This document shows, one piece after another, positions 1 to 64,000 of a stretch of DNA of 64,000 nt (positions are counted from its first letter, which is position 1; every line of letters starts with the position of its first letter). Below the pieces are notes generated by a model. The model had not been told where the DNA came from, did not search any database, and worked only from the letters and a program-made list of their open reading frames with translations. Made by a program: the position numbers and the translations under genes. The stretch is from Candidatus Poribacteria bacterium (GTDB lineage Bacteria; Poribacteria; WGA-4E; WGA-3G), in assembly GCA_022394755.1 (NCBI GenBank), contig JAGFCA010000020.1, forward strand, positions 62,001-126,000, read 5' to 3'.

Positions 1-43
1 AGACCTAAAAGGCTAAACTTTACAAGTATAACTTCCTAACTAT

Positions 44-65
44 AATTGCTTTGAAAAAAGCAATT
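44..65. terminator. Hairpin with GAAA tetraloop upstream of selD
   Basis: A perfect 9-bp stem (AATTGCTTT / AAAGCAATT) closes a GAAA tetraloop. It is followed by an AT-rich stretch but no clean T-run. It probably terminates whatever gene lies left of the window, or it could sit in the selD leader. Confidence 0.45.
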
Positions 66-96
66 TATTATAAACGCACAAAAACAATCCTTTATT

Positions 97-1143
97 ATGA
101 CAAACCAAAAGGTTCGATTAACTGCAACAGTAAAATGTGCTGGCTGAGCATCTAAGCTTGCTCCGGGAGAGCTTGAACATATCTTAGATAACTTGCCGAA
201 ATCAACAGACCCAAATTTACTTGTAGGAACAGAGACATCTGATGATGCTGGTATCTATCGTCTTTCAGGTGATCTTGCATTAGTTAATACAGTAGATTAT
301 TTCACACCTATAGTTGATGACCCCTATACATTTGGAGCTGTAGCAGCAACTAATTCCTTAAGCGATGTGTATAGTATGGGAGGTAAACCGAAAACAGCAT
401 TAAATATTACCTGTTGGCCCAAAGCTGATCTCGAATTATCAATCCTCGGTGAAATCATCAAAGGGGGTGCGGATAAAGTCGTAGAATCAGGTGCTGTTCT
501 TATCGGTGGACATACTGTAGATTCACCAGAATTGATGTATGGATTAGCAGTTACAGGGATCGTTCATCCTGAGAAATATATAAAAAACTATGGAGCACAA
601 CCGGGAGATGTCTTAATACTAACGAAGAATCTTGGGGTCGGTATACTAACAACAGGGTTAAAATTTGACAAAATTAGCGATAAAATTTTACCTCAAGTTG
701 TTGAATCTATGACAAGATTAAACGCTTCGGCTTCAGAGGTTATGTTGAAGTATAATGCCACCGCTTGTACAGATGTAACGGGGTATGGTCTACTTGGCCA
801 TGGCTCTGAAATGGCATCAGGAAATGATATGGGTCTAATGATTAACAGTAAATCTGTTCCATTTTTCGCAGATGCTCCATCTCTTGTTGCACAAGATACA
901 TACACCCAAGCGTATCTGGCAAATACGGCATTTCTATCTGATAAGGTGACATTTGAGTCAACAGTAACTGAAGAGATGCGGCATATTATGATGGAAGCAG
1001 AAACATCTGGCGGACTTCTTTTTGCTCTTCCTTCTCAGAATGCGGACTCTGCTATAGAAGAACTACATTCTGGTAATTGTCCAGAAGCGGCAATTATTGG
1101 AGAGGTAGTAAATTCTGATAGTGCTCACATTCAGGTGTATTAA
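97..1143 (+). CDS. selD: Selenide, water dikinase SelD, selenocysteine-containing
   Basis: Makes selenophosphate from selenide and ATP, the selenium donor for selenocysteine and selenouridine. The frame open from 193 lacks the N-terminus of the family. Reading back in the same frame to ATG 97 restores 32 residues and crosses a single TGA at 145-147, in the context CAG-U-ASK. Counted from ATG 97 the UGA codon is residue 17 and the next lysine is residue 20, matching Cys17 and Lys20 of E. coli SelD. The restored length of 348 aa is normal for the family. A small hairpin (GCTC / GAGC, loop 164-168) lies 16 nt after the UGA, where a bacterial SECIS apical loop is expected. There is no clear Shine-Dalgarno before ATG 97. 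pyrE follows 22 nt after the stop. Sec-containing SelD is an established variant of the family. Confidence 0.93.
145..172 (+). promoter_or_regulatory. In-frame UGA (Sec17) and candidate bSECIS hairpin of selD
   Basis: The TGA at 145-147 is followed by AAGCT (154-158) and AGCTT (170-174), which can pair, or alternatively by an inner 4-bp helix GCTC (160-163) / GAGC (169-172) with loop CGGGA. The apical loop lies about 17-21 nt from the UGA, inside the usual bSECIS spacing. The helix is short, so the fold is plausible rather than proven. Confidence 0.6.
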
Positions 1144-1165
1144 TCGGGTTAATTGGGGACACTTA

Positions 1166-1687
1166 ATGACAAAGTTGGAATTAGCAAAACAGCTTAAGTT
1201 AGTTTCTTATCTTACAGGAGAATTCACACTTCGTTCTGGAAATATAAGTAATTTCTATTGGGATAAATATCGTTTTGAAAGTAATCCAAACTTATTAAGA
1301 GAAATAGCCGACGCAATGATAAGTCTGCTACCAACATCTTTTGATGGATTAGCAGGTTTAGAGTTGGGAGGTATTCCACTTGCTACAGCTATATCTTTGC
1401 AAACCGGAGTTCCATGTTATTTTGTTCGTAAAGAAGCAAAAACCTATGGAACCTGTAATCTAATTGAAGGAGGCGTAGATAAGGAGAGTTCACTTGTTGT
1501 AATTGAAGATGTCATTACGACAGCTGGACAGGTGTGCACATCCGTTAGCCAAATTAGAGATGAGGGATACATAGTAGACCATGTAATTGCTGTAATTGAC
1601 AGACAATCGGGGGGTAGAGAAAAGATAGAGGGAATTGGATGTACATTTGCATCGGTCTTTACTCTTGCTGAACTTGAAACCGCATAA
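1166..1687 (+). CDS. pyrE: Orotate phosphoribosyltransferase
   Basis: Converts orotate and PRPP to orotidine 5'-phosphate in pyrimidine synthesis. The PRPP-binding signature VVIEDVITTAGQ is intact near residues 110-121, and the region LEGLGGIPLA-type (LAGLELGGIPLATA) follows the PyrE pattern. The reading frame is open from 1121, but that would overlap selD. ATG 1166 has GGGG about 8 nt upstream and gives 173 aa, a usual size for short PyrE proteins. It directly follows selD and is probably cotranscribed with it. Confidence 0.88.
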   Translation: MTKLELAKQLKLVSYLTGEFTLRSGNISNFYWDKYRFESNPNLLREIADAMISLLPTSFDGLAGLELGGIPLATAISLQTGVPCYFVRKEAKTYGTCNLIEGGVDKESSLVVIEDVITTAGQVCTSVSQIRDEGYIVDHVIAVIDRQSGGREKIEGIGCTFASVFTLAELETA

Positions 1688-2002
1688 ACCTATAATAAAA
1701 TATATTTTTACAATAACAATTAACTAATACTATAATTAAACTAACGTGGGTTTAAACCTTAGTTTTTATATTCAGTGCGTTTAATGAGAAATAAGTAAAT
1801 ATTTCGGCGCTATTAGAAACAACACCTACTTGGTGTTAGAAATGAAAATTGCAGTATAAAAAAATTAATCTTCATAAAACCACACCTCACAAAGAGATAT
1901 GAGTATTACTTAAGGTAGAATGAAGTTACAACAACAATTACCCAACTCACGTTAAAATAAAAGACAACAGCACGTAAAACACTTAAGAAATTTGGAAATA
2001 AA
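1688..2002. other. Intergenic region pyrE-ymdB
   Basis: This 315-bp AT-rich gap has no credible gene. It holds an inverted-repeat pair (taacgtgggtt at 1742-1752 and aactcacgtta at 1944-1954) that may bound a miniature element, and a small hairpin AACACC / GGTGTT at 1821-1837. The same 11-mer recurs elsewhere in the window. Confidence 0.6.
1742..1954. repeat. Possible MITE-like element with terminal inverted repeats
   Basis: The left end taacgtgggtt and right end aactcacgtta are inverted copies with one mismatch, 213 bp apart end to end. The exact 11-mer TAACGTGAGTT also occurs at 24686 and in both arms of the element at 28551-28620. There is no transposase inside. No clear target-site duplication was found. 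Confidence 0.4.
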
Positions 2003-2788
2003 ATGAGAATACTTTTTATCGGTGATATTGTCGGAAACCCCGGAAGGAAAGCAACACTTGAATTTCTAAAAGTAATAAATAAATCTGATACTACATACGA
2101 TTTCATAGTTGCGAATGGTGAAAATGCTGCAGGTGGAAAAGGCATAACTTTTGAAATTGTAGACCAACTCTTAGCTTCTGGTGTATCTGCTATAACAACG
2201 GGAAATCATGTTTGGGACAACAAAGACATCTTTGATTTTATTGATACTACACCTCAGCTTATTCGACCTGCAAATTATCCTACAGAAATACTTGGGAAAG
2301 GGTCGACAATAGTTTCTTCAGTTGATGGAGATAAAAAACTGGCAGTTATCAATCTCGCAGGTCAGATATTTATGAATAGGTATGAGAATCCATTTCATGC
2401 GTTGGACTCCATATTAACTGATGTCAAGACTGAGACACCTTATGCTATATTGGATTTTCATGCTGAGGCAACATCTGAGAAAATAGCAATGGGTTGGCAT
2501 GCAGATGGGAAAATTGGTGCAGTAATTGGCACACATACACATGTCCAAACAGCCGATGAGCGTGTATTACCTAAGGGCACGGCTTATATTACAGACGTAG
2601 GAATGACTGGACCTCATGATTCTGTAATTGGAAGTAAAAAAGAGCCAGTTGTTGAGAGTTTTCTTACAATGATGCCTACTCGTTTTGTAGTGGCAAAAGA
2701 CAATATCAGACTAAACGCTGTAGATATTGAATTAGATGATACCACCGGTTTAGCAGAAAGTATACAAAGGATACAATACAAAGTATAG
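2003..2788 (+). CDS. ymdB: YmdB-family metallophosphoesterase
   Basis: Belongs to the TIGR00282/YmdB family; B. subtilis YmdB hydrolyses 2',3'-cyclic nucleotides and affects RNA turnover and development. The metal-binding blocks are all present: GDIVGNPGR at the N-terminus, NGENAAGGKG near residue 40, GNHVWD near 71, DFHAEATSEK near 150 and GTHTHVQTAD near 180. Its 261 aa is the family length. ATG 2003 begins with the typical MRILFIGDIVG. It sits before xseA, from which it is separated by 42 nt, and is likely in the same transcript. Confidence 0.88.
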   Translation: MRILFIGDIVGNPGRKATLEFLKVINKSDTTYDFIVANGENAAGGKGITFEIVDQLLASGVSAITTGNHVWDNKDIFDFIDTTPQLIRPANYPTEILGKGSTIVSSVDGDKKLAVINLAGQIFMNRYENPFHALDSILTDVKTETPYAILDFHAEATSEKIAMGWHADGKIGAVIGTHTHVQTADERVLPKGTAYITDVGMTGPHDSVIGSKKEPVVESFLTMMPTRFVVAKDNIRLNAVDIELDDTTGLAESIQRIQYKV

Positions 2789-2830
2789 CTGCATAGCTGT
2801 ATTTAAGACCTCAGTCAATTATTAGAAAGT

Positions 2831-4054
2831 ATGCAATTAGATATACCTATACCTCGAACTATATTCTCAGTATCTCAAATTAACAATACGATAGGTCGTA
2901 TTCTGCAGCAACAACCCCTATTACGGGATGTTTGGGTAAGAGGACAAATATCGAATTTAAGCCGACCTTCATCCGGTCATGTATATTTCTCTTTAAAAGA
3001 TGAGAAAAACATTCTAAAGGCTGTAATGTTTCGGAGCAGTGCTGAAAGGCTTAAGTTTCAACTTCGTGATGGTGATGAAGTTCTTGTCCGAGGTAAAATT
3101 GATATATACGCTGCAAGTAGTAGCTATCAGATTAATGTTAGAACGATCGAACCACTTGGTGAAGGAGCACTTCAGAGAGCATTTGAGGAACTTAAGCAGA
3201 AACTCGCTGGGGAAGGTCTTTTTGATGAAGTTCACAAAAAGCCGTTACCCAATTATCCAAAGAAAATTGGAGTTATAACTTCTCCAACAGGAGCGGCAAT
3301 ACAAGATATCTATCAAGGTATACAAAAGCGTTATCCAATTGCAGAACTTCTGCTGTATCCAACTTCAGTTCAAGGAGCAAAAGCTCCTTCAGAAATAGTG
3401 AGAGCAATACGTGGCATGAACAGGAGAAAGGACATTGATGTATTAATATTAGGTCGTGGTGGTGGTTCAATTGAGGACCTATGGAGTTTTAATGAAGAAG
3501 TAGTTGCCCATGCCATTTTTGCTTCAAAAATTCCGATTATTTCCGCTGTTGGTCATGAAATTGATTATACTATTTCAGATTTAGTTGCGGATCATCGATC
3601 CCCTACACCAACGGCTGCTGCGGAGCATGTTGTTCCAGATAAAGATGAACTAATTACCCAACTTGAACAGTGGTCCCATCGATTGACGAATGCCTCACAG
3701 AATCGTTTTGAAGGATTTAAGGTAGTATTGGAAGAAATAGGCACAAGACTTTCACCAGAAAAACGTAGAGATGCCATTAATAATCTTTCCCAGTCAATTG
3801 ATGATTTGGAAGCAGCGTACCAAAGAGCAATTAAAGAAAAGCTTAAAACTGAAAGTAATAATATACAATCTATGGCTGCGAGACTTAACAGTGTAAGTCC
3901 ATTGGCAACACTTGAACGTGGATATAGTATTTCCAAGAATGTGTCTGGAGAAATTATAACATCAAGTAGTCAGATATCCAAGGGTGATAGCCTTAATGTG
4001 ACTTTATCAAAAGGAAGTTTGAGATGTACTGTTGATGAGAGTTTGAATGAATAG
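2831..4054 (+). CDS. xseA: Exodeoxyribonuclease VII large subunit
   Basis: Catalytic subunit of exonuclease VII, which degrades single-stranded DNA from both ends. The N-terminal OB-fold (about residues 8-110) is followed by the nuclease domain with SPTGAAIQD near 155, GRGGGSIEDLWSFN near 212 and GHEIDYTISD near 243. A coiled-coil-rich C-terminal half follows. 407 aa is normal length. xseB follows with a 14-nt gap, the usual pairing. Confidence 0.93.
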   Translation: MQLDIPIPRTIFSVSQINNTIGRILQQQPLLRDVWVRGQISNLSRPSSGHVYFSLKDEKNILKAVMFRSSAERLKFQLRDGDEVLVRGKIDIYAASSSYQINVRTIEPLGEGALQRAFEELKQKLAGEGLFDEVHKKPLPNYPKKIGVITSPTGAAIQDIYQGIQKRYPIAELLLYPTSVQGAKAPSEIVRAIRGMNRRKDIDVLILGRGGGSIEDLWSFNEEVVAHAIFASKIPIISAVGHEIDYTISDLVADHRSPTPTAAAEHVVPDKDELITQLEQWSHRLTNASQNRFEGFKVVLEEIGTRLSPEKRRDAINNLSQSIDDLEAAYQRAIKEKLKTESNNIQSMAARLNSVSPLATLERGYSISKNVSGEIITSSSQISKGDSLNVTLSKGSLRCTVDESLNE

Positions 4055-4068
4055 GTAAGGAGAAAACA

Positions 4069-4299
4069 TTGACATTTGAAGAAAAACTTGACAGACTAAA
4101 AAAGATAGTTGAAGAATTAGAGTCGCCAGAAACGATGGCGTTAGATACTTCTTTAGAGTTGTTTGAAGAAGGTGTTGGTATAGTGCGTTCATGCAAAGAA
4201 CTCCTTGAACAGGCAGAGTTAAGAATCCAAAATGTGACTGAAGAAGAGTCTGAGGAAGACGACTCAGAACCGGCGCAGGATATTGAAAACGGAGAATAG
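4069..4299 (+). CDS. xseB: Exodeoxyribonuclease VII small subunit
   Basis: Small subunit that assembles on the XseA coiled coil. The 76-aa protein starts MTFEEKLDRLKKIVEELE, the family signature. It uses a TTG start at 4069 with a strong Shine-Dalgarno (TAAGGAG, 4056-4062) 6 nt before it. The C-terminal tail is very acidic (EEESEEDDSE), as is common. The stop lies just before the dxs start. Confidence 0.92.
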   Translation: MTFEEKLDRLKKIVEELESPETMALDTSLELFEEGVGIVRSCKELLEQAELRIQNVTEEESEEDDSEPAQDIENGE

Positions 4300-4300
4300 G

Positions 4301-6160
4301 ATGGTATTAGAGAAAATAAAGGATCCTTCAGACCTTAAGAATCTCAAGATATCCGAATTAAAAACGCTTGCGCAGGAAATGCGTGTCCATTTGTTGACGG
4401 TATTATCTAAACATCCAGGTCATTTTGCCCCAAATTTTGGTACAGTTGAGTTGGCAATTGCTTTACACTCAGTCTTTGATACACCTTATGATAAAGTAAT
4501 TTGGGATATTGGACACCAAGCTTACCCACACAAATTACTTACAGGTCGTCTTGAGGTGTTTGATACCATACGGCAAACCGATGGTATTAGTGGGTTCTTA
4601 AGTCGTGAAGAAAGCAAATATGATGTATTTGGTGCAGGACATTCAAGTACCTCAATTGCAGCAGCGTTAGGTATTGCTGCGGCTCGTGATGTGAATAATG
4701 ATGACTTTAAGGTTATAGCGGTAATAGGTGATGGCGGATTAACCGGAGGAATGGCACTTGAAGGGTTGAATGCAGCCGGTGATTTCAAGAAGGATATGTT
4801 AGTAATCCTGAATGACAATCAGATGTCGATTTCCGCTACTGTAGGTGCGTTCTCAAAACATTTTCATAAATTGATTAGTTCTCGCGGGTATAATCGTCTT
4901 CGATCAGGTGCTAAGGAATTAGTGAATTTTATCTCTTCTGATGCCAAAGCACTTGCCCAAAAAATTGAGTCGTCATTAAAACCCGGTACATTATTTGAGG
5001 AATTTGGATTTCGGTATTTTGGTCCACTTGATGGTAACGACTTAGAATCACTTATCCCTGTTTTGACGGGGATACGTGAGTTAAGCGGACCTATTTTAGT
5101 TCATGTGGTTACAAAAAAAGGAAAAGGATATAAACCTGCTGAAGAAGATCCTGAAGGATTTTATAGTGTTAGCGGCCAATTTGATTTAGATACAGGTAAA
5201 TCACTCCGGCCTTCATCAGCAACACCTAAATATACCGATGTTTTTAGCCGTACTCTTATAGATGAAGCTAAGCAGGATTCACGTATTATTGGAGTAACGG
5301 CAGCCATGTTAGGTGGTACAGGTTTAGATAAATTCTCAGAAGTATTTCCTGATCGATGTTTTGATATAGGTTTAGCAGAGCAGTGTGCTGTCACATTCGC
5401 TGCGGGACTTGCTACTGAAGGGTTAAAGCCAGTAGTTGCAATTTACTCAACCTTTCTACAACGAGGATACGATCAAGTTCTGCATGATGTATGTATTCAG
5501 AATTTACCTGTCATCTTCGCTCTTGACCGTGCAGGGTTAGTAGGTGCAGATGGACCTACACATCATGGTGTATTTGATATTCCATTTCTCAGATCTATTC
5601 CAAATATTGTATCAATGGCACCAAAGGATGAGAATGAATTGCAGCATATGCTTAAAACCGCCCTGTCTTATGAGATAGGTCCCATTGTGTTACGGTATCC
5701 TCGAGGAACAGGATTAGGTGTGAAATTAACAAATGATCCTACTCCACTACCAATCGGACAAGCAGAGGTATGCCGAGAGGGTGGTGATTTAATCATCTTG
5801 GCACTTGGAAATAGGGTATATCCTGCTCTCGAAGCAGCACAAACATTAAGCGAAACAGGTATCAATACTACAGTTGTAAATGCACGTTTTATAAAACCTA
5901 TAGATAAGTCATTAATTGTGGGTTTGGCAAGACAAATTGGCAAGATGATCACAGTAGAAGATGGTGCATTAATGGGAGGTTTTGGAAGTGCTGTACTTGA
6001 AACACTGGCATCTGAAGGTCTTACAAATGTTCGTGTGACAACCCTTGGAGTTCCAGATCGATTTATAGAACACGGGGATGTAGAAACGCTTTATGACCGT
6101 TATGGTTATGATACGCAAGCGATTATCCGTGCAGGAGTTGCTTTAGCTGTAAAGTCATAG
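4301..6160 (+). CDS. dxs: 1-deoxy-D-xylulose-5-phosphate synthase
   Basis: First enzyme of the non-mevalonate isoprenoid pathway; condenses pyruvate with glyceraldehyde 3-phosphate using thiamine diphosphate. Motifs are intact: GHQAYPHKLLTGR near residue 75, the ThDP motif GDGGLTGGMALEG near 145, and DGPTHHG in the pyrimidine-binding domain near 420. The frame is open from 4283, inside xseB, but ATG 4301 has GGAG 6 nt upstream and the start codon lies one base after the xseB stop, so 619 aa is preferred. Probably translationally coupled to xseB. Confidence 0.94.
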   Translation: MVLEKIKDPSDLKNLKISELKTLAQEMRVHLLTVLSKHPGHFAPNFGTVELAIALHSVFDTPYDKVIWDIGHQAYPHKLLTGRLEVFDTIRQTDGISGFLSREESKYDVFGAGHSSTSIAAALGIAAARDVNNDDFKVIAVIGDGGLTGGMALEGLNAAGDFKKDMLVILNDNQMSISATVGAFSKHFHKLISSRGYNRLRSGAKELVNFISSDAKALAQKIESSLKPGTLFEEFGFRYFGPLDGNDLESLIPVLTGIRELSGPILVHVVTKKGKGYKPAEEDPEGFYSVSGQFDLDTGKSLRPSSATPKYTDVFSRTLIDEAKQDSRIIGVTAAMLGGTGLDKFSEVFPDRCFDIGLAEQCAVTFAAGLATEGLKPVVAIYSTFLQRGYDQVLHDVCIQNLPVIFALDRAGLVGADGPTHHGVFDIPFLRSIPNIVSMAPKDENELQHMLKTALSYEIGPIVLRYPRGTGLGVKLTNDPTPLPIGQAEVCREGGDLIILALGNRVYPALEAAQTLSETGINTTVVNARFIKPIDKSLIVGLARQIGKMITVEDGALMGGFGSAVLETLASEGLTNVRVTTLGVPDRFIEHGDVETLYDRYGYDTQAIIRAGVALAVKS

Positions 6161-6414
6161 AATAGATTGAATTATGTGAGTTTATATTATAATGAGTCGG
6201 ATATAAGACATTCTATGAGAATAGTCAGTTAAATCCGTTTGCTAATGTGATACGATACCATTTTAAAAAGTCACTATCTTACAGGTATTTGTGACATGTA
6301 ATATGCGACTAACTAATAGTTTGTGGTATAAAAAGAGTCATTTTCAATTAGAAATGGTATGAGATTCATTTTACAGACAAATTGGATTAATGTTTATATC
6401 ATCTGAATATATAA
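6161..6414. other. Intergenic region dxs-yihY
   Basis: A 254-bp AT-rich gap. It has a 9-bp inverted repeat (tcatagaat 6155-6163 and attctatga 6210-6218) starting in the dxs stop codon with a long loop. No strong terminator or promoter is obvious. No gene is seen. Confidence 0.5.
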
Positions 6415-7638
6415 ATGTACAACACATTAAGGTCATTCTCTACCTATGTATTGGGTGTCAGTGCAAATGTATTATTGCAATTTAAACAAGATAAGTGTTT
6501 GCATCAAGCAACCTCACTTGCATTTAACTCCCTTCTCAGTTTAATACCCCTCTCAGCAGTAGCGCTTTTCTTATTAAAAACTTTTGGTGTAGTAGAAAAT
6601 AAAGATTCACCAATTATTACTGCGTTGAATGATTTCTTTCCACATTATGGTGCGGAGGAGATTGTTTCTGGTATCTCTGATTTTGCTAATCGAAACCTTA
6701 CCAGTCTTGGTGTTGGGGGTTTCCTGTTATTTCTCATAGTATCTGTAATTCTATTCATGTCTATAGAAGAACATTTCAATGCTATATGGGGAAGTAGACA
6801 GCGTCTACCATTTATAAGTGCATTTCAAAAATACTCAGTATTTTGTATGTTGCTTTTGGTAGGTCCGATAACAATTTTCTTTATTTTTTCAGCAGCGGAT
6901 AACAGGTTATTGGCGAACTTTTTCCCTTGGTTTCTTATCTATTGTTTGTTCTTTTTCATGTATACTGCCTTGCCGAACACGAGAGTCAAGTGGAGAGCGG
7001 CTCTTGCGGGTGCCCTTATAGCAGGAACGCTTTTTCAAATTGCCCGAATTTTCTTTAGTTATTATTTTGAGTTAGTCTACAATAATTATAGTGAAATATA
7101 TGGTACATTTGCGTTATTAGTACTATTGGCAATTTGGATTTATGCAACTTGGATTGTAATTCTCTTGGGAGTTGAGATGACCCATGTAACGCAGTATACA
7201 GATCATCAGAATGGTATATATGGAAAACCTATAAATGAAAATAATGAGTATATCAATGTTCAAGGTATAATTACATTATTTCTTGTGGCTGCGACCCATT
7301 TTCATGAAGGTAAAGGGGCATGTTTATCCTCAGACATAGCTATAACAGCAGGAGTTCCAGAAACAGTCGTACAGACAGTATTCAACCGTTTTAAAAGTTC
7401 GAACTTAATTTATGAAGTAGAAGGGGATACAAAAGGATATCTTCCAGCATGTTCGTTAAGTGAAATTAGTTTACATTCTATTGTAGAAGCAGTTGATGAA
7501 GAACTAACAAAACACTTTTCACAACTATTACCAACATCACCTAAGCTAAAAGAAATATTCATCGAATTACAAACAACTCAATCTGAAACATTAAAAAAGA
7601 CAACAGTAAGTTCATTACTGACATGTAATATTGATTGA
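6415..7638 (+). CDS. YihY/BrkB-family inner-membrane protein
   Basis: Multi-span membrane protein of the YihY (formerly 'ribonuclease BN') family. Hydrophobic segments lie near residues 38-55, 100-118, 138-160, 165-182, 195-212 and 230-250. The family motif SLAFNSLLSLIPLSAV is near residue 32, and TLFQIARIFFSYY with IYGTFALLVLL are near 205-240. The C-terminal ~140 residues are soluble and look winged-helix-like, as in many YihY proteins. 407 aa. The molecular role is unsettled; the RNase BN name is historical. Its end overlaps the open frame preceding tlyA. Confidence 0.85.
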   Translation: MYNTLRSFSTYVLGVSANVLLQFKQDKCLHQATSLAFNSLLSLIPLSAVALFLLKTFGVVENKDSPIITALNDFFPHYGAEEIVSGISDFANRNLTSLGVGGFLLFLIVSVILFMSIEEHFNAIWGSRQRLPFISAFQKYSVFCMLLLVGPITIFFIFSAADNRLLANFFPWFLIYCLFFFMYTALPNTRVKWRAALAGALIAGTLFQIARIFFSYYFELVYNNYSEIYGTFALLVLLAIWIYATWIVILLGVEMTHVTQYTDHQNGIYGKPINENNEYINVQGIITLFLVAATHFHEGKGACLSSDIAITAGVPETVVQTVFNRFKSSNLIYEVEGDTKGYLPACSLSEISLHSIVEAVDEELTKHFSQLLPTSPKLKEIFIELQTTQSETLKKTTVSSLLTCNID

Positions 7639-7693
7639 ATCAACGGTGATGAATTCAGTTCGTAAAGGTTGTTTTATTGGAATTTATAAGAAA

Positions 7694-8521
7694 ATGGAAA
7701 GGTTAGATGTTCTAATTGTTCAGAAGGGTTTGGCAGAGACCCGACTTCAAGCAAAACGACTTGTACTGGCTGGTGCAGTAAGAATAAATAACAATTCAAA
7801 CCTAAAACCTGGACAACGTGTTTCTCCAGAAACTGAAATACAGATAACCACCCCACCAAAATATGTGAGTCGGGGAGGGTTCAAGTTGGAGAAGGCATTA
7901 CAAGATTTCCAAGTTGTTGTCAAGGACAAAGTTGCAATTGATGTTGGTGCTTCTACAGGAGGTTTTACGGATTGTTTGCTTCAGCATGGAATTGGCATTG
8001 TGTATGCAGTTGATGTTGGTTACGGACAGCTTGCGTGGAAACTTAGGAAAGACTCTCGTGTCGAAGTATTAGACAAGACGAACATACGACACATAAGACC
8101 AGATTTATTTTCACGTTCAATTGATATTGCAGTGTTTGATGTCTCCTTTATTTCATTGCGTAAAGTAATCCCAACAGTGATTGAAACGTTAGAGACAAAT
8201 GAAATAATTGCCCTTGTAAAACCGCAGTTTGAAGCTGGACGTCAATATATAAAGAAAGGTGGTATAGTTGATGATCCTGAGATTCATAAGAAAACTATGA
8301 TTGAATTAATTGCCTTTCTCGAAGAAACCTGTTCTATAAGAACGAAGGGGTTAAGTTTTTCTCCAATACACAAAGATATAAAGAATATCGAATATTTACT
8401 TTGGGGACGAAGACCCTCTAATTCAAATGAATCTAATTCGGATGTAGAACTCTATTCAGCAGATATTAACGATTACGTAAATGAAATAGTGGATACCGCT
8501 CATAGTGTTTTTTATCAATGA
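7694..8521 (+). CDS. tlyA: TlyA-family rRNA 2'-O-methyltransferase
   Basis: Predicted cytidine 2'-O-methyltransferase of 16S/23S rRNA. An S4 RNA-binding domain occupies about residues 3-60 (starts ERLDVLIVQKGLAETR) and an FtsJ-like Rossmann domain follows with the SAM motif DVGASTGGFTDCL near 85, DVSFISLRK near 155 and VKPQFEAGR near 190. The frame is open from 7631, but the family starts at M-x-RLDVL, so ATG 7694 (275 aa) is chosen. No clear ribosome site precedes it. It overlaps nothing real and is followed by the TamB-like gene after 24 nt. Confidence 0.9.
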   Translation: MERLDVLIVQKGLAETRLQAKRLVLAGAVRINNNSNLKPGQRVSPETEIQITTPPKYVSRGGFKLEKALQDFQVVVKDKVAIDVGASTGGFTDCLLQHGIGIVYAVDVGYGQLAWKLRKDSRVEVLDKTNIRHIRPDLFSRSIDIAVFDVSFISLRKVIPTVIETLETNEIIALVKPQFEAGRQYIKKGGIVDDPEIHKKTMIELIAFLEETCSIRTKGLSFSPIHKDIKNIEYLLWGRRPSNSNESNSDVELYSADINDYVNEIVDTAHSVFYQ

Positions 8522-8545
8522 ATGGTCTATAAACATAAATAAAGA

Positions 8546-11500
8546 ATGATACGAAAAAAGAAAATATTACTGACACTCTCAATAAGTCTCTTCCTGCTTG
8601 TACTGTTAGGGTTTCTGTTCCTTAGATCCAGTTATTTCTTGGACAATTTTCTTAAGAATCCCATAGTTCGGGCTATAGAGGCTCAAATAGATCCTAAATA
8701 TACAGTATATATTGACCAAATAAGTGGAAATATCTTTACTGGAGTAAAGGCAAAAGAGTTTAGCATAAGGGAAAAAGACTCTGATGTTCCTGCTGTTCTC
8801 ACTACAACAGACATAGTTTTAAATTACAAATTTTTTAGTTTATTAAGACGGAAATTGATTATCTCTGGCTTGGAAATAAATTCTCCAGAGTTTAACATTC
8901 GTCGTAATTCTGAAGGTCAGCTCAATCTTACCCAAGTCTTACGTGAATCCTCTCAGGAATCGGATTCATCCTTTAATGTTGATATTTTAGATATCATTGT
9001 CAAAGAAGGCAAAATTAATTACATTGATGAATCACATAATACATATTTTAACCTTCCAGACATTACCATAAAGGTGGATGGTAAGGAACAGAACACTGGC
9101 TATTCTGGTAGTCTTCTCTTTGGTAAAGGTAGCATTTCTATAGATGGAAAAGAATTGGCAGTTGACACATTAGGAAAGACAATCCAATTTAACCTTTCGA
9201 ACACAGAGGCAATTTTACAAGAACATCATCTGAAATTTGGTAATTCAGATCTGAAATTGAGCGGTCATTGGAATGATAATGACTGGAAATTGGATGCAGA
9301 GTTGGATTTTGATGCAACAGATATTAAAAAATTCTTGATAGACGATTTTCAGGTGAATGGAAAGGGTAAGATATCACTTAAGGCAAATGGAACCAACACA
9401 ACTCTAAACGGTTCACTAATTGTTGAATCACCGAAATTGGTAGTGAAACAAACCTTTGATCAGGATGATCCCTTAAAATCCGACATAGAACAGATGGATT
9501 TTTCGAATATCTTGGTTAATACCTCATTAGAATTTGGCGAAGAATCAAAGATTAAATTGAATGTGTTAAAACTACAGATTGCAGAAGGTGATGTTTCTTG
9601 TATAGGTAATATTACATTTGATAATTCTTCTGAAGAGAATATTATCAAAAAAATTCAACATTTCATAAAGAATCCAATGTCTTATAGCAGTGAATTGGAC
9701 ATTTCTGAGGTTCAACTCAAACAACTTATACCTATGTTGGTTGTAATTCCACCTACAGCTGCACAAATCAATTCAGGGAGTATCTCTGGTTCAGCAACAA
9801 TAACCGGTACAACTAATAATAGTGATATAGATTTTAATGGAAAATTAGAGTTAGTAGATGTCAGTTTACAAACTCGGACTAAGATTATCCAATTAGAGGA
9901 TTCATATCTTAACTGTACTATCAAACCAGAATCAGAGGGATTTCTATCATTAATGGTAGATGGGAATATAGACCGATCAGATGTTGATATTGATGGAAAT
10001 CTTAAAACCCCGACTATTGTATTAAGTAATGTAGACTTCGGTAAACTATGTGAAATTGGTAATACATTACCTTTGAAAGGTATTGGTACGATTACAGCAC
10101 AAATCAATGAGGATAAGACTGCTACAGGACAAATTGAAATACCAAACCTCTTCTTTGATATTGATCTTATTCCAATGGGACGCTTGGCAGGGGATTATCG
10201 ATACCAGAATGGGAGTGTGTATTTTGACAATGCCTACCTTACAAAGAACGGTGTTGATGGAGATACAAAAATAGCAATTGAGGGTGATGTTAAATTGGAA
10301 GGGAAACTTCCTGTCAATATGAAGATAATAGCAGAAAAACTCGTTTTGGATGAAGACTATAACAGAATCCTTTTTAAGAGTAAATATCCGGTAATAGGTA
10401 TTATTTCTGGTGAGTTGAATCTTTACAATTCTCTTACACATCTTGATGGTAAGGGAGAATTTAGTGTTGAATCTGGAGTTGCCTGGGAAGTCAAGTTAGA
10501 TCCATTACAATTTCAGTTAGATATAAATGACACCTCATTAACTATCCAAGATTTTCATATCACTTCACGAGGTCAATTAGTAATACTTAATACTCATGTA
10601 ACTAAGACGGGTGATTTTGATTTTTATCTAAAAAATATTAAAGACAGACCAATTAATATGTCTGAGATAGCTATTGCAGCAGGCATTGATGATTTTCCAT
10701 TCGATGGTATGATGGATGTAAATGTCACATCATTCTATAAGAAACCTGATTCTTCTACAGAAGTTTCATTACGCATTTCAGATCTTGCATTCAATAATAA
10801 TCCTCTCGGTGATGGTTATGTAGATGGTAAATTAATAGAACCCGCTGAGGAAAGTACAGAACAAGGTTATTTCAAATTCATAGGTAAAGCATTTGAAGAT
10901 ACAACAACTATTGAAGGTACGGTGGGTATTAGTGGAGACAATCCTTATGACTTTACAGCAAAGAGTAATCAGATTGCTGCAACACCGTTTTTACGGATAT
11001 TTCATCCTGTCCTTGAATCTGTAACAGGAACCGCAGATAGCACTGTTAGCATCAATGGTACAATCGCTGAGTTGGCATCTACTAATCAAAATGATGCTAA
11101 TAGACGGGTCTATCCTTATGATGTTGATATAGTTATCAATAACACTGAACTTCAATATAATTCATTGCATTTCTCAAATCCTGCCCCTATTCACATAGAA
11201 ATTGTAGATGATATTATAACATTTTCAGATAGTACCCTCGCTGTAGGACAAAGTCATGAACCGTTTCTCCAAATTGCCGGTACAATTGACGCAAAAACAG
11301 AAGAGATAAAAATTTTATCATCTCATAACCAAAACCTAACCCTAAATGCATTCATGAATGAATTAAATCTACCGATTTTTGGTACGGCTATTTACGATTT
11401 GAAACTGACTGGAACTTTAACCAACCCTACTGTTGGTGTTAGTTGGCAAATACCCTCCTTAGATTGGAATACTGAATTCGGAGATATTAGAATTAGTGAT

Positions 11501-14500
11501 GCCAATGGTATGATTAGTTTTAACAATAATATACTTCATATTCAGCCGTTCTCACTTGAATTATTGAATAATATCATTGAAGTTAATGGGGATATTGCAA
11601 TCAATCAAGAGAACATTAATAAATCCCAACTCAACCTAAATGTAGCTGGTGTAGAAACAGAATTAGTTAATTTCTCAGATATTGTGAAGAACTTATTACC
11701 AGATGAAGTTTTGAAACGTCTAACAGTGAGAGATACACCGTTTTTAAACGGTAAAGCTAATATTCAACTAAATATTAATGGCAGTATTACAGAACCTATA
11801 GTTGATTTAAGAACACATACAGTAGCTGATTATCCTATATACGTTGGTACATTTGAGAAACCTATCAAAATGGATGACATGCATGCTGTCGTAACTATTG
11901 GGTCGGAGTTTGTGGATATTGATGATTTAGTAGTCAAATGCCAGATTGGTGAAGGTAAAGTTCATGTAGATGGTAAGACATCCTTTTCCAGGGTTAATAA
12001 TAAAGAAATAAATTATACCTTAGGAGTTTCTACTGAGAAATTGGAAATAGGAGATTTTCTCAAGGAATTTAATGTTGATTCTTCAGTCCTAAATGGAAAA
12101 GTCAGTGGTAGTGCGAAGATTACTGGTAATGGTTTTCACTATGATGAAGTTTCAGTAGCAAGCAAAATCAATGAGATTGCTTTTAATATTCCTAAGATCC
12201 AAATTATCAATATTACACCAATTGAATTTACATTAGCGGACAGTGTCATAACCACATTCATACCACTCAAGTTAACTTCTCATATACTCGATTCTCAGGT
12301 TGATATTAGTATTAGTGGGCCATTTCTCACCCCGATGATAGGTGTAAATTGGCAAGGATCTCTTATAAATCTATTACATAAAGAATCTAATCAACCAATC
12401 AAATGGAATGGGACTATCCAGTATTTAGAGAAGCAAATATCTATACTGTCTGAGCTTACTAATAATGGGAGTTCACTAAAACTAAACGGATTGATACCAT
12501 TTAACTTGGATTTACAGGAAGTTCCAATCAGAGAACGGTTTATTGATTTGCCTTTAAATGTCCAATTAGTAGGAAATGAATTACCACTTACATTTTTCCC
12601 GGGTATTGACACTATTTTTACAGAAGCAGATGGCGTAGCGGATATAAATTTGTCACTAAATGGCACGGTGCTAACTCCTCATTTGAAAGGGAATGTATTT
12701 ATAGAAGCGAATAAAATTCAGGCTAAACAATTACATCATACGTTCGAAAAGGTAAGGTTCCAAATAAATGCCAAGGAAGACCTTATTGAGTTACTTCAAT
12801 GTAATTTTCAAATAGGTGATGGGACATTCGATCTGGGAAATTGTGATTTACAACTTGATGGGTTATTACCTAAGCATTTAATCGTTGAGGGTGTATCGCT
12901 TACAAAATATCCTCTGGGTACAGTTTTCCAGACAATACTCCCTGATGATTTCTTCAAGGATGTGTATGGTGAGTTGACTGCATCTGTATCTAAGATGAAG
13001 ATTCCATTTGATAGTTTCTTTGAACAAGGAGATGAATTTCCATTACCGAAATTAGTTAGAAATGTGAACTATGATTCAATCACTCGTGAGGCAGAAGCAG
13101 AATTTACTGTAGATAAAATTCTATTTGGTTTTATTTATTTTGATCAGCAATTTGAATTTAGAAATCCAGAAAACATACCGTTTACTTTTAATTCTGGCTC
13201 CTTCAGGTTGAAGGGGTTAAGACTTGAGAATGCAATTGGTGTTAATCCAGATGAAGTATCTGATCCGCTTGTATTAAGTTGTTTTGGTAGATTGGATTTA
13301 CGTGGAGAGATTTTTGCTAATCTAAAGATTAGTAATCTCAATATCTCATCACTAATTAGTTTCTTGCCTACTGAAATTTCAAGACTTTATGAAATGAATG
13401 GAATGTTGACCACAACAATTAGTATTACGGGTGAATACGCTGCACCGAATATTTTAATTAGGTTAGGTGGAGATAAACTGGTAATTAATCAAGCGGGTAT
13501 TGATGAATTTTCTGGTGAGTTTCGTTATGATTCTCTCAACCAAGAATGGACGATAGTAGAAGAAAAGACACAAATCCTAATTGGTAAGAATAGACTATTT
13601 TGTTCTGGTGTCGTTCCCTTTACTATATCATTGTTGGAATCCAAAGTTGAACCATCATCAGATCCGATTGATTTAAGAATTAATATGATAATGGATGAAC
13701 TTGGTATATTACCACTTGTTGAACCTCGTGTTCAATCAGCAGTTGGTGATGGTAATATCACGGCATCTGTTACTGGAAGTTTATATGCCCCAAAAATAAA
13801 TGGACATGGCGTATTTAGTATAGATTCCTTATCTATTGCCCGTTCTCCAATCTATATAGAGGATCTTGAATCTACATTTGAATTCACAGAAGAGGGTTTT
13901 AGTTTGGAAGAAATGAAAGGGCAACTTAACAATGGTGCCTTCACAGCAAATGGGGAAATAATTACTGATTGGTTTGAACTTAAGAGTGTTGATGTAAGAG
14001 GGAATATAAAAAATTCAGTCTTTACCGAAGCAGAAAAATACCAGATTGAGTTAAGCTCTGATGATCTACATTTAAGTGGGATGATTGATGACACGGAACT
14101 TAAAGGAAATATAAGAATTCATTCTGGTCAATATCAACAGAATTGGAATTGGGAAGATCTACTTGATTCATTTTCAGCGGGGACAGTAACCGACACAGAT
14201 CTATTGTTTTATGCTCCATTCATACGAAATCTTACTTTAGATTTGGGGATAGATGTGCCTAACAATTTTCATTTAATATCGTCAACTGGCGGACAAACAG
14301 ATATTGAGATTAAGTGTCGAGGACAACTTACAGGAGCGATTCAAGCCCCTATTTTTACTGGTGATCTTTCTATATTACGTGGGAAACTAAGTGTAATAAC
14401 ACAGATATTTGAGATACAAGAGGGTTCGACAATTAGAAATCTCAGTGATAAATCTTTTGATCCAGAGTTAGATATTATACTTCAGACACTAAACCCAATT

Positions 14501-14863
14501 CGTGGTGTTGTCCTAAGCGATGGTAACATTGCGGATTTTATGATTACAATCACAGTAACAGGAAAACTTGATAACGCTAACATTGACAACGCGAAAGTTA
14601 GTTTAGGGGCTGAACCTATAAATTCCTCAACGACAGTTATATTGTCTGATGCGGATGTGCTTGCTTTACTTTCACCGGGTAATTCTATTTCAAGGTCTTT
14701 TGCGGGTATAACCTTCACAATCTCCTCAGGTTTTGATCCGAACCAACGACACATTATTGGAGAATATCCATTACCTTTCGGGAATAATATGTCAATTAGA
14801 ATGGAAGGTGATGAAAAAGGAGAATTTGGGGTTGATTTACAGTTGTTGGAGCGGCGTTTCTAA
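8546..14863 (+). CDS. TamB-like translocation/assembly module protein (very large)
   Basis: 2105-aa AsmA/TamB-superfamily protein, likely spanning the periplasm with one N-terminal membrane anchor (residues about 6-28, rich in L/F/V). The body is a long run of short beta-strand repeats with an N-x-x-G-x-x-x pattern and many 'L-x-G-x-x' turns, as in bridge-like lipid-transfer proteins. The last ~250 residues match the TamB (DUF490) C-terminal domain, including the GDLSILRGKL-type element, DADVLALLSPG near 2040 and the ending GVDLQLLERRF. E. coli TamB is about 1260 aa, so this copy is much longer. It is followed 2 nt later by an Omp85 barrel gene, the expected partner. Supposed role: outer-membrane biogenesis or phospholipid transport. 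Confidence 0.85.
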   Translation: MIRKKKILLTLSISLFLLVLLGFLFLRSSYFLDNFLKNPIVRAIEAQIDPKYTVYIDQISGNIFTGVKAKEFSIREKDSDVPAVLTTTDIVLNYKFFSLLRRKLIISGLEINSPEFNIRRNSEGQLNLTQVLRESSQESDSSFNVDILDIIVKEGKINYIDESHNTYFNLPDITIKVDGKEQNTGYSGSLLFGKGSISIDGKELAVDTLGKTIQFNLSNTEAILQEHHLKFGNSDLKLSGHWNDNDWKLDAELDFDATDIKKFLIDDFQVNGKGKISLKANGTNTTLNGSLIVESPKLVVKQTFDQDDPLKSDIEQMDFSNILVNTSLEFGEESKIKLNVLKLQIAEGDVSCIGNITFDNSSEENIIKKIQHFIKNPMSYSSELDISEVQLKQLIPMLVVIPPTAAQINSGSISGSATITGTTNNSDIDFNGKLELVDVSLQTRTKIIQLEDSYLNCTIKPESEGFLSLMVDGNIDRSDVDIDGNLKTPTIVLSNVDFGKLCEIGNTLPLKGIGTITAQINEDKTATGQIEIPNLFFDIDLIPMGRLAGDYRYQNGSVYFDNAYLTKNGVDGDTKIAIEGDVKLEGKLPVNMKIIAEKLVLDEDYNRILFKSKYPVIGIISGELNLYNSLTHLDGKGEFSVESGVAWEVKLDPLQFQLDINDTSLTIQDFHITSRGQLVILNTHVTKTGDFDFYLKNIKDRPINMSEIAIAAGIDDFPFDGMMDVNVTSFYKKPDSSTEVSLRISDLAFNNNPLGDGYVDGKLIEPAEESTEQGYFKFIGKAFEDTTTIEGTVGISGDNPYDFTAKSNQIAATPFLRIFHPVLESVTGTADSTVSINGTIAELASTNQNDANRRVYPYDVDIVINNTELQYNSLHFSNPAPIHIEIVDDIITFSDSTLAVGQSHEPFLQIAGTIDAKTEEIKILSSHNQNLTLNAFMNELNLPIFGTAIYDLKLTGTLTNPTVGVSWQIPSLDWNTEFGDIRISDANGMISFNNNILHIQPFSLELLNNIIEVNGDIAINQENINKSQLNLNVAGVETELVNFSDIVKNLLPDEVLKRLTVRDTPFLNGKANIQLNINGSITEPIVDLRTHTVADYPIYVGTFEKPIKMDDMHAVVTIGSEFVDIDDLVVKCQIGEGKVHVDGKTSFSRVNNKEINYTLGVSTEKLEIGDFLKEFNVDSSVLNGKVSGSAKITGNGFHYDEVSVASKINEIAFNIPKIQIINITPIEFTLADSVITTFIPLKLTSHILDSQVDISISGPFLTPMIGVNWQGSLINLLHKESNQPIKWNGTIQYLEKQISILSELTNNGSSLKLNGLIPFNLDLQEVPIRERFIDLPLNVQLVGNELPLTFFPGIDTIFTEADGVADINLSLNGTVLTPHLKGNVFIEANKIQAKQLHHTFEKVRFQINAKEDLIELLQCNFQIGDGTFDLGNCDLQLDGLLPKHLIVEGVSLTKYPLGTVFQTILPDDFFKDVYGELTASVSKMKIPFDSFFEQGDEFPLPKLVRNVNYDSITREAEAEFTVDKILFGFIYFDQQFEFRNPENIPFTFNSGSFRLKGLRLENAIGVNPDEVSDPLVLSCFGRLDLRGEIFANLKISNLNISSLISFLPTEISRLYEMNGMLTTTISITGEYAAPNILIRLGGDKLVINQAGIDEFSGEFRYDSLNQEWTIVEEKTQILIGKNRLFCSGVVPFTISLLESKVEPSSDPIDLRINMIMDELGILPLVEPRVQSAVGDGNITASVTGSLYAPKINGHGVFSIDSLSIARSPIYIEDLESTFEFTEEGFSLEEMKGQLNNGAFTANGEIITDWFELKSVDVRGNIKNSVFTEAEKYQIELSSDDLHLSGMIDDTELKGNIRIHSGQYQQNWNWEDLLDSFSAGTVTDTDLLFYAPFIRNLTLDLGIDVPNNFHLISSTGGQTDIEIKCRGQLTGAIQAPIFTGDLSILRGKLSVITQIFEIQEGSTIRNLSDKSFDPELDIILQTLNPIRGVVLSDGNIADFMITITVTGKLDNANIDNAKVSLGAEPINSSTTVILSDADVLALLSPGNSISRSFAGITFTISSGFDPNQRHIIGEYPLPFGNNMSIRMEGDEKGEFGVDLQLLERRF

Positions 14864-14865
14864 GA

Positions 14866-17800
14866 ATGTGTCTAATCATTAAGTTTAAATCCTTTACCAA
14901 TAAGTTTGAAAAGATCTATATTCTTCCAGGATTACTTCTTTTATTCCAGTTTATTTTTTGTTTTAATTTGTTTTCAGTTGAAGAGGATTTAACTACTCCA
15001 CCTATAACGCTTCCAAATGCTTCATTACACTCAAAGAAGGTCGTTAGGATAGAATATACTATAGATAATCTACCTGTAACTAACGACCAAATTCTTAACA
15101 TCTTGGAAAAACATACACTTATAGAACTTGGTACTCGTTTTTCTCGTAATGCAATAAGACTCAGTATCAGTTCTCTCTATTCTTTAAATCAGTTTTCACA
15201 AATTAATGTATACACCAAAGATAGACCAGAAGGGGTTGAAGTACATTTTAAATTAGAGAATGTAATGCAACTCCAAACGATAGTTATCGTAGGTGTGGAT
15301 TCAGATAAACTAAACAAGGCACTCCGCGATACGATAAGATTGGAACCTGGTGGGATGTATCTTCCAACAATTGCTAATAGGGATGAACTTTCAATTAAGG
15401 AAGTATGTGCGGATAATGGATATTTTAATAGTAAGGTAGAAACAATTGCCGAGACGGATACAGGTAAATTAACATTTCAGATTGACTTGGGTAATCCAAC
15501 AATTGTATCTAAATTCCATATCCAAGGGAATTCGACATTGTTTTCTGAGTATCTTAAGGGAATTGCTGGGGAGTTTGTTGGGAAGGTATACCGTAAATCC
15601 GATGTAAATGATGCAATCTTAGAGATTCAAGATTTTTATAAAGAGAAGTATTATCCTAATAGTGATATAGTAGCTGACTTTAACAATGTTACAGGACTGT
15701 TAACAATTAGAATAGTTGAAGGCACACAGTTGTTGCTTGAATTTGTAGATGAGAAAGGAAAACAGATATTTTCTGATTTTACAGTTGTTGATATCTTGAA
15801 ACAAATAGGTATTGCTAAAGGTGAATCAGAGAAAGACCTACTTAGAAATAGGATTATTACGTATCTGAATTCTGAAACTCTATGGTCACAAACCGTGAAG
15901 TCCCATTTTGAGAGACAAGGGTATGATAATACAACAGTAGAATGGGAAAAATTAACGAACTCTCCTCTTCATATCAAATTTACTGTAATTAAAGGTCAGA
16001 GATATATAGTAAAAGACATAATTTTTGAAGGGAATTTCGCGTTTAGTGAACAGGAGTTGTTACGAGAAATTGATACAAAACCATACCATATAACAACCCA
16101 ACTTTTTCGTAGACACATATTCACACAGCAAGAATTAACAGAAGATCTTGAGAGATTACGAATATTATACCAAAAGGCAGGTTACCCTAATGCCTCTATC
16201 AGAGTACAACAATTAGACAAGAAATTATCTAAACCCAGCAATTTTGGGGAAGTATCAATCCGTATAACAGTCTTTGAAGATCGCAAAGAGGTAATTAACA
16301 GATGTGTTTTTTCTGGAAATAAAGTCCTTGATACCGCACTACTACTTAATGCCCTTCCAACCAAACCCCCTCAGCCTAATGCACCATTAGTATTAAAGAG
16401 TTATCAGAACGCTATTTTGAAGGTATATCAGGACCAGGGTTATATGGACGTCGAAATTACAAATCCACCAATTGAACAATATATAGATAAAATGGAAACT
16501 CCTGCTTTTCAAGTTGAAGGGAATTTTTCTGATATGTTGGATTCAGGATTAATCCCAAGGGACGTTAGAGAAGAATTCGAAAAACATGGTCTTCCACTAT
16601 CGGGTACATTCATTGCTAGCAGTATTGGGGATGAGTGGAGTATTCAAGATAATAATAATAATCCCCGTTATACTTTAAAACAAGAGGAAACCACTCTATC
16701 TGTATTTGAACATGGACTGGTATACTTTAAGATAAATGAGGGACATCAAATAAGGTTTGGTGAGATATATTTTCCTGGAGACACAGGGGTAAGACAATTT
16801 GTTCTTAATCGGGAAGTAGCACATCTTCAAGGAACGCTATTTACACCAGATAAACTGAGTAAAACCATTCAAAACCTAAATAGCACAGGTGTTTTTGAAG
16901 CAGGAATACGCACTGAACGAAGGATAAAATCCGAGATTGAAGTGAATACGTATCAAGATGTTCCATCAGAATCAGGTAGCGAATTCAGTCCCAAACCAAT
17001 TTACCAAGATGTCTCAATACGATTACAAAAACGGAAACCAGGAGCATACGGTGCAAGTATCGGATATAGTTCTTCTGATGGTCCCAGAGGAACTATCTCA
17101 TTAAGTCATCTTAACCTTTTACAGCGTAATAATAAGTTTCGATTACGTGGTAGGTGGGGTACACGAGGTTATCTTTATGATACAACCCTCACCGAACCGT
17201 GGTTATTTGGCAGGACGAGTGGGAGTTTGCAATTTCTTGGTAGAAAATTAGAAGAAGATGATGGTGTTAGAGCATTGCAAGGTAGTTTTACACTCAGTAG
17301 AAGATTATATGAGTCACATCGCTTTAATCTTGAATATAGTTACAGAGGACTCAGAGATACATCAGAAACTATATCAGGAATTAATCCGTCAACGACAGTT
17401 AGCAGTTTGCGTTTTCTATGGAGACAGGATAATCGGTTACCCCCTATTAATCCTAAGACAGGTATGTTGCATGAGGTAACTGTTGAATATGCTGGAGGTT
17501 TTTTGGGTGGTAAAAGTAGTTTTATTAAGACAATAGCTGATTTTCGTGACCATCGTTTATTAAACGGCCGTGGTTTGGTACTTGCCCCTGCTGTCCGATT
17601 TGGGATTACTACAGGTTTGGAACAAGAGGATCAAGATTCAGAATTGATCTCGTTTGAACGGTTTTGGGCAGGTGGTAGTACAACTGTACGTGGGTATGAG
17701 GAGCGTGGACTTGGACCAGTGGATAGCACGGGAAAACACCGTGGAAATATACAGTTTATTTTTAATACAGAGTTGCGTTTTCCAATTTTTACACCATTTG

Positions 17801-18003
17801 ATGGAGTTTTATTTTTTGATTCAGGAAATGTTTGGGATTCGTTTGAGGAAATTAAGCTTGAATGGTTACCATCATCCGTAGGTGTTGGACTAAGGATAGA
17901 TATTGGACCGTTTATTGGCGGTATTGATTATGCAGTTCCTTTAATAACAGTCCCTGATGTGCCAATAAATACCTTGTATATTCGTGTAGGAACGCCCTAT
18001 TAG
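14866..18003 (+). CDS. Omp85-superfamily outer-membrane assembly protein (TamA/BamA-like)
   Basis: 1045-aa protein with an N-terminal hydrophobic segment (about residues 20-38), at least five POTRA-like modules (about 60-680) and a C-terminal 16-strand type barrel beginning near residue 710. The barrel holds the L6-loop motif as VRGYEERGLGP near residue 941 and ends in an aromatic residue (RVGTPY). More POTRA-like repeats than in E. coli TamA (three) suggests BamA-like size, but the position 2 nt after the TamB-like gene argues for a TamA partner. ATG 14866 lacks a good Shine-Dalgarno; coupling to the upstream stop is likely. Confidence 0.87.
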   Translation: MCLIIKFKSFTNKFEKIYILPGLLLLFQFIFCFNLFSVEEDLTTPPITLPNASLHSKKVVRIEYTIDNLPVTNDQILNILEKHTLIELGTRFSRNAIRLSISSLYSLNQFSQINVYTKDRPEGVEVHFKLENVMQLQTIVIVGVDSDKLNKALRDTIRLEPGGMYLPTIANRDELSIKEVCADNGYFNSKVETIAETDTGKLTFQIDLGNPTIVSKFHIQGNSTLFSEYLKGIAGEFVGKVYRKSDVNDAILEIQDFYKEKYYPNSDIVADFNNVTGLLTIRIVEGTQLLLEFVDEKGKQIFSDFTVVDILKQIGIAKGESEKDLLRNRIITYLNSETLWSQTVKSHFERQGYDNTTVEWEKLTNSPLHIKFTVIKGQRYIVKDIIFEGNFAFSEQELLREIDTKPYHITTQLFRRHIFTQQELTEDLERLRILYQKAGYPNASIRVQQLDKKLSKPSNFGEVSIRITVFEDRKEVINRCVFSGNKVLDTALLLNALPTKPPQPNAPLVLKSYQNAILKVYQDQGYMDVEITNPPIEQYIDKMETPAFQVEGNFSDMLDSGLIPRDVREEFEKHGLPLSGTFIASSIGDEWSIQDNNNNPRYTLKQEETTLSVFEHGLVYFKINEGHQIRFGEIYFPGDTGVRQFVLNREVAHLQGTLFTPDKLSKTIQNLNSTGVFEAGIRTERRIKSEIEVNTYQDVPSESGSEFSPKPIYQDVSIRLQKRKPGAYGASIGYSSSDGPRGTISLSHLNLLQRNNKFRLRGRWGTRGYLYDTTLTEPWLFGRTSGSLQFLGRKLEEDDGVRALQGSFTLSRRLYESHRFNLEYSYRGLRDTSETISGINPSTTVSSLRFLWRQDNRLPPINPKTGMLHEVTVEYAGGFLGGKSSFIKTIADFRDHRLLNGRGLVLAPAVRFGITTGLEQEDQDSELISFERFWAGGSTTVRGYEERGLGPVDSTGKHRGNIQFIFNTELRFPIFTPFDGVLFFDSGNVWDSFEEIKLEWLPSSVGVGLRIDIGPFIGGIDYAVPLITVPDVPINTLYIRVGTPY

Positions 18004-18010
18004 GAAATGG

Positions 18011-18946
18011 TTATTCAGAGGGATCGTACGGTTTTCCTAATGCGAGTGGTGCATCAGCACGTCCCACAAATCCAGACATAACGATCAGACACAATACAAA
18101 AGGTAACATCAAGAACCATTGATATTGGATATTCCATCCAAATGCCTGAAAGCGAGCATCAAGTGCAAAACCGAGACCAAACAAGAGAGCTGCACCGCAT
18201 GCTTTTACAGGATGCCATTTCCCATAAATAACGATTGCCAAAGCGATAAATCCACGACCTGCTGTCATATTTGGTGTAAAGATGGGAACATCTGCAAGGG
18301 ATAAATATCCCCCACCAATTCCTGCCATGGTTCCTGCAAATAATATACATAAAGTTCGAATTAGGGAGACATTCGAACCGACTGTAGAAATAGCTTTGGG
18401 ATGTTCGCCACATGCCCGGATTCTCAAGCCTTGTTGTGTATGATATAAATAGAAATATACACAAGGAACGAGTATGAATGCTAAGAAGACAATGATATTA
18501 TGTGAAAACAGTGTGTTTCCTAAGAAAGGAATCTGAGTGAGTAAGGGTAGATCAATTTTCTCAAAATATGGGATGTTGTGCGGTGTTCCGGTTCCACCAA
18601 AAATGCTTTGGTATAATACTTCTGTTAATCCTAATGCCAGCAATGTAATTGCCGTACCAACAACAACTTGATCACCGCGGAGTTTTATCGCGAAAAGGAC
18701 GAAAAGTCCAGCGGTAATAAAACCGCTCAAACCTGCAACGAAGAGTCCAATCCATGGTGCAAAAAAGACTAATTCTGCCGTATAATATGATGTCACTAAT
18801 CCGAAGAACGCACCTATGAGCATCATACCTTCTATACCGATATTAATAACTCCTGCTCGCTGTGAGATTACCTCTCCCATGGCAGCAAGTAATAATGGTG
18901 TAGCCCCTCTTAATGCTGATGCAATTATCTCTTCCAATAACTCCAA
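18011..18946 (-). CDS. Nucleoside-type ABC transporter permease (YufQ-like)
   Basis: Multi-span permease of the BPD_transp_2 family used by BMP/nucleoside importers. The signature segment ISQRAGVINIGIEGMMLIGA and the later GENPKAISTVG-type element (GEHPKAISTVGSNV) are present, with about eight hydrophobic segments. The frame is open to an ATG at 19045, but those 33 extra residues are not family-like and have no ribosome site. TTG 18946 has AGGGA about 10 nt upstream and gives 311 aa, the usual length. Last gene of the operon; it converges on the Omp85 gene with 7 nt between stops. Confidence 0.87.
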   Translation of the reverse strand: MELLEEIIASALRGATPLLLAAMGEVISQRAGVINIGIEGMMLIGAFFGLVTSYYTAELVFFAPWIGLFVAGLSGFITAGLFVLFAIKLRGDQVVVGTAITLLALGLTEVLYQSIFGGTGTPHNIPYFEKIDLPLLTQIPFLGNTLFSHNIIVFLAFILVPCVYFYLYHTQQGLRIRACGEHPKAISTVGSNVSLIRTLCILFAGTMAGIGGGYLSLADVPIFTPNMTAGRGFIALAIVIYGKWHPVKACGAALLFGLGFALDARFQAFGWNIQYQWFLMLPFVLCLIVMSGFVGRADAPLALGKPYDPSE

Positions 18947-19045
18947 AGTATTATTCCCTATATATTGATTTTTCTCTATCAGTTGAATGTATACTAAAGG
19001 AAAGTCCAGACAAAAATAATCTGGTATTAAATTTTCATTCAACAT

Positions 19046-19212
19046 TGAATATCATAGTTAAATTCGAATCAAGAAATCAGAATTAGAATCAACGGCATAA
19101 ATATCTCAATGCCTTCCTTATGGTAATAGACCACACTTGCCTTATGTGGTGGAATGGTTTTTATACAAACTTCTACAGAAAAACTTACCTATAAAATAAC
19201 GTGGAAAATCCA
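19046..19212. other. Spacer between the two permease genes
   Basis: Unusually long gap inside an otherwise tight operon (167 bp, or 266 bp to the preferred TTG start). It holds a short hairpin CCACA / TGTGG at about 19131-19149. No gene or obvious terminator T-run is visible. Confidence 0.4.
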
Positions 19213-20250
19213 TTAATCTTGTTTACTGATTAATTTAAAAGAACTTGATCCGATAACAAACAGTAGAATAATGGCTTGCATTATCCATGTGACTTTATTT
19301 GAGATTCCAATGTTTAGCTGCATTGAATAGGAACCTATTGTGAGAGCCCCAAATAATAGCGACGAGGCGATGGTAACCAATGGATGTAGTTTTGCTAATA
19401 GGGCTACAGCAATTGCGGTATAACCGTATCCTGGAGAAAAAGTTGTTGTCAGTTGTGGTGCAAGTGCCATAAGTTCTATTGCTCCTCCAAGTCCTGCCAG
19501 TGCTCCGCTAATACAGAAAACACGGAGAGTATTGAGAGTAATAGATATTCCTGCTGCTTCAGCTGCTTCTGTCCCTTCACCGACTGCCCGTATCTGATAC
19601 CCGAATGAGGTTCTAAACAGTACAAATGTTAGGCCAATAGCTAATAGTATTGCAATGAAGATACCAATATGTATCCTGGAAGATGGGAAAATACGTGGTA
19701 GAAAGACCCATTTAGCAATTGGATCACTTAACGGACTTGTTTTTGACATTTCCTGTAGTGGTCCACCATCAATCATTGCACTCACAAGGTATAATGCGAC
19801 GTAATTCAACATAATTGTACTAATTACTTCATTGACCCCGCGCGTAATTTTGAGAATACCTGGGATTGCCCCCCATATACCGCCACCAAGAATTGCTATG
19901 ATTATGCAGATTGGTATTGCGATCCACGAAGTGTTAGGAAATAGGTATACTGCCTTTGTCCCAAACCAGGTAGCAGCTAAAGCGCCAATTAGAAATTGTC
20001 CCTCTGCTCCAATATTCCATATTCCACATCTGAAAGCAATCGCAACAGAGAGACCGGTCATTAGAAATGGTATGCTTTTAACTAATGTTTCTCCTAATCC
20101 GTGTGCTGTTCCTAATGCCCCTGTAACCCCTGTTGCATAAGCCTGTAAAGGGTTGTATCCACATATAATCAAGAGAATACCATTTGTAAGAAATGCAGCT
20201 AAAAGGATCAGAATAGGTGTTATAATCCAACGCTTATAGGTAGTTTGCAT
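19213..20250 (-). CDS. Nucleoside-type ABC transporter permease (YufP-like)
   Basis: 345-aa inner-membrane permease, BPD_transp_2 family. It shows about ten hydrophobic segments, the motif FRCGIWNIGAEGQFLIGA near residue 75 and GEGTEAAEAAGIS near 225, typical of guanosine/nucleoside importer permeases. It lies 47 nt after the ATPase gene. The solute-binding BMP lipoprotein that normally completes the importer is not in the window. Confidence 0.9.
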   Translation of the reverse strand: MQTTYKRWIITPILILLAAFLTNGILLIICGYNPLQAYATGVTGALGTAHGLGETLVKSIPFLMTGLSVAIAFRCGIWNIGAEGQFLIGALAATWFGTKAVYLFPNTSWIAIPICIIIAILGGGIWGAIPGILKITRGVNEVISTIMLNYVALYLVSAMIDGGPLQEMSKTSPLSDPIAKWVFLPRIFPSSRIHIGIFIAILLAIGLTFVLFRTSFGYQIRAVGEGTEAAEAAGISITLNTLRVFCISGALAGLGGAIELMALAPQLTTTFSPGYGYTAIAVALLAKLHPLVTIASSLLFGALTIGSYSMQLNIGISNKVTWIMQAIILLFVIGSSSFKLISKQD

Positions 20251-20297
20251 AACATAGACATAAGGATGTTGCTTTTGGTAGATGTATGTAGAGAAGA

Positions 20298-21890
20298 TTA
20301 TCCATCCCTATCCGATTCTCCTGTCATTATTAGACCTAATGCTTCTATATTCTCTCTATGTTCTGTTGCTTCGATAATACTACCTCTGTACATGACATAT
20401 ATCCTGTCACTGATGCGTAGTATTTCATCCAATTCAGTAGAGATTAACAATACAGACTTATCTTTGTCCCGTTGTGCGAGTAATTTTTCATGGACAAAAA
20501 AGGTGGCGTTGATATCAAGACCTCGTGTGGGGTTTACTGCGATGAGAAGCTCGGGTTGTTGAGAAATTTCCCTTGCGAGAACAATTTTCTGTTGATTCCC
20601 TCCAGAAAGGGTTGAAGCAGGAACATCTGGAATTGTTGGTCGGATATCGTAGGAAGCAATGAGGTTTTCTGATAAATCATATTTTGATTCTTGGTTTATT
20701 ATTCCCTTTTGTGTGACATTATTTAAATGTGTGAAATTTAACATTAGATTTTCAGCAATAGAAAAAGATTGAATCACGCCTTTTGTTCGTCTATCTTCTG
20801 GTATATATCCTACCCCACATTGACGTATATCCTTTGTTTTAGTAGGTTGTTTTCCTGAAATTTCTATTGTACCAGAAGAAATAGGTCTCAATCCTAATAT
20901 AGCCTCAGCTAATTCAAGTTGTCCGTTTCCATCAACACCTGCGATTCCAACAATTTCACCACGATGGGTTTCCAACGATAGATTCATGACAGCATTTTCG
21001 TTTCTGTTTCCCAACACATTAAGATTAGAGATATTGAGAACTTGATCACATAATGTTTTATGTTCTCCCCTTACCACTTCCGATAATTCCTCACCTAACA
21101 TTTCTTTTGCCAGTCCACGTGCAGAGAGTTCACCAGTTTTGCCGTTGTATACATTTTTACCGCGTCTTAATACGGTAATTCTATCACTTATTGTTAACAC
21201 CTCTTTCATCTTATGGCTAATAAAGATGATTGAACGTTTATCAGCTTGTAATGTTCGGAGTACACTAAAAAAATCTTCTACTTCTTGTGGACTAAGAACT
21301 GCTGTCGGTTCATCAAGAATTAAGATACGAGTATTCACTGCAAGTGCTTTTAGTATTTCGACTCGCTGTTTTAATCCTACAGACAGGTCCCGAATAAGAG
21401 AATTTGGCTCAACGGGGAGATTAAATCGTTTCGATAAGGATTCAGTAAGTTCTATGGCTTCAGCTTTATCGTAGAGGAACTTACTTATGTTTATAGAGGA
21501 TTTGAAACTGTTAGGAAGGGAATCAATATTAGAATCTGAAGTATTATTCTGATTTGTCGGATCAAATTTTGCTACACTAAGAGCGATATTTTCAGCGACA
21601 GTTAGATTCTCAATTAGCATGAAATGTTGGTGTACCATTCCAATTCCGTGAGCAATTGCATCACTTGGGGATTTAAGTATAGTTTTCTTTCCGTATATAT
21701 TGATATATCCACTGGATGGTTGATATAATCCATAGATAAGATTCATTAAAGTAGATTTACCAGCACCGTTTTCCCCCAAAATTGCATGAATTTCTCCAAC
21801 TTGAAGTTCAAAATTTACGTTGTCAACGGCAACAAGTGAGCCGAAATTCTTTGTTAGATTTTGCAGTTCAAGTAGAGTATTTGCTTTCAT
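20298..21890 (-). CDS. Nucleoside-type ABC transporter ATP-binding protein (tandem domains)
   Basis: 530-aa protein with two ABC domains, as in YufO/RbsA. Domain 1 has Walker A GENGAGKST at residues 39-47 and a Walker B LILDEPTAVLS near 195. Domain 2 has a degenerate Walker A (GVDGNGQLELAEA) near 317 and signature LSGGNQQKIVLARE near 415, which is normal for this class. The ATG begins at the base right after the stop codon of the PmoA-family gene, so the two are translationally coupled. Confidence 0.92.
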   Translation of the reverse strand: MKANTLLELQNLTKNFGSLVAVDNVNFELQVGEIHAILGENGAGKSTLMNLIYGLYQPSSGYINIYGKKTILKSPSDAIAHGIGMVHQHFMLIENLTVAENIALSVAKFDPTNQNNTSDSNIDSLPNSFKSSINISKFLYDKAEAIELTESLSKRFNLPVEPNSLIRDLSVGLKQRVEILKALAVNTRILILDEPTAVLSPQEVEDFFSVLRTLQADKRSIIFISHKMKEVLTISDRITVLRRGKNVYNGKTGELSARGLAKEMLGEELSEVVRGEHKTLCDQVLNISNLNVLGNRNENAVMNLSLETHRGEIVGIAGVDGNGQLELAEAILGLRPISSGTIEISGKQPTKTKDIRQCGVGYIPEDRRTKGVIQSFSIAENLMLNFTHLNNVTQKGIINQESKYDLSENLIASYDIRPTIPDVPASTLSGGNQQKIVLAREISQQPELLIAVNPTRGLDINATFFVHEKLLAQRDKDKSVLLISTELDEILRISDRIYVMYRGSIIEATEHRENIEALGLIMTGESDRDG

Positions 21891-22742
21891 TTAGACAGTA
21901 CACCAATTATTTGCTCTGTCAGTTGTTAAAGCACCATCATAAGCAACGAATCTAAGACCGATTTTCCATGTTTCATTTTCAGGTATTGTAATTGAATCTC
22001 TCCAAGTGGGATTATAGAGTGCCATGCCGTAATCTCGTATAAACCACGGTCCCCGGATATCTTTATCAAGAATAGTCATCAAAACACCATAATCACCGTG
22101 TCCAGGCAACTGATTTTGGTATGCAACATAATCAGAATCACTCTCTTGAACTACTTCTGCTTTTCCTTTACGATTATTGTCAGCGAGTACAACACCTCCC
22201 ATAACAGGTAGGAGTCTGGGTTCAACACGCATACCGATGCTTCCAAATTTGGTTTGCTGGAATTCTGTTGTGCCGTAAGATGCGGTTTTCTCGCTTGTCA
22301 TATCACAAACAGTCCCATCTTGAACGGAGTGGAGATTGACTGTCCGAATTTCATCAATTAGGGGTTCTTCGTTTTCATCCCGCCAAATTACCTTCTGTAT
22401 AAATTCAATACCGTTTGTATGTGGAGATATGGATATCTCTTGTTGTGTATCCATACGACCTAAATTAATGAAAACTTTGTCTGTAAAGGAACGTCGGGGC
22501 GGTGAACCCCAAAAACCTGCTTCTCGGTCGCCTACTTTTACTGGTGCTTGACCAACAAAGATGCCATTATGAAATGGGTGGTCAAAAGCAAATTCCTGAA
22601 TAACAGTATGTCCTGCTGGTGTATAGAATGGAAATACAAATGGACGGTAGAAGTTTGCCCCCATTCCTCCTAAACATCTTCCTGTGTCTGTATCCACTAC
22701 TAAATTCGTTTTAGCATTAACAACGACTTCATAACTGCTCAT
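21891..22742 (-). CDS. PmoA-family (DUF6807) protein
   Basis: 283-aa cytoplasmic protein without signal peptide. It matches the 'PmoA' family annotated from methane-oxidation neighbourhoods, with GANFYRPFVFPFYTPAG near residue 29, FDHPFHNGIFVG near 53 and an aromatic C-terminal region. The fold resembles aldose-epimerase-like or sugar-binding beta-sandwiches; its reaction is not known. ATG 22742 has GGAG 5 nt upstream. It is the first gene of the ABC importer operon, suggesting that it acts on the imported nucleoside or sugar. Recognition is from memory of the family. Confidence 0.75.
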   Translation of the reverse strand: MSSYEVVVNAKTNLVVDTDTGRCLGGMGANFYRPFVFPFYTPAGHTVIQEFAFDHPFHNGIFVGQAPVKVGDREAGFWGSPPRRSFTDKVFINLGRMDTQQEISISPHTNGIEFIQKVIWRDENEEPLIDEIRTVNLHSVQDGTVCDMTSEKTASYGTTEFQQTKFGSIGMRVEPRLLPVMGGVVLADNNRKGKAEVVQESDSDYVAYQNQLPGHGDYGVLMTILDKDIRGPWFIRDYGMALYNPTWRDSITIPENETWKIGLRFVAYDGALTTDRANNWCTV

Positions 22743-23156
22743 TATATCTCCGTTTAAATTTGTTAGTTTTGTATCCTGAATGATTAATGTTGATTGAGGA
22801 TAAAGTATATTGCATCATATCTGTCATGTCAATATGATTTTGGTGTTGGGGTATGTAGAGTCTTGGCATAAATATCACCCAGTCTTTGTGTTCGGATACA
22901 ATAATTATTAGTTGTTTGTTTCGGTTTTGCTTTCTTGTATAAACTGTGTAATCCGTGAAGTTGTTAATATTAATCTTTTTTAAATGATGCCACATTCACG
23001 CAAACCTGCACGAAGCAATTTTACGAACCCTGACTCTGTAAGGGTTTATAAAATTTTAAGCTCCAATTCTTCGTGAATCACGTATGTTAAAATAAAGTTA
23101 GCTGAAGTGTGTATAGAGTACTTATATGTTTTTCATAGGAAATGTATTGGCACATA

Positions 23157-23173
23157 GCACTCCGCTGGAGTGC
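23157..23173. repeat. REP-like palindrome, copy 1
   Basis: Perfect 7-bp stem GCACTCC / GGAGTGC with loop GCT. Shares the core CCGCTGG with the palindrome 33 bp further on. Resembles REP or IS200/IS605 end hairpins; no transposase is nearby. Confidence 0.55.
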
Positions 23174-23205
23174 TTGCTCTGCATGTATCGGTTTGCTATA
23201 GACAT

Positions 23206-23224
23206 ATCACACCGCTGGTGTGAT
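23206..23224. repeat. REP-like palindrome, copy 2
   Basis: Perfect 8-bp stem ATCACACC / GGTGTGAT with loop GCT. Same CCGCTGG core and loop as copy 1 but different outer arms, so the arms have covaried. Confidence 0.55.
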
Positions 23225-23509
23225 GAAATCCACCCGGTGAGGAGAATTCCTCAAGAGCTCTATCAATGACGAAACACATACAAAAACTTTACTCACCCAT
23301 TTGCAATAATCTATTTTGACAACTCTGATTGTGTATGTTAAAATTATATGTCTATGGATTGAAATCCTAAACAGTTTATTGTAATTTTTCAATGTTGCTA
23401 TGGAAACTTTGTTTGATTACAAGTGTATAATATACAAGTAAATGATGACTACCAACTTATATTATGTTTTATAATTACGAACAAATATACTGTTTTTAAA
23501 GGAAATATA

Positions 23510-24580
23510 ATGAGATTTATTTTTTTGTTATTTATAATGCTTCAATTTATTTTTCTTCCTCTTGGGTTTGCCCAAGAAAGCTGAGGTGCCTGAAGTAACC
23601 CCACAATTCCTCAAGGTGGGGGAAGTGAAGTTAGGTTAACTTCAGATAATAAGAGATTTCAAGCATCTGTTAGTACACGCGGATTTAACGCCCAGGGTGG
23701 ACACCACGAAGCCAAAGGTTTATCTCCTTCTGGTGATGTAATCTTAGTTCCATTACACCGTCATGAAGTGGAGTTGAGTGTAGTCCGATTTGATTTTGGC
23801 TTAAAATATCATATCAATAACAATTGGCGTTTGGAAGCTGGATTTCCTTATGAAATAAAAAGTCAAAATGCGAGCATTGTTGAGGTAGAACCTGCTGATA
23901 GCGTGCAGAAAGAGGCAATGTTACGTAATCAAGACATCCATCATCGGAACGAAACCTACCGTGGTATTTCAGATATGGATTTTCTGATAGGGTATTCTAC
24001 ACATGGCATATTAATGCAACATGATACACTATTTGCTAAGTTTGGGACGACTCTGCCATTTGGTAAAACCGAAGAAGATCCGTGGATACTTGGGAACAAT
24101 GGGTTGAAGCATCTGCATATCCAATTTGGTACGGGTACATTTAATCCGATAGGTGATCTTCGGTACAGTTTGCCATTTTATGGTGGTTTAAGTGGGAATG
24201 TTAGTGTAAGAGGCAAGTATCCCTTCTATGAAAATAGTAAAAACTATCGTGGTTCTTGGGATGTTACTTATACTGCTGGATTAAATTACATAGTCAATAA
24301 ATGGTTATCTCTTCAGTCAAGTTATCTTGGATTGTATCAGTCCTATGCTCATTGGTCAGGTGAAATTGACATCAATACAGGTTTGCGATTTAGTATGGCA
24401 TCGTTGGGAGCATCGATTGCAACACCCTATAATGTGCCATTGTCGATAACAGTTATGTTTCCTATACAACAGGAAACACTTTATGATGATAGTGTCAGAT
24501 TGTCAGATGGAACATATGAAGAGAACGATGCATTTAAATTGGGTATGTTAGTTTCTGTGATGGCGTTATATTCCTTTTAG
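23510..24580 (+). CDS. Predicted double-selenocysteine (UxxU) outer-membrane beta-barrel protein
   Basis: The uninterrupted frame from 23768 lacks a secretion signal. Extending back in frame to ATG 23510, which has AAAGGAAA 6 nt upstream, gives a 356-aa protein with a clear signal peptide (hydrophobic 3-20, cleavage likely after GFA at 19-21). Directly after it comes ESUGAUSNPTIPQGGG, crossing TGA at 23582-23584 (residue 25) and 23591-23593 (residue 28). The rest is rich in alternating aromatic/hydrophobic strands and ends ALYSF, typical of an outer-membrane barrel. The two UGAs are spaced like a C-x-x-C redox or metal motif. No other disruption exists, and a 6-bp GC-rich hairpin lies 5-28 nt after the second UGA. 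The same window encodes a UGA-containing SelD. Alternative: a pseudogene with two opal codons, less likely. The substrate is unknown. Confidence 0.8.
23582..23621 (+). promoter_or_regulatory. Two UGA codons and candidate bSECIS hairpin
   Basis: TGA at 23582 and 23591 are followed by the stem CCCCAC (23599-23604) / GTGGGG (23616-23621) with an 11-nt loop. The loop begins 11 nt after the second UGA and 20 nt after the first, in the range of bacterial SECIS elements. It is the most GC-rich stretch of an AT-rich neighbourhood. Confidence 0.6.
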
Positions 24581-24595
24581 ATAAATTTCGATAAC

Positions 24596-24632
24596 AAAAA
24601 GGGGTAGTTGTTTAAAACAACTACCCCTTTTT
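24596..24632 (+). terminator. Strong intrinsic terminator after the selenoprotein gene
   Basis: GGGGTAGTTGTT pairs perfectly with AACAACTACCCC around a 3-nt loop, flanked by A5 on the left and T5 on the right. It lies 15 nt after the stop codon and could work in both directions. Confidence 0.9.
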
Positions 24633-24685
24633 CGCTTGCTTTTTTATTTAGATATAGGTTGTAATGATAATAACGTTAAGTATCA

Positions 24686-24696
24686 TAACGTGAGTT
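24686..24696 (+). repeat. Solitary copy of the TAACGTGAGTT end repeat
   Basis: Exact match to the 11-mer forming the arms of the inverted repeats at 1944-1954 and 28551-28620. No partner arm is seen nearby, so this may be a decayed element. Confidence 0.35.
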
Positions 24697-24801
24697 GGTC
24701 GCCAAAATTAGAAGTTTTATTATTTTCAATTATGTCCTTTTTAGTTGGAATACCCATCATACTAAGAAAAAAAGCAGAAAAAACGGTCTGCGTACCTAAT
24801 A

Positions 24802-24924
24802 TCATTTCTTTTTTGAGTGTACTTTTGGGAGAATTCCGATAGACTTCTGTGTGTCATACCTGATATAGAGCGTAAACCCAATAGTGACAACGACGATGGC
24901 AATACACGTAATATAGGTTTTCAT
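24802..24924 (-). CDS. Small single-span membrane protein (40 aa)
   Basis: Short frame beginning MKTYITCIAIVVVTIGF, a single hydrophobic span (residues 4-20) followed by a basic tail ending HSKKK. The ATG at 24924 has an excellent Shine-Dalgarno (AAGGAGAG, 8 nt spacing), which is the main support. It has no recognised family. It follows the split gene at 25110 by 185 bp on the same strand. A 68-residue frame on the opposite strand overlaps it but has no ribosome site. Confidence 0.55.
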   Translation of the reverse strand: MKTYITCIAIVVVTIGFTLYIRYDTQKSIGILPKVHSKKK

Positions 24925-25109
24925 AGTTTACTCTCCTTTATGGAATATAAAATGAAGTAAATGCTGTTTTCATTAAGTTTTCGTGTTAATGGTGATCTGT
25001 TTGATATCTTAGAGGAGAGTGAAATGATACCGAATATCATTATTTAGTTGACGCCCTCAATTATTTAATGAGATACGATGTAGTTTATATTCTCAATTTT
25101 AGTATACAA

Positions 25110-25589
25110 TTATAATTTCATAAATGTTTTGAATATAGGATATAAAACCAGAAATGGTATACGTTTTCTCTCTTTAGAGTAGTTTTCCGAAAACAGATCG
25201 TTGAATGTGTCCTTATACTTCTCATCGAAGGCTACTTTTTGCTTTTTGAGTTCAGAAAGTTCTTCTGCCGTCATTTCCTTCTCTATCTCCGGAGTTAAAA
25301 CCATAAGATCAGGAAAATCGGTTAATATCTCTAAAAGTAAATCTGCCCACGTCAAGCCATAATATCCGTGTAACTTAAGCAGTGCAGCTTTAAACCCATT
25401 GGGATCTATCATAATGTCCCGGAAAAACTCAAGCTGGTCCTAATATTCATCTTGTGGTTCGGAGGAGTCTTCCTGCTCAATTATCTCCATATCTTGTAAG
25501 CTATATTCGACTGTATCAATACCAAGACTTCCAAATCTAAAACGAAATACTTCTCTTAGATAAGATACAAAGAGAGGGTATTGCTTCAT
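25110..25589 (-). pseudogene. Uncharacterised gene interrupted by an in-frame TAG
   Basis: ATG 25589 opens a 49-codon frame starting MKQYPLFVSYLREVFRF; it meets TAG at 25440-25442 and the same frame continues without shift as DQLEFFRDIMIDPNGFKAA to 25110. Joined, it would be 159 codons. The C-terminal part is helical and charged (EIEKEMTAEELSELKKQK). The second part could restart at ATG 25412, giving 100 aa, but there is no good ribosome site. Most likely a nonsense-mutated gene or a sequence error; true readthrough is possible but unsupported. No family recognised. Confidence 0.5.
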
Positions 25590-25634
25590 GAAATACTACT
25601 TATATTATTTAGTTTTAGAATAACACTTTGTTCT

Positions 25635-26593
25635 CTATTCATGTTTGTATCTTTGGAGGAATTCTACCTTTGACAAATCCTTCCGTAGTCCCTTTACGCG
25701 GATCATAGCATCGTCAGGAATGTCTACGGTGAATACCTTCGGCAATATGTTGTGATTCACTTTTAAGTCCTTTATCTCTAATGTCATTCCGTTGTGAGCA
25801 TGTCTCTTTCCGTTTGTGTCAATCCAGAATTGTTCCGATTGATATTTTTTAGGAAACCATGTTTCTCCATATTGTTTATAGGATGCTGTGATACGCATTA
25901 AGTATGGGGTGCCTTTTTTAACGCTACCGTCAATAAAATCTACCTTAACAGGATGTAAAGTTTCGCGTTTCAGGTAACGAAAACCTTGTTCAGGTGCGAT
26001 CCAAAATTTTTCATAGTTATTCACGTTGGCATTTTCTTTTTTCAGCACATAACAGAGAATACCATTAAGTTTTTCCTGCTTTTCTATGTGGAAGTGATGT
26101 TTTCTCAGGTATGTAGGTATATCCTCATCACTACTAATCCTAAGCCATCGCCTCGGATCCGACCATTCATACAATACTGGCAATTGAGTGTTTGTGCTAA
26201 ATGTGTATCTGGGTTTGTGAGTTTTGAGATATACCACTTCCCAGACCCCCATTGGGGTGGCAACAATTGTTGTTTTCGGAAAGGACATTTTTTCTGGTGA
26301 GATATTCGCATCAAACTCCATCCGTAACTGTTCTGATTTAAAAATAAGTTCATATTTAAACTTTTTTTTAACTTTAAACTTTTTTTAACACTGTTTATAT
26401 CCTGGTCATGAAGGATCAGAGTAGAATTTCCTGTTCCAGAGTGAACTAAGTTATCAAAATGTTTTATACCAGCTAAAATCATCTCTAAATCTAACGCATT
26501 GTCCTTATCGTTTGCCATTGTTCCTGTCATGGTGGTAGTGACAAGAAAATATATAAACATGATGCAAAATATTCTTATACGTAAGTCAAACAT
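25635..26593 (-). pseudogene. LolA-like outer-membrane lipoprotein-sorting protein, frameshifted in a poly-A run
   Basis: ATG 26593 (AGGAGG, good spacing) starts a signal peptide (FCIMFIYFLVTTT) and a frame that should join the downstream frame that begins ...MEFDANISPEK. The join lies in a tandem repeat: on the coding strand a run of seven A (26380-26386) then one of eight A (26362-26369). If the first run also had eight A, the protein would read on as KKKFKVKKKFKYELIFKS, 319 aa in all. The later part (WEVVYLKTHKPRYTF, FWIAPEQGFRYLKRE) resembles LolA/LppX-type lipoprotein-sorting folds. Either a homopolymer sequence error, a real mutation, or polymerase slippage that makes two products. Operon mate of the gene at 26645. 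Confidence 0.6.
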
Positions 26594-26644
26594 TGGAAAC
26601 CTCCTGTTGTAATAATGTTTTGTCGTCGTCATATCTAAACACTA

Positions 26645-27346
26645 TCAATGACGACTTACTTGTGGATCTACCACATAGTTGACCCGCATCGGTAGAGGTT
26701 TAGTCATTTCAAAAATCCATCCACCAGGGAGTATCGGGTCTGTTTCTCCACCTACGACTTTTAAGTATGAGGCGTATTGTGTAATTTTCCCCGTATAAGC
26801 GACATCATGGAACAATCTTTTCACCTCATCCCATGTTTCCTGACGCCAAGTGGCTATCTCGGGTGAATTACCTGCCGTCCCATCCGTACTTCGCAGGTCT
26901 GCGTAAAGCTTGACAGCCTTTGTTAGATTAGTGCGAATTTCTCTCTCAAGCACAGGGATTCTTTCCTTTATTTCTTCGATTGTTAATCCGAATATTCGCT
27001 CTGGTTTGACTTCCGAAACGTTTTGAATATCTGTATTAGGATTAGGGAACCCACTTTTTCCATCGGAGGGGTTTCCAATATCTAAAGGTTGCTCCGTTGC
27101 TAAATGTGCATCTTCTGGAGTCTCATTAACATTGTTGTTTTTATTTACATTAATTATATGATGCTTTTGATCAGGCGATTTGTCTTGGGGTTGTGCCGCG
27201 TCGCTTCTCATTACGGGTTCGACATATTTATAGATTTTTATTGGTTCTTTAGGTTGGTCCATCCGGTAAACCATGCTCCCAAGAAATACTAATATACCTA
27301 TACAAACCAACATGCCGCTCCAGAACCATTTGGAATGGAAAAACAT
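26645..27346 (-). CDS. Membrane-anchored hypothetical protein
   Basis: 233 aa with one N-terminal membrane span (residues about 8-25, WFWSGMLVCIGILVFLGS) and a soluble, probably periplasmic rest. A low-complexity linker (residues 45-110, N/D/P-rich) leads to a helical domain (IEEIKERIPVLEREIRTNL) and a C-terminal part ending DPQVSRH. ATG 27346 has a strong AAGGAGGG site; the frame is open further to 27418 but without support. First gene of the small cluster that includes the LolA-like gene 51 nt downstream. No family recognised. Confidence 0.7.
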   Translation of the reverse strand: MFFHSKWFWSGMLVCIGILVFLGSMVYRMDQPKEPIKIYKYVEPVMRSDAAQPQDKSPDQKHHIINVNKNNNVNETPEDAHLATEQPLDIGNPSDGKSGFPNPNTDIQNVSEVKPERIFGLTIEEIKERIPVLEREIRTNLTKAVKLYADLRSTDGTAGNSPEIATWRQETWDEVKRLFHDVAYTGKITQYASYLKVVGGETDPILPGGWIFEMTKPLPMRVNYVVDPQVSRH

Positions 27347-27471
27347 AATTAAACCCTCCTTTATAATTGAATACTGATGTTCCTTACTCATCAGTAAATA
27401 AACATGGGCGTTAAACAATCTGTCTTTGTGACCTTTTCATGTTTAAGTACTCAACGGTATTTTGTTACGTT

Positions 27472-27861
27472 TTAATGCATTATCTCATGCAGAATCTTTG
27501 GAAAATAGGCATCATAGTCAATATTTTGACTATTTTCAGATGTGTGGCATGTTAGGCAATTTGCCTTTGTCACTTCTCCATATCCAGGTTGTGGATTTTT
27601 GACGTGATTCCCACCGACACCTTGACAATTTTCACACCCGACATCAGATAGTGTTGATATCTGAGACTGATCGGTAAAACCTGTTTCAAAACCGAAACCA
27701 ACCGTATGACACGGTAAACACTCAGGGTCTTTTTCATGTCCGGCTTCAACAAGTGTATGATAAGCATGTGAATATCTGTGATCTGTTAAACGGAAAGGAT
27801 CATTGGTTAAGTTTATCGGACAAGGGTCTGCATAAACCTCCGAACACTGATTTGCGCTGTC
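27472..27861 (-). pseudogene. C-terminal remnant of a multihaem cytochrome c (c554-like)
   Basis: A 129-codon frame with no start codon, bounded upstream by TAG (27862-27864). It reads like the end of cytochrome c554-type proteins: DPECLPCHTVGFGFETG, then VGCENCQGVGGNHV, then NCLTCHTSENS, ending YFPKILHEIMH. Two haem sites (CLPCH, CLTCH) are intact; the middle one is CENCQ, where the haem-ligand histidine of the usual CENCH has become Gln. The lack of a start and the lost His mark it as a relic. Short homologous pieces occur in the WD40 spacers (about 31031 and 33988). Confidence 0.75.
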
Positions 27862-28788
27862 CTAAGATTTCAGTCAAGAAAAACCGACACCCCTTTTGAG
27901 GTGAATTATGATAAAAGGTGGTAATGCCAAATTGAATTCTTATTAACAGATAGATATGTTAGCAGAAGTTGTTGACCTACGCAACAAAAAAGGGTGTGTA
28001 AAGTTCCTTGCGCTCTAAGGGTAAAGTTAAGGTAAGATCAACTTAATCAGAAGACACGGTGAACTTTATCAGTATTCTTAGTAAGGATTCAAATGTGGAT
28101 GAACAAGATTATATGGTAAATAACTAAGCCCGGAGGGTAAATTGTGTATCTCAAAAATTGATGTTTGTAGTGTGTATAAATCTTAGCACAAAGTATGAAT
28201 TTAGGCTTAAAGTGTATCAATGTAATTTTTTCTATAGGAAGCTATAGGATGGAACTCTGATTACCAAATACAATGTATAGTAATTCGGAAATGGACATAT
28301 ATTGATTTCATTGCAAAAACTTTACATAGTCTCTAATTTCTGATTTTCAATATTTATTCCTTAAACCTGCGTAGTATTCAAATCAAGTAATTCAGTTGAA
28401 CCAGATGAAAGAAAAGTGGTCAATAAATATTAACCCACCACACCAAATCTCTATTATCCTGTGTCAATCCTTAATGGTACGAGTTAATCCTATATATGTT
28501 AAATTCTGTTAAAATAAGTATTGAATGTCGGGTTTAAAGAATACAGTTCCTAACGTGAGTTTGTAGAAATAATATTCTTGGAAATATAAAGATGATTTTC
28601 ATATAATCAAACTCACGTTAAAATATACAGAAATTTGGTCTGACAGCAGGTGATATAAGTGTATCAACATTTCTACTACAATCAGATTAGTAGATTATAC
28701 AATCTATCTGTACTAACATATAATTTACGTATGTTGAGTAAATATTGGAGTCTGCATATTGGTGATTATCATATAAGAAATCATCGGA
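27862..28788. other. Non-coding region between cytochrome remnant and WD40 gene A
   Basis: About 930 bp of AT-rich DNA without a supportable gene. It contains the 70-bp palindromic element at 28551-28620 and, near 28765-28808, a stretch resembling the 3' flanks of the other WD40 genes. Probably decayed sequence. Confidence 0.6.
28551..28620. repeat. 70-bp element with perfect 13-bp inverted ends
   Basis: taacgtgagtttg at 28551-28563 is the exact inverse of caaactcacgtta at 28608-28620. The arms contain the 11-mer also found at 1944 and 24686. It could be a miniature mobile element or a long-loop regulatory palindrome. Confidence 0.5.
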
Positions 28789-30777
28789 CTACAGGTAAGG
28801 TGTCATATCCCAAAGGAGAATGGTGCCATCATAACTACTACTTGCCAGAAGTTCACCATCCTTTGAAAAAGCGAGGTTTTGCACATCTGAGGTATGTCCC
28901 CAGAAGGTATGGATGTTTTCTCCAGTGGCAACCTCCCATAAACGGATAGAAACCTTGTCCGTTTCTCTCCACCAAGAACCAGAGGCAAGATACCGACCAC
29001 ATGGAGAAAACAACACGACACCAACATGGGAACAACTCTCAGGTAGAATCATCCCCATGCGCGGATCCAAAGTTTCTGCATCCCAGAGATGGATCCCACC
29101 GTATAATCCACCAGCCAACAAAGTACCACATGGTGAGATTGTAATTGAATGAAGATACTTTGGAGATTTGTGACGTAGTCGGACTTGTCTCTGGATTTGT
29201 CGCATATCTCCTTTATATAGGGGAACAAAGGTGGAATCTACGGAAGGTGAACCAAGCTGTTTACCACTCGTAACATCCCAAAGAAATATACTATACCCGT
29301 CAGTAGTAAAGAATTGCATTCCATTGGGATGAAAAGCTGCTGTCCGAATCGGGTTTGCATGCCCCATAAAAGCATGCTGTTTTTTCCAACCTTGGACACG
29401 CCACACAATGAGTTTTCCATCTACATCTCCGCTGATGAGGTGTTCCCCTGATGGTGAAAACACCATAGTGGTGATAAAACTCTGGTGTCCGGTGAGTTTT
29501 GCTATTCGGGATCCAGTTTTAATATTCCAGACTTCAAGCGTTTGGCCACCTTCTCGGATAAGAGTCAACAATTCTTCACAAGGGGACAATGCACACCTTT
29601 TACCTCCCCTCTTTTGTGGGATCGGTGGAGGTACCACCTGTTTCTGGACAATATCCCAGAAAACGGTATCTGCATACCAGTGCTGGCAAACCAATATCCT
29701 GTCCGTTTGATAAAAAAACAGCGATTCTGGTACCTGATTAGGCACTGTGAGTGGTGCTACTATGACAGGGGAGCCTGCACGCCACACGCGGATATCGCGG
29801 TTGGTGAGAATTGCGAACTGCTGTCCATCAGCCGAAATACATTGTTCTATTCTATTTTTTTTTGGTGGACATTCAATGGTATCAAGTTGTTCACCACGGG
29901 ACGCATTCCACATCAGTACCTTGTCTTCATAGATATCTGCCACCCTTAATGCCCCGTCAGGGGAATAGGCGAGAATCGCACGAGTTCCGTTGTAATCGGT
30001 ATAAGTTGTCTCCAATATCTCTTTATGAATATTCCACACTTGTACTTCAATGTTTTCATATGTAGTCGGGTGCTGAATACTTGCAGCAAGAAACTGATTA
30101 CAAGGTGAAAAGACAAGATCATACACATGACCAGATACGCGCAGATCACGCTCTTGGAACAGATAAGCAAAGCATTCTCTGGTTTTTAGGTTTCGGACAG
30201 TAATGGTGCTTGAGCCAGTAGAATAAGCGAGTAGCTGTCCATCTGGTGAAAAGCAGAGCGGAAAACGAGTCGGATACTTTTCACCTTCCTTCAGTGTGAC
30301 TCTCACTTTGAAAGTTATGACATGTTGTCCGGTTTTTGTGCACCAGACGTAAACGTCACCGTATCCGTTGCCAGATGCAGCAATGTATCGGCTATCTGGT
30401 GAAAAGGCAAGTTGGGATGTGCCCCCGTGCCAGCCTCGTATCTTCGCAGCACTTTGCCGAGTCTCTATTTCTCGAACCTTGATAATGCCGTCTCCATTGC
30501 TGGTAGCAACCCATTTTCCATCGGGTGAAAGGATTACGTTAGAAAGCATGCCTCGCTCGGTTTCCAATAAGGTAACGGACTGCATGGTCTCAAGTTCATA
30601 CATCCATACTCCAACACGAGTCGCAATAGCGAAAGACGCGTTATCTGGTGCAAACGCCATGTCAAATATGAGTCCTTGTCCCAATCGGGCAATTGCACCA
30701 TCAGGAAGTTCCCAGGTTGTCACATCGTTGTTTGCTTCGATTGATTGTGTAGTTGTTTGTAACTGTCTATTTTCCAT
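28789..30777 (-). CDS. WD40-repeat protein A
   Basis: 662-aa protein made almost wholly of WD40 repeats, with many blades of the form F-S-P-D/C-G-x-x-L-A-S/x-x-x-x-G-x-I-x-L/V-W-D, e.g. LAFSKDGELLASSSYDGTILLWD at the very end. It probably forms two seven-blade propellers. No signal peptide or membrane span, so cytoplasmic. Starts MENRQLQTTTQ, identical to protein B. ATG 30777 has AGGTG 8 nt upstream. No catalytic domain is fused. Function unknown; propellers generally act as protein-interaction scaffolds. First of three tandem paralogues. Confidence 0.88.
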   Translation of the reverse strand: MENRQLQTTTQSIEANNDVTTWELPDGAIARLGQGLIFDMAFAPDNASFAIATRVGVWMYELETMQSVTLLETERGMLSNVILSPDGKWVATSNGDGIIKVREIETRQSAAKIRGWHGGTSQLAFSPDSRYIAASGNGYGDVYVWCTKTGQHVITFKVRVTLKEGEKYPTRFPLCFSPDGQLLAYSTGSSTITVRNLKTRECFAYLFQERDLRVSGHVYDLVFSPCNQFLAASIQHPTTYENIEVQVWNIHKEILETTYTDYNGTRAILAYSPDGALRVADIYEDKVLMWNASRGEQLDTIECPPKKNRIEQCISADGQQFAILTNRDIRVWRAGSPVIVAPLTVPNQVPESLFFYQTDRILVCQHWYADTVFWDIVQKQVVPPPIPQKRGGKRCALSPCEELLTLIREGGQTLEVWNIKTGSRIAKLTGHQSFITTMVFSPSGEHLISGDVDGKLIVWRVQGWKKQHAFMGHANPIRTAAFHPNGMQFFTTDGYSIFLWDVTSGKQLGSPSVDSTFVPLYKGDMRQIQRQVRLRHKSPKYLHSITISPCGTLLAGGLYGGIHLWDAETLDPRMGMILPESCSHVGVVLFSPCGRYLASGSWWRETDKVSIRLWEVATGENIHTFWGHTSDVQNLAFSKDGELLASSSYDGTILLWDMTPYL

Positions 30778-31621
30778 TACAATACACCTCCGTGTTGTAG
30801 AAACCGTAATATGTAATTGAAGTCATTTTGAGTAAAATAAGGACGGGGTAAAAGAGCGAAGGGTAGGTCTACCTTATGTCCTATTTTTTCTTCATCAACC
30901 TATTCACATTATCACCTAAAAATCTTGATAATATACACTGCTAAGTAAGGCTCCAATATTATCTTCGACATTTTTGGTAGCAAGGATTAAACTAACATTT
31001 GTCATAAGAATATTTTTGGTAAATTCAATATCCGTGAACTATTAAACGAAATGGATTATTGGTTATCTTTGTTTCGTACAAGGTTTATAGGGATCAACCT
31101 AAGATAGAAGGATGTGTAACTCGTCTCGGAGAACTACTGTTGTTGATCTCACAAACAGTAAGACAGCAGATTTGTTAGGCTAAATCAAATAAGTTGAAAC
31201 TGGTATAAGTTTTTTGAGAGTGATACCAATAATAATGGTGCATGGATCTACGAAGCCAAATTTGCCAATGATCCAATCCTATTAAACTAATAACACATGG
31301 AAAAAGAAAATTCAAACTTTTTTGACTACCTTCTGACAGATATTTATTCTCATTTTTGATATAATCTTTTGCAATAGTGGAATATAACAAACTGTCTGAG
31401 ATGTTAAGCATACCAATACATAACATAAGGTATTGCCAATAGTATACAACACCACCAGGACATCCGATTGAGAAAAAGAGACTCTCTATATTACTTCTTT
31501 GTTAAGTTCCTTTGTAAGAAAATATAAGGATCAATAGGTAGTATTGGTGGTATGGATATTGGTGATTATCGTATTACAAATCAACGGGCTACATATAAGG
31601 TGTAGTATCCCAAAGGAGAAT
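30707..31621. repeat. WD40 spacer repeat, copy 1
   Basis: Direct repeat covering the first ~70 nt of gene A, the whole 811-bp spacer, and the last codons of gene B. It is highly similar over most of its length to the segment at 33672-34566, with small indels. The spacer has no gene. At 31031-31080 it carries a short piece similar to the cytochrome remnant at 27774-27830. Confidence 0.8.
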
Positions 31622-33742
31622 GGTGCCGTCATAACTACCACTTGCCAAAATCTTGCCATCGTGAGAAAATGCAAGTCTATCAATATCAGTAGGGTGTGCC
31701 CAGAAGGTATGTATATTTTCACCTGTAGCGATTTCCCATAACCGGATAGACATTTTGTTTTGTCCCTGTTGCCACCACGCACCTGCAGCGAGATACTTGC
31801 TACAAGGTGAAAATGCTAATATGAAGGACTTCTGACTGCCCATAGGGAGTATTATCACCATTTGGGTTTGGAGAGTAGCGGCATCCCATATTCTAATCTC
31901 ACCGAACATTGCCCCAGCAATCCAAGTGCCGCAAGGGGATGTTTCAAGTCCAAGGACCCGCCGAGAGGACATTTCCTGTTGGTGATGGGCAGGTTGGATA
32001 TCTTGTGGCTTCCCTCTATAGAGGGTTGTATCTAAACATATTTCTGTGGGAAGTGAACCCACTTGTTCACCACTTTTAAGGTCCCAAATAATAGCCGCTC
32101 CTTCGCGTGAAGCAGTAAAAAAGTGCTTCCCGTTAGGATGAAATCTCAACAGTGTTCCAGATCGATTAAAACCTTTGAGGGTAGATTCATAGAGATGTTC
32201 CCATTTTGAGGTATTCCACACGCTAATACTTTCTTTGCGAATACTTAGAAAGAATGTTCCAGTCGGAGAAAACACTATGCGCCCGATCATTTTTGACAAT
32301 GGGTTATCCTTCTCGGTGAGTTCTGTGATTTGTGTGCTAGACGATATATTCCAAACCTTAATCGGACATCGGATTATACCCGCGACAAGATATTCTCCTG
32401 TCGGGGAAAACGTCAGTCCGGACACTCTCTGTGTATCTGTCTTGAGTTCTGCGATTTGTGCGCGAGTTGATATGTCCCAAACTCTAATGACACTGTTTTT
32501 TCTGAGTGCCGGCGCGGTAGCTATCAGTTCTGCATTACACGATATCGTAAAAGTCATATCCGGATGTGCTGTGTATTCATCTGATTTTTGTGGAAATGTC
32601 CGATCTATCTGCCGTTTTGAATCATCCCAAGCAAGGAAACCTATACGTTTCCAGTATCCACAGAAAAGTGTCCGACTGTCCTGAGAAAATACCAGTGTGC
32701 TGGGGAACCTTTGCACAGGGTCAGGATGCAAATGTTCCGGAAGAGATACGACTTTTGATGGAGAACCTTCATGCCACACCTGAATATCATCGTATCTACT
32801 CGCGATTGCGAACTTTCTACCATCAACTGAAAAGCACGCTGCCCAGAAGGTCCCTCCAGAATATGCAATGGAGTCTACTTTTTCCTGCAACTTCGTATCA
32901 GAGATGACTATCTCTTTTGAATAACGCGCAGCAACACGTAGGGTGCCATCAGATAGGTAAGTCGGCAGCACCCGAGTGCTCTGATGATAGGTTGTCGGTT
33001 CCATTGCGAAGTTACCGCTTTGGACATGCCAGACGTGAACCGTATCCTTCCAATTGCAACCCGCAAGGAACTCACCACAAGGTGAAAACATCAAATTCGA
33101 ACATCCCACTGGGTCTTCGGTAAACGTGTCAGAAAGCTCCGCAACAATCTCACCTGTCTCTATAGCCATCACAGATGTTAGATTGTAGCCAGACTTGTAC
33201 GCAAAAAGAGACCCATCTGGAGAAAACGCTGTTGAGGATACATGAGACACCCGATGTTTTCGTGTAAAAGCGAATTTCAAAATAGGTGTAGTCGTGTTCA
33301 CATGCCATGCATAAACTTCAGTCCAAGTGCTGCTCGCTATGGCAAGGTGTTTCCCATCCAGAGAAAAATCAATACTGGAAACAAGCCGGTTCGTCTCTTC
33401 TATTTTTGCAATGTCCTGTATGGTTTGTGTGTCCCATACTTTCAGAGTGCCATCCATGTTTCCAATTGCGATCCATTGTCCATCATGAGAAAAGGAGATG
33501 GCAGAAACCATTCCCCGTTCTGTTGCCCACAATGCCCGTGGTGTTAATGTATCAAGGTCATACAACCAACACCCGATGTCTGTCGCAACAACAAGAGAAT
33601 CACCATCAGGTGAAAACGTGAGACCCCCACGGATACGACCGCGCCCTAAACGTGTCGTTGCTCCCTCGGGGAGTTCCCAGGTCGTCACATCGTTGTTTGC
33701 TTCGATTGATTGTGTAGTTGTTTGTAACTGTCTATTTTCCAT
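31589..33742 (-). CDS. WD40-repeat protein B
   Basis: 717-aa paralogue of protein A, with the same N-terminal MENRQLQTTTQSIEANNDV and the same ending blade (FSHDGKILASGSYDGTILLWD). It consists of WD40 blades throughout, with no signal peptide. Divergence from A in the middle is strong while both ends are nearly identical, which suggests gene conversion or recent segmental duplication. ATG 33742 has the same AGGTG-type ribosome site. Function unknown. Confidence 0.88.
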   Translation of the reverse strand: MENRQLQTTTQSIEANNDVTTWELPEGATTRLGRGRIRGGLTFSPDGDSLVVATDIGCWLYDLDTLTPRALWATERGMVSAISFSHDGQWIAIGNMDGTLKVWDTQTIQDIAKIEETNRLVSSIDFSLDGKHLAIASSTWTEVYAWHVNTTTPILKFAFTRKHRVSHVSSTAFSPDGSLFAYKSGYNLTSVMAIETGEIVAELSDTFTEDPVGCSNLMFSPCGEFLAGCNWKDTVHVWHVQSGNFAMEPTTYHQSTRVLPTYLSDGTLRVAARYSKEIVISDTKLQEKVDSIAYSGGTFWAACFSVDGRKFAIASRYDDIQVWHEGSPSKVVSLPEHLHPDPVQRFPSTLVFSQDSRTLFCGYWKRIGFLAWDDSKRQIDRTFPQKSDEYTAHPDMTFTISCNAELIATAPALRKNSVIRVWDISTRAQIAELKTDTQRVSGLTFSPTGEYLVAGIIRCPIKVWNISSSTQITELTEKDNPLSKMIGRIVFSPTGTFFLSIRKESISVWNTSKWEHLYESTLKGFNRSGTLLRFHPNGKHFFTASREGAAIIWDLKSGEQVGSLPTEICLDTTLYRGKPQDIQPAHHQQEMSSRRVLGLETSPCGTWIAGAMFGEIRIWDAATLQTQMVIILPMGSQKSFILAFSPCSKYLAAGAWWQQGQNKMSIRLWEIATGENIHTFWAHPTDIDRLAFSHDGKILASGSYDGTILLWDTTPYM

Positions 33743-34566
33743 TACAATACACCTCTGTGTTGTAGAAACCGTAATATGTAATTGAAGTCATTTTGAATAA
33801 AGTAAGGACGAGGTAAAAGAGCGAAGGATAGGTCTACCTTATGTCCTATTTTTTCTTCATAAACCTATTCACATTATAACCTAAAAATCTTGATAATACA
33901 CTGCTAAGTAAGGCTGTAATATTATCTTCGACATTTTTGGTAGCAAAGATTAAACTAACTTTTGTCATAAGAATATTTTTGGTAAATTCAATATCCGTGA
34001 TCTGTTAAACGAAAAGGATTATTGGTTATCTTTGTTTGGTACAAGGTTTATAGGGATCAACCTAAGATAGAAGGATGTGTAACTCGTCTCGGAGAACTAC
34101 TGTTGTTGATCTCACAATCTGTAAGACAGCAGATTTGTTAGGCTAAATCACTATAAGTTTTTTGAGAGTGATACCAATAATAATGGTGCATGGATCTACG
34201 AAGCCAAATTTGCCAATGATCCAATCCTATTAAAAAATAACACATGGAAAAAGAAAGTCAAACTTTTTTCACTACCTTCTGACAGATATTTATTCTCATT
34301 ATTGATATAATCATTTGATATAAAGGAATATAATAAACTGTCTGATATGTTAAGCATCCCAATACATAACATAAGGTATTGCCAATAGTATACAACGCCA
34401 CAAGGACATCCGATTGAGAAAAAGAGACTCTCTATACTACTTCTTTGTTAAGTTCCTTTGTAAAAAAATAGAAGGATCAATAGGTAGTATTGGTGGGATG
34501 GATATTGGTGATTATCGTATTGCAAATCAACGGGTTACATATAAGGTGTAGTATCCCAAAGGAGAA
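33672..34566. repeat. WD40 spacer repeat, copy 2
   Basis: Second copy of the repeat at 30707-31621, spanning the start of gene B, the 792-bp spacer and the end of gene C. It includes the same relic (about 33988-34040) related to the cytochrome fragment. The spacer has no gene. Confidence 0.8.
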
Positions 34567-36660
34567 TAGTTCCATCAAAACTTCCGCTTGCCAATAGCGT
34601 TGCATCAGGCGAAAAAGCAAGGTCTTGCACATCCGTAGTGTGTCCCCAGAAAGTGTGTATATTTTCACCATTATGAATATCCCATAACCGGATAGAAACT
34701 TTCTGAGTTCCTTGCCACCAAGATCCAGAGGCTAAATACCGTCCCAAGGGGAAAAAGCTATTGCATATGGGTATTGGCAACCTTGAGGAAGTAGTATCGC
34801 CGTATGAATGTTATAGGTAATCGCATCCCACAATCGTATTTCACCATGTAATCCGGCAGCAATTAGCGTTCCACAAGGGGAAAAGGCTATTTCCCTAATT
34901 TGATGGCAGGGGATAGGTTCTCCTTGTTTGGACATTTCACGTTGTTGTTTTTCTAATATTTGTTTTTGTAGGTCATCACCTTTGTAAACATCTACATCTA
35001 ACTGGGTTGCAGTGAGTGAAGCAAGTGTCTCACCGGACAGTATGTCCCATATTTTTGCTATTCCGTCTGTTGAAGCACTTGCCATATACTTCTCATTTGG
35101 TGAAAATGCAAGTGCACATATTGAAGTAGTATGTCCTGAAAACTTTTTACAGTTCTCTTCCCGATCCCAAACATATAACATCCCATCATCGTGTCCACTT
35201 GCCCATTTTTTCCCAGTAGATGAGAGCACAGCTTCTAATACATACGCCTCAGTTTTCGAGTGGCCATGGATGGTGTGTTGCTTCCCGTTTATATCCCACA
35301 CATGTAATCTACTGTCAAGTTCTCCACCTGGTTCTCCATAGTAGGCAGCGAGAGGTAAAGACTTTTGGTGAACATCGGTTGGATAGATTGTCTGATAAGT
35401 TTTAATATCCCATAAGTAAAGCATATTACGAGCGGTAGACAACGCTACTATATCTTCTTGTTTAGAGATACGTACGGAATTAATCAACGTTTGTGTCGAA
35501 ATAGGAGTTTGCGTTACCGTACGTAATATCAATCGTGTGGGAAACTTTTTAGAATCCAAAGTCCAATAGGTTGCTGGTCCCGAACCAACACCTATAAGTT
35601 TCTGTCCATCAGGTGAGAACGCCACTGTGCGCGGAAGAGAAATATCCGTAGAGATAACATCAATAGAGTCTGGTGTATCCATATCCCATACGTTTATTTG
35701 CGCTGCATATGAGAATGCTAATGTAGTTCCTTTTGCAAATTGTATGTTATAATTCACAGGTTTCATAGGTTGTTTAAAGGTTTTCAATTTTTCACAGAGT
35801 TCCAAATCTAACACGATAGTGTCGGTTGTTTCATTTTTTCCTACAGCAGCAATACGCAGCGCACCAGTGGTAGAGTAGGAAGGTATTATCCAATGGGTTT
35901 CAGAATACTCGGAAAACACTTGCACCTGATTACCGGTATCAACTTCCCACTCTCGAAGTGTACCAGAGGTATCACAAGATGCAAGGAGGCGTCCACAAGG
36001 TGAAAAATCAAGAGCATGCACAAGATCTGTATGTCCGTAAAAGTATGCGATACATTCACTCGTTTCCACTTGCCATATAGAGATAAAATCGATGGTGCCC
36101 TCTGCGTCAATTGTATTAGCGCATGCCAAGAGTTGTCCATCATCGGAATAGCAAATTGAGTGAGGTGGTCCACGCCATTTTTCTTTGGTGTCTGGGTTAG
36201 TAGAAAGGTGGTAAATCAGTTCGCCCGTTTCCACATGAAAGATGTCAATGATATCTGTTGTGGTAACCGGAGATGCAATGTGCTGACCGTTGCCTGAAAA
36301 AACAATTGTAGAAATTGCCTGCGGGAGTTCTATTCGGGAAATGCAAATACCGTGATGATGGTCCCATACCTTTATGGTACCGTCCGCGTCGCCTGTGACT
36401 AGCCACTGACTATTGGGTGAAAAATCAAGTGTAGTAACAAACCCTCTTTCCGAGTCAAATAATCTGATAGGTATAAGTGTTGATCGTTCATACACCCATG
36501 TCCCAATTAAAGTTGCCACAGCGATGTATTTCTTATCTGGCGAAATTGCGAATTGTTTTATACGTCCTGTTCCTAATCGAGCAATTGCGTTCTCTGGAAG
36601 TTTCCACTTAGTGGTATCCAAGTTAACATCATCATGACGAATATCTGATTGTAAGTGCAA
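34535..36660 (-). pseudogene. WD40-repeat protein C, single-base frameshift
   Basis: Third WD40 paralogue. TTG 36660 opens a 642-codon frame that leaves the family pattern at IAFSPWDGI and stops at 34732. The expected end (GRYLASGSWWQ ... DGTILLWDTTPYM) continues in another frame to 34535. Comparison with A shows that one base is missing at about 34744/34745 (coding-strand CCTTG-GGACGG against CCTTGTGG...). Restored length would be about 708 aa. Either a sequence error or a young inactivation. The start lies 16 nt after the enolase-superfamily gene stop, so C is likely in that operon, unlike A and B. Confidence 0.8.
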
Positions 36661-36676
36661 TTGTTTATCTCAGTCG

Positions 36677-37819
36677 TTATATACGATAGTTATTAAGTAG
36701 ATCGAAATTGGGTTCGAATCCGATTCCTGGAGTGGTTGGAACAGTTACATAACCGTCTTTGTCTAATTCCATTTGTGGTAGGAACATATCTCCGCGTAAC
36801 GGATCAACAGCTGGAGGGTAATATTCTAACATCAAACAATTGTCTCGACTTGCCGCGATATGGATCTGTAGTTCTTGTGCACCATGTGGGGAAATCCATT
36901 TATTAGCAGCTAATGCTTCTTCAACGACCTTGATAGATGTATCATATCCAGGAAGAATAGCAACATCTAAATTAAAAACATCAGCCCCTTCGTTGTCGAT
37001 GTGTGTTTGGAAGTAGTGTAATCCGTAACCATTTTCACCAGTTGCAATATATATATCGTAATCCTTCGCTATATCACGTATTGTCTTATACCCTCTATAA
37101 TCGTGGCTATGAATTGGTTCTTCAAGCCAAAGAACATTGTTTGCTCGAAGAGCGGGGATATACGCTCCAGCCCGTTCTACAGAAAGAGAACAATTCGCAT
37201 CAACCATAATTGTAATATCGGGACCGACAGCTTGTCGTACAGTCTCAATTCGACGGAGGTCGGTCTCAATACCCGCAGCATGATGTCCAATTTTCATCTT
37301 AATCGCTGTAGTATTGAATTCAGTGATATTATATTCCATCTCTTCTCGTAGTTCATCTAATCCTTTTCCTCTACTATAATAACCCCCTGCGATATATGTG
37401 CGTATACGATCCTTCTTACCACCTAAGAGTTCATGGATTGACTTCCCCTCCAGTTTTCCTTTTATATCCCAACAAGCTTGATTTACGGCAGCTAAAACCT
37501 GTGTATGATATCCTCCCGGACCATAAATCTTGTAATTATCTGCTAACCATGTGATATAAGGTGTATCAGTTGCGTTGTGTCCAATTAAAGCAGGACGAAA
37601 AAGGTCTAAATAAATTGGAAAGAGATGAAGAGGTCTTGTTGCAGCAGTAGCACCATTAAAACCGTAGCCGTATACTTCTTCTGTGCCGCTTTTCGCAGTG
37701 ACCTTAACCAAATGTAGTCTGCCTTTGTCGTAAACGTGCATCCCATTCCAGATAGGGGGTCTGTCCCATTCATAGAGTAGACTTTCGACAGATACTATTT
37801 TGAAGGCTTGTGTTGACAT
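36677..37819 (-). CDS. Enolase-superfamily enzyme (mandelate racemase/muconate lactonizing type)
   Basis: 380-aa sugar-acid dehydratase or racemase-like enzyme. The capping domain is followed by the barrel with the K-x-K catalytic motif (KMKIG, lysines 174 and 176), metal ligands D207 (MVDANCS), E233 (LEEPIH) and E262 (TGENG), and a D285/H312 pair (NLDVA, SPHGAQE) as in mandelate racemase. The substrate cannot be named from sequence. ATG 37819 has AAGGAA 9 nt upstream; the open frame reaches TTG 37828. It follows the TAXI binding protein by 68 nt, suggesting an imported organic acid as substrate. Confidence 0.88.
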   Translation of the reverse strand: MSTQAFKIVSVESLLYEWDRPPIWNGMHVYDKGRLHLVKVTAKSGTEEVYGYGFNGATAATRPLHLFPIYLDLFRPALIGHNATDTPYITWLADNYKIYGPGGYHTQVLAAVNQACWDIKGKLEGKSIHELLGGKKDRIRTYIAGGYYSRGKGLDELREEMEYNITEFNTTAIKMKIGHHAAGIETDLRRIETVRQAVGPDITIMVDANCSLSVERAGAYIPALRANNVLWLEEPIHSHDYRGYKTIRDIAKDYDIYIATGENGYGLHYFQTHIDNEGADVFNLDVAILPGYDTSIKVVEEALAANKWISPHGAQELQIHIAASRDNCLMLEYYPPAVDPLRGDMFLPQMELDKDGYVTVPTTPGIGFEPNFDLLNNYRI

Positions 37820-37887
37820 GGATTCCAATTCCTTAATATCGTGAATTAAGCTGTGTTTTTATTTCATATTCCAAGAGTTAGCAATGT

Positions 37888-38916
37888 TTAATCAATCGGC
37901 ATAGCTTCTTCAGGAATTTCAACACCTTGTTCTTTCCAGAATCTATATGCCCCTTTATGTAATGGAATTAGAAATGCTTTTGGGGCATTTTCGACAGTCA
38001 TGTCAGATGCAGCTTGGTTTGTCTGAATCATCAATTTCTTTCCTTCCGGACTATACACATGTGTCAATATATTATAGATAGTCTCATCTGAAATTGCTTT
38101 ATTAGCTATAAGAACAGTTGGCATTACAATAGTCTTAACAGGTTTTACTTTTCCTTCATATGCACCCTCTGGTAGACTCCCTGAAAAATAGAAAGGGTAT
38201 TTGTCATAGAAACCGTATTTTTTGGCAGGAGTATCAAGGTCAATCATTCGTATACTTTTAACAGCGGTTAATTCTATAATAGCACTATTTGGTACACTGA
38301 CTAACCAAAGGAATCCCTTTGCTTGTCCGTCTTGAAGTTCTTGTGCCCCTGCAGTTCCACCACGATAGATGGGTTTAAATTGCTTCCAAATCCCAACAGA
38401 TTTTGCAAGGCGTTCCATTGTCTGTGCAGTGCCAGATCCAGGGGCACCACAAGCAATTTTACTTCCAACGATATCTTCAAGTTTATTTATTTTACTGTTT
38501 TCGAGAGTAGAAAATTGACCGTAAGCGAAATACAGTAGCGATACCATGCGTATGTTTGTTTTTGGACCCTGTTTTTCAAAAATCTCCTGACCGTGGTATC
38601 CGAGGGAACTTTCAGAAGCAAAAACAACTCCGAGTGCATCTTTATCTTTGTTAACTCTTCGAGTATTCTCAATTGAACCCGCAGAGGCAACGACTGAGAT
38701 TCTGATATTTGGCTGATGTTGTTTAACAATCTGATTGATGCCACTTGCAAATTGTGAGAAACTTCCACCAATTACGCCACCTTGTATATTTAACCACACT
38801 TTTTTTTCGACTTTTCCATCCTTGGCGTGGTTATCGCTGTAACTGAGAAAAATAGGAGAGAATATGAGGATTATAATGGTAAGAATACATAAAATAGAAT
38901 AAGTTTTTGTAGACAT
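37888..38916 (-). CDS. TAXI-family TRAP transporter solute-binding protein
   Basis: 342-aa periplasmic binding protein with a signal peptide (residues about 6-25) and family landmarks IQGGVIGGSFSQFASGIN near 46, VVASAGSIENTRRV near 75 and GAPGSGTAQTMERLA near 150. TAXI proteins feed organic acids or similar solutes to a fused TRAP permease. No permease gene is present in the window, so the transporter partner is elsewhere. It heads the operon with the enolase-superfamily gene. Confidence 0.87.
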   Translation of the reverse strand: MSTKTYSILCILTIIILIFSPIFLSYSDNHAKDGKVEKKVWLNIQGGVIGGSFSQFASGINQIVKQHQPNIRISVVASAGSIENTRRVNKDKDALGVVFASESSLGYHGQEIFEKQGPKTNIRMVSLLYFAYGQFSTLENSKINKLEDIVGSKIACGAPGSGTAQTMERLAKSVGIWKQFKPIYRGGTAGAQELQDGQAKGFLWLVSVPNSAIIELTAVKSIRMIDLDTPAKKYGFYDKYPFYFSGSLPEGAYEGKVKPVKTIVMPTVLIANKAISDETIYNILTHVYSPEGKKLMIQTNQAASDMTVENAPKAFLIPLHKGAYRFWKEQGVEIPEEAMPID

Positions 38917-39632
38917 ATTTATCTCTTTTTAATTATTGAATGATAAATGATAATACCACAATTTAACAGGATTTTCAACGTTCAGGATGAATTAATATCC
39001 TATCAATGTGTTCTGTGTATTAATTTTGATTCTATCCGATATTTTTGTGTGGTTTGGATTTGAATAGATACGGTTTTGCTATAATGGGTTCACAGATATT
39101 TTCAGAGTAAGTATTCTTCTGTGATGTATAATAATTCCTATAAAGGCAGTAATAGTATGGACTAAAGACTGTTTTTGTTTTTTTCAGAATACTCTGATTT
39201 ACTCTGAATACTCTGAAAATTTAGAAATTATATCGAGTATGTAAAGTTATTGACATTAAAGCGCAAGAAGTATGTTCAGCGAATCAGGTTGGTTTTAAGA
39301 TCGGGGATCGGAATCCAGGAATCAACGGTATGAATGACATTTAGTCATTCCCCGGGTTGAATGCCATTTAGGAATTCACCGTCTATCGGGTTTGGGATAA
39401 TTAGAATTACCGAAATATTTTCTAAATCTTCATATGACATTCATACCGTATTTACATCTACAGAAAGAAGATAGGGCAATAAATATGGTTCATGCCAAAA
39501 ACTTTACATATCCGTACATTTTTTACATTGAGTAAAATTTTTACATTGAGTAAAATCCGGTGAGTTGGTAAACTATAGAGGACTTATTATCGTTATACAT
39601 TAAGGATTTTAAGTAAGTCAAGGAGAGATATT
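38917..39632. other. Intergenic region with short repeats
   Basis: 716 bp between divergent transcripts. Contents: three 'actctga' copies near 39187-39222, a 7-bp hairpin GAATGAC / GTCATTC (39332-39350) with a decayed copy just after, and an 18-bp tandem duplication at 39520-39555. Promoters of both neighbours must lie here, but none is obvious. No gene seen. Confidence 0.55.
39520..39555. repeat. 18-bp tandem repeat, two copies
   Basis: The unit TTTTTACATTGAGTAAAA occurs twice head to tail without mismatch, about 80 nt before the CsgG-like gene. Each unit contains TTTAC-like inverted ends (TTTTAC / GTAAAA), so it may be a pair of operator sites. Confidence 0.6.
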
Positions 39633-40880
39633 ATGGTGCGTGGTATTATTCGTTTATTTATATTAGTTTTCTCTATAAGTTTTTTATACGGAAATATAAC
39701 AGTTTGCTATTCAAATACGGAGGAGCAACACCCCTCAGCGAAAAGGGTAGGTGTCTTGTATTTTGAGGATAACAGTCGTTTTGATTCCTCAACTGGATGT
39801 GGATGTGTTCCTAATTTTATTGGAAGGATCTTCAGTACAAAGAAGATGTGGGATTTGGAAGTTGGATTTCAAACGATGCTTAATCGTAAACTTGCCGAAA
39901 CCGTAGTCTATGTGCCAGTTTCCCAGGATGAATTATTGGATGCGATGGCAGAGTTGACCATTCCTCGCCATAGATTGAAGAAATTAAATCAAGAACAACG
40001 TTCTGCGTTGGCAAAGCATCTGAATGCGGATATACTTGTATTAGGAGAGATAGAAAAGTTCTCACTTTCACGTATGAAAGCAAATGCCTCGCGTAGTTTG
40101 AGAGAGAGCGGACGAGAAGCCCCGTCTACATCAATAACTGCAAGTTATATGACAGGTGTAGGTGTTATGGGGTATCGACATCGGGCTCTTGTGAAACTTA
40201 ACATGGAGATTTATGATGATTCTGGTAATGAAATAGCAACTTTTCCAGTTACTTCAACGCGATATCATAGCCTTGCTGGAACACAAGTCTCAGGTTTCCA
40301 AGCAAGTGTAACTGAAACTGGTTCAGAAATGAGATTTGGACAGATGTCGGAAAAACATGGTAAAAACACACGTCCCATAGTAAAACCAACGCAACTAAAT
40401 AAAATAAAATTTGCTTCACCAGAATATGATACAACGCTTTTTGGAATGGTTACCAATGACGTGCTAATTAAAGTAGTTAAAGGTTTAAGAGATAGCTATG
40501 GTCCAAACTTTATTACTCCTTGGGAAGTAGAAGTTACCACTGAAGAGAATGAAAAAGAAGTAAAACAGGTTTCTGATAAACCGATAAAGATTACTTATGT
40601 TGATAGTGAGAATCCGGATTTGATATATATCAATGCTGGTTCAGCACGTGGATTAGCAATTAATCAGAAGTTTGCTGTTTTTACAGATGGAAAACCTATT
40701 CGTGATATTGACACAGGTGATATACTTGATTATATCCCTGTCAAAATTGCCATTGTATCGGTAATTGAAATCCGAAATGACAGACTTTCTATTGTTAAGG
40801 TTCTTGAAAAGAGTAGAGATATAAAGCGTGGAGATTTTTTGAAAGTGTTTACCACAGATGGAGTTGAAAAAGAAGAATAG
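39633..40880 (+). CDS. CsgG/LpoB-like exported protein
   Basis: 415-aa secreted protein with signal peptide (residues about 5-26). The N-terminal domain (KRVGVLYFEDNSRF) and the NADILVLGEIEKFSL segment resemble CsgG/LpoB-type periplasmic or outer-membrane assembly proteins. The C-terminal ~100 residues (INAGSARGLAINQKFAVF, VVE-type beta strands) look like a FlgT-like C-terminal fold. A Cys cluster TGCGCVPN lies near residue 55. No lipobox is evident. AAGGAGAG precedes ATG 39633. Fold assignment is moderate and the function open. Confidence 0.6.
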   Translation: MVRGIIRLFILVFSISFLYGNITVCYSNTEEQHPSAKRVGVLYFEDNSRFDSSTGCGCVPNFIGRIFSTKKMWDLEVGFQTMLNRKLAETVVYVPVSQDELLDAMAELTIPRHRLKKLNQEQRSALAKHLNADILVLGEIEKFSLSRMKANASRSLRESGREAPSTSITASYMTGVGVMGYRHRALVKLNMEIYDDSGNEIATFPVTSTRYHSLAGTQVSGFQASVTETGSEMRFGQMSEKHGKNTRPIVKPTQLNKIKFASPEYDTTLFGMVTNDVLIKVVKGLRDSYGPNFITPWEVEVTTEENEKEVKQVSDKPIKITYVDSENPDLIYINAGSARGLAINQKFAVFTDGKPIRDIDTGDILDYIPVKIAIVSVIEIRNDRLSIVKVLEKSRDIKRGDFLKVFTTDGVEKEE

Positions 40881-40895
40881 TGTAGGAGATGTCGT

Positions 40896-41960
40896 ATGAA
40901 ATGGAAGAATAATTTTGTTATGATGAACCGAGATCATACAGTTTTTAATACCTTATTTCATCTGCTAATAATTGCATTTTGTTCAATGACGATCTTTAGT
41001 TATGCTGACTCATCCAAGAAAATTAAAATTGGATTATCAATGGATTCGTTACGTGTGGAACGTTGGCAGAAGGATCGAGATATATTTATTAAAGAGGCAG
41101 AAAAACTGGGTGCAGAAGTCATTGTACAATCTGCGGATGGTGATGAAAGAAGACAGAATGAACAAGCAGAGAATCTTATTACGCAAGGTGTAGATGTACT
41201 TGTTGTGATACCGAAAGATAGTGTAGCTGCCTCGCAGATAGTGAAATCAGCACATGATGAAGGTATAAAGGTTATTGCTTATGATAGGTTAATTCGTGAG
41301 AGTAAACCGGATCTGTACATTTCTTTTGACAATGAACAGGTAGGTTATTTGCAAGCAGAATATATCCTTCGACATAAACCGAAAGGGAATTATTTCTTAC
41401 TTGGTGGTGCTCCGAGTGATAATAATGCTCAACTTCTTCGGAAGGGTCAACTCCGCGCATTACAACCGGCGATAGATAAAGGCGACATAAACTTAGTTGC
41501 CGATGGTAAACATTGGGCGGTTAATTGGGAGCCAAATGATGCTTTAATCAAGGCTGAACAGGTTTTAACGCTAACCAATAACCAGATAGATGCTGTTGTT
41601 GCTTCAAATGATGGAACAGCAGGCGGTGTGATTCAGGCACTTGAGGGACAGAAGTTGGCTGGAACCGTCCTTGTTTCTGGACAGGATGCTGAACTTGCTG
41701 CCTGTCAACGGATTGTTAAGGGTACACAGACCATGACGGTATATAAACCGATACGTCTGATTGCTAAGGAGGCTGCTATTGCGGCTGTGGCATTAGCAAA
41801 AGGAGAAACTATCGAAAAGGCGAAGCAGATAGTTAATAATGGAAAATTTGATGTTCCTTCTATCTTACTTACACCAATACAAGTGGATAAGGACAATCTT
41901 GATGAAGTCGTGATTAAGGATGGATTCCATTCTCGTGAAAAGGTTTATCAGACAAAGTGA
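40896..41960 (+). CDS. D-xylose-type ABC transporter substrate-binding protein (XylF-like)
   Basis: 354-aa periplasmic sugar-binding protein. A signal region (residues about 18-38) is followed by IKIGLSMDSLRVERWQKDRD, the XylF-type N-terminus, then SADGDERRQNEQAENLI, VIAYDRLI near 122 and ASNDGTAGGVIQAL near 230, which match XylF. AGGAG lies 7 nt before ATG 40896. The ATPase XylG and permease XylH are not next to it. It follows the CsgG-like gene by 15 nt. Confidence 0.88.
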   Translation: MKWKNNFVMMNRDHTVFNTLFHLLIIAFCSMTIFSYADSSKKIKIGLSMDSLRVERWQKDRDIFIKEAEKLGAEVIVQSADGDERRQNEQAENLITQGVDVLVVIPKDSVAASQIVKSAHDEGIKVIAYDRLIRESKPDLYISFDNEQVGYLQAEYILRHKPKGNYFLLGGAPSDNNAQLLRKGQLRALQPAIDKGDINLVADGKHWAVNWEPNDALIKAEQVLTLTNNQIDAVVASNDGTAGGVIQALEGQKLAGTVLVSGQDAELAACQRIVKGTQTMTVYKPIRLIAKEAAIAAVALAKGETIEKAKQIVNNGKFDVPSILLTPIQVDKDNLDEVVIKDGFHSREKVYQTK

Positions 41961-41978
41961 TGTGTCTTTTAATTAAAT

Positions 41979-42617
41979 ATGAAAAAAATATACTCAGGTC
42001 TAATTTTACTGTTATTAATTCATGTATTTACCATCAGTGGATGTGGTAGTGATGATGGGGAACCGGATAAGGAGATAATTGAGCCTGTTACACCACAACC
42101 TGAGGTAATACCTACCGAATTACTTGGTACATGGCGTGTTATTTCTCTCAATGACGGTCTTCCTTTAGCCTTTATAAACGCTGAGGAACCAGATATAGAA
42201 GATAGACCAAAAGAAGAAATATCGGTATTTACTTACAGTTTTCAGGAGGATGGAACTTGGATGGTGAACGTGGAATTTGAGATGTTCGATTTTCCAGAAG
42301 ATCCGAATAGAGGTGATATTGATAAAGCAGGTAGGATTGAAGTGTCTGGGATATGGTCTGGAAGCTATAGTATTAACAATTCTGTCTTATCGTTGATTAC
42401 ATTAGAACAAGATTTAAAGATAATTTCGAGACCACCTGAATTCTTGGATGGGTTTGCTGAAGGTGGAGAGAATGCAGCAAAAGAAGATTTGATGGATAAG
42501 TTCAATATGCATTTACTTAATGCATTTGAAAAGACTAATTTTACTGTGACGGATGGGACACTTACTCTTGAAGCAACGGGTTCAGGGGAATCGAAATTGG
42601 TTCTTGAGAAAGAGTGA
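41979..42617 (+). CDS. Hypothetical lipoprotein
   Basis: 212-aa lipoprotein with lipobox ISGC (residue 22) and an acidic start GSDDGEPDKE. The body (ELLGTWRVISLNDG, ... DGTWMVNVEFEMFD, ... LTLEATGSGESKLVLEKE) has the layout of lipocalin-like small barrels. It is 18 nt after the XylF-like gene and the last gene before a strong terminator. Function unknown. Confidence 0.75.
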   Translation: MKKIYSGLILLLLIHVFTISGCGSDDGEPDKEIIEPVTPQPEVIPTELLGTWRVISLNDGLPLAFINAEEPDIEDRPKEEISVFTYSFQEDGTWMVNVEFEMFDFPEDPNRGDIDKAGRIEVSGIWSGSYSINNSVLSLITLEQDLKIISRPPEFLDGFAEGGENAAKEDLMDKFNMHLLNAFEKTNFTVTDGTLTLEATGSGESKLVLEKE

Positions 42618-42646
42618 ATATCTGGCTAAGTAGGAGTTATACGTAG

Positions 42647-42677
42647 AAAGGCATCGGATGGGGAATCCGATGCCTTT
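42647..42677. terminator. Bidirectional terminator between convergent genes
   Basis: A 13-bp stem (AAAGGCATCGGAT / ATCCGATGCCTTT) with 5-nt loop is followed by T-runs on both strands. It ends the XylF-like transcript and the haem locus ending with the ferritin-like gene. Confidence 0.9.
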
Positions 42678-42699
42678 TTAGTTTTATAAGAACGAACTT

Positions 42700-43155
42700 C
42701 TACTCGTATTCCTTAAGGAAACCTTTAAACTCTCTCCGATGTGTTTCTTCGTCAGCCAAAAGTCTGATACAGAGGTCTTGTGTGACGTAGTCTATGCCAT
42801 CACATAGGCGTATGATTTTGTTGTATTGGTCAATAGCGCTGTTTTCAGCTTCAATTACGCCATGAATAGCTGCTGCGACATCAGTAGTAATTTCAGGTGG
42901 TTGTAAGGAAGCCTGTCTTGGTTTAAAATCGTATGAACCGGGAACACGTCCGCCTATCTCTTTTATACGTGCAGCAAGTTGCTGTGCATGACCAATTTCT
43001 GTTTGAATATCAGCTGCCAAAGATTTCTTAATCTCTTCCGCTCGGATTCCATCCAAATCAACGGATATTGCCAAAAAATTAATTGTTGCTTCTAATTCTA
43101 ACCAATATACTTTAATTAGTTCCTCTATGATAGTATCTATTTTTACTTGTTCCAT
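42700..43155 (-). CDS. Ferritin-like diiron protein
   Basis: 151-aa four-helix protein with ferritin-type metal ligands: E20/E22 in helix 1, E53-x-x-H56 in helix 2, E102/E104 in helix 3 and E136-x-x-H139 in helix 4. It looks like a bacterioferritin or Dps-like 'ferritin-like domain' protein rather than a full ferritin. Placed at the end of the haem uptake locus, it fits storage or handling of the released iron. Confidence 0.8.
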   Translation of the reverse strand: MEQVKIDTIIEELIKVYWLELEATINFLAISVDLDGIRAEEIKKSLAADIQTEIGHAQQLAARIKEIGGRVPGSYDFKPRQASLQPPEITTDVAAAIHGVIEAENSAIDQYNKIIRLCDGIDYVTQDLCIRLLADEETHRREFKGFLKEYE

Positions 43156-43241
43156 GCTGTCTCCAATTTTAATATGTTGAATGTTCGCAAATCAATCATC
43201 TATAGAATCAACAAATCTAAAGATGATTACAGTGAATGAAT

Positions 43242-44012
43242 CTATAGACAATTAAGATTCGGCATTACCCATGGATATCCATCAGGATGCTTTAGAATAT
43301 TAAACGATATATCATAGGTATTGGTTAACATATTTTTATTAAATACTTCTTTAGGTGGACCATGTGTAATAGAAATGCCATTTTTCAACATCAATATTTG
43401 ATCAGCATACATTGAAGCGAGGTTTAGATCGTGTATTGCGGTAATTACGGTCTTCCCTTGTTCACAGATCATTTTACATAGGTTTAATATTTGTACTTGG
43501 TGTTTTGGATCAAGATGATTCGTTGGTTCATCCAATAAGAATAATCCCGGTGCTTGTGCGAGAATTCGAGCTATGTCAATACGTCCTGCCTCGCCACCAG
43601 ATAAGGTTGGATAAAGCCTGTTTTCAAACATATCGGCTTCAACCCGTTTTAATGATTTTCGTGCGATTCCGATATCAGCATCAGCCTCTTTTGTACCATT
43701 TAAATATGGGTATCGTCCAAATAATACTATTTCTAAAGAAGTGAATGGAAAATTCACATCTCTTTGTTGCTGTAAATATGCTCTGAGTCGTGCAAGCTCT
43801 GTGGATTGATAACTATCTATTGGTTTTCCAAAAAAGCGAATTTCACCACTTGTTGGCTTAAGTTCACCTGAGATTAGTCGTAAGAGTGTTGATTTGCCAG
43901 CCCCATTTGGTCCAATAAATCCCCAAAAGGCGCCGTTTTTTATTGAAAGGTTAATGTTTCGGACCAACCATTTTCCATTGACCTTGTAACCGACATTTTC
44001 CAGTTCGAGCAT
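43242..44012 (-). CDS. hmuV: Haem ABC transporter ATP-binding protein
   Basis: 256-aa ATPase of the FepC/HmuV type. Walker A GPNGAGKST (34-42), signature LSGGE (137-141), Walker B LFLLDEPT (157-164) and the D-loop NHLD follow in order. ATG 44012 has GAGGTG 4-5 nt upstream; a TTG at 44024 is less likely. Follows the permease hmuU with a 50-nt gap. Confidence 0.92.
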   Translation of the reverse strand: MLELENVGYKVNGKWLVRNINLSIKNGAFWGFIGPNGAGKSTLLRLISGELKPTSGEIRFFGKPIDSYQSTELARLRAYLQQQRDVNFPFTSLEIVLFGRYPYLNGTKEADADIGIARKSLKRVEADMFENRLYPTLSGGEAGRIDIARILAQAPGLFLLDEPTNHLDPKHQVQILNLCKMICEQGKTVITAIHDLNLASMYADQILMLKNGISITHGPPKEVFNKNMLTNTYDISFNILKHPDGYPWVMPNLNCL

Positions 44013-44062
44013 GAAACACCTCAATGTAGTAAATAAAAATAGACCTAATAACAGCTATTCAT

Positions 44063-45094
44063 CTAAAGGAAAATCTGTCGTTTGAATCTGATTAGAAGCC
44101 ATAAGAAGAAAGGTCCACCAAGTAGTGCGGTAACAATGCCAACCGGTAATTCAGCGGGGACTACAATTGTTCGAGAAAACAGGTCGGCGAAAATCAATAG
44201 AATTGCACCACCAAGTGCGGAACCTGGTAAGACAAATCGATGATCTGCCCCTCCCATAAGCCGTAAAAGGTGAGGTACAACAAGTCCAACAAACCCAATT
44301 CCACCAGCAGCGGAAACCGCTGCTCCAACAGTTAAAGCAACACCGAAAACTGATACCCGTTTTATTGATTCTGTGGGAACAGCAAGATGGTATGCTTCAG
44401 ATTCACCAAGGTTTAAGGTGTTGAGTGCCAAACCTTGTCGTAATAATAAGAATAACCCAATCATTCCTATCGGTAGAGTTACTAATAGAACTGTCCATGT
44501 TGCTCCGCCAAATCCTCCAAGTAGCCAGAAAGTAAGACTCCTGAGTTGTTCATCGTCGGCAAGGAAGGTCATTAACCCGATGCCTGCCCCTGCGAGACTG
44601 TTGAGCGCAATCCCTGCTAACAGTAAGGTTACAGTATGGACTTTCCCTTGTATTTCTGATACTTTCCAGACTGCTAAGGTTACAAACATACCACACACAA
44701 AAGCTGCGATAGGGAGTCCCCATATTCCAATTTTCCCACCACCGACCAAAACTATCCATATTGAAGCACCTAAACCAGCACCGGCTGTTATTCCGATGAG
44801 ACCAGGATCTGCGAGTGGATTACGAAAGATACCTTGGAGAGTAGTTCCTGAAATAGCCAACATAGAACCAACAAGTGCTGCTAACAATACGCGTGGAAAC
44901 CGTACGTATAGCAAGATTGGGAAAGCTTCCTCTTTAAAGAGAAGTATTCTTGGTATTTTCCATGGTAATATACGGTACGCTCCAATTCCTGCTGCAACAC
45001 AAATTGATGCTGGGAGTAAGATTGTGAGTATTAAGAGTAATTTTGTACGTTTTTGCATATTAACGGACTGTTTATATTTATTTTTCTTCTTCAC
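44063..45094 (-). CDS. hmuU: Haem ABC transporter permease (FecCD family)
   Basis: 343-aa inner-membrane permease with about nine to ten spans and FecCD hallmarks: GTTLQGIFRNPLADPGLIGI near residue 86, GFVGLVVPHLLRLMGGADHR near 275. GTG 45094 lies inside the end of hmuT, overlapping 17 bp, which suggests coupled translation; ATG 45058 is an alternative. Confidence 0.92.
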   Translation of the reverse strand: MKKKNKYKQSVNMQKRTKLLLILTILLPASICVAAGIGAYRILPWKIPRILLFKEEAFPILLYVRFPRVLLAALVGSMLAISGTTLQGIFRNPLADPGLIGITAGAGLGASIWIVLVGGGKIGIWGLPIAAFVCGMFVTLAVWKVSEIQGKVHTVTLLLAGIALNSLAGAGIGLMTFLADDEQLRSLTFWLLGGFGGATWTVLLVTLPIGMIGLFLLLRQGLALNTLNLGESEAYHLAVPTESIKRVSVFGVALTVGAAVSAAGGIGFVGLVVPHLLRLMGGADHRFVLPGSALGGAILLIFADLFSRTIVVPAELPVGIVTALLGGPFFLWLLIRFKRQIFL

Positions 45095-46040
45095 CTTCGG
45101 CTATGAAAGTTCCGGTTTCCTCATGTATTCCTCGGAATAAATCAAGAGCTGCCTTACCACTTCGAGGTCCAAACCCGGATAAATACTGTCCTGACATTGC
45201 TACCACACGCTTATTTTTCCCGGCAGGTGTATGTGCTAATCCAGATAATTTTAGTAACCCTTCCACTCCACCAACTGATTCTAAACCAGTTGTGAATAAT
45301 ACATACACATCTGGTTGTGCTGCAATTACCGCTTCAGCAGTCATAGGTTTGTTGCCAGTAATGTTACCTGCAGCGTTTTCTGCACCAACTATTTCTAACA
45401 TTGCTGCTTGAGCAGTTTCTTTTCCTAACACTAATGTAGTTTGCGTTCCACGTAGATATAAAAAGAGTGCTTTCTTCTTAGTTTTTTCTTTTCTTGATGC
45501 GAGTTTTGTATTTAATTTTTTTATATCTGTTTCCAATGTTATCACTAACTCTTTAGCAATGTCCTTTTTTCCTACAGCTTTACCGATGGTAAGTAATCTC
45601 TTTTTAGCTGTCTCAAAATCCCGAGGTTCCTTAAGCAATAATACAGTTACATTTGCCATACGGAGTTGATTAACAACTTGTGGTGGTTTGATATCCTCCC
45701 TACCAATGACTAATGTTGGTTTCAAAGATAAGATTCCTTCAATATTAAGTCCATACTGGTATCCAACACTTGGTAGTTTTTCTTTTACACCTTTTGGATA
45801 CGTTGATGAAGCATCGCAGCCAACGACTTTTTCACCGACACCTAATGCAAAAAGAATCTCTGTTGTACTACCATTTAGACTTACTATACGATCAGAAGAA
45901 TCAATAACGATAGTCTTGTCCTCTGCATCTGACACCTCAAGTGTATCTGCAACAACGATACAAAGTACAAGTGTAAATAGAATGTAAATGAAAACAGTTA
46001 ATAACCATACTTTGAATAAATCAGATTTTATTATATCCAT
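45078..46040 (-). CDS. hmuT: Haem ABC transporter substrate-binding protein
   Basis: 320-aa periplasmic haem-binding protein, HmuT/BtuF class. It has a signal region (residues about 10-31), then RIVSLNGSTTEILFALGVGEKVVG, GREDIKPPQVVNQLR and GKAVGKKDIAKEL, typical of HmuT. ATG 46040 has AAGGAA upstream. First gene of the hmuTUV importer set. Confidence 0.9.
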   Translation of the reverse strand: MDIIKSDLFKVWLLTVFIYILFTLVLCIVVADTLEVSDAEDKTIVIDSSDRIVSLNGSTTEILFALGVGEKVVGCDASSTYPKGVKEKLPSVGYQYGLNIEGILSLKPTLVIGREDIKPPQVVNQLRMANVTVLLLKEPRDFETAKKRLLTIGKAVGKKDIAKELVITLETDIKKLNTKLASRKEKTKKKALFLYLRGTQTTLVLGKETAQAAMLEIVGAENAAGNITGNKPMTAEAVIAAQPDVYVLFTTGLESVGGVEGLLKLSGLAHTPAGKNKRVVAMSGQYLSGFGPRSGKAALDLFRGIHEETGTFIAEGEEEK

Positions 46041-46105
46041 TGTAATTCCTTTTGAAGATGATTGATTGGATATGGAACCGTATTAATTAAGGAGATTTGA
46101 TGCGT

Positions 46106-46125
46106 CAATATGCTAAAGCATATTG
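46106..46125. promoter_or_regulatory. 20-bp palindrome upstream of hmuT
   Basis: Perfect inverted repeat CAATATGCT-AA-AGCATATTG, about 66 bp before the hmuT start in a 207-bp gap. It is unlike the Fur-like boxes of this window. Could be an operator or a weak hairpin. Confidence 0.4.
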
Positions 46126-46247
46126 TCTTATACAAGTTTCATATCCAACCCTTCATGAACTCATTGTTCAGCTATTCTGTATATACGAAGTAAAAACCTG
46201 TGCTTCATCTTTCTAACATAAATGTGTTAATCGCTAAATGGATTAAT

Positions 46248-46934
46248 TTAAAAGTTCCGACTTCCATCCGATTGATGCACATAATCCAATGTGACAAATC
46301 CGCTGTCCTCTTTATTTTCATTGTCTTTATAATATCCAACGAAGCGAAGTTTCGCGTATGTTCCATCTGCAGCTTTAATTACAAACACTCGATCCTCAAG
46401 TGGTAATATCCAGTGTGTAGGTGGTCCAGTGTAAACATACCATCCCTTCTCACTCTGTGGTACGATAGCGAGGGTGTCTTCTGAGTCGGAACGGTATCCA
46501 TTTTCAGGGGCAATTGTTATATCTTCAAATGTAGTCTCTGTAAGCATGACAACACTTCCCATCCCTGGACCACTGACTCCACCATTTAATTTAACCTGTG
46601 TTAGTTTAAAACCGATATCCCACTCTATCGAATTGAGTGGATCTTTAATATCTACGATATCTCCTGTTTCAAAAGAGAAGTATACCCATTGTTCCCTACT
46701 GGTTGCATCAACGGTTAATGTAATAGTCTCTAAACCAATTTGATCAACCAAGGGATCATTATTCTCTGAGGTGCCAGGAATTTGGTTTGTTTCATCGGTC
46801 ATCTGTGAATCTATAAGTACTTGTTCAAGACCTTCATTATCAGTAGCCCTGCAACTAAAGATGATGAATATACCCAAAAATAACATTATCCAAACAACAA
46901 TTCGCCAAGTAATGTAATCTCTTATTATATCCAT
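46248..46934 (-). CDS. HmuY-family haem-binding lipoprotein, copy 1
   Basis: 228-aa HmuY-like protein. HmuY proteins capture haem at the surface and pass it to a TonB receptor. The core repeats family features: TVDATSREQWVYFSFETGDIV, WDIGFKLTQVKLNGGVSGPG, and GWYVYTGPPTHWILPLEDRVFVIKAADGTYAKLRFVGYY in strand order. A likely lipobox is at IFSC near residue 28. ATG 46934 has GAGG upstream; the open frame from TTG 46958 is less likely. Confidence 0.85.
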   Translation of the reverse strand: MDIIRDYITWRIVVWIMLFLGIFIIFSCRATDNEGLEQVLIDSQMTDETNQIPGTSENNDPLVDQIGLETITLTVDATSREQWVYFSFETGDIVDIKDPLNSIEWDIGFKLTQVKLNGGVSGPGMGSVVMLTETTFEDITIAPENGYRSDSEDTLAIVPQSEKGWYVYTGPPTHWILPLEDRVFVIKAADGTYAKLRFVGYYKDNENKEDSGFVTLDYVHQSDGSRNF

Positions 46935-46979
46935 GATTAAATATCCTCTTATTGACAATTTTAGACTGTCAAATTAAAA

Positions 46980-47210
46980 TTAGACTTTAGGTAAGACTTC
47001 AAGATCTTCCAAATTAATCTCTTCGTTATTAGGTTTGTTTGCTTTCCGTAGAATCTTGATAGCGTCAAACAATACACTCGTAAGCTGAGAAAATTCTTCC
47101 GGTTCCATAGTAATATCTAAGGATCGAAATCTTACGTGAATATGACCTTCAAGACATGTATATACTGCACAGATTTCGTCATGTGATAGGTATTTTGTTA
47201 TCTGCCCCAT
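46980..47210 (-). CDS. Small uncharacterised protein of the haem locus (76 aa)
   Basis: Starts MGQITKYLSHDEICAVYTC with an excellent AGGAGG site before ATG 47210 (frame open to 47267). It has a central H-I-H-V-R-F motif and an acidic C-terminus, with no signal peptide, so it is cytoplasmic. The two Cys and the HIH could bind metal or haem, but this is only a guess. It lies between two HmuY genes on the same strand. Confidence 0.65.
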   Translation of the reverse strand: MGQITKYLSHDEICAVYTCLEGHIHVRFRSLDITMEPEEFSQLTSVLFDAIKILRKANKPNNEEINLEDLEVLPKV

Positions 47211-47293
47211 AACTTCCTCCTGTTTACACGATAAGTTGTTAATAAGATAATTCGTTAATTTTCTCAATTTAAACTAATGTAAGACATAATTGA

Positions 47294-47328
47294 TATATGC
47301 GAGGATTTTGAGTTATTCCTCGCATATA
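47294..47328 (-). terminator. Hairpin after HmuY copy 2
   Basis: 12-bp perfect stem TATATGCGAGGA / TCCTCGCATATA with an 11-nt loop, 9 nt after the HmuY stop. The following bases are not T-rich, so it may be an attenuating or mRNA-stabilising hairpin rather than a full terminator. Confidence 0.6.
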
Positions 47329-47336
47329 AATGTTTA

Positions 47337-47981
47337 TCAATTCTTCTTTACTTCAGCCCAAGTGATAGTTAGCTTTTTTATAGCGTTTACACTTGCTGGA
47401 GGCGAATTAATAAAAAATCGAGTTCCATTATTCTGCAAGACATATTCAAAACTGATATGTCCAGATCCTTCTTTCGCATCATTATTCTCATAATATCCGA
47501 TAAAACGGAGCTTTGCATAATTGCCTTTAGCAGTCCGTAATATATAGATTTTTTCATTTACTAAAATCCAGTGATTTGGTGGTCCAGTATAGGTATACCA
47601 CCCATCACCACGCGCAAATGTAGGAATCTGATCGGTATCAGAGACATAGTCTCCCTTTGGGGCTTCATCAATATTATCAAAGGATGTTTCAGTCAATATC
47701 AATGTAGCGGAATCTCCAGGACCACTAACACCACCATTTGTAATGATAGCAGTCCTTTTAAATCCGATATCCCACTTGATGGAGGTTGTTTGATCTTTGA
47801 TGTCAACAACATCTGATTCAGACAGGCTAAAATATACCCATTTCTCTCGATCAGTTGCATCAACAGTTAAAGATTTGTGGTTAATTTCAGCATTTACATT
47901 TAATTGTGAAATACTGAATGTTAAGATAAAAAGAGTGGTTGTACTAAGAATGAAGTTGTGTATGTACATTAACCTTTTCAT
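47337..47981 (-). CDS. HmuY-family haem-binding protein, copy 2
   Basis: 214-aa paralogue of the HmuY at 46248, sharing VDATDREKWVYFSLSESDVV, WDIGFKRTAIITNGGVSGPG and YTGPPNHWILVNEKIYILRT. Here the N-terminus is a standard signal peptide (residues about 5-30) without lipobox, so it may be secreted rather than lipidated. The frame is open to 48149, but ATG 47981 has AAGGAG and gives the proper signal peptide. It follows the TonB receptor by 94 nt. Confidence 0.87.
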   Translation of the reverse strand: MKRLMYIHNFILSTTTLFILTFSISQLNVNAEINHKSLTVDATDREKWVYFSLSESDVVDIKDQTTSIKWDIGFKRTAIITNGGVSGPGDSATLILTETSFDNIDEAPKGDYVSDTDQIPTFARGDGWYTYTGPPNHWILVNEKIYILRTAKGNYAKLRFIGYYENNDAKEGSGHISFEYVLQNNGTRFFINSPPASVNAIKKLTITWAEVKKN

Positions 47982-48075
47982 CAAGTTGCTCCTTTTGTGT
48001 ATAGACGAATAACAGTTGATTGTAGTTTTTCGTCTTATTATCGAAAGGTACGCCATGACACGTCCTTCCGAAGTC

Positions 48076-50070
48076 TTAATAATGCAGTGATAAGCCGCCA
48101 TAAATTGAACGGCCAATAAATGTATAATAACTTGGGATTTTGAAGTCAAAAATATTGTTTATTCCTATTGAAACTTTCAATAATTGGAAAAGGCTTTTAG
48201 ATGCACGGATATTCCATAACCAGTAGCTTGGAGCAAGTTCGTCAGGTTCAAGTATTTTGTCCCCGTCATCAAAAAAACCCCATTTGCTTGCATACCGACC
48301 ACGTAAGTCAATACGAAAACCACTTTTTAGATGGAAATATGCTAATTTAAAGGTTGTACTATGGGTTGAACGGTTGAGCAGAGGAAGTCCTGTTTCTTTA
48401 TCAGCTCCTCTGAGATATGCATAACCCACTGTTGAGGTGACTCCCCCAAAACTTCCTAATAGAATTTCAACATCAACACCTTCTGTGTATGCTTGACTAA
48501 TATTTTGATATTCAAATTTACTTCCCCCTAACACACTCTGACCTATACGTTCTGCCTCAATTAGGTTAGATAGGTCATTTCTATATATATGAATTCTACC
48601 CATAAGGGTATTGGAGAAATTATAGTCAATCCCAAAATTCCAGTTATGTGATGATTCTGGTTGAAGATATTTATTTCCTAATACCTGATAACCGGATGTG
48701 ACATTTGTAAAGTTGAGATAAAGATTCTTAAAATCTGGCGAGCGAAAACCCTGACCATAGGAAGCACGTATCCGAAAATTATCTGTGATTTTATACAATG
48801 AACTTAACTTTGGACTAAAATGACTACCGAATTCTGAATGATTATCTAAACGGCCCCCGATGACAACAGCAAACGGAGAGAAGGGGCGATACACATTTTG
48901 TAGGAAGAGTGAATTTGTTAGTATTCCACGTTCACCACCATCAATACGTTGTGATTGCAAATTCTCAAGAATTATCTCACTGCCAAATGTGAATTGATGT
49001 TTTTGCCATAGTGTTGTGTCGAATTGTATTTCACCTTTGATAAGATCTTGGATATTAATATTTTGTGATGTTGTTACCTCTGTGTTCCTATTGATGACTG
49101 TTGATACATCATCATATCGTGTTAGGTAGATTTTCCCTGTAAAGAATGAAGTAGATACATTTTCAAGACTGACTAAGTCAAATTCTCGGATTATACCAAT
49201 AGTTGCACTTATGTTCTCGATATCACCGTGTCTATCAAATACAATTGGACCGTTTTCACTAATACCTTCTTGGTCTTGAATAAAGTACTGGCCTGACAAC
49301 AGGATATTTGTGTTGGGTGATACAGCATATTCTGTCCGTAATGAACCAGTCATATTGGCATATCCATCAATTGTTGTTGTAAGATCTGAAGTATCAAAAT
49401 CAATCGGTTTTCTGGTATTTGCACTTAATGAAAGTAACCCGTTGAGATTTCCTTGATGTAATTCGATAGTCCCTCTACTATCATAATTATTGTTTTGTTC
49501 TATATTTTGAGAGATCTGAATTGAAAATGGTGTGATAGCTTTACGTGTAATTATATTTATGACTCCTGCAAGAGCTGCATTACCAAACAGTGATGAAGTT
49601 GCTCCTTTGACTATTTCAATTCTTTCCACATTTTCAATACTGAGTCGAGCCAAATCCAGTTTTCCAGCAATCCGTCCAACCTGTGGTTCACCATCAATGA
49701 GAATTAGTACATATTCTGAATCAAGCCCCTGTAGTTGTACACCATCACCATGTCCATCACGATGTATGATTACACCAGATTTGTGTTCTAATACTTCTCC
49801 AACGTTTTCTGCACCAGTTGCTTCAATTTCTTCGCGAGTAATTAATTCTGTAATAACTGGTGAATCTGAAAGACGATGGGGTGTTTTTGTTGCTGTAACG
49901 ACCACTGTATCTAATTCAACACCAATACGATCTGAGGAATTGGCATCAATTTCTGCAATTATAGGTGATGTAAAAAAAACAAATCCGAAGAAGAAATTCA
50001 CCAGTATTAATGAAACAAAATTGTGAACAGGAAGTATTTCTGAGAAATATATTGATTTACTTGAATACAT
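48076..50070 (-). CDS. TonB-dependent haem receptor
   Basis: 664-aa outer-membrane receptor. Signal region to about residue 41, TonB box-like DTVVVTATKTPHRLS near 54, plug domain with ENVGEVLEHKSGVIIHRDG and IEIVKGATSSLFGNAALAGVINIITR, and a 22-strand type barrel ending SLHY (aromatic). Context with HmuY and HmuTUV points to haem. AAGGATAT lies before ATG 50070. The gene is 21 nt after the PepSY gene. Confidence 0.9.
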   Translation of the reverse strand: MYSSKSIYFSEILPVHNFVSLILVNFFFGFVFFTSPIIAEIDANSSDRIGVELDTVVVTATKTPHRLSDSPVITELITREEIEATGAENVGEVLEHKSGVIIHRDGHGDGVQLQGLDSEYVLILIDGEPQVGRIAGKLDLARLSIENVERIEIVKGATSSLFGNAALAGVINIITRKAITPFSIQISQNIEQNNNYDSRGTIELHQGNLNGLLSLSANTRKPIDFDTSDLTTTIDGYANMTGSLRTEYAVSPNTNILLSGQYFIQDQEGISENGPIVFDRHGDIENISATIGIIREFDLVSLENVSTSFFTGKIYLTRYDDVSTVINRNTEVTTSQNINIQDLIKGEIQFDTTLWQKHQFTFGSEIILENLQSQRIDGGERGILTNSLFLQNVYRPFSPFAVVIGGRLDNHSEFGSHFSPKLSSLYKITDNFRIRASYGQGFRSPDFKNLYLNFTNVTSGYQVLGNKYLQPESSHNWNFGIDYNFSNTLMGRIHIYRNDLSNLIEAERIGQSVLGGSKFEYQNISQAYTEGVDVEILLGSFGGVTSTVGYAYLRGADKETGLPLLNRSTHSTTFKLAYFHLKSGFRIDLRGRYASKWGFFDDGDKILEPDELAPSYWLWNIRASKSLFQLLKVSIGINNIFDFKIPSYYTFIGRSIYGGLSLHY

Positions 50071-50091
50071 GTAGTGATATCCTTTTTCTAT

Positions 50092-50814
50092 TTAGAAAGC
50101 TCTCCATACGAAGTATATTGCCATACATATTGATCCTATACCAAGGCTGGCAGCCAGAAGTCTTGGACCGTGTAAACGGGTCCAAAGTAATATGCCTGAG
50201 AGTGAGAGTATAATCAAACTTCCTGCAATTGTATCGGCAAGGAGAATCCATCCGACTCCTAATCCACTTGCCTTATGCAGTCTGTTTAGAAAAGCAAATA
50301 TGTTCCTATTAAAATGTCTGACAGTTGTATATGTATTACCGACCCAATAATCTGCACTGTAACCTCCTTTAGGATTACTAAAACTTACACTCCATCTTGC
50401 AGGTTGTGTAACTGACTTTCCATCCCAACTTATTTCGCGAGGCTTTTGTGATCGAATACGACTCCATTCCTTATCAATATTAAGCTCTGTCTTCAACCAT
50501 AATGCGAATTCTTCGATATTTTCTGGTTTTTGTTGGGGGAGAGTCAATTCATGCTCAGTTTGCTCGGTATGAGCGGCGTTGATCTGTAACTTGCTTCTGT
50601 GATTAAGAAGGATACCGGTAATACCGAACAAAATTCCTAATGCTGCACCCCATAGACCTAACCATGCATGTGTTCTCCGAAGCCATTTTAGGAAACTACC
50701 TCGACTCCATCTCAGCGGTAAAAAGGAATATGGTGAACGTCTTTTACGTTTCATAGGTTTTTTATTCTTTTTACCTACAGAATGCATATTTGAAGTGTTT
50801 GGATTGTTATCCAT
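50092..50814 (-). CDS. PepSY-domain inner-membrane protein
   Basis: 240-aa PepSY-associated TM protein. A basic N-terminus (KKNKKPMKRKRR) precedes the span WLGLWGAALGILFGITGILL, a periplasmic PepSY-like part, and two C-terminal spans (residues about 185-235). Such proteins accompany TonB receptors and are linked to ferric-ligand reduction or haem transfer. ATG 50814 has AAGGAAA upstream; the frame is open to 50883. Confidence 0.82.
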   Translation of the reverse strand: MDNNPNTSNMHSVGKKNKKPMKRKRRSPYSFLPLRWSRGSFLKWLRRTHAWLGLWGAALGILFGITGILLNHRSKLQINAAHTEQTEHELTLPQQKPENIEEFALWLKTELNIDKEWSRIRSQKPREISWDGKSVTQPARWSVSFSNPKGGYSADYWVGNTYTTVRHFNRNIFAFLNRLHKASGLGVGWILLADTIAGSLIILSLSGILLWTRLHGPRLLAASLGIGSICMAIYFVWRAF

Positions 50815-51035
50815 TGAATTTCCTTGACAGTTGAGATACTGGTGTTGTATTCTTATAAATGCAGAAAAGGCATAGGGAGACAACGTTCATAGTTTGTGCG
50901 TGTGACCCACCAAACACGAGATATTATTGATCATCAGTCCAGATGTATCATTTCCATTAGAAACAACGGCATTTGCTATCAATTGGCAGTTGGAGCATGC
51001 CTTGTTCTACTCGTTGCTTTTTCTGCGTCTAATTA

Positions 51036-51398
51036 TCAGTCTTGATGAATCTTGAAGGGACCACTTGATGGTTCCTCCTTCAAATCTGGTTCCTCAGAAT
51101 ATAAGAACACCTCATGTAGTTCCAGTTTGTTAGATTGTGTGAAAGCTTCACTTGGTAGTGAGCCTGATTGTGCATGCCCCTTCCGAAATTCCTCAGAATC
51201 AACCCAATTCTCAAAATCTTTCCGTGATTCCCAGAGTGTAAAGACTATATACGGGTCACCATCATTGACAGGTCGCAACACTTGGTTTGAGATGAACCCT
51301 GGCATTCCGTCAACAAGCTTAACTCGATTTCGAAACCTTTTTTCAAATTCGTTCCGATAATCAGTTGCTACATAGATTCGATTTGCTACAGTAATCAT
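51036..51398 (-). CDS. HmoA/IsdG-like haem-degrading monooxygenase family protein
   Basis: 120-aa antibiotic-biosynthesis-monooxygenase (ABM) fold. The order MPGFISNQVLRPVNDGDPYIVFTLWESRKDFENWV then SEEFRKGHAQ is typical of HmoA/HmoB. In this locus it likely opens haem to free iron. ATG 51398 has GGAG upstream. First gene after the Fur-like box. Confidence 0.83.
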   Translation of the reverse strand: MITVANRIYVATDYRNEFEKRFRNRVKLVDGMPGFISNQVLRPVNDGDPYIVFTLWESRKDFENWVDSEEFRKGHAQSGSLPSEAFTQSNKLELHEVFLYSEEPDLKEEPSSGPFKIHQD

Positions 51399-51820
51399 TA
51401 ACTGTCTCCTACATTAGTAAATATATTAGAATGAGATATCAGTAGGTTTGGTAAGGATATATATCCCTACCAAACGTAGTGGATATGCACGAAATAAACG
51501 AACTTGTTGATTCTGTGATATATCCATCTAATAGAACCATTGTACAACAAAGCCAGATTCGAGTTAGGGTATACTTACGATTGTAATTAGAATTCTATCC
51601 TCGTTTTATACCGTCTATTCCTAAGGAGTAATTCATACGATTTGTATATGATAATGAATCTCATTATCATAAAAATGGTTTTTAAAACGGTAATTGCTTT
51701 ACCATGGTTTCTATGTTGATAGGATACTACAATTATTAATGTCTGTCAAATTTATTTTTCAATAATCGCAGAATAATTTGTAATTTTCTGTTTTACTGGA
51801 TAATTTTCTCTGATTTATGG
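51399..51820. other. Regulatory intergenic region of the haem locus
   Basis: 422 bp upstream of the HmoA-type gene. Contains the perfect Fur-like palindrome at 51648-51670 and a degenerate half-like site near 51426. No gene seen. Confidence 0.6.
51648..51670. promoter_or_regulatory. Fur-like box upstream of haem locus
   Basis: Perfect 10-3-10 palindrome: ATGATAATGA, spacer ATC, TCATTATCAT. It closely matches the classical Fur-box consensus (GATAATGATAATCATTATC). It is 250 bp before the HmoA start, on the leading side of the minus-strand haem operon. Similar sites occur at 56161, 62930 and 63007. Confidence 0.82.
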
Positions 51821-53152
51821 TTATATGTTTGATTGTTGTACTTTATGTATAACTTCTTTACCTGCATTAAAAAGGTCGTGTAGATGTAGATACCTGAACA
51901 TTGAGCTCCTACCGGTAAGACTTAAATTAGTAAATTGGTCGAAATAAGACACCAGTTGCTTTACTTTATCTTCGAAATCTACTTCAAGAACAGGATAAGC
52001 AAAAGGGAGTCTATATATTTGACTGTGGATTACCTCTTCTGTATCTATAGACTTAACCTTACCTAAAGCGTCCCATACTAATCTTTCAATATTACTGTCT
52101 TCCATAGTCCAGATTGAATCTTCTGTGTAGCATGGGATTTCCAGTACAATGACTGTTTGACCTACTGGTGCCATGTGAGTGCTTCTGTTTTTTGGTTCAT
52201 ATAGACGTGTAAATGGAAAGTCTTTATTTGGAAAATAAAGTGATGCGTTCTGTGTGTAAGATTCTCGATTTAGGCAAAAAATTGAAAGAACAAGATGTCG
52301 AAATTTTATTGAATTTGCTATATCACAGATTTCAGATGGGGGTTTTGGATTCATCAGCCGAAGTGATAATGTTAAAGGTAATGTGTTAACTACATAATTA
52401 ATCTGTGTCTCAAGATCATCATTTAATATAATACTTTCAATTTTTTCATAATTATGATTAATCCGGGTAATTCTATGCTTTAAGTGAATCTGTTCTTTAC
52501 CAATAAATTCAGAGAGTTTATCAGGAATCATACCAATCCCATATTTTGGATAGAAAAATGTTCCGTCTAAATGTCTTGGATTCTTTGGAGAACCAATAAC
52601 GGTAGATTTTAAAAAACTCCAAAGATCCAATCCTTTAAGTCTGTTACCTGTGATTGAGGTAGATAGTTTTTCTGGGGGTTCACCCCATAATTTCTCGGAA
52701 TAGTTAAGTAGAAAATTATTTGCTAACGTATTACCATACCTTTTGAGTGCAAGTTCTTTGAAATTATCTGTATGTTTTCTCTGTCTGCTTCTGAGTTTCT
52801 CAAAAATGATTTCAAGTAGAGTCGTTCTATCCAGTTTTTGTATCAGATCACTGAGTATCAATGGAAAACGATAATATTGACTCTTATAATAGATATGGCT
52901 TGGTGCATCAACCTTTTGTAAATCATCTCCAAGTAGTTCTTTAACCACTTCTGTTGCTTCTGGATCTTTATCATGGAATCTGTGTGCCCCAGTATCAAAT
53001 AAGAAGTTATCGATTTGAAGGGTACGACAGTTCCCCCCAACTTGTTCCCCTGCTTCATATATAAGGAAATTGAAATTGTGTTTTTTGGCGTAATATCCTG
53101 TTGTTAAACCTGCAGGTCCACCACCGAGTATATGTATATCAGGGATTTTCAT
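51821..53152 (-). CDS. FAD-dependent oxidoreductase (protoporphyrinogen oxidase/UDP-galactopyranose mutase-like)
   Basis: 443-aa flavoprotein with the dinucleotide motif GGGPAG at residues 10-15, EAGEQVGGNCRT near 33, DTGAHRFHD near 53, and a C-terminal FAD motif with SLTGRSSMFRYLHL near 412. The pattern is of amine-oxidase/Glf-like proteins often found beside glycan genes. ATG 53152 has GGAGAG upstream. It follows the glycosyltransferase gene by 76 nt. The substrate is not predictable. Confidence 0.8.
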   Translation of the reverse strand: MKIPDIHILGGGPAGLTTGYYAKKHNFNFLIYEAGEQVGGNCRTLQIDNFLFDTGAHRFHDKDPEATEVVKELLGDDLQKVDAPSHIYYKSQYYRFPLILSDLIQKLDRTTLLEIIFEKLRSRQRKHTDNFKELALKRYGNTLANNFLLNYSEKLWGEPPEKLSTSITGNRLKGLDLWSFLKSTVIGSPKNPRHLDGTFFYPKYGIGMIPDKLSEFIGKEQIHLKHRITRINHNYEKIESIILNDDLETQINYVVNTLPLTLSLRLMNPKPPSEICDIANSIKFRHLVLSIFCLNRESYTQNASLYFPNKDFPFTRLYEPKNRSTHMAPVGQTVIVLEIPCYTEDSIWTMEDSNIERLVWDALGKVKSIDTEEVIHSQIYRLPFAYPVLEVDFEDKVKQLVSYFDQFTNLSLTGRSSMFRYLHLHDLFNAGKEVIHKVQQSNI

Positions 53153-53228
53153 TATTAATTTTCTCTCCGACACCAAGATAAGAATGATAGTGATTTATGT
53201 TATTTCTGGATAGCGATTAGGTCATTAT

Positions 53229-54719
53229 TTAGTATTCATATACAGGTATTTCTGACCACATTCTATTCACATAAGGGTTATGGTAAAACGTAGATTCCTT
53301 TTTTGGATTGCGATTAGGTATTTTGGTTCCAATTACTACAAATTCACTGTTTAGATCATTAAGTTGGTGTAAATCTTTAGAAGTTCTTATAGGGATGTAT
53401 TCTGCTTTCACTCCTTGAGACACCAAATAATATTTAATTAGTGGAACAGATACAATTTTGAGTTCATTGTTAGATTGAGAGGTCTTTTCAAGTAAGTATC
53501 TTTGTATTTGTGCGATTGCTGTAGGTCTTGTATGTTGAATAACGGTATGTATTGTAACGTAACTATAACTAAGAAGAAAGCATACGAGAATTCCAATGCA
53601 GTATGGATACCAACCCTTCAATATCCTTTGGAATGAATCAGTCTGCTTCTTCGTATAATTTAATATTTTGTTACATGCTATCGCAATTCCTATAGAGAAG
53701 AAGGGTAACAATGGAATTATATGTCGACTCTTATATATTACATTTTGTCCTACAAATAGCCAGACAGAATAAAATATGCATCCAATCAAAAGTGGTTTGT
53801 GGTATATATGATTCTGTCCGAACAGACTCTGTTTTGTTCTACCTACTATTGATTTCCAATTTGAGAATATTATAATTAAAAGAAGGATTGTACTTACAAC
53901 TGTTATGAGATGACGTCCCTGCCAATATAATCCAAAACCATCAGCAACGACACTCTCAATAATCTTATTCAAACGGAGCCATAAATCCGGATTTGTTGAT
54001 ACCGTCCCCCCAAAATCTGTAAAGTGTCCTTGTGTCTGGTTCAGAGCACTTCCCAAGAGTGTCTTCCATCCTGTCATCCACAATAGTGGTATTAACCACA
54101 ATAATAGACCCATACCCCCTGCGTAAAATAACTTCATTATATTATTGTTTTTTAATCCGATTAATAGGACAGGTATCAATAATGGGATATATGAGACTTT
54201 TATTCCCAACAAAATTGCTGCAAGAAAATATCCAATGTAACTATATAATGATGAGTTTTTTCCATCCGGGTGTATAGATTCTAAGATGTAATAAAATGCT
54301 CCTAATAGACATGCAAGACCTAAAATATCTGGCATATAACGATTACTCATTAACCACAATAATGGGTTCATGAATAAAATCAAGATAGCGATTATTCCCA
54401 ATTGGGAAGTACATTTGATCTTGACAATCTTTAAGGTAAAGAAGATTGTAAAAAAAGTGGATATTCCTCCGATAATTGAAAATGCTAATGAGTATCGTCC
54501 TGTCAGAACATAAATGAATTTTGCTAAGAAACAGAAAACTGGATATGCTGGAAAATGAGGCTGTAGCTTTTCTACATCATATTCCACCATACTCAATGCA
54601 AATCTTAGACTGTCTATATCTTCAATGTAATAGATAGTGCTTAACAAACGGGAAACAATACAACAGAATAAGATAAATACCCATGTGAATACATTGTTAG
54701 TTTGTTTCTGTTTGTTCAT
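53229..54719 (-). CDS. Multi-span glycosyltransferase (GT39/ArnT-like, dolichyl-type)
   Basis: 496-aa integral membrane protein with roughly eleven hydrophobic segments. The N-terminal luminal loop YYIEDIDSLRFALSM carries the acidic 'D-x-D/E-D' residues typical of GT-C transferases, and a periplasmic C-terminal domain (residues ~395-496) follows. Likely transfers a sugar from a polyprenyl carrier to an exported acceptor. Forms a pair with the FAD oxidoreductase. Donor and acceptor unknown. Confidence 0.72.
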   Translation of the reverse strand: MNKQKQTNNVFTWVFILFCCIVSRLLSTIYYIEDIDSLRFALSMVEYDVEKLQPHFPAYPVFCFLAKFIYVLTGRYSLAFSIIGGISTFFTIFFTLKIVKIKCTSQLGIIAILILFMNPLLWLMSNRYMPDILGLACLLGAFYYILESIHPDGKNSSLYSYIGYFLAAILLGIKVSYIPLLIPVLLIGLKNNNIMKLFYAGGMGLLLWLIPLLWMTGWKTLLGSALNQTQGHFTDFGGTVSTNPDLWLRLNKIIESVVADGFGLYWQGRHLITVVSTILLLIIIFSNWKSIVGRTKQSLFGQNHIYHKPLLIGCIFYSVWLFVGQNVIYKSRHIIPLLPFFSIGIAIACNKILNYTKKQTDSFQRILKGWYPYCIGILVCFLLSYSYVTIHTVIQHTRPTAIAQIQRYLLEKTSQSNNELKIVSVPLIKYYLVSQGVKAEYIPIRTSKDLHQLNDLNSEFVVIGTKIPNRNPKKESTFYHNPYVNRMWSEIPVYEY

Positions 54720-54743
54720 CTATTTGATGTTTCAAGAGATATA

Positions 54744-54782
54744 AAAAGGAAGATTAACCGTTACGTGGATAATCTTCCTTTT
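54744..54782 (-). terminator. Intrinsic terminator of the DUF4856-like gene
   Basis: A 13-bp stem AAAAGGAAGATTA / TAATCTTCCTTTT with 13-nt loop, with a T5 run on the minus-strand side, 43 nt after the stop at 54826. Confidence 0.8.
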
Positions 54783-54825
54783 GTTAACTACTCAACCTCT
54801 TAAGGAGTTGAATTATGAGTATTAC

Positions 54826-56142
54826 CTACCAGTTCTCCATATTTGAATTTGAGAATCCGTAAGCAGCTTGTAATACATCTTTTGCGCGTTGATAATTAGT
54901 GACTTGAGTTTTATAGGCATCTGAACCTGGTGCATCGTACTTCGGAGCCGTTCCCATGATACCATGTAACTCCCTAAGTTGCCCATCGCTGATCAACTTG
55001 AAAGGATTATACTGTAATGCAACGGTATAACCTTTCATTTCTGCCCAATGTTTATTTAGATTAGCAAGGTTTTCTTCGTCTGTACCTAACTTTAACATAT
55101 CACTAAGTGTATCATTGATGTAATGAACAACAGTAGCGGCGATAACTTTTTCCATGCCATTTGCTGCAGCTTGTCTATGTGCACTTATTTCTGTGACTGA
55201 TCCTTGATTTGTGATAGCAGTCCGACCGGCAACGAATGCATTGAAGATTTCAGTAGTAAAATCAACCCCTGTACCTCCTTTATCCCGTTTAGCAGCATTT
55301 CTGGATAGACCGAAATTGTACTCAGATTTGAAATCTATTGATCCATCACTATTAGAATCAAAGGTAAAATCATCAACTGATCCAGCCAGTTGTACATCGG
55401 TATATCGCGGATAATCCCGAGCTGCCCCGATATAACCAAAAGCTTCATCCCATGCATGTTCCATTGCAGTATAGGGTTTTGAACCATCCTTTGCTTCACT
55501 ATTGTCACGTTCAAGTAAAGTATCAAGGTAAACACCAGTTGCTTGATAGTATGGAACAGCACCAATAAGGACTTTGTTTATCATCTGAGACATGTCAACA
55601 CCGTCTTCGGTTGTATAAGCCATTGCAGTACCGAGTTTATCTGAATCCTGTGAGTTGTCCGATATTCCTTTGAACCATTCTCGTACTAAATCATCGGCAG
55701 AACGGTTATAACCGATGACAGGAGCATCAGAGATTTTACCAACGAGATTCTTACCAGTTGAAAGAGAGGAGTAGTGACTTTCAAGGGCAGGGACAGCCCC
55801 AGTGGTAGTAATCGTTTTTAGGTTCAAAGCATCGTCGTAATCATATAGTTGTAACATATCTTCTACAGATGCAGCTTTTCCCCCATCTTTTCCGACGCTA
55901 TCAGTAAGTGCTTTCAAATCCTGTAATAGTAAATTTCGAACTACTTGTCCAGAATAGGATACACTACTTTCTCCCTCTTGGAAACGACTGTCAAAAACAT
56001 AGGCTTGTGGAACTTGGATTTTCCCTTCACCAGTATTATCTTCAATATCATCATCTTCATCACTACCGCAACCGTTAATAAATAGGATTGAAATTGTTAG
56101 AAAGATTGTTAACCATTGTAGTTTATTTATAATATGTGCCAT
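54826..56142 (-). CDS. DUF4856-like lipoprotein
   Basis: 438-aa lipoprotein with lipobox INGC (C25) followed by GSDEDDDIED. The body matches what I remember of DUF4856 proteins: SYSGQVVRNLLLQDLK near 60, AMEHAWDEAFGYIG near 230, and AALQYNPFKLIS-type (VALQYNPFKLIS) near 372. The family sits with imelysin and di-haem genes in iron loci, where a surface iron role is inferred. It has its own promoter and Fur-like box immediately upstream and its own terminator. Confidence 0.78.
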   Translation of the reverse strand: MAHIINKLQWLTIFLTISILFINGCGSDEDDDIEDNTGEGKIQVPQAYVFDSRFQEGESSVSYSGQVVRNLLLQDLKALTDSVGKDGGKAASVEDMLQLYDYDDALNLKTITTTGAVPALESHYSSLSTGKNLVGKISDAPVIGYNRSADDLVREWFKGISDNSQDSDKLGTAMAYTTEDGVDMSQMINKVLIGAVPYYQATGVYLDTLLERDNSEAKDGSKPYTAMEHAWDEAFGYIGAARDYPRYTDVQLAGSVDDFTFDSNSDGSIDFKSEYNFGLSRNAAKRDKGGTGVDFTTEIFNAFVAGRTAITNQGSVTEISAHRQAAANGMEKVIAATVVHYINDTLSDMLKLGTDEENLANLNKHWAEMKGYTVALQYNPFKLISDGQLRELHGIMGTAPKYDAPGSDAYKTQVTNYQRAKDVLQAAYGFSNSNMENW

Positions 56143-56160
56143 TATTCATCCTTTAATTTT

Positions 56161-56204
56161 ATGATAATGCATCTCATTATCGCTAATTGAATTTATGGAT
56201 ACAA
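56161..56204 (-). promoter_or_regulatory. Promoter with overlapping Fur-like box (DUF4856-like gene)
   Basis: The box ATGATAATGC-ATC-TCATTATCGC lies at 56161-56183. On the minus strand a -35 TTGTAT (56199-56204) and a -10 GATAAT (56176-56181) are 17 nt apart, with the -10 inside the box, so repressor binding would block the promoter. The start codon is 19 nt further. Confidence 0.7.
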
Positions 56205-56250
56205 GATTATAGAAATGTCATTATATTTCTTGATATCCGTATGTACTAAA

Positions 56251-58761
56251 TTATATACCTTGTTTTATACCAAATAGAATCTGTCTTCTCGGTCCAATTA
56301 AGATTCCCGAACTTAGATTTGCTTCAGGTTGACCAGCATTAGAATGTAGTCGTGACCCGATATATACTTGATCTAATAGATTTTTGACAGTAAAGAATAA
56401 CTGCCATTGTTGTGAAACTTTGTAATCTATACCTGCATTAACAATTGAATAACTTGGAATAGGTCCAGTGTCTCCTCTGTTATAGGTTTGTTGTAGATTC
56501 TCAAAATCAGTAAATACTTCATCTACAAACCGAATATCTGTTCGTATACGTAAAGAATCCCATATTTTTTTTGATACACCTATTGTGAAGGTGTGTTGGG
56601 GAGCATACGGTAATTCATTCCCGTTTATATCTACATCAACATTACCTGCTATAGTGGCAGACTTGATAATGCCATCAATAATTTCTGTTTGAAGGAATGT
56701 GTATGTAAAGTTGAAATCTGGAAGGATTGAAGAGAATTCTGATATACCTAATTTCATTGCCAATTCAATTCCAGATAGATTGACCTTACCTAAATTCTTA
56801 AATGCCGTACCTCGTCCAGCTGCGACTAAATCTTCAATCTGAATCAAAAAAGCAGAGGATTCTAAGATTATACCTGGCATCCAGGATCTAATACCGGCTT
56901 CCATATTCCAGCTTTTTTCCGGTTCAAGGTCAAGTCCACCAGACTCTACATTTTGTCCAAAATTAGTTACCTTTAATGCTCCACTGGAAGGTGCAGTATA
57001 ACCTCTATGAATACCCCCAAAAAAGTTGAAATGTCCTACTTCATAATTTACGCCAATACCCGGCAAAAATACAGAAGACACTTTATCAGCAAGTACGGAG
57101 CCGCGTAATCTATCAACACGATCTTGTTTAAATAGCTCATACCGAACTCCGGTTGTCAGAGTCAAGTTTTGAAAATCAATCTGTTCTTCTGCGTAGAGTG
57201 CCAATGCAGTAGTTTCGTAATGATGACTTTGTCCAACAATCTTTACAGGATCTTTAGTTGAATCCTGTATACCAGTATAGTAAACTCCATCTCGTGCATC
57301 AGGGGCATTACCAACTTTCCTATCGTCAATAAACCTTTCCCAATGTAACCTGCCCCCAATGTCTACATTTGCGGAATTGCTACCAATTCCATGTTTCCAT
57401 GAATAGTTTTGCTCCACTCCGCCAACATAGAATGTACGTAGAATACCAAAATTACTTTTACCATTACCAGTTCTGATAAGGTCACCAGTTTGGAAATACG
57501 GTACAGGTGTTAATTTGCCTGTGTCAAATGAGGATGGTCGAACAAAAATATCATCCTCACGCCACCATCTACGATCAAAGAGACTTGAATATAGGGTTGA
57601 ATTGCTAATTATGTTATCTGATATCTTGTTGGTATAAATTATGTCAATTGATGTGCGTATGACTTTAAAATTGTCATCATTCTTTGGATTGAAATTGGGA
57701 TTTGTGTTAAAAGAATATTCTGTTAATCCTGTATATGTTGCATTTGAATTTTCATAATTACCATTTAATTTCAGGTATAGTGTTTTTTCTTCAGTCAATT
57801 GGAATAATGTCTTTACTGTACCATTGAATTGATCAAAAGTATTATTTTCTCTAAATCCATCTCCATGTTTATATAGAATTTGTATATCTGAGCTTACGAT
57901 GTCAGGGTTTCCAATTCCTTTGATTTCTGAGAATCCACTATAATAACCATTGTTTCCTAAAGTAATTTTATTAGCTAAGCCTTGTATTCCTGTTGGTTTT
58001 CGTGTTGTATAGTTTATTACCCCACCCATAGTTTGCGGACCATAACGAATGGCTCCACTACCTTTTATAACTTCAACAGTTTCAATTCGGTCTGCTGGTG
58101 GATTGTAATATGCATTAGGATAGATATATACTGCTGGTTGAATAGGGACACCATCTTCAAGCAATAATACTCTTGCACTTCTTCTCGGGTTTAAACCACG
58201 GATACCAATACTCAATCGTGAGTTCCCAAAACCATCATCTGCATATCCATTGATTCCCGGTATAAGTTCAAGTAATTCTTGGGTTCCTACAGGATTGATT
58301 AAATTAACAGTCTCTGGTTCTAACTTAGTCATTGTACCAGTTAATTTCTTGTGTTCCAGTAAAGATTGCCCTATGATTTCAATGGGTGCAAGTTCAAAGG
58401 GTTGTTTTGTTAACAGTATTTCCAAATTCTCCAATTCCCCAGCAGATGATAGTATTTGTTTGTAGGAATTAAAACCTTCTGAATTGATATGAAGTTGTTG
58501 ATCCTTATGTAAATCTTGAGTAAAACGAAAATTGCCTTCTCTATCGGTTGCAGTTTCTTGTATGGTCTGTCCATTTGAATCAATTTTAACAGTTACCCCA
58601 TAAATTGGAAGTTTTGTATCTTTATTAACGACCTTACCACTAATTATGTTTGTTCCCTCGGAATTATAGACCATAGACATGAGAAGTATAACCATCAGGA
58701 TCATTATTATTAATCTATTCCATAATTTTGATATGTTAACTACATTTGTAAAAATATACAT
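56251..58761 (-). CDS. TonB-dependent receptor with N-terminal carboxypeptidase-like domain
   Basis: 836-aa outer-membrane receptor of the FecA type. Signal region to about residue 32, a CarboxypepD_reg-like domain (NIISGKVVNKDTKLPIYGV, residues 34-120), plug (LLELIPGINGYADDGFGN, IEVIKGSGAIRYGPQTMGGVINYTTR), then a barrel that ends GIKQGI. Likely imports a ferric complex, given imelysin and di-haem neighbours. It follows the small lipoprotein by 18 nt. Confidence 0.9.
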   Translation of the reverse strand: MYIFTNVVNISKLWNRLIIMILMVILLMSMVYNSEGTNIISGKVVNKDTKLPIYGVTVKIDSNGQTIQETATDREGNFRFTQDLHKDQQLHINSEGFNSYKQILSSAGELENLEILLTKQPFELAPIEIIGQSLLEHKKLTGTMTKLEPETVNLINPVGTQELLELIPGINGYADDGFGNSRLSIGIRGLNPRRSARVLLLEDGVPIQPAVYIYPNAYYNPPADRIETVEVIKGSGAIRYGPQTMGGVINYTTRKPTGIQGLANKITLGNNGYYSGFSEIKGIGNPDIVSSDIQILYKHGDGFRENNTFDQFNGTVKTLFQLTEEKTLYLKLNGNYENSNATYTGLTEYSFNTNPNFNPKNDDNFKVIRTSIDIIYTNKISDNIISNSTLYSSLFDRRWWREDDIFVRPSSFDTGKLTPVPYFQTGDLIRTGNGKSNFGILRTFYVGGVEQNYSWKHGIGSNSANVDIGGRLHWERFIDDRKVGNAPDARDGVYYTGIQDSTKDPVKIVGQSHHYETTALALYAEEQIDFQNLTLTTGVRYELFKQDRVDRLRGSVLADKVSSVFLPGIGVNYEVGHFNFFGGIHRGYTAPSSGALKVTNFGQNVESGGLDLEPEKSWNMEAGIRSWMPGIILESSAFLIQIEDLVAAGRGTAFKNLGKVNLSGIELAMKLGISEFSSILPDFNFTYTFLQTEIIDGIIKSATIAGNVDVDINGNELPYAPQHTFTIGVSKKIWDSLRIRTDIRFVDEVFTDFENLQQTYNRGDTGPIPSYSIVNAGIDYKVSQQWQLFFTVKNLLDQVYIGSRLHSNAGQPEANLSSGILIGPRRQILFGIKQGI

Positions 58762-58779
58762 AAAGGATATTCCTGTACC

Positions 58780-59031
58780 TTAGAAGAGTTTAGGGTTTGT
58801 ATTCTTGCTATAATTGCTACGAATTCTACTTTTCTTTTGCTTACTCACTTTATTAGAACTGGTTTCAGATTCATTAATCTCAATGTTTGTATTTCCATAA
58901 CTACCCGATTCCTCTGATGCTTCAACTTGAGGTGATAGTATTGGATCGCTTTCACAACCGCAAAAGCAAAGACCAATGAAAAACACTATTATCAATATAC
59001 TGGTATTAAGGGTTATTTTAGTTAGATTCAT
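58780..59031 (-). CDS. Small lipoprotein of the iron locus (83 aa)
   Basis: Signal with lipobox near CFCGC (residues 22-26), then a short, Ser/Asn/Lys-rich tail. No family recognised. It sits between the di-haem gene (25 nt) and the TonB receptor (18 nt), so operon membership is clear. Confidence 0.65.
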   Translation of the reverse strand: MNLTKITLNTSILIIVFFIGLCFCGCESDPILSPQVEASEESGSYGNTNIEINESETSSNKVSKQKKSRIRSNYSKNTNPKLF

Positions 59032-59056
59032 TCCGATATCCTTTTACGGTATTGAA

Positions 59057-60457
59057 TTACAATGATTCTAAGAATGCAATTAGTGCGTCTCGTTCGGTTT
59101 GAGACATTTCCAATGTCATATTACGAGATTTTTCAGCTTCCCCACCGTGCCAAAGAACTGCTTCCAGCAGATTACGTGCTCTACCATCATGCAGGAAATT
59201 CGTGTGTCCATTGACAGTCCTTACTAAACCAATTCCCCATAATGGTGGTGTTCTCCATTCACTACCACTTGCTTGAAAATCAGGACGATTATCAGCTAAA
59301 TCGGGTCCCATATCGTGAAGTAATAGGTCTGTGTATGGGTGAATTGTTTGATTGCTTATTGACGGTATACCTGGAAATACACCAGTCCTGTGTGTAGGGA
59401 TATGACATGTATCGCATTGTGCTTGTGTAAAAAGCTGCTCTCCTTGAATTACTTTAGGATCATCAACATTCCGTCGAGCAGGGACTGCTAATGTTTGAAC
59501 ATAAAATGTTACAACATCTAATATCTCATCGCTAACCTCTGGTGACGGACTAACATTAGTGTGTTGTGATTGTCCTATTGAATTTTCCATTTGGAAGAGT
59601 GAGGTAGTTAATCCCATATCATCATGATAAGCTGAAGCAACTTGTTGGAGTAAATTTGGTTGATTTGCTTTCCATCCGAAACGTCCCAAAGCATATTGTT
59701 TTTTTATTACATCCCAAACATAATTAGGTTTTCCAGATATTCCGTCAGCATTTATATCTGATTCATCAGCGTTTGAAATGATATTTTCCTGCGGTATAGC
59801 TTCTAACAAGCCGAGTCCAAATACCACTGGTGCAACTCGAGGGGATACCTCTATATCTTCAGGTAGCGGATAATAAGCATCTGTAATCGTATAATTTGGA
59901 TATCGTAGATGTATTTTCGTTCCTTCTGAAGTTAGTAAAGGTTGTTCAGTATAGGAAATGTCAACATTTCCTTCAGCAGGAGTTCCGTAAATTGCCTTAT
60001 TATTGAGTTGCGTTCCATACCCAGGAACAGGTATAGGTGGTTTACCGTCCATATCTTTATTGTTATTCGGAAGGCTAAGTCTAAAGAGGAGTGAAACTAA
60101 TTTTCCATCAATATCCGGTGGTCTTCCACGACCATCGCGTGAATGACAGTTTATACATGAGACATTATTATATATAGGACCCAGACCGGGATTTACCTCA
60201 GCAGGTGCAGTAACAAAGACCGCTTCAAATTCCACGTCTCCTTTTAAATGTTTATGCAATGCAGCTGCCGTAAGATTAGGGGCTGGAATTGAGAATGCAT
60301 GACTTGATGCGTCAAAAATTGTTGTGTCACCACCTGCAAGTGGAATTGTTAATTCAGTTTTTGTTTTATTTATACTGTCTGATTTCTTATCAGTTTCACA
60401 ACCACTAATGAACACTAATAAATAAACAAGCAAAATAAAATTGAGATACTTCATCAT
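59057..60457 (-). CDS. Di-haem oxidoreductase family lipoprotein
   Basis: 466-aa c-type cytochrome related to thiol/di-haem oxidoreductases. Lipobox ISGC (C20), first haem site CINCH (101-105), second CDTCH near 345, with MGPDLADNRPDF and the C-terminal ALIAFLESL. In M75/imelysin loci such proteins are thought to handle iron redox state at the cell surface. It is separated from the imelysin gene by 126 nt that contain a hairpin. Confidence 0.86.
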   Translation of the reverse strand: MMKYLNFILLVYLLVFISGCETDKKSDSINKTKTELTIPLAGGDTTIFDASSHAFSIPAPNLTAAALHKHLKGDVEFEAVFVTAPAEVNPGLGPIYNNVSCINCHSRDGRGRPPDIDGKLVSLLFRLSLPNNNKDMDGKPPIPVPGYGTQLNNKAIYGTPAEGNVDISYTEQPLLTSEGTKIHLRYPNYTITDAYYPLPEDIEVSPRVAPVVFGLGLLEAIPQENIISNADESDINADGISGKPNYVWDVIKKQYALGRFGWKANQPNLLQQVASAYHDDMGLTTSLFQMENSIGQSQHTNVSPSPEVSDEILDVVTFYVQTLAVPARRNVDDPKVIQGEQLFTQAQCDTCHIPTHRTGVFPGIPSISNQTIHPYTDLLLHDMGPDLADNRPDFQASGSEWRTPPLWGIGLVRTVNGHTNFLHDGRARNLLEAVLWHGGEAEKSRNMTLEMSQTERDALIAFLESL

Positions 60458-60508
60458 ATCATTATTTGTATAGAAGACTATCAGTTAAAGATCGTAAATT
60501 CATTTTCA

Positions 60509-60550
60509 ACTATAGTTGGGAATAGTAAAATTCAGATTCCCAACTATAGT
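60509..60550. terminator. 15-bp hairpin between imelysin and di-haem genes
   Basis: Perfect 15-bp stem ACTATAGTTGGGAAT / ATTCCCAACTATAGT with a 12-nt loop, 34 nt after the imelysin stop. The T-rich tail is on the plus strand, so on the minus strand it may act as a processing or partial termination site. Confidence 0.65.
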
Positions 60551-60583
60551 AATTTTTATAGCGTTATGGGTATAGTCATCAAT

Positions 60584-61672
60584 CTAATTAAATTCACTTG
60601 ATTGTACGAGTGGAAGAATATTTTGCTCCAAAGTTAACTGTACTTTACTAACAGCATCAATAGCTTCCTGAACTGAAGAAGGACTGGTAGTAATTGAATC
60701 CCTGAAAGGGTCTGGTATTGCTCCAATTGTATCAATTGCGTTCTTAAGTTCTGATTGGAAACGTGAATCTAAATCTGCATCTTTGGAACTAACAAATTCG
60801 TTTAATCCCTGTCCATCATTTATATATTTGCCGAGATAGACGTTTTGAATACCTCTGATGTTATCTTGAAAATCAGAGATTGAGTTAAAGCTGAACTGTG
60901 ATTCCACAAGTGTAGTATCAGATTGGTTATATGGGTCGGAAAGTTTTCCATTTGCGACTTCATCAGCGATTGTAATCATACCATTAACCATTTCCTGAAC
61001 AGCCGCGCTCTGAGAAGTATAGATAATACTACCAGTTCCAGCTTGTGCAACGGAACTGCTGAAATTCTCACCTTCCGCTGCCCATGCTAATCTTAGTTGT
61101 GATGTACTCGCTTTAAGGTTTTCTGTTGTTGAGACGAGGTATTCTAATTCACGTTGTGTGAAATCTGATGCTTTTCGTTGATTTCCATCTCTGAACAGTA
61201 GAAATTCAATAGTATGGAACCCTTTCTGTGTATCCTCTAAACCGTTGACATAATCCACTGTAATGTTGTCACTGCTATCTAACACAGATTGAAGGTTGAC
61301 GTGGTCAACTGGCCAACTATCTAAAGCTGGATCAAGCCCTTGTGTGTCCACTGGACCGAACAAGAACGCTTCACTCTGTTCCCAAGGTTTACGAGTAGCT
61401 TTCCATGCCTCTTGTGCTGTCACAAGATTTGTTTGGGTGGTATTATCCTTTAACTGTTTTACAGCATCTAAAAGCTCACCGGCTTTATTATCTAAATCTG
61501 TATAGGTTGCTAACACAACGGAATTTGCAAAATCATTAAGCATTTTGGTGGATTGGAATGCTACATCCTGTGTTTTGTCATTTCCATCTACGTCATCTTC
61601 AGCCCCACACCCCAGAAGAAATGCTAAAACAAATAGATATGACAACATTGATATTACTTTATTGAACTTCAT
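60584..61672 (-). CDS. Imelysin family (M75) lipoprotein
   Basis: 362-aa imelysin-like protein with lipobox LLGC (C22), the helix pattern AQEAWKATRKPWEQSEAFLFGPV near 87-108 and the family motif G-x-H-x-x-E at 151-156 (GFHTIE). Imelysins are iron-regulated and bind iron or haem rather than acting as proteases in most studied cases. It follows the porin gene by 42 nt. Confidence 0.9.
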   Translation of the reverse strand: MKFNKVISMLSYLFVLAFLLGCGAEDDVDGNDKTQDVAFQSTKMLNDFANSVVLATYTDLDNKAGELLDAVKQLKDNTTQTNLVTAQEAWKATRKPWEQSEAFLFGPVDTQGLDPALDSWPVDHVNLQSVLDSSDNITVDYVNGLEDTQKGFHTIEFLLFRDGNQRKASDFTQRELEYLVSTTENLKASTSQLRLAWAAEGENFSSSVAQAGTGSIIYTSQSAAVQEMVNGMITIADEVANGKLSDPYNQSDTTLVESQFSFNSISDFQDNIRGIQNVYLGKYINDGQGLNEFVSSKDADLDSRFQSELKNAIDTIGAIPDPFRDSITTSPSSVQEAIDAVSKVQLTLEQNILPLVQSSEFN

Positions 61673-61714
61673 TATATCTCCTATGAATCTTCATTTACTT
61701 AATAATTGACTATA

Positions 61715-62920
61715 TTAATATTGGAAACCGACACCAAGTGAAAATGTATCTTCTTTGTTTTTCTCCTTGGTAGCTAACTTTCGTAAAGAATAGTGACTCT
61801 TGAAAACCAATTGTGGATGGACATGGTAGTTTAACCCAATTGTCCATGTTGTTCGTTCCCATCGTGGATTATCAAATATAATGCCTTCAACACTTGCCAT
61901 TGTATCGTAATAATCGTACCGACCGAAAATATCAAGCTTTTGATTGATCTCTTTTATTTTCATTAAAAGAGATAAAACATCATAACCTGCTTCAATATAC
62001 CATCCTATAGCTGAACTTCCAATTGGAGTTCGTTTAACATTAAGATTATTGGATAGTGTTCGATTGACTTTTGAAAGTAAATGTGCATTTTCCAAAGTTC
62101 CCATTATGAATAATCCACGTACCTTAACACCATTTAGTTCATAAAGTCCATGTATGCTGGCTATACCGACATATGCATCAAAATCTACATCAGGTTTTGG
62201 ACGATTTGCTGCAGTGTCTCCATAATAGCCGGATATTCCAATGAGAAAGTTCTTCTGTAGATTATAATCGAGTCGTCCAACCAAGGCTGGAGCTTCAGCG
62301 TTTACAGTTTCGAATCGCAACTGCTGTCCTGGTACAATCCAGTGTCTTGAACTAAAACCGGTTGAGTCTAATCCGTTGACAATTTGTGCTTGATAGCTTA
62401 ATGCTCCGAATGTGCCAAAAGCTTCAACACCTGTTTCGTGCCAGATTGTAGGAATGATGTGGGATTCGGATTCTGGTCGAGTTGTTGTAAAATAGTGTTG
62501 AGGACGGTGGTGTTTTGACACCAGTCCGACTGGAACAATGATATGTCCGATCCGAAAGTTTAGATGAGGTTTTATAGAGAAAACAGCAGCAAGTTTTTCA
62601 ACAATAATTTCGCCACCTTTTTCTATTTCGAGTTCAAATTCACCAAATTCTTCAAATTTGTCAAATTCCATTGTGCTTCCAGTGCCACCGTGTTCAAATT
62701 CGATTTCAGCTTCAATGTGAATAGTATTGTTAATACGATATTTTGGGGCAATAACCAATCTTTCTAAATCAACAACAGCACGTCGATCAGGATCAAGTTC
62801 CCAATTAAAATGTGCATAGTTTATGACACCATAACCAGAAACAGAAAAAGGATTCTCCGCTGCAATTGCGGAGGTAACACATATCAACATGAGTATTAGA
62901 GAACTAAGAAATACTTTCAT
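61715..62920 (-). CDS. Outer-membrane porin (phosphate-selective porin-like)
   Basis: 401-aa barrel protein. ATG 62920 starts a clean signal peptide (MKVFLSSLILMLICVTSAIAA). The rest alternates strands and includes IEAEIEFEHGG, a glutamate-rich loop (KFEEFGEFELEIEKGGE) and IGHIIVPVGLVSKHHRPQHYF, and ends GVGFQY. It resembles porins O/P and related families. The frame is open to ATG 62989, but those 23 residues hide the signal and would include the operator. Head of the second iron operon. Confidence 0.82.
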   Translation of the reverse strand: MKVFLSSLILMLICVTSAIAAENPFSVSGYGVINYAHFNWELDPDRRAVVDLERLVIAPKYRINNTIHIEAEIEFEHGGTGSTMEFDKFEEFGEFELEIEKGGEIIVEKLAAVFSIKPHLNFRIGHIIVPVGLVSKHHRPQHYFTTTRPESESHIIPTIWHETGVEAFGTFGALSYQAQIVNGLDSTGFSSRHWIVPGQQLRFETVNAEAPALVGRLDYNLQKNFLIGISGYYGDTAANRPKPDVDFDAYVGIASIHGLYELNGVKVRGLFIMGTLENAHLLSKVNRTLSNNLNVKRTPIGSSAIGWYIEAGYDVLSLLMKIKEINQKLDIFGRYDYYDTMASVEGIIFDNPRWERTTWTIGLNYHVHPQLVFKSHYSLRKLATKEKNKEDTFSLGVGFQY

Positions 62921-62929
62921 ACTTGGTTT

Positions 62930-62959
62930 ATGATAATGAGACACAGTATCATAATTATA
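62930..62959 (-). promoter_or_regulatory. -10 element and Fur-like box of the porin operon
   Basis: A consensus -10 (minus-strand TATAAT, 62954-62959) is directly followed by the palindrome-like box ATGATAATGA-GAC-ACAGTATCAT (62930-62952). A transcript would start near 62947, inside the box, giving a leader of about 25 nt before ATG 62920. Confidence 0.7.
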
Positions 62960-63006
62960 TATTTTCTGAATGGTTTTAATCTTATTCATAACAATCTAAT
63001 TCGTTG

Positions 63007-63029
63007 TGATAACGTGTCTCAGTATCACG
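63007..63029. promoter_or_regulatory. Second Fur-like box upstream of the porin operon
   Basis: GTGATAACGT-GTC-TCAGTATCAC is a 10-3-10 imperfect palindrome (outer six pairs match). It is 55 bp from the first box and shares the TCTC centre seen in the other sites. Confidence 0.6.
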
Positions 63030-63331
63030 TTTAATAGAATTCTATCTAATTGGAAGTAATTATAATCTACCAGTAGATAGAATGTCAAATTAACTTTCAA
63101 ATTAATCTCAAATAATTTGAATACGTAAAGGGATCGGCAATACATAATAACAAAATCGCTAATTTTGAAAGGAATAAATCCTATTCTGTCTAACAGAATT
63201 TAACCATATATACTGGTAATTGAGAATTCGTGTTAACACGATTCTGTCATGGGATATGTTCAGGTTGGCAATACTCAAACAATTAATGTAATTTAGGTCT
63301 ACTGCCAATCCCTGAAGTATTTTAAATGTAT
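63030..63331. other. Intergenic region, porin operon to small basic gene
   Basis: About 300 bp, AT-rich, with a 7-bp hairpin ATTCTGT / ACAGAAT (63183-63199). It may contain the terminator of the basic-protein transcript, but no T-run is obvious. No gene seen. Confidence 0.5.
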
Positions 63332-63445
63332 CTAATTATTTGCCAATATTTCTTTAAGCTCTGCTTTTTTTCTTTTCTTTCGTCGTAATTGGCGTTGTCT
63401 AATTTGTGTTCTTCGTCTAACCTGTCCGCTTTTACTCCGTGCCAT
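63332..63445 (-). CDS. Tiny basic protein (37 aa), DUF6800-like
   Basis: Reads MARSKSGQVRRRTQIRQRQL and ends LKEILANN, with about half of the residues Arg or Lys. The ATG overlaps the last 14 bp of the upstream gene, with GGTGG-type bases 9 nt before it, suggesting coupling. The R-x-x-x-I-R-x-R-x-x-R-R-K-K pattern recalls small basic proteins of the DUF6800 kind and likely binds nucleic acid or the ribosome; the assignment is tentative. Confidence 0.6.
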   Translation of the reverse strand: MARSKSGQVRRRTQIRQRQLRRKKRKKAELKEILANN

Positions 63446-64000
63446 CGTTTTCACCACCTTCATCAATAGTTTTTGCAAGAAACATCAAAGCCGATTGGCA
63501 GTGCGTCTCTATTTTTTTCATAGCTGTAGCAAGTTTCTCGTTACTTTCAGCATGTAATTGTAATCTATTTTCGGATATTATAATATATATCTCGTTCTTC
63601 TTATTAATATACTCAATTAGTGTATCAAAATCTACTTCAATACATTGTCCATCTAATTCGTTTAGACTTTCTCGAATTTCAATTCCCTCAAAATTCTTAT
63701 ATAAAGCCTTAGCAGGTAAGGGTTGTGGAAAGTATTCAGATACTGGATTTAGAATTGTGTTATGTATACTTTCAGAGTTATTTTCGGTCAAAACCTGTTT
63801 GTCTTCAGCATCTTTATATATTTTTTTAGATAATGCGTCTGAAAACAAACTGGGGAGCGACTCATTCTGTAAAAGTTCATCATAATCAATTTCCTGTACA
63901 TCTGGCAGGTAATCACTCACTGCAGACAGTTCATCAGAAATAATTCTATCTTCAACAAGTAGTTGTATACTGTATTTTCCAATGTGTTGTATAATTGGGT
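63432..64000 (-). CDS. Hypothetical protein, 5' end beyond window
   Basis: The frame is open to the window edge: it reads IGKYSIQLLVEDRIISDELSAV before the internal GTG at 63920, so the start lies outside. The visible 189 residues are acidic, with YINKKNEIYIIISENRLQLHAES and a helical end (KLATAMKKIETHCQSALMF). No family recognised. Confidence 0.65.
   Translation of the reverse strand, partial: PIIQHIGKYSIQLLVEDRIISDELSAVSDYLPDVQEIDYDELLQNESLPSLFSDALSKKIYKDAEDKQVLTENNSESIHNTILNPVSEYFPQPLPAKALYKNFEGIEIRESLNELDGQCIEVDFDTLIEYINKKNEIYIIISENRLQLHAESNEKLATAMKKIETHCQSALMFLAKTIDEGGENDGTE

Follow-up and report, generated by a model that had tools for sequence, protein, structure and literature searches.

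The window, the whole stretch of DNA analysed here (64,000 nucleotides), comes from a Candidatus Poribacteria genome represented by a 5.19-Mb assembly in 228 contigs. It contains a gene that very likely encodes a double-selenocysteine (Sec) outer-membrane protein (Table 1), a rating that leaves aside any role in metal chemistry and that was reached without proteomic, selenium or functional data. When TGA was read as U, the frame from the ATG at 23510 gave MRFIFLLFIMLQFIFLPLGFAQES-U-GA-U-SNPTIPQGGG..., a product of 356 residues with U25 and U28 before a final TAG. The two TGA codons are the only in-frame stops, without any other stop or shift. In the other two forward frames the same stretch holds 22 and 35 stops and in the reverse frames 19-23, so an otherwise open frame of 357 codons is not a chance occurrence. 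A Shine-Dalgarno-like sequence (AAAGGAAA) lies just 5′ of the ATG. The U25-G-A-U28 motif stands four and seven residues past the predicted signal-peptide cut, and Q22 is invariant in the family alignment. The initial annotation had claimed a single frame broken only by these two TGAs, a good ribosome site and a UxxU motif right after a signal-peptide cleavage site; the first claim held on retranslation and frame comparison, the second matches the sequence seen before the ATG, and the third held in both sequence and alignment.

Table 1. Positions of the gene, its parts and selD within the window
Feature	Position	Strand	Details
selD, itself predicted to encode a selenoprotein (TVKCAG-U-ASKL)	97..1143	+	TGA at 145-147; own hairpin GCTC[CGGGA]GAGC
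Putative double-Sec outer-membrane channel gene	23510..24580	+	356 aa and TAG stop; TGA codons 25 and 28 very likely decoded as Sec
Signal peptide, residues 1-21	23510..23572	+	Predicted cut between LGFA and QES; read from sequence and alignment, no SignalP run
UGA 1 (Sec25)	23582..23584	+	Cys (TGT/TGC) instead in 17/97 distinct homologues, two independent events
UGA 2 (Sec28)	23591..23593	+	TGA in 97/97 distinct homologues
Hairpin H1, candidate bSECIS	23599..23623	+	From alignment; two alternative 5′ arms (23599-23604 or 23607-23613), one 3′ arm
Hairpin H2, 7-bp stem, 3-nt loop starting with G	23627..23643	+	GAAGTTA-GGT-TAACTTC; alignment covariation
Predicted 12-stranded beta-barrel domain, COG4313/FapF-like	23657..24577	+	Model strands from residue 50 to 355

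The ORF finder lists only 23768-24580, a product of 270 aa from a GTG at 23768 that corresponds to the truncated 3′ part of the gene. Gene finders that cut at the two "stop" codons thereby remove both the signal peptide and the Sec motif. The window provides a positive control for Sec decoding in selD, which the ORF list begins only at 193.

Probable selenocysteine decoding and conservation of the motif

A check of the genome for selA, selB and selC, proposed in the initial annotation, was favourable. A gene for tRNA-Sec (78.5 bits, anticodon TCA) lies directly 3′ of a 644-codon selB, and selA (526 bits) and the Sec-containing selD are present, meeting the criterion that selA, selB, selC and selD all be found. 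Across the phylum every selD gene above the cut-off carries one TGA (76/76), and the SelB wing domain was detected in 77 of 85 genomes, 62 of them among the 67 that carry the channel family. The wing search gave no match in five family-carrying genomes (G004, G011, G030, G052 and G062; estimated completeness 73-94%), possibly owing to absent contigs, an explanation that was not verified. TGA is still a normal stop codon here: it ends 6 of the 37 long ORFs of the window, and several members of the double-Sec family themselves terminate with TGA at a conserved C-terminal Phe. Most Poribacteria genomes also encode a second selD-like paralogue, which lacks TGA.

Profile searching across the phylum detected the double-Sec family in 67 of 85 genomes, all of one order, and a protein search of 40 relatives detected it in 32; one Poribacteria genome has a protein 88% identical over the channel protein of the window. 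No further members were found outside Poribacteria among the 387 genomes searched (~300 of them outside the phylum), and no relatives were found in plasmids. The full public protein databases lay outside the scope of the search, for family distribution and for novelty alike.

Almost every intact copy carries just one or two in-frame stops, which lie at the motif and are all TGA, and the motif Q-[ED]-S-U-G-A-U-S-N-P is kept at overall identities of 36-88%. Of 97 distinct copies read at the DNA level, every one has TGA at codon 28; at codon 25, 80 have TGA and 17 a Cys codon (TGT/TGC), giving the variants C-P-A-U and C-S-A-U. Neither TAA nor TAG occurs at either codon in these 97 sequences, nor do otherwise intact copies among them show TAA, TAG or a frameshift at the motif. 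One Cys form (Q-E-S-C-P-A-U-S-N-P) is shared by a paralogue clade in genus g2, and the other (D-S-C-S-A-U-S-N-P) occurs in genome G028, in a single paralogue whose nearest relatives have UGAU; on a maximum-likelihood tree the Sec/Cys label at U25 needs 2 changes, compared with 15.8 when labels are shuffled. Because U25 is exchanged for Cys and for nothing else, the pattern is that expected of a selenoprotein. Cys was never found at codon 28 (0/97), so the criterion of Sec/Cys exchange is met for U25 and unmet for U28 alone. Two of the checks set by the initial annotation, that homologues have Cys or Sec at both positions (UGAU in 80, CPAU or CSAU in 17 of 97) and that related strains lack TAA or TAG at the two sites, were thus favourable; its expectation of CxxC or UxxC homologues failed, the natural variant being CxxU.

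Codons 29-86, the stretch between UGA2 and the internal GTG, would be untranslated if translation restarted at that GTG. Comparison of close relatives gave dN of 0.007-0.091 against dS of 0.18-0.50 in this stretch, showing purifying selection. In every pair with both values, dS here was below that of the rest of the gene (ratio 0.31-0.81), as would be expected if RNA structure adds constraint. With a reading frame conserved across the UGAs and coding potential 3′ of them, this selenoprotein criterion was met.

The genome of the window also carries a second intact UGAU paralogue (L101, G000:C44:11675-12760), 57% identical to the window copy. Decayed copies, frameshifted or fragmentary, were seen in G010, G034, G019 and G037 (L114, L115, L116 and L123), and L115 retains UGAU followed by NNP. 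One further copy (L077, G057:C5:4400-5479) shows a third TGA, at a site that is Trp (TGG) in its relatives, probably a sequencing error or a fresh nonsense change.

RNA hairpins downstream of the UGA codons

Published bSECIS rules place the loop 16-37 nt after the UGA, with G in the first two loop positions (PMC13188914). The apical loop of H1 lies 20 nt past UGA2 and 29 nt past UGA1 in the window, and 19 and 28 nt past them in most relatives, inside this range. H1 is variable: its 3′ arm pairs with either of two tandem 5′ arms, each alternative being just 81-86% paired. Folded from the window sequence by itself, H1 was no better than shuffles (z about -0.6), and since single-sequence folding z-scores were not significant, the alignment was used for RNA structure.

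H2 is the best-conserved hairpin, with 99.3% of cells paired over 43 sequences, 14 compensatory cells and compensatory changes at 4 of its 7 pairs. Some of these changes preserve pairing by altering the protein, as in L025-L028 (GTC AGT TTG to GTC GGT TCG). Codon choice in H2 is nearly invariant as well: the Ser codon is AGT in 82/82 copies, compared with 23% at other sites of these genes, and the Thr codon is ACT in 56/56, compared with 20%. At 40 nt from UGA2, H2 is beyond the usual range of 16-37 nt. In L029, the most divergent of the intact members, the second hairpin is a different one, whose loop comes 33 nt past UGA2. Applied strictly and with a limit of <= -5 kcal/mol, the bSECIS rules are satisfied by a hairpin after UGA1 in 27/80 sequences and after UGA2 in 33/97, compared with 2.8% of random in-frame positions, and about two thirds of members have no such hairpin. 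A covariance model of the RNA element, run on 13 genomes, gave strong scores for the double-Sec family only and otherwise weak noise. The Rfam model SECIS_1 (RF00031) had no match in the genome and none in the controls, and is uninformative.

The claim of a GC-rich hairpin at bSECIS distance therefore held only in part: the hairpin at 23599-23623 exists, with its evidence supplied by the alignment, but the initial annotation missed the better-conserved one at 23627-23643, and its SECIS assignment was too clear-cut. We infer that one RNA element serves both UGAs. In the absence of binding data, SelB binding to H1 and SelB binding to H2 brought near by H1 are both left as options.

Predicted barrel and candidate function

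An AlphaFold2 model built on 45 homologues (pLDDT 79) shows a barrel of about 12 strands; its N-terminal 45 residues have low confidence, and residues 15-45 are not confidently placed. The top solved structures matched by Foldseek were FapF (5O65/5O67/5O68) and the COG4313 channel 4RL8 (E 1e-9 to 1e-10, probability 1.00), at about 12% identity and with TM-scores of only about 0.5-0.7. This fold comparison supports the outer-membrane barrel proposed initially from the sequence alone. Among curated profiles none scored above its cut-off (the window protein reached 22.1 bits for OMP_b-brl, cut-off 28.7), matches to PF13557 were weak (4/32 members, best E 6e-5), and a sequence search of the PDB with the channel protein found nothing.

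COG4313 channels are occluded by their first ~14 mature residues, which fold into the lumen from the periplasm (PMC4493636). By analogy, the mature N-terminus Q-E-S-U-G-A-U-S-N-P would put both Sec residues in a luminal plug. Invariant positions of the family include seven histidines (H65, H83, H85, H144, H145, H201 and H203), of which H83/H85 and H201/H203 form i,i+2 pairs that would face the same side if they lie in a strand. The same genomes encode a distant His/Met-rich outer-membrane family (L149-L156; HAPIGVMGDHxHKxGE...), probably metal-related, which is related to the channel over barrel residues of about 175-275 (E 1e-4 to 1e-6) and differs from it in having no stops and no Cys or Sec motif at the mature N-terminus. 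The invariant histidines and these His/Met-rich relatives were together taken as pointing to metal or metalloid chemistry, an inference that has not been shown.

In the reading we favour, the locus would encode a secreted outer-membrane channel with Sec at U25 and U28. The UGAs would be decoded by the SelA/SelB/SelC/SelD system of the organism itself, with insertion directed by RNA hairpins directly 3′ of them, within the coding sequence. Up to this point the reading has good support. The barrel is grouped structurally with the 12-stranded COG4313/FapF channels, and its mature N-terminus is predicted to reach into the barrel lumen from the periplasm. On that analogy, the Sec pair would sit in the plug near the barrel-borne H65, H83/H85, H144/H145 and H201/H203 and act as a chalcogen pair. 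The role that best fits is the binding of a soft metal or metalloid, by which the channel would be gated or loaded, although this function is inferred, not shown, and could as readily prove wrong as right.

The main alternative to a metal role is a redox centre, in which U25 and U28 form a reversible diselenide (a selenenylsulfide in the CxxU paralogues). In the manner of UxxU/CxxU thiol oxidoreductases, the pair would either reduce substrates in the periplasm or act as a switch for the plug. Several points favour it: the CxxU spacing is usual for redox motifs, redox enzymes make up the majority of selenoproteins (PMC13188914), SelL has a diselenide in a redox motif (cited in PMC2398784), and U25 is exchanged only for Cys. 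Against it, the fold is not thioredoxin-like in the AlphaFold2 and Foldseek comparisons, no thioredoxin- or DsbD-like partner was found among the neighbours scanned, and the seven invariant histidines suggest metal chemistry. On balance we lean against the redox reading without dismissing it.

The remaining alternatives concern whether Sec is encoded at all, and both are all but excluded. UGA might be read as another amino acid through a suppressor tRNA or a code change; any read-through would restore the frame, but there is no direct support for this, and it was rejected on the grounds that TGA still ends 6/37 long window ORFs and several family members, that the full Sec machinery is present in the genome, and that Cys is the sole natural substitute at codon 25. 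The locus might instead be a pseudogene disabled by nonsense changes, or a leader peptide of 24 codons might precede a separately started 270-aa protein; this finds some support in the ORF finders' shortened call and in the few true wrecks of the family (G010, G034 and G019), but was rejected because the frame is conserved over the same two TGAs across an order, with no TAA or TAG there in 97 distinct sequences, dN is well under dS between UGA2 and the internal GTG, residues 25-86 are conserved, and an internal start would lose the signal peptide and the first barrel strand.

Returning to the function of the channel, a bolder version can be entertained as a possibility. The outer-membrane channel would be selenium-dependent, with a gate under metal or redox control built from two obligatory Sec residues of the N-terminal plug and the invariant barrel histidines. 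Its two UGAs, nine nucleotides apart, would both be served by a SECIS of two hairpins, the main SelB element being placed farther away than the accepted spacing allows.

Relation to known selenoproteins and genomic context

The predicted 12-stranded barrel and the short N-terminal segment ahead of strand 1 are shared with the COG4313/PF13557 (Phenol_MetA_deg) channels and FapF. Identity to these is only about 12%, however, and they are described without a Sec motif, whereas the Poribacteria family has UxxU and seven invariant histidines. A 2026 inventory covers 119 families of prokaryotic selenoproteins (PMC13188914). Its outer-membrane barrels, likewise predicted, are the GSU2204-type MtrB/PioB barrel (NF041027) and a TonB-dependent receptor of the FCYXU type (NF049945), which have one Sec each in other motifs and did not match the double-Sec channel in an NCBIfam scan. 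Its UxxU families are a Prx-like thiol:disulfide oxidoreductase, a metal-binding/MerA-like family (NF041115) and the FmdB family (PMC13188914); these, like eukaryotic SelL, have the same two-Sec spacing but, judged by domain names, are Prx-like, metal-binding or regulator proteins, not barrels.

The initial claim of an undescribed family thus needs qualification: selenoproteins with UxxU and selenoproteins of the outer membrane are already known as separate cases (PMC13188914), and it is their combination that is absent from the 119-family inventory. No selenoprotein model matched in the NCBIfam scan of 32 members (best E 0.0016), and the literature search found no paper combining "Poribacteria" and "selenoprotein", some pairing "Poribacteria" with "selenocysteine". 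Judged against the inventory and NCBIfam, not the full public databases, this is a new predicted selenoprotein family, unusual in its location, in its double Sec and in having no Cys form at the second position. Selenoprotein families are generally reported to have Cys homologues, whereas the second Sec of the channel was never Cys in the sequences examined.

The family would add a double-Sec cell-envelope protein to a list dominated by thioredoxin-fold enzymes. With no second-site Cys homologue in the genomes examined, searches based on Sec/Cys pairs could struggle with it, and truncated outer-membrane barrels in other Sec-using candidate phyla are worth re-inspection. The gene offers a testable case both of two closely spaced UGAs with one RNA region and of selenium use at the outer membrane of animal symbionts (sponge-associated bacteria).

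In six close relatives the gene neighbourhood showed ordinary synteny only, with an ABC permease/ATPase and DUF6807 upstream, and no functional partner was found in it. In many family genomes (e.g. G001, G008, G014, G017, G080-G082 and G084) selD and the channel gene lie 21-51 kb apart (about 1000-23510 in the window), with exceptions in G010 (150 kb) and G083 (far); this proximity probably reflects old gene order rather than function.
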